Origin: an uncultured Eubacteriaceae bacterium
Lineage (GTDB): Bacteria; Bacillota; Clostridia; Eubacteriales; Eubacteriaceae
Direction: 5' to 3'
Length of the DNA: 11,322 nt
NCBI GenBank assembly: GCA_947625175.1
Contig: CANQNI010000038.1
Location: forward strand, 1 to 11,322
The translations under genes and the position numbers were made by a program. The notes beneath the pieces were generated by a model, which worked only from the letters and a program-made list of their open reading frames with translations, was not told the origin of the DNA and ran no database searches. Shown one piece after another: positions 1 through 11,322 of this stretch (positions are counted from its first letter, which is position 1; every line of letters starts with the position of its first letter).

Positions 1-36
1 GTTAAAAAAAACTCCCTGGAATATTTAGAGACTTAA
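1..36 (+). CDS. possible 3' end of an upstream gene (partial)
   Basis: The first twelve codons are open from the window edge and end at a TAA (34-36), giving VKKNSLEYLET. The stop sits inside the ribosome binding region of the small terminase gene, which is the spacing expected for the tail of a co-transcribed head-module gene. Too little is present to identify it. It could equally be non-coding. Confidence 0.3.
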   Translation, partial: VKKNSLEYLET

Positions 37-42
37 GGGGAT

Positions 43-378
43 ATGTTTGAAGATATGGAATTTAAGAAAAAGTTAGATAAACTTCTCAATTTAATTGATG
101 AAGAATGTAAACCTATAGCAGAATCAATTATCCAGGAATTAAATTTCACAATTAAATTACTGGATGAATTAAGAAATAGAATAGATGAAGAAGGGGCTAT
201 TGTCTTATATAAAAACGGTTCTCAAGAAACTTTTAGACAATCTCCCGCTTTCAAAGGCTATTATACTTTAATTCCTAAATTTAACGCTTTAATAAAAGAG
301 CTGATTGATTTAATTCCTAAAACCTCTCAAGAATCTTCATTCAATGAACTAAGAGGATTTATGGATGAATACAAATAA
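43..378 (+). CDS. terS: terminase small subunit, P27-like
   Basis: 111-residue protein that would recognise the element's packaging site and load the large terminase onto its DNA. It is predominantly helical, and the region from about residue 48 (GAIVLYKNGSQETFRQSPAF, then a long helix ending in LIDLIP) follows the layout of P27-family small terminases: an I-V/EYKNG strand, then a P-rich turn and a helical C-terminus. Size is normal for the family. The gene overlaps the large terminase by 14 bp, the canonical terS-terL arrangement. An AAGGGG ribosome binding sequence (35-40) lies only 2 nt from the ATG at 43. A second ATG at 55 is somewhat too far (14 nt), so the exact start is uncertain by four residues. 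Identification rests on fold-like pattern and position; sequence similarity alone would be weak. Confidence 0.8.
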   Translation: MFEDMEFKKKLDKLLNLIDEECKPIAESIIQELNFTIKLLDELRNRIDEEGAIVLYKNGSQETFRQSPAFKGYYTLIPKFNALIKELIDLIPKTSQESSFNELRGFMDEYK

Positions 379-2017
379 TTATATTCTAGAATATTATAAC
401 CAGATAAAGAGCGGTAATATAAAAACCTCTCAACGAGTTAAACAGATTTACCAGAAACTTGTTGAGGATCTTGAAGATAATTCAACTTATATCTTTGATG
501 TGAAAAGAGCTAATAAACCTATTGAGTTTATTGAACGATTTTGTAAACACTCTAAAGGAGAATTAGGCGGTCAAAATATTAAGCTGGAATTATTTCAGAA
601 GGCTTTTATATCCGCTCTTTTTGGTTTTATTAATAAAGAAACTGGATTAAGAAAATACAGACAGGCTTTTTTTGAAGTAGCTCGGAAAAATGGTAAAAGT
701 ACCATGCTAGCTGGTTTAGCTTTATATATGTTAATAGCTGATAATGAAAAAGGTTCAGAAGTTTATTCTATTGCTACTAAGAAAGATCAAGCTTCTATTA
801 TTTTTGATATTACTCTTAACATGGTAAAGCAATCTGAAGTATTAGCTAGAGCTACTATTAAGAAAAGAAGTTATTTAAGTTGTCCTCTTAATTTTGGTAA
901 ATTTGAACCATTGGGAAAAAACTCACAAACTCTAGATGGTGTTAATGCCCACTGTGTTATCCTGGATGAATTGCACGCTGTGAAAGACAGGAATTTATAT
1001 GAAGTAATGGTTCAATCTATGGCTTCTAGAAGTCAACCATTATTTATTATGATTACTACCGCTGGAACTACCAGGGAAAATATATTTGATGATATTTACA
1101 ATTATTCTTGTAATATTCTGGATGGAAAAGTTAAGGATGAATCTTTTTTACCTATCATTTATGAACTGGATGAAAAAGAAGAATGGAAAAATCCAGAATG
1201 TTGGATAAAAGCTAATCCAGGACTTGGAACAATAAAAAAGTATGAAGATTTAGAAATAAAGGTTAATAAGGCTAAACAGAATCCATCCGATATAACAGGG
1301 CTTTTAACTAAAGATTTTAATATTCAGGAAAACGAAGTTAATTCCTGGTTAGATTTAGAAGATATTATTAATGAAAAAGAATTTAATATAACCGATTTTA
1401 AAGGCTCTTATTTTATCGGCGGTGTAGATTTATCAAGCGTAAATGATTTAACCTGTGCTACCGCTTTAATGATTGATAAAGAAACAGAAGAAAAATTTGT
1501 TTATCAAATGTATTGGCTACCAGAAGCTAGATTAGAGGATCATATAAAATCTGATAACGTCCCTTATGATATTTGGATTAAAAGAGGATTCTTAAAAGTT
1601 TGTAAAGGTAATAAAGTTGATTATCATGATGTTTCTCAATGGTTTTTGGATTTAGTCAAACTAACAGGAATCAATCCGTTTAAGATATATTATGATCCGT
1701 GGCATGCTGGATACTGGGATAAGGAGATGAAGAATTTAGGTTTTAACCTGGTTGAATGTAGACAAGGTTTTAAAACATTATCCTCTCCTATGAAAGTTTT
1801 AGAATCCGATTTAAAGGCTAAACAGGTTAATTATAATAATAATCCTATTCTTAAATGGTGTTTAGCTAATACGGATTATAAATGTGATGAGAATGAAAAT
1901 ATTAGACCTGTTAAAATGAGAAATCCTAATAAACGAATTGATGGAATGGCTTCATTACTTAACGCTTATGTAGGACTTCAAAAAGACTATGAAGAATTTA
2001 GAAGGCTGGGAAAATGA
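365..2017 (+). CDS. terL: terminase large subunit (ATPase-nuclease)
   Basis: 550-residue packaging motor of the Terminase_1 (HK97/P27-partner) type. It pumps DNA into the procapsid through the portal and cuts it. The N-terminal ATPase shows a Walker A variant ARKNGKS at residues 106-112 and a Walker B with catalytic acid VILDE at 198-202, followed by the ITTAG coupling motif. The C-terminal RNase H-like nuclease shows three spaced acids: D355 in GGVDLSS, D444 in YYDPWH and D526 in DGMASL. Length is usual for the family and nothing is truncated. The ATG at 365 has an AGAGGA ribosome binding site 7 nt upstream, inside the end of terS. The stop overlaps the next ATG (ATGA), indicating translational coupling. 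Confidence 0.95.
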   Translation: MNTNNYILEYYNQIKSGNIKTSQRVKQIYQKLVEDLEDNSTYIFDVKRANKPIEFIERFCKHSKGELGGQNIKLELFQKAFISALFGFINKETGLRKYRQAFFEVARKNGKSTMLAGLALYMLIADNEKGSEVYSIATKKDQASIIFDITLNMVKQSEVLARATIKKRSYLSCPLNFGKFEPLGKNSQTLDGVNAHCVILDELHAVKDRNLYEVMVQSMASRSQPLFIMITTAGTTRENIFDDIYNYSCNILDGKVKDESFLPIIYELDEKEEWKNPECWIKANPGLGTIKKYEDLEIKVNKAKQNPSDITGLLTKDFNIQENEVNSWLDLEDIINEKEFNITDFKGSYFIGGVDLSSVNDLTCATALMIDKETEEKFVYQMYWLPEARLEDHIKSDNVPYDIWIKRGFLKVCKGNKVDYHDVSQWFLDLVKLTGINPFKIYYDPWHAGYWDKEMKNLGFNLVECRQGFKTLSSPMKVLESDLKAKQVNYNNNPILKWCLANTDYKCDENENIRPVKMRNPNKRIDGMASLLNAYVGLQKDYEEFRRLGK

Positions 2018-2349
2018 GTAGAGATATTAAAGATAAGAAGATAGAAATATTTTATGATGCTGGAAAAATAAATAAGTTAGGTGAAAACACTCATAACTGG
2101 ATTAGTAGAGGAAAATATTGGGCATATTCTAGAATGCTCTCAATGCGAGAATTTAGAGAATATGGTATGGATACTCACGAAATAGACAGACTTTTTATTT
2201 TAAATTACCATGAAGAAATAAAACCATCCGATCATATTATTTACCAGGAAAAAGAATTTGAAATTTATTCTATTGATACTCTGAATGATAATAAACAGGA
2301 TATGAAAGTTTATGTTACTAATGTTAAACCTCGGAGAATTGGTGTTTAG
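2014..2349 (+). CDS. head-tail adaptor (head closure) protein
   Basis: 111-residue protein resembling the phage head-tail joining family (PF05521; SPP1 gp16/HK97 gp7-like). These proteins form a ring under the portal and close the filled head so that a tail can attach. Supporting pattern: a beta-rich small protein with an aromatic N-terminal segment, WAYSRMLSMREF around residues 36-47, a SDHIIYQEKEFEIYSID segment near 72-88 that matches the family's 'D.i.y.gk.y.I..i' strand pair, and a final strand with basic residues. The start overlaps the terL stop by 4 bp, with AGAAGG 8 nt upstream. It is the last gene of the packaging operon before the att-like region. If the element is a satellite, this is the surface a helper-phage tail would dock onto. 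Confidence 0.72.
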   Translation: MSRDIKDKKIEIFYDAGKINKLGENTHNWISRGKYWAYSRMLSMREFREYGMDTHEIDRLFILNYHEEIKPSDHIIYQEKEFEIYSIDTLNDNKQDMKVYVTNVKPRRIGV

Positions 2350-2353
2350 AAAT

Positions 2354-2372
2354 TGGGCTTAATTTGGACTTA
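2354..2372 (+). repeat. 19-bp direct repeat, copy 1 (putative integrase arm site)
   Basis: TGGGCTTAATTTGGACTTA occurs perfectly here and again at 2532-2550, framing the att-like segment. Each copy holds two related half-units (TGGGCTTA and TGGACTTA) about one helical turn apart. Paired direct repeats flanking an attachment core are what the N-terminal arm-binding domain of Tn916/lambda-type integrases binds. That role is inferred. Confidence 0.7.
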
Positions 2373-2470
2373 AGAAAAAATAAACGATACGAAAATAACA
2401 AAATTTAAAAAATTAAAGATGATTATAATGTTATTTGTTAATTTAAAAATAAACAAAATAGCTGAATTTG

Positions 2471-2487
2471 TCTCTGAGGGTCCACCA
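2471..2487 (+). other. putative attP core resembling a tRNA 3' end
   Basis: TCTCTGAGGGTCCACCA reads like the 3' end of a tRNA: a 5-nt T-stem strand CTCTG, a 7-nt acceptor strand AGGGTCC, discriminator A and CCA. In this reading position 70 is U, as in the G3-U70 pair of tRNA-Ala. An intrinsic terminator follows 14 nt later, as it would behind a real tRNA gene. No T-loop or anticodon arm precedes it, so it is a fragment and not a tRNA gene. Many integrases recombine at such 3' ends. The exact crossover and target tRNA are inference. Confidence 0.45.
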
Positions 2488-2501
2488 ATTAAGACAATAA
2501 C

Positions 2502-2524
2502 GCCCGTAGTTACGGGCTTTTTTT
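2502..2524 (+). terminator. intrinsic terminator of the packaging operon
   Basis: Stem GCCCGTA (2502-2508) pairs with TACGGGC (2511-2517) and is followed by seven T residues. It would end + strand transcription from the terminase/adaptor operon before the convergent integrase gene. It may instead be the terminator of the tRNA gene whose 3' end seems to form the att core. There is no T-run on the minus strand, so it acts in one direction. Confidence 0.85.
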
Positions 2525-2531
2525 ATTTCTC

Positions 2532-2550
2532 TGGGCTTAATTTGGACTTA
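2532..2550 (+). repeat. 19-bp direct repeat, copy 2 (putative integrase arm site)
   Basis: Second perfect copy of TGGGCTTAATTTGGACTTA, abutting the integrase stop codon at 2551-2553. The centre-to-centre distance to copy 1 is 178 bp. Confidence 0.7.
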
Positions 2551-3606
2551 TTAAAATATTTCTTCAAATTCATTAATTAATTCTAATTGCTGTGAAGGAT
2601 ATAAATGTGAATAAGTATCTAATGTTTCTTTAACGCTGGAATGTCCTAATCTTTCAGCAACCATTAAAATATTTTTACCTCTATTAATTAAAAAAGAAGC
2701 GTGAGAATGTCTTAAATCATGCAATCTAATTGGCTTAATATTATATTCCTCACAAACTTTTTTTAATTCTCTTAAATAAGTTTGTTCAGCTAATTTAAAA
2801 ATAAATTCATCTTCTTTAAAATCGTAATAATGGCTGGTAAATTCCAGAATTTCGTTAGCTAACTTTCTTGAAATAGTTATATTTCTTTTACTGGAAAAAG
2901 TTTTAGGTTCAGTAATATAAATTTTCCCATTTCTCTTATGAAAAGTTTTAGTAACTTTGATCTGAGGAATACTAAAATCTATATCATTTAAAGTTAATGC
3001 TTTTAATTCTCCTATTCTCATTCCAGTTTGATATAATGTTTCAAAGGCAATTTTATATTGGGGTTTATCTATGTGGCTGATAAACTCCTTATATTCCTCT
3101 AAAGTCCAGAAGTTAATTTCATTCCTTTTAGTTGAACCAATAGAACCAGCTTTAAGACAAGGATTTTCTTTTAATCCATAAAATTTAATAGCATGATTAA
3201 AAATACTAGAAAGAATTTTGTTAATTTTATTCTTATAAGTATCTCCTAAATTATTATCATTTAAAACTTTGTGCCACTTTTTAATATCTTGATATGTAAT
3301 TTCATCTAATGGCTTATTGCCTAAATATGGAATTATCCATAAATTAATCTTACTTTTATTTGAATATAGTGATGATTCTTTCCAATTTTCTTTATTGTCA
3401 TTATAAAAAACCTTAACAAACTCTTTTAATAACATTGAAGGACTACCAGAATGCTCATTAATGTAGTTTGTTTCAAATTCAATAGCTTCTTTTCTGGTTT
3501 TAAAACCTCTTTTTTTAATTTGTTTTCCATTACAGTAAAAACGACTTATCCAGGTTACTTTTTTCTTTCCAGATTTTAATATTCTTTCATCTTTATAAGC
3601 AGGCAT
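2551..3606 (-). CDS. int: tyrosine site-specific integrase
   Basis: 351-residue phage/island integrase that would insert and excise the element at attP/attB. The N-terminus (about residues 1-50) has the AP2-like arm-DNA-binding pattern: I.RF.cNGKQ.KKRGFKTRKEAIEFE. A SAM-like core-binding domain follows (about 58-155). The catalytic domain shows R197 in TGMRIGEL, H296 and R299 in HDLRHSH, H322 in LGHSS and the nucleophile Y332 in TLDTYSH. All expected residues are present and length is full. The start ATG at 3604-3606 has GAGGAG a few bases upstream. Its stop touches direct-repeat copy 2, so the gene lies immediately beside its probable attachment site. It is transcribed together with, or just after, the repressor gene. 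Confidence 0.95.
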   Translation of the reverse strand: MPAYKDERILKSGKKKVTWISRFYCNGKQIKKRGFKTRKEAIEFETNYINEHSGSPSMLLKEFVKVFYNDNKENWKESSLYSNKSKINLWIIPYLGNKPLDEITYQDIKKWHKVLNDNNLGDTYKNKINKILSSIFNHAIKFYGLKENPCLKAGSIGSTKRNEINFWTLEEYKEFISHIDKPQYKIAFETLYQTGMRIGELKALTLNDIDFSIPQIKVTKTFHKRNGKIYITEPKTFSSKRNITISRKLANEILEFTSHYYDFKEDEFIFKLAEQTYLRELKKVCEEYNIKPIRLHDLRHSHASFLINRGKNILMVAERLGHSSVKETLDTYSHLYPSQQLELINEFEEIF

Positions 3607-3620
3607 AATAACTCCTCTAT

Positions 3621-3653
3621 TAGTAATTTAGAGCTCACTAAATTAGATTACTA
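3621..3653. repeat. inverted repeat in the integrase leader
   Basis: TAGTAAT (3621-3627) and ATTACTA (3647-3653) form a perfect 7-bp inverted repeat just upstream of the integrase ribosome binding site, with an inner TTAG/CTAA pair. It could be a regulator site or an RNA stem controlling integrase. The 99-bp gap between int and the repressor holds no clear promoter and nothing else I recognise. Confidence 0.35.
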
Positions 3654-3705
3654 GGGTAATATCTAAACTATTCTTTTTGATTTTCTTCTTTCTTTTCTAG
3701 TTATT

Positions 3706-4266
3706 CTAGATATTCTTTAAGTTATCTATTAATTGTTCATTTATTATCATTCTAATAGTTTTGGTTTTTTCTTCTAGATTCAAACATTTTTCTAATAAAA
3801 GTCTTAAAGATTCAATAGAAATTTTAACTTTAGATATTTTACTTTCTAACTGGTTTATTTCTATAACTTGATTTAATATTTCTTTTAAATAGTCTAGATG
3901 ATTATTGATAATCTCAACTATAGATTTTCTTATTTGAGGATCATTGATTTTATCAATTTCTTTTAATAAATCTTCAAAATTATCTAAAATAGGTTTTAAT
4001 TCTTCTAGATAGTTATAGTTATCATTAAAATATAAATAATCTAATTCATTTACTTCTTTATTAGAAATTTCAGAGTTTAAATCAATTAATTTATTAATGT
4101 TTAAATCTAGAACTTTAGCAATTTTTTTTAATTTATCTTTTCTTGGTTTTACCTTGTTTGATTCGTATCTTTGGATATTCCTTATATCTGTTTCAACTAA
4201 TGTAGCTAATTCTTTCTGGGTAAAACCTTTATTTTTTCTAGCTTTTTTTAAAATATCACCTAACAT
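3706..4266 (-). CDS. HTH master repressor with coiled-coil C-terminus (Stl-like role)
   Basis: 186-residue DNA-binding repressor. Residues 1-62 are an HTH_3 (XRE/Cro-CI type) domain: LKKARKNKGFTQKELATLV, then the recognition segment ETDIRNIQRYESNKVKP. The remaining 120 residues are rich in Leu, Ile, Glu and Lys and look like long helices or coiled coil. There is no LexA/CI S24 peptidase domain (no Ala-Gly cleavage site or Ser/Lys dyad in view), so RecA-driven self-cleavage is not expected. It is divergent from the AlpA/rep operon and faces an array of TGTCGTAA-type sites that overlap both promoters, so it probably represses the lytic side and itself. SaPI Stl-type repressors likewise lack a peptidase and are lifted by helper-phage proteins. 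That parallel is inference. The start has AAAGGAA upstream; the stop is TAG. Confidence 0.85.
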   Translation of the reverse strand: MLGDILKKARKNKGFTQKELATLVETDIRNIQRYESNKVKPRKDKLKKIAKVLDLNINKLIDLNSEISNKEVNELDYLYFNDNYNYLEELKPILDNFEDLLKEIDKINDPQIRKSIVEIINNHLDYLKEILNQVIEINQLESKISKVKISIESLRLLLEKCLNLEEKTKTIRMIINEQLIDNLKNI

Positions 4267-4296
4267 AAAAATTCCTTTTATTAATTTCGTATGATT

Positions 4297-4325
4297 ATTC
4301 TACTAAATGTCGTAAAAAATAACAA
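4297..4325 (-). promoter_or_regulatory. repressor/integrase promoter
   Basis: On the minus strand, TTGTTA (4325-4320) and TAGAAT (4302-4297) are separated by 17 bp, about 30 bp upstream of the repressor ATG. One copy of the putative operator (4308-4316) lies in the spacer, which fits autoregulation. Confidence 0.65.
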
Positions 4326-4425
4326 TAATAAAGTTGACAGCGACATTATAATTATTTTATAATGTTGTCGTAAATAATATTTCGAACGTATATATTTACG
4401 ACTTTTTAAAAATTTATGTCGTAAG
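4308..4425. promoter_or_regulatory. operator array, five TGTCGTAA-type sites
   Basis: Related sites occur at 4308-4316 (TGTCGTAAA, +), 4340-4346 (minus, ATGTCGC), 4366-4374 (TGTCGTAAA, +), 4395-4402 (minus, GTCGTAAA) and 4417-4425 (TGTCGTAAG, +). The first lies in the repressor promoter. The second and third lie just inside the -35 and just after the -10 of the rightward promoter. The fifth overlaps the ribosome binding site of the next gene. I did not find the motif near the late promoter. These are probably binding sites of the adjacent HTH repressor, perhaps also of the AlpA-like protein. Confidence 0.75.
4334..4363 (+). promoter_or_regulatory. rightward early promoter, consensus sigma-A
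   Basis: Perfect TTGACA (4334-4339) and TATAAT (4358-4363) boxes with an 18-bp spacer. They drive the AlpA-like gene and rep. An inverted repeat, ACATTATAA (4343-4351) and TTATAATGT (4357-4365), spans the spacer and -10, and operator copies flank both boxes. So strong a promoter would be expected to be tightly repressed. Confidence 0.88.
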
Positions 4426-4435
4426 GAGGTGAAAA

Positions 4436-4618
4436 ATGGGCGTTGTACTTGATGTTAATGATGTTTGTAAAATTCTGAAAAGAAAACCGACTTATTGCTA
4501 CAAAGTAATAAGAGATTTAAATGCAGAATTAAAGAACGACGGTTATTACATTAATGAAGGTCGAATTCCAGCTAAATACTTCTATCAACGTATGGGCTTG
4601 GAATATGAAGAAAATTGA
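4436..4618 (+). CDS. small AlpA/Xis-like HTH DNA-binding protein
   Basis: 60-residue protein with an N-terminal winged-helix/MerR-like HTH of the HTH_17 kind: VNDVCKILKRKPTYCYKVIRDLN at residues 7-29, then a basic GRIPAKYFYQRMG wing/helix resembling excisionases and AlpA-type activators. It is the first gene of the rightward operon, 10-11 bp after an ideal AAGGAGG ribosome binding site (4423-4429) that itself overlaps an operator copy. In PICIs a protein in this position acts as Xis and/or activator. By analogy it may bend DNA at attP for excision or activate the downstream operon. Which of the two cannot be told from sequence. Confidence 0.7.
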   Translation: MGVVLDVNDVCKILKRKPTYCYKVIRDLNAELKNDGYYINEGRIPAKYFYQRMGLEYEEN

Positions 4619-4665
4619 TAAAAGGTTAGAGTATATTTTTGAATAAATAGGAGGTTAGAAAAAAC

Positions 4666-4674
4666 ATGAAATAG
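4666..4674 (+). promoter_or_regulatory. two-codon minigene (ATG AAA TAG) in the rep leader
   Basis: A perfect AGGAGG (4649-4654) sits 11 nt before ATG-AAA-TAG. The TAG overlaps the AGGAG (4673-4677) that serves the rep TTG start at 4691. Ribosomes would initiate, make Met-Lys and terminate next to the rep ribosome binding site. This is likely a translational throttle or coupling device, or the scar of a lost gene start. Confidence 0.4.
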
Positions 4675-4690
4675 GAGAAGTGAGACTAAA

Positions 4691-7054
4691 TTGAAATATA
4701 CGGTTATAGATAATATCAAAACAAAAATTAACGTTTTAGAATATGCTAAAAGTGTTGGATTACCAGTAGAAAAAGCTGGTGATCGAACAAAGTCATTTAT
4801 TGATCCAGGTAATAATAATTCCTGTGTAATTTATTTTTCAAATTGGTGGTATGATCATAAAACTCAACAAGGCGGAGATGTTATTGATCTTTGTTCTAAG
4901 TTTGAATTTAACGGAGATAAATCTAAAGCTCTTCAATCGTTAAAAAATCGTTTAAATATTGAAGATACTTTTAATTCTGAAAAATTTAGGAATTATAAAG
5001 CGGATTTAAATAATAATTTTAATCAATGGCATTCTCAATTAATAAATAATCCAGAAGCTTTAAATTACTTTTACAGTAGAAATATTACCGATCAAACTAT
5101 TAAGGATTTACAGTTAGGACTACAAAAAAACGGCAATATTGTTATTCCTTATTTTAAAGATAATAAACCAGTTTATTTTATTAGGCGTAAATTAAAAGAA
5201 AAGCAATTTAAAAAAGCTAGTAAAAAGTATTATCCAGAGCATATTATTTGGGGTTTAAATACTTTAGATAGAAAAGCCCCTCTAGTAATAACTGAAGGAG
5301 TTTTTGATGCCCTTTCGTTATATCAAGAAGGGTTTAAAGTTTTATCAAGTATGGGCGGTCATTTTTCCAAAGCTCAAATAAAAGAAGTTATTCAAATATG
5401 TAAAACTTTTGAGAATGTTTATTTAGCTTTTGATAATGATAAACCAGGTCAAGAATTTACCTGGTATTTAGCTCAAAAATTAATAAAAAATAATATTTCT
5501 TTTAATGTTATTAATATACCCGAAAAGTATAATTCAACTCCTATTAAAGATATTAATGATTACTATAAAGTATCTCATGAACTAAATTCTTTATTAGAAA
5601 ACAATTCTATTGATGATTTAACTTATATAGCTAATTATTTTAAAGGTAAAAAAGAAGAATTTACTGATTTTTGCTACAAACTAGCTAGAATTAAACCAGA
5701 AGAAGATATTAATTATTTATTAGATGTAGTTGATAGAGAAGGGATATTTGATTCTGATTGGATTAAGGAATTTAGAAGAAAAGTAACTAAATATCCCCCT
5801 CAAAATATAGTTGCTAAAGAAATACTAAAAGAATATGAACTAGTTTATAATGAAAAATTTGTTTTTTATCGCTTCAATGGTTCAATCTGGGAACAAAAAA
5901 CTGAAACAGATATAAAACATTTAATTGATAAAAAACTTGGAAATTTTTCAACTAATAATTTAATTACTGGGGTTCTAGGACTGGTTAAAAGTAAATGTAA
6001 TAAAAACGTTGAATTTAATAAAAAGAATGTTTTAACTTTTAAAAATGGCGTTTTAGATTTAGATTCTGATAAATTGAGGGATTTTAATAAACTGGATTAT
6101 TCAACAATTCAATTAGATTATGAATATAATCCAGAAGCTCAATGTCCTAAATTTAAAAAGTTTATTAAAGATATTACTGATTCAGATATAGATAAAGCTA
6201 AACTAATTCAAGAAGTTTTAGGTTATATTCTTTTTCCAAATAATTCATTACATGAAGCTTTTTTCTTTATTGGCAATGGTGGTAATGGAAAAAGTGTTTT
6301 ATTAAAAATTATTGAAGCTTTATTTAATATAGAAAATATTAGTCATGTTCAAATTGACGGTTTTACTAACGATTTTCAAAGAATTAGATTAAAAGATTCT
6401 TTAGTAAATATTCAGTATGATTATAAAAAACCTAATAAAAAAGCTCAATATTTTAATCCAGATCAATATTTTAAAGCTATTGTAGCTGGTGATCCAATTA
6501 ATGGATGCTTTAAAAATAGAGATTTTATTGATTTTACTTCTAGAGCTAAAATTTTTATAAGTGCTAATGAAATGCTTAATATTAGTGATTCCAGCGATGG
6601 AATGAAAAGAAGATTAATATTTATTAATTTTCCAATTAAATTCGTAAATGATCCCGTTAAATCTTATGAAAAGAAAAACGATCCAGAATTATTTAATAAA
6701 CTACTGGAAGAATTACCTGGAATATTTAACTGGGTTTATAACGGCTATAAAAGATTAAAAAAGAATGAAAAATTTACCGAAACTTCAGAACAAAAAATCT
6801 TAATGGAAGAATTTTTATCTGATAACGATCCGATAATTGATTTTATTAATTCTTATGATTTTGATAAAGAACTTCAATTTACTAATGAAGGAATGTATCT
6901 AATTTTCAAAGAATGGGCTGGAAAAAATCAGATAAAGGTTGAATATACTCAAAGACAATTTAGCAGAAGGTTTAAAAGTCCTTTTTTAGAAAGATATCCT
7001 AATTGGAATAATAACTATAAGAACAATGGTAAAAAAGGTTTTAAACGGGACTAA
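4691..7054 (+). CDS. replication protein: TOPRIM primase fused to SF3 (D5-type) helicase
   Basis: 787-residue initiator that would prime and unwind the element's own origin. Residues 1-90 resemble the DnaG zinc-binding fold (INVLEYAKSVGL ... YDHKTQQGGDVIDLCSKF) but lack the CHC2 cysteine/histidine set. A TOPRIM domain follows, with E202 in TEGVFDAL, D248 and D250 in DNDKPG, and KDINDYY at 286-292. After a linker comes a D5_N-like region (about 370-500) and an SF3 AAA+ helicase. The helicase has Walker A GNGGNGKS at 528-535, the LVNIQYDY segment in the Walker B position, the sensor SANE at 624-627 and an arginine-finger-like GMKRRL. The C-terminus (about 730-787) is basic and winged-helix-like, suited to iteron binding. 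The start is TTG at 4691 (AGGAG 13 nt upstream). The stop lies inside the first iteron of the origin. It resembles the primase-helicases of PICIs and small phages. Confidence 0.92.
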   Translation: MKYTVIDNIKTKINVLEYAKSVGLPVEKAGDRTKSFIDPGNNNSCVIYFSNWWYDHKTQQGGDVIDLCSKFEFNGDKSKALQSLKNRLNIEDTFNSEKFRNYKADLNNNFNQWHSQLINNPEALNYFYSRNITDQTIKDLQLGLQKNGNIVIPYFKDNKPVYFIRRKLKEKQFKKASKKYYPEHIIWGLNTLDRKAPLVITEGVFDALSLYQEGFKVLSSMGGHFSKAQIKEVIQICKTFENVYLAFDNDKPGQEFTWYLAQKLIKNNISFNVINIPEKYNSTPIKDINDYYKVSHELNSLLENNSIDDLTYIANYFKGKKEEFTDFCYKLARIKPEEDINYLLDVVDREGIFDSDWIKEFRRKVTKYPPQNIVAKEILKEYELVYNEKFVFYRFNGSIWEQKTETDIKHLIDKKLGNFSTNNLITGVLGLVKSKCNKNVEFNKKNVLTFKNGVLDLDSDKLRDFNKLDYSTIQLDYEYNPEAQCPKFKKFIKDITDSDIDKAKLIQEVLGYILFPNNSLHEAFFFIGNGGNGKSVLLKIIEALFNIENISHVQIDGFTNDFQRIRLKDSLVNIQYDYKKPNKKAQYFNPDQYFKAIVAGDPINGCFKNRDFIDFTSRAKIFISANEMLNISDSSDGMKRRLIFINFPIKFVNDPVKSYEKKNDPELFNKLLEELPGIFNWVYNGYKRLKKNEKFTETSEQKILMEEFLSDNDPIIDFINSYDFDKELQFTNEGMYLIFKEWAGKNQIKVEYTQRQFSRRFKSPFLERYPNWNNNYKNNGKKGFKRD

Positions 7055-7328
7055 ACACGGGATTAATTAAGTCCCGTTTAAAAAAAATTAATAATTATAG
7101 AAGAATTAAGCAATAAATTCTTCTATTAACGGGACTAAACAATTAAAAACGGGGCTTTTACGGGACTTAAAAAAATAGAATTAGTCCCGTTAAAAAGTTA
7201 GATAATTACTGAATAAATTCACGTTTACGGGACTAATACCTAATTTTTTTTAAATTATTTAGATAGTAAAAAAATTAAAAATTAAAAAATATAAAAGCTA
7301 ATATAGAAAACTATAAAGTTAGTCCCGT
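7039..7328. other. iteron replication origin (ori)
   Basis: Nine copies of an ACGGGACT-type 8-mer occur in 290 bp. Plus-strand copies are at 7045, 7057 (variant ACGGGATT), 7129, 7149 (variant ACGGGGCT), 7160 and 7227. Minus-strand copies start at 7070, 7183 and 7321. Copies 1 and 3 form a 14-bp perfect inverted repeat (7039-7052/7070-7083) that begins inside the end of rep. The stretch 7236-7320 is almost only A and T and separates eight copies from the last one, a good candidate DNA-unwinding element. Iterons directly behind a primase-helicase gene, flanking an AT-rich stretch, match the SaPI/PICI origin plan. Function is inferred. Confidence 0.82.
7097..7126. repeat. 11-bp inverted repeat within the origin
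   Basis: ATAGAAGAATT (7097-7107) and AATTCTTCTAT (7116-7126) pair perfectly around an 8-nt loop, between iterons 3 and 4. It may be a single-strand hairpin used in initiation or a protein-binding dyad. No T-run follows, so it is not a terminator. Confidence 0.6.
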
Positions 7329-7350
7329 TGCACTAAATAAGGAGTTTAAA

Positions 7351-7533
7351 ATGTTTGAAGAAGTTTTAGATGCTCTGGATAATCTAACAGACTATATTAA
7401 TCAAGAAGATATTGGTAATGGTTTATATACAGGTCGATTGAATTGTGCTAGAAATTTGATAATAGATATTAAATCGGAATTTAATGCTAGAAATAATTTA
7501 GCTCTAGAAAGTAGGAATAAATATTATGGATAA
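7351..7533 (+). CDS. small acidic protein, unknown function (1st of four)
   Basis: 60 residues, helical and acidic at the N-terminus (MFEEVLDALDNLTDYINQED), with a central GLYTGRLNCARNLIIDI segment. I do not recognise a family. AAGGAG (7339-7344) lies 6 nt before the ATG, so the start is well supported. It is the first gene after the origin, and the last iteron ends 22 bp upstream of its start codon. Genes in this slot in phage satellites are often modulators of replication, of the helper or of capsid assembly. Nothing in the sequence shows which. Confidence 0.7.
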   Translation: MFEEVLDALDNLTDYINQEDIGNGLYTGRLNCARNLIIDIKSEFNARNNLALESRNKYYG

Positions 7534-7780
7534 CAAATTTTTAAAAGATGTCTTAAATAAAATATTTCTTGATACTCAAGTAGTTGAATATGAAGATATT
7601 GATAAAGTAGTTACTGATATTCCAAAAGAATTGGCAAAATCAGAATTACCTATTCAAATTGTTAATTATTCCATTATGACAGCTAAAAGCGGTTTTGAAG
7701 CTGGTGTAGATACCATTTTACTTTTAATGAATCAAGAACCAGTGTTTAATAAAGAAATTAAAAATATCAAATTTTTCTAA
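7526..7780 (+). CDS. small protein, unknown function (2nd of four)
   Basis: 84 residues, no recognised domain. The middle (residues 46-69) carries NYSIMTAKSGFEAGVDTILLLMNQ, whose GFxxGxxxIL core resembles the third protein of the cluster. No signal peptide; the LLLM stretch is too short for a membrane span. The ATG overlaps the end of the previous gene by 8 bp with AGGA 9 nt upstream, indicating coupled translation. Confidence 0.7.
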   Translation: MDNKFLKDVLNKIFLDTQVVEYEDIDKVVTDIPKELAKSELPIQIVNYSIMTAKSGFEAGVDTILLLMNQEPVFNKEIKNIKFF

Positions 7781-7791
7781 AGGAGAAAAAA

Positions 7792-7980
7792 ATGACTTAT
7801 TTAAAATTAGAAGATATTAAAAATGAAGGAAATAGTATTCCAGAAATATATCGATTAACACTTCAAGAATGTTTTGATGTCAATGATAGTACTAACGAAC
7901 TACTGGAAAAATTTATTAAGATTTATAATTTAGGTTTTCATAGAGGAGCTCAATATATTTTAGATGAATATAACCTATAA
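7792..7980 (+). CDS. small acidic protein, unknown function (3rd of four)
   Basis: 62 residues, acidic, probably two or three helices. The C-terminal NLGFHRGAQYILDEYN (residues 46-61) shares GFxxGxxxIL with the preceding protein, suggesting distant paralogy. AAAGGAG lies 6 nt before the ATG. The next gene's AAAGGAG overlaps this stop, so the four genes form one operon. Confidence 0.7.
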   Translation: MTYLKLEDIKNEGNSIPEIYRLTLQECFDVNDSTNELLEKFIKIYNLGFHRGAQYILDEYNL

Positions 7981-7991
7981 AGGAGTTGAAG

Positions 7992-8213
7992 ATGAGTGAA
8001 CAAAATATAATCTATTCTATTGATGATTTAATTCAAAAAGAAAAATATAATCGTTACAGTGTAATTATTGAATTTGAAAAACTAATAAATTTAATTCAGT
8101 TTGAAGATTATAAAATTACTAATTCAAGAAAGATTTTAGAATTATTAACCGATCTTAATGAAGAATTAACAAAACAAAGAAGTCAATATTTGTTTAATAA
8201 ATTAAATAATTAA
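7992..8213 (+). CDS. small helical protein, unknown function (4th of four)
   Basis: 73 residues if started at ATG 7992, which sits 6 nt after AAAGGAG (7979-7985). An in-frame TTG at 7986 touches the ribosome binding site and is an unlikely start. The protein is almost wholly helical (IQKEKYNRYSVIIEFEKLINLI, then LLTDLNEELTKQRSQYLFNKL) and may form a helical hairpin or coiled coil. No family recognised. It ends the operon; terminator structures follow at once. Confidence 0.68.
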   Translation: MSEQNIIYSIDDLIQKEKYNRYSVIIEFEKLINLIQFEDYKITNSRKILELLTDLNEELTKQRSQYLFNKLNN

Positions 8214-8241
8214 AAAAAGAGCTGGTTTAATTCCAGCTCTT
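8211..8241 (-). terminator. hairpin behind the small-gene operon, terminator for leftward transcripts
   Basis: AAGAGCTGG (8217-8225) pairs with CCAGCTCTT (8233-8241) over a 7-nt loop. On the minus strand the stem is followed by a T-run (the A-run at 8212-8218), so it works best for leftward transcription. On the plus strand only TT follows, so readthrough to the next terminator is likely. Confidence 0.7.
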
Positions 8242-8285
8242 AACCAGTAACTTTTAATTACCTGGGAAAAATAATTATTTACCCT

Positions 8286-8315
8286 AAACCGCTTTTTTAT
8301 TAAGGCGGTTTTTTT
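8286..8315 (+). terminator. intrinsic terminator of the replication/small-gene operon
   Basis: AAACCGC (8286-8292) pairs with GCGGTTT (8305-8311) and runs into seven T residues (8309-8315). It separates the early operon from the head genes, which then need their own promoter. Confidence 0.8.
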
Positions 8316-8325
8316 ATTACCCAAT

Positions 8326-8344
8326 TTACTTCTAATAGAAGTAA
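8326..8344. repeat. perfect 9-bp-arm palindrome
   Basis: TTACTTCTA (8326-8334) and TAGAAGTAA (8336-8344) flank a single base. The near-zero loop argues against an RNA hairpin and suggests a dimeric protein-binding site. No partner is identifiable. Confidence 0.55.
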
Positions 8345-8395
8345 TACCATCCGTTCTATCAACCAATACTAAAAGAGACATTGTTATTTTATCAC

Positions 8396-8422
8396 AAAAA
8401 AACCACTCCTAAAAAGAAGTGG
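8396..8422 (-). terminator. intrinsic terminator, leftward
   Basis: On the minus strand CCACTTC and GGAGTGG form a 7-bp stem (8403-8422 in window coordinates, one G-T pair) followed by seven T residues (A-run 8396-8402). It would stop transcripts coming from the leftward promoter near 9007-9035. Confidence 0.75.
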
Positions 8423-8452
8423 CTGAAGAGTATTTGTTTAACTATTTGATTA

Positions 8453-8509
8453 GAAAAAACAAACGGAAAAGTTGATCAGGCTCTTAAACATTATATTAAA
8501 AACTTTTAA
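8453..8509 (+). pseudogene. possible gene remnant (C-terminal fragment)
   Basis: After a TGA at 8447, the frame from 8450 reads LEKTNGKVDQALKHYIKNF and ends at TAA 8507. The composition looks like a helical phage protein tail, but there is no start codon or ribosome binding site and no family match that I recognise. Could be chance. Confidence 0.25.
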
Positions 8510-8546
8510 GTTTTTTAATATCAAACTAAAACCGCCTAAAGGCGGT
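8493..8546. repeat. two adjacent hairpins
   Basis: ATATTAAAAACTT (8493-8505) pairs with AAGTTTTTTAATAT (8508-8521) with one bulged T. ACCGCC (8531-8536) pairs with GGCGGT (8541-8546) over a TAAA loop. The second is followed on the minus strand by TTTAGTTT and may be a weak leftward terminator. Its stem sequence echoes that of the + terminator at 8286. Confidence 0.55.
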
Positions 8547-8624
8547 AAGTATATTTTTGAATTAAATAGGTTAGCAAATTAATAAATTAATTACCTCTTC
8601 TTCTAATATAGAGAAGGAGAAAAG

Positions 8625-8687
8625 ATGGAAAAAGAAGTAAGAGAGATTAAAGAAGAAATTGATGTCAGTAAAGATATTCTGTTTTAA
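8625..8687 (+). CDS. 20-residue ORF with strong ribosome binding site
   Basis: MEKEVREIKEEIDVSKDILF, highly charged and helical, preceded by AGAAGGAGA at the right distance. It is either the surviving start of a decayed gene or a very small peptide gene. No promoter is obvious upstream. The frame closes with TAA at 8685. Confidence 0.35.
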   Translation: MEKEVREIKEEIDVSKDILF

Positions 8688-8780
8688 TCCTCTGAAATAT
8701 TTATCAACCGCTAATGAAAATATGAGAAGCTTTATCGCTTTCTTTCTCATTAACATTTAACACTTACTTTTGCACAGGAT

Positions 8781-8894
8781 ATGGTTAAAGGTGACTACAC
8801 TTTAGAAGCTAAAGTATTAGACGGTAAGACTATAAATGTATAAATCAGTAAAGAAAACATTAAACAAAGAATGAAGAAGCTGGTTAAAACTTAA
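8781..8894 (+). pseudogene. gene remnant with internal stop
   Basis: The frame reads MVKGDYTLEAKVLDGKTINV, a TAA at 8841-8843, then ISKENIKQRMKKLVKT and a second TAA at 8892. The two parts look like one continuous protein segment broken by a TAT-to-TAA type change. The open frame extends upstream to 8754 (HLTLTFAQD), again without a start or ribosome binding site. Family not recognised. Probably a decayed accessory gene. Confidence 0.4.
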
Positions 8895-9006
8895 CTAACT
8901 CCTATTAAATTTAAATACAAAATGAATAGACAAGCCAGGTTCTAGAACAAATTATATTCAAAATTCTTTACTTCAAAATTTTCACTCCTTTCAATTCATT
9001 ACTACT

Positions 9007-9035
9007 ATTATATCATAAATATTGATAAGTGTAAA
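9007..9035 (-). promoter_or_regulatory. leftward promoter, divergent from the head operon
   Basis: On the minus strand TTTACA (9035-9030) and TATAAT (9012-9007) are 17 bp apart. A GAAAGGAGTG ribosome-binding-like sequence follows (8992-8983), but the frames behind it close within a few codons. Its product would thus be a decayed gene or a non-coding RNA ending at the leftward terminators. Confidence 0.6.
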
Positions 9036-9050
9036 CTTTTATTGTATAAT
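9022..9050 (+). promoter_or_regulatory. late promoter of the portal-protease-capsid operon
   Basis: TTGATA (9022-9027) and TATAAT (9045-9050) are separated by 17 bp, about 35 bp before the portal ATG. It interleaves with the leftward promoter, so the two cannot both be occupied at once. No TGTCGTAA operator is present. The early operon has ended at the terminator near 8286, so this is the likely start of head-gene expression. Confidence 0.78.
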
Positions 9051-9084
9051 ATAATTAAGATATTTTCAAGAACAATTAACAAAC

Positions 9085-10236
9085 ATGAGTATAATTCCAA
9101 TAGAAATAGATAACAAGATAATTAATTCATTTAATACCTGGGATGGGAATGCTTATTCTAATGCTATTTTTAGAAGTGCAGTGGATGCTATTGCTAGGAA
9201 TATTGGAAAATTAAGAGGAGCTCATTATATTACCGATTCTAATAACAATAAATTTGAAAGAGATCAAAAACTAAATAGAATCCTACAGATTGAACCTAAT
9301 CCGTTAATCTCCTCTTATGATCTTCTATATAAAATAGCTACTCATTACTATCTCTACAATAATGCCTTTATCCTGGTTGATTTTGATAATAACCATAATA
9401 TTCAAGGTTTATATCCTATTGACGCTGTGCAGGCTCAAGTATTAAGTGATTCCAGAAATAATATTTATATCGCTTTTAGACTTAAGAACGGAAAAGAATT
9501 TACTTTCAGATATAGTGATGTAATTCATTTAAAACGCCACTTCAATAATAATTTATTATTTGGTGATTCCAATGATCCTATCAATCTAACTTTAGATGTT
9601 TCTAATAAACAGAATGAAGGATTAATAAATTCTATTGAAAGTAGCGCCACTATTAGAGGTGTGATTACTACTACACAAATTTTAAATAATGATGATTTAC
9701 TTGAATTAAAAGATTTATTTAAAGAAAACTATTTAAGTGTTCAAAATGATGGTGGTGTAATAGTAACCGATCAAAGAATGGAATATATCCCACTGGAAAC
9801 TAAACCAGCTACTATTGATGAAAATCAATTAAATGCTGTGAAGAATAGTATTTATAGTTATCTGGGCGTTACTCAATCCATAGTTAATAGTAGCTATACA
9901 GAAAATGAATGGGCTAGTTTTTATGAAGGTGTGATAGAACCTTTTGCCACTCAATTATCTTTAGAATTTACCAGGAAAATATTTACAGAAAGAGAAATAG
10001 CTCATGGAAATTCAATTCAATTTGATGCAGGGCGCTTAATGTTTGCGAGTGCTAATACTAAATTAAATCTAATAAGATCAATGATCCCGTCAGGACTTCT
10101 AACTATTAACGAGGCTAGAGAAATACTTAATTTATCTCCTATTGAAGGAGAAGAAGGTAATAAACGCTTTATTTCACTGAATAATATTGATTCTGAAATA
10201 ATGCAGGATTACCAGAAAAATAAGAGTGAACAATAA
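9085..10236 (+). CDS. portal protein, HK97 family
   Basis: 383-residue portal that forms the dodecameric ring at the head vertex through which TerL pumps DNA. It has the family's opening pattern GNAYSNAIFRSAVDAIARN (residues 21-39) and the mid-protein YLYNNAFILVDFD and VIHLKRHF strands. The C-terminal signature starts at about 263 (TQSIVNSSYTENEWASFYEG, then VIEPFATQLSLEFTR). Length is at the compact end of the usual range. No convincing ribosome binding site precedes the ATG at 9085 (CAAGAACAATTAACAAAC); in-frame codons upstream meet a stop at 9052, so no better upstream start exists. The stop overlaps the protease ATG (TAATG). Here the portal does not directly follow terL, as it would in most phages. 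Confidence 0.93.
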   Translation: MSIIPIEIDNKIINSFNTWDGNAYSNAIFRSAVDAIARNIGKLRGAHYITDSNNNKFERDQKLNRILQIEPNPLISSYDLLYKIATHYYLYNNAFILVDFDNNHNIQGLYPIDAVQAQVLSDSRNNIYIAFRLKNGKEFTFRYSDVIHLKRHFNNNLLFGDSNDPINLTLDVSNKQNEGLINSIESSATIRGVITTTQILNNDDLLELKDLFKENYLSVQNDGGVIVTDQRMEYIPLETKPATIDENQLNAVKNSIYSYLGVTQSIVNSSYTENEWASFYEGVIEPFATQLSLEFTRKIFTEREIAHGNSIQFDAGRLMFASANTKLNLIRSMIPSGLLTINEAREILNLSPIEGEEGNKRFISLNNIDSEIMQDYQKNKSEQ

Positions 10237-10790
10237 TGAAGGAAATAAGAAATTTTAAGATAGATACTTCAGATAATGAATTAATCCTAAATGGTTTGGC
10301 TATTGTTTATGATAAACCTACTACTATTAAAAATGAGGATGGTTCAGAATTCGTAGAAATAATTCAATCTGGGGCTTTAGATGAAGCGGATATATCAGAT
10401 TGTAGATTACTTTATAACCATGATTCCAATCATATACCTTTAGCAAGAACGCCAAAAACAATGAAGTTGAATAAATGCTCGGCAGGGCTTAAATTTCAAG
10501 CTTCATTAACAGAAGAGAACAAAAACGTTTATACGGCAGTAAAACGAGGTGATCTAAATGGATGTAGCTTTGCTTTTACTATTCCAGAAGGTGGAGATAC
10601 TTATGATGTGAAAACAAATACCAGGACAATTAAAAAAATTGCTAAGATTTATGAATTGTCAGTAGTACCTTTTCCAGCTTATGAACAAACAAGCGTAGAA
10701 GCAAGAAGTGCTATTAGTAATCAAAAAAAGGATTATATGTTAAGGAATAAATTAAAAATTAAAATCAATAAAATATTATTTAAAGGATGA
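10236..10790 (+). CDS. prohead maturation protease, HK97 family (U35)
   Basis: 184-residue serine protease that trims the capsid protein's N-terminal scaffold domain and itself during head maturation. Catalytic landmarks are H62 in LLYNHDS, S111 in RGDLNGCSFAF and E140 in IYELSVVPFPAYEQT, all in the family's order and spacing. The N-terminus ELILNGLAIVYDKPT and the SGALDEA stretch are typical. The last 30 residues are basic and probably a scaffold-binding or self-cleaved tail. The start overlaps the portal stop by one base, indicating coupling. The capsid gene follows after 4 bp. Confidence 0.94.
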   Translation: MKEIRNFKIDTSDNELILNGLAIVYDKPTTIKNEDGSEFVEIIQSGALDEADISDCRLLYNHDSNHIPLARTPKTMKLNKCSAGLKFQASLTEENKNVYTAVKRGDLNGCSFAFTIPEGGDTYDVKTNTRTIKKIAKIYELSVVPFPAYEQTSVEARSAISNQKKDYMLRNKLKIKINKILFKG

Positions 10791-10794
10791 GATT

Positions 10795-11322
10795 ATGAAA
10801 TTTGAAAATGTTAATGAATCATTTAATTACTGGAATAAAAGAAGTAAATCAGAAATACTAACCAGAAGCGCTGAAATTAAGGGCTTAATTGATAATGATC
10901 CAGAAGCTGACGTAATGGCTCTTAATATCGAAATTGATGGTATTAATCAAGTATTAGCTAATAAAGCTGAAAAGGAACAAGCTCAAGAAGAAACTGAACA
11001 AACTCAAGAAAGAGCTTTAAATCCGATTACTGGAATTAATTTTGATACTGTTCAAGCTGAAAATCCAGAAAATGTATTAGATACTAAAATTTACCGTAAT
11101 GCTTTCTTTAAGAATCTTTTAGGGCGTGATATGTCCTTAAAAGAAAAAGCGGTTTTCAGACAGGCTCAAGAAGAATTTAGAGCTAATGAATTTAATTCTT
11201 CAACTAATTCAAGTGCTATATTACCTACTGAAACTTTAAATGAAGTTATCAGTAAAGCCCGTCAAGAAGGCGGTTTAATGAGTGTAGCTAGAGCTTTTAG
11301 TATTCCATCTAATATAGCTATT
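10795..11322 (+). CDS. major capsid protein, HK97 fold (partial, 3' end beyond window)
   Basis: 176 codons are present and the frame is open at the window edge. Residues 1-75 are charged and helical with Gln/Glu-rich runs (KAEKEQAQEETEQTQERA), the delta/scaffold domain expected of PF05065 proteins that lack a separate scaffold. Residues 95-175 begin the mature shell: YRNAFFKNLLGRDMS, then a Ser/Asn-rich linker and SAILPTETLNEVISKARQEGG (from residue 140), matching the family's conserved 'lvP......i......' N-arm. AAAGGA (10782-10787) precedes the ATG. Processing by the adjacent protease probably falls between the helical region and residue 140. The family's usual length suggests that roughly half is missing. 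Confidence 0.9.
   Translation, partial: MKFENVNESFNYWNKRSKSEILTRSAEIKGLIDNDPEADVMALNIEIDGINQVLANKAEKEQAQEETEQTQERALNPITGINFDTVQAENPENVLDTKIYRNAFFKNLLGRDMSLKEKAVFRQAQEEFRANEFNSSTNSSAILPTETLNEVISKARQEGGLMSVARAFSIPSNIAI

Follow-up and report, generated by a model that had tools for sequence, protein, structure and literature searches.

The stretch of DNA analysed here (11,322 nt, hereafter the window) is an entire metagenome contig (G000:C38) from a bacterium that is probably Gram-positive, and the contig end falls inside a capsid gene. Pfam and PHROGs scans covered 16 of the 24 open reading frames (ORFs); seven of the other eight mostly overlap larger genes, and one (53 aa, 2419-2580) falls within the attachment (att) region. 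Two sibling genomes (G001, G002) of the source metagenome-assembled genome (MAG, G000) were used for att comparison. The features are collected in Table 1.

Table 1. Genes and sequence features of the window.
Feature	Position	Strand	Evidence
Small terminase subunit-like (terS), 111 aa, weak	43..378	+	phrog_1066 (unnamed) 9.4e-21; phrog_2343 'terminase small subunit' 2.7e-5; immediately 5' of terL
Large terminase subunit (terL)	365..2017	+	TerL_ATPase 1.3e-34, TerL_nuclease 9.7e-41 (Pfam); phrog_9 6.9e-160
Head completion/head-closure protein (Hc1-like)	2014..2349	+	Phage_HCP 3.8e-6; phrog_25 7.6e-6
19-bp direct repeat, copy 1 (putative integrase arm-type site)	2354..2372	+	exact repeat
attP core, like the 3' end of a tRNA-Met(CAT) gene with CCA	2470..2487	+	sibling-genome matches
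Terminator-like hairpin beside the core	2502..2517	+	
19-bp direct repeat, copy 2 (putative integrase arm-type site)	2532..2550	+	exact repeat; abuts int stop codon
Tyrosine integrase (int)	2551..3606	-	Phage_integrase (PF00589) 5.5e-24; Arm-DNA-bind_4 6.9e-8
HTH repressor, peptidase domain absent, Stl-like by position	3706..4266	-	HTH_3 5.4e-12; no peptidase match (Pfam)
Divergent control region: consensus promoter amid four candidate operators (GTCGTAA)	4308..4424	.	
Consensus promoter inside the control region	4334-4363	+	TTGACA-18-TATAAT, 12/12
AlpA/Xis-like small HTH protein, weak	4436..4618	+	HTH_17 0.017, below cut-off; phrog_989 (unnamed) 2.2e-13
Primase-helicase	4691..7054	+	Toprim_2, D5_N, DUF5906 (Pfam); phrog_864 2.8e-80
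Iteron cluster, 7x CGGGACT (likely replication origin)	7046..7327	.	
Four small ORFs (60, 84, 62, 75 aa)	7351..8213	+	Pfam/PHROG nothing better than 0.067; PADLOC none
Promoter-like site upstream of head genes, weak	9022..9050	+	11/12 consensus; such sites not commoner than in shuffles
Portal protein	9085..10236	+	Phage_portal 5.8e-57
Prohead maturation protease, S78	10236..10790	+	Peptidase_S78 1.9e-29
HK97-type major capsid protein, first 176 aa, cut by contig end	10795..11322	+	phrog_10 3.5e-8

The gene list of a first-pass annotation is borne out by Pfam and PHROGs matches for the integrase, the peptidase-less repressor, the primase-helicase, portal, protease, TerL and head-closure protein. 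Its AlpA/Xis-like protein and TerS stand in the right positions with weak matches only, and of its capsid the N-terminus is present (phrog_10), the remainder of the gene being off the contig. The capsid fragment (176 aa) has no Pfam match; it is 50% identical to residues 1-178 of the capsid of a relative (L015), the full length of which matches PF05065, a family matched by four full-length capsids of relatives (414-438 aa). The portal shows at most 56% identity to any match listed (best 120 of 1638). The annotation had also seen no tail, lysis or late-regulator gene, in agreement with which no tail or lysis family was matched in PHROGs at E up to 1 among the 16 scanned ORFs of these 11,322 bases, from which ~1.8-2.2 kb of the element are absent. 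An Rfam search returned nothing at gathering scores, and PADLOC matched the repressor only. The annotation had not noticed that the window is a complete contig, that it runs across an attP and that it lacks the stretch from capsid to terS.

All four GTCGTAA copies of the window lie in the control region, whereas the biggest cluster in shuffles was 2. All seven CGGGACT copies, a motif chosen after inspecting the sequence, fall in the iteron cluster, against a mean total of 0.18 and a largest cluster of 1 in 500 Markov shuffles. Promoter-like sites across the window are not in excess (35 versus 47.3 in shuffles).

The two 19-bp repeats were considered as attL/attR and rejected: an 18-bp part of the repeat has no third occurrence in the MAG at up to 2 mismatches, 178 bp separate the two copies, and there is no complete tRNA in the window. 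A better fit is to read the tRNA-like core that they flank as attP. In both siblings this core finds its closest match precisely at the 3' end of a tRNA-Met gene (G001, 2 mismatches; G002, 1 mismatch), whereas the other matches had 3. As a control, the core read backwards gave 0 matches in G000 and G001 and 2 in G002. In two other tRNA-Met(CAT) genes (contig C50) the core is absent even with 3 mismatches allowed. No occupied attachment site was found in the MAG contigs; contig C49 ends inside a tRNA-Pro gene, the neighbour of tRNA-Met in the siblings, and was rejected as evidence of occupancy since it stops short of tRNA-Met. Because the contig crosses attP, it should derive from an excised circle, a concatemer or a tandem. 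Closure of the contig itself was rejected, as its ends share no terminal overlap.

The stretch from capsid to terS is absent from the contig, and the rest of the MAG (completeness 84%) did not yield it either; a search of the MAG for the absent capsid end returned the window only, and one for HNH returned contig C5 only. An ordinary temperate phage could carry its tail and lysis genes precisely there, and an attP crossing is also expected of an induced phage genome. The first-pass annotation had named such a cassette as what would overturn its reading, and the point was examined in relatives, counted as the 96 terL genes that have a head-closure gene, and no portal, after them, with no distance limit on the capsid. 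A capsid gene was matched upstream of terL in 74 of them, in every case at a distance of 800-2,358 bp and with intervening ORFs of at most 276 aa. In the other 22 the capsid was unmatched, 20 having less than 6 kb of upstream sequence; in L160 and L167, also among the 22, the place of the capsid is taken by an ORF of 458-500 aa without a match. Three loci classed as satellites (L107, L160, L167) have at least 6 kb upstream with the capsid unmatched. An earlier tally, limited to 6 kb and ten ORFs, a limit that could hide a tail module, gave 86 pairs at 800-2,358 bp plus L074 at 4,997. Where scanned, the stretch contains a connector and an HNH nuclease: HNH lies between capsid and terL in L013, L015, L029 and L232, and an Ad1 connector in the same stretch of L015, L029 and L232. 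The window contig has no HNH gene, and an HNH nuclease is predicted for its absent stretch by comparison with these relatives.

Gene labels in relatives come from profiles grown from window proteins. The protease profile drifted onto capsids, leaving most satellite proteases unlabelled, and gene order was therefore read from portal, capsid, terL and head closure; the integrase profile misses divergent integrases, so that satellites with integrase ('sat_int') are undercounted. Some relatives are duplicates (identical IMG/VR and GTDB records, e.g. L068 and L133), and the loci cannot be counted as independent. Phage order, defined as a portal within the next five ORFs after terL, was assigned to 79 of 199 loci, at least 2 of which (L074, L201) are a satellite beside a phage. 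In phage-order relatives the portal thus follows soon after terL, whereas the window has head closure and then the att site. As the window terL also groups with the satellite side of the tree (see below), an ordinary temperate phage appears improbable.

The layout of integrase, repressor, replication gene, portal, protease, capsid, terL and head closure is shared with L015 and L013 (contigs of 12.0 and 12.8 kb) and with three integrated elements of the same host family as the window (L232, L233, L234). TerS is labelled in L015, L233 and L234 and unlabelled in L013 and L232, and L232 has a replisome organizer in place of the primase. L232 (12,460 bp) lies in the chromosome between perfect 35-bp repeats at the end of a tRNA-Ser gene; a PHROGs scan of ten of its ORFs yielded neither tail nor lysis matches at E up to 0.01. 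Flanking repeats were sought at 21 loci and not found at 14, 12 of which had at most 63 bp of left flank; shorter flanking repeats are without a chance control. Terminal repeats in eight satellite-class relatives fit circles of 12.3-14.1 kb.

A prophage that decayed and lost its tail and lysis genes would account for the many missing phage genes and for ~870 bp (8214-9084) without a credible gene. However, the main ORFs are open throughout, except for the capsid gene truncated at the contig end, the element was assembled in its attP form, and the same reduced gene set is found in many Bacillota on one side of one branch, of which repeated decay is an unlikely source. We consider this explanation still less probable than a temperate phage. 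Least probable of all is a self-sufficient tailless virus with another entry route and no helper: no tail gene is seen, but portal and head-closure proteins, which are known to act in tail joining, are retained, and the scanned ORFs of the window and L232 gave no match to a lysis gene.

We conclude, with a probability of roughly 0.86, that the element is a capsid-forming phage satellite of the cf-PICI type, of ~13.1-13.6 kb, assembled as a circle, concatemer or tandem with ~1.8-2.2 kb absent between capsid and terS. Gene content, the capsid-terL spacing of relatives and the boundaries of L232 support the cf-PICI-like reading that the first-pass annotation had offered. This kind of element is already known, and the window adds another case of it. 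New here are a contig that runs through attP and, in the same MAG, a tailed-phage contig with related head genes.

The founding paper on cf-PICIs is reportedly that of Alqurainy and colleagues of 2023. In gene content alone, the window shares with cf-PICIs (prototype EcCIEDL933) an integrase, a repressor, a putative AlpA-like protein (weak here), a Pri-Rep-type primase (in the window Toprim, D5_N and DUF5906), a portal, a protease, a PF05065-type capsid (via full-length relatives), a head-closure connector, terS and terL. Its estimated size is close to the mean of 14 kb given in the parts of the source available (PMC10803314), which list Bacillaceae and lactobacilli among the hosts. The window differs in its probable host family (Eubacteriaceae) and in its divergent portal (at most 56% identity among the best 120 of 1638 matches). 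The cf-PISP satellite-plasmids of Vibrio are, in the accessible portion of their description (PMC13230959), likewise capsid-forming, tailless and circular, but have ParA and no integrase, whereas the window has integrase and attP. ParA was unmatched among the 16 scanned ORFs of the window. L029 and some other relatives resemble cf-PISPs; the best terL relative of L029 in PLSDB is 49% identical, on Clostridioides plasmids of ~33 kb.

SaPI-type PICIs have an integrase, a Stl-like repressor and a primase with adjacent origin, features shared with the window. According to the available text (PMC12409344), they redirect the assembly of helper capsid proteins and do not encode a capsid set of their own, whereas the window does. 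The Streptomyces satellites MulchRoom and MiniFlayer carry their own head and packaging genes, as does the window, and MulchRoom particles bear a tail of helper length; in contrast to the window, their genomes are linear with direct terminal repeats, their helpers virulent and a replicase not obvious. The sections of the source at hand report no significant homology to cf-PICIs, except a similarity of the portal to predicted Actinomycetota PICIs (PMC10690885).

The terL tree, from which eight loci of unclear order and L009 (the window's own copy) were left out, shows a single change between phage and satellite over 184 rows (73 phage versus 111 satellite). The portal tree shows one change with 152 rows, and two with 153 before the removal of L074, in which the nearest portal is that of an adjacent phage. 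At the base of the satellite side, the window terL forms a long branch, a placement that the tree tool flags as unsure. Reduced trees were built from chosen and randomly drawn rows with 12 divergent phages excluded, one also without L066 and L067; in the latter, a clade of the window and same-family elements was neither recovered nor rejected (p-AU 0.39). ParA, sought within 6 kb of terL and often on partial contigs, changes 8 times on the tree, a number that may be too high. Based on this dataset, we tentatively suggest, at somewhat below even odds, that the head-packaging module of Bacillota satellites is one lineage that left phages once, with the window among its earliest branches and several moves between chromosomal-island and ParA-plasmid life.

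Gene content and order, the attP layout, the iteron and operator clusters and the single tree split are observed; the functional steps are inferred from them. The integrase would insert the element at the 3' end of a tRNA-Met gene, where the divergent repressor would hold the early promoter shut. As the repressor is without a self-cleaving domain, a helper-phage protein may relieve repression. Integrase and Xis-like protein would then carry out excision, and the primase-helicase would copy the element from the iteron cluster. Going by gene content and published cf-PICIs, the element appears to build and fill its own heads: these would be assembled from portal, protease and capsid, and filled by TerS/TerL together with the predicted HNH nuclease. 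Tails and lysis are most likely borrowed from a true phage, in that connector and head-closure proteins would accept helper-made tails and the helper would lyse the cell. The tailed-phage contig of the same MAG (L051) is a possible helper. It is named as a candidate only. In the experiments covered by the available text (PMC11389934), the prototype EcCIEDL933 was not detectably mobilised by any of the 17 prophages of the strain that carries it.

Capsid-forming satellites are thereby extended to a further family of Bacillota, in a case caught in its mobile form, attP included, with a possible helper residing in that genome. Judging from the wider comparison, satellites of this type seem to recur in many Bacillota, and their heads to have split from those of phages on one branch, and this makes their origin testable.

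Family searches of 16 ORFs of the window bore out most of the gene list proposed by the first-pass annotation, namely an integrase, a peptidase-less repressor, a primase-helicase, a portal, an S78 protease, the N-terminus of a capsid protein, terL, and a head-closure protein. For terS and the AlpA/Xis-like protein the position fits and the family matches are weak, and four small ORFs matched no family in these searches. The iteron cluster suggested beside the primase is likewise present, its motif occurring nowhere else in the window (see table). All copies of GTCGTAA in the window are clustered around a sigma-70-type promoter that matches the consensus in full. As a class, promoter-like sites show no enrichment over shuffles (35 in the window versus 47.3). 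The stretch before the portal holds five terminator-like hairpin entries, two of which are one hairpin counted on both strands. Among the best 120 of 1638 matches the nearest portal is 56% identical, and thus the matches listed include no close copy of the element.

Coordinates of features in the window, in related loci (L-numbers) and in the same metagenome-assembled genome (MAG)
Feature	Locus	Coordinates	Context
Two exact 19-bp direct repeats	window	2354-2372 and 2532-2550	flanked by head-closure gene and integrase
Four GTCGTAA sites	window	4308-4424	between repressor and Xis-like gene
Seven CGGGACT iterons	window	7046-7327	beside primase
~870 bp without credible gene	window	8214-9084	separates small ORFs from portal
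Short tyrosine recombinase (182-192 aa)	L232	13509-14087	3' of HNH, 5' of terminase genes
Short tyrosine recombinase	L233	13421-13999	same
Short tyrosine recombinase	L234	13305-13883	same
Short tyrosine recombinase	L029	6869-7417	same
Conserved ~500-600-aa protein	L029; similar genes in L024, L025, L027	11816-13624 (L029)	precedes primase gene, downstream of ParA
Third terL of the MAG	G000:C169	1691-3322	adjoins portal gene

The window comprises all of contig C38 of MAG G000 (1.6 Mb, 238 contigs, 84% complete). Its host probably belongs to the Eubacteriaceae (Bacillota), a family in which genome G016 has a terL identical to the one in Acetobacterium sp. E21 (L060). The contig ends show no terminal overlap; the capsid gene is truncated at the right end after 176 codons, and terS starts 42 bases in from the left end. 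The capsid-to-terS stretch was not found on other contigs of this 84% complete MAG. Relatives were collected as terL homologs from IMG/VR and GTDB genomes, two of the searches keeping the best 80 loci each. Among the matches listed, 199 loci carry a terL label. In 79 the portal comes shortly after terL (phage order), and in 73 portal and capsid both precede it (satellite order); 42 were left undecided, and 5 have terL solely on the opposite strand.

A tail and lysis cassette between capsid and terS, which the first-pass annotation had named as the mark of an ordinary temperate phage, was looked for in these relatives. A capsid was matched upstream in 74 of the 96 terL genes that are followed by head closure and not by a portal, at a distance of 800-2,358 bp (median 1,182) with no intervening ORF >276 aa among the matches listed. 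The other 22 have no matched capsid, which slightly lowers our confidence in the satellite reading; in 20 of them the upstream sequence is <6 kb (among the matches listed), and two (L160, L167) encode unmatched ORFs of 458-500 aa upstream of terL. Without the head-closure condition, 88 capsid-terL pairs are listed, with a single gap >2.4 kb (L074, 4,997 bp), measured to the terL of a neighbouring phage. An HNH nuclease is encoded between capsid and terL in L013, L015, L029 and L232, and an Ad1-type connector was matched there in the latter three. By arithmetic from L015 and L233 we estimate that 1.8-2.2 kb are missing from the window, for a total of 13.1-13.6 kb.

In a FastTree terL tree with 184 rows, of which 73 are phage and 111 satellite (the window among the latter; classes assigned by gene order), a single phage/satellite change suffices, with support 99, and reduced terL trees under a mixture model (54 and 45 rows) agree with it. 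On the portal tree one change suffices for 152 rows, after removal of L074; the 153 rows that include it require two. The terL of the window forms a long branch that arises close to the base of the satellites, its place among them being unsure.

L232, a 12,460-bp element in the single-contig genome G015 of the same family, lies between perfect repeats of 35 bp, placed where a tRNA-Ser gene has its 3' end. It carries integrase, repressor, portal, protease, capsid, connector, HNH, terL and head closure, arranged as in the window; a replisome organizer replaces the primase, and terS is not labelled. Of ten of its ORFs compared with PHROGs, four had no match; the others were a regulator, an excisionase-like HTH protein, the replisome organizer, the connector, HNH and the recombinase, with no tail or lysis match among the ten. 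L233 and L234 share the layout of the window, including terS and primase, and have candidate flanking repeats of 23 and 20 bp. Terminal repeats of 55-141 bp in eight satellite-classed loci fit circles of 12.3-14.1 kb. The short recombinase, 182-192 aa long across the four loci, accompanies a full-length integrase in L232, L233 and L234; in L029 no other integrase was matched.

Between the 19-bp repeats of the window lies an 18-base attP core, whose best match in both sibling genomes falls exactly on the CCA end of a tRNA-Met gene (2 mismatches in G001, 1 in G002; 3 in all other matches). In the backwards control there were two matches in G002, and G000 and G001 had none. This tRNA-Met, downstream of tRNA-Pro in the siblings, was not found in the 84% complete G000, and the window has no complete tRNA. 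An integrated single copy would show chromosome on one side of the attP junction; element genes lie on either side, so the assembly would reflect an excised circle, concatemer or tandem array, or possibly a mis-assembled junction.

ParA lies within 6 kb of terL in 26 satellite-type loci, with a minus-strand integrase matched in 0/26 (among the matches listed); six of these (L029, L069, L083, L169, L171, L175) have terminal repeats fitting circles of 13.5-14.1 kb. These loci resemble a Bacillota version of the cf-PISP satellite-plasmids described in Vibrio; PMC13230959 reports no relatives of those plasmids beyond that genus. The ParA label changes 8 times on the terL tree; the true number is perhaps lower since many contigs are partial, which slightly weakens the case for repeated moves between island and plasmid. 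The conserved protein of L029 (45%, 53% and 59% identical in L025, L024 and L027) has no Pfam and no credible PHROG match, and is possibly a plasmid replication protein. The satellite-order element L067 sits on a 24-kb contig from a non-Bacillota MAG (named Desulfovibrio), reflecting either cross-phylum transfer or mis-binning. L145 and L147 carry, a few kb or less after a satellite head module, a second integrase-repressor-AlpA-like set, and are perhaps two neighbouring elements each.

In published accounts, capsid-forming satellites (cf-PICIs) carry capsid, protease, portal, connectors, both terminases and HNH (PMC10690885), as well as AlpA and Pri-Rep (PMC10448857); they average 14 kb in size and have Bacillaceae among their hosts (PMC10803314). 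The gene content of the window fits these descriptions, save for the features of the missing stretch and for AlpA, where the match is weak, and we therefore count the element, likened by described gene content, as a further cf-PICI and not as a new kind. A third, more distant terL of the MAG (28%) perhaps belongs to a further phage. Contig C5 of the same MAG carries tailed-phage genes arranged in phage order (terL 45-48%, portal 38% identical to those of the window), with major tail protein, tape measure, Dit, minor tail protein and endolysin; it is a candidate prophage and a possible helper of the element.
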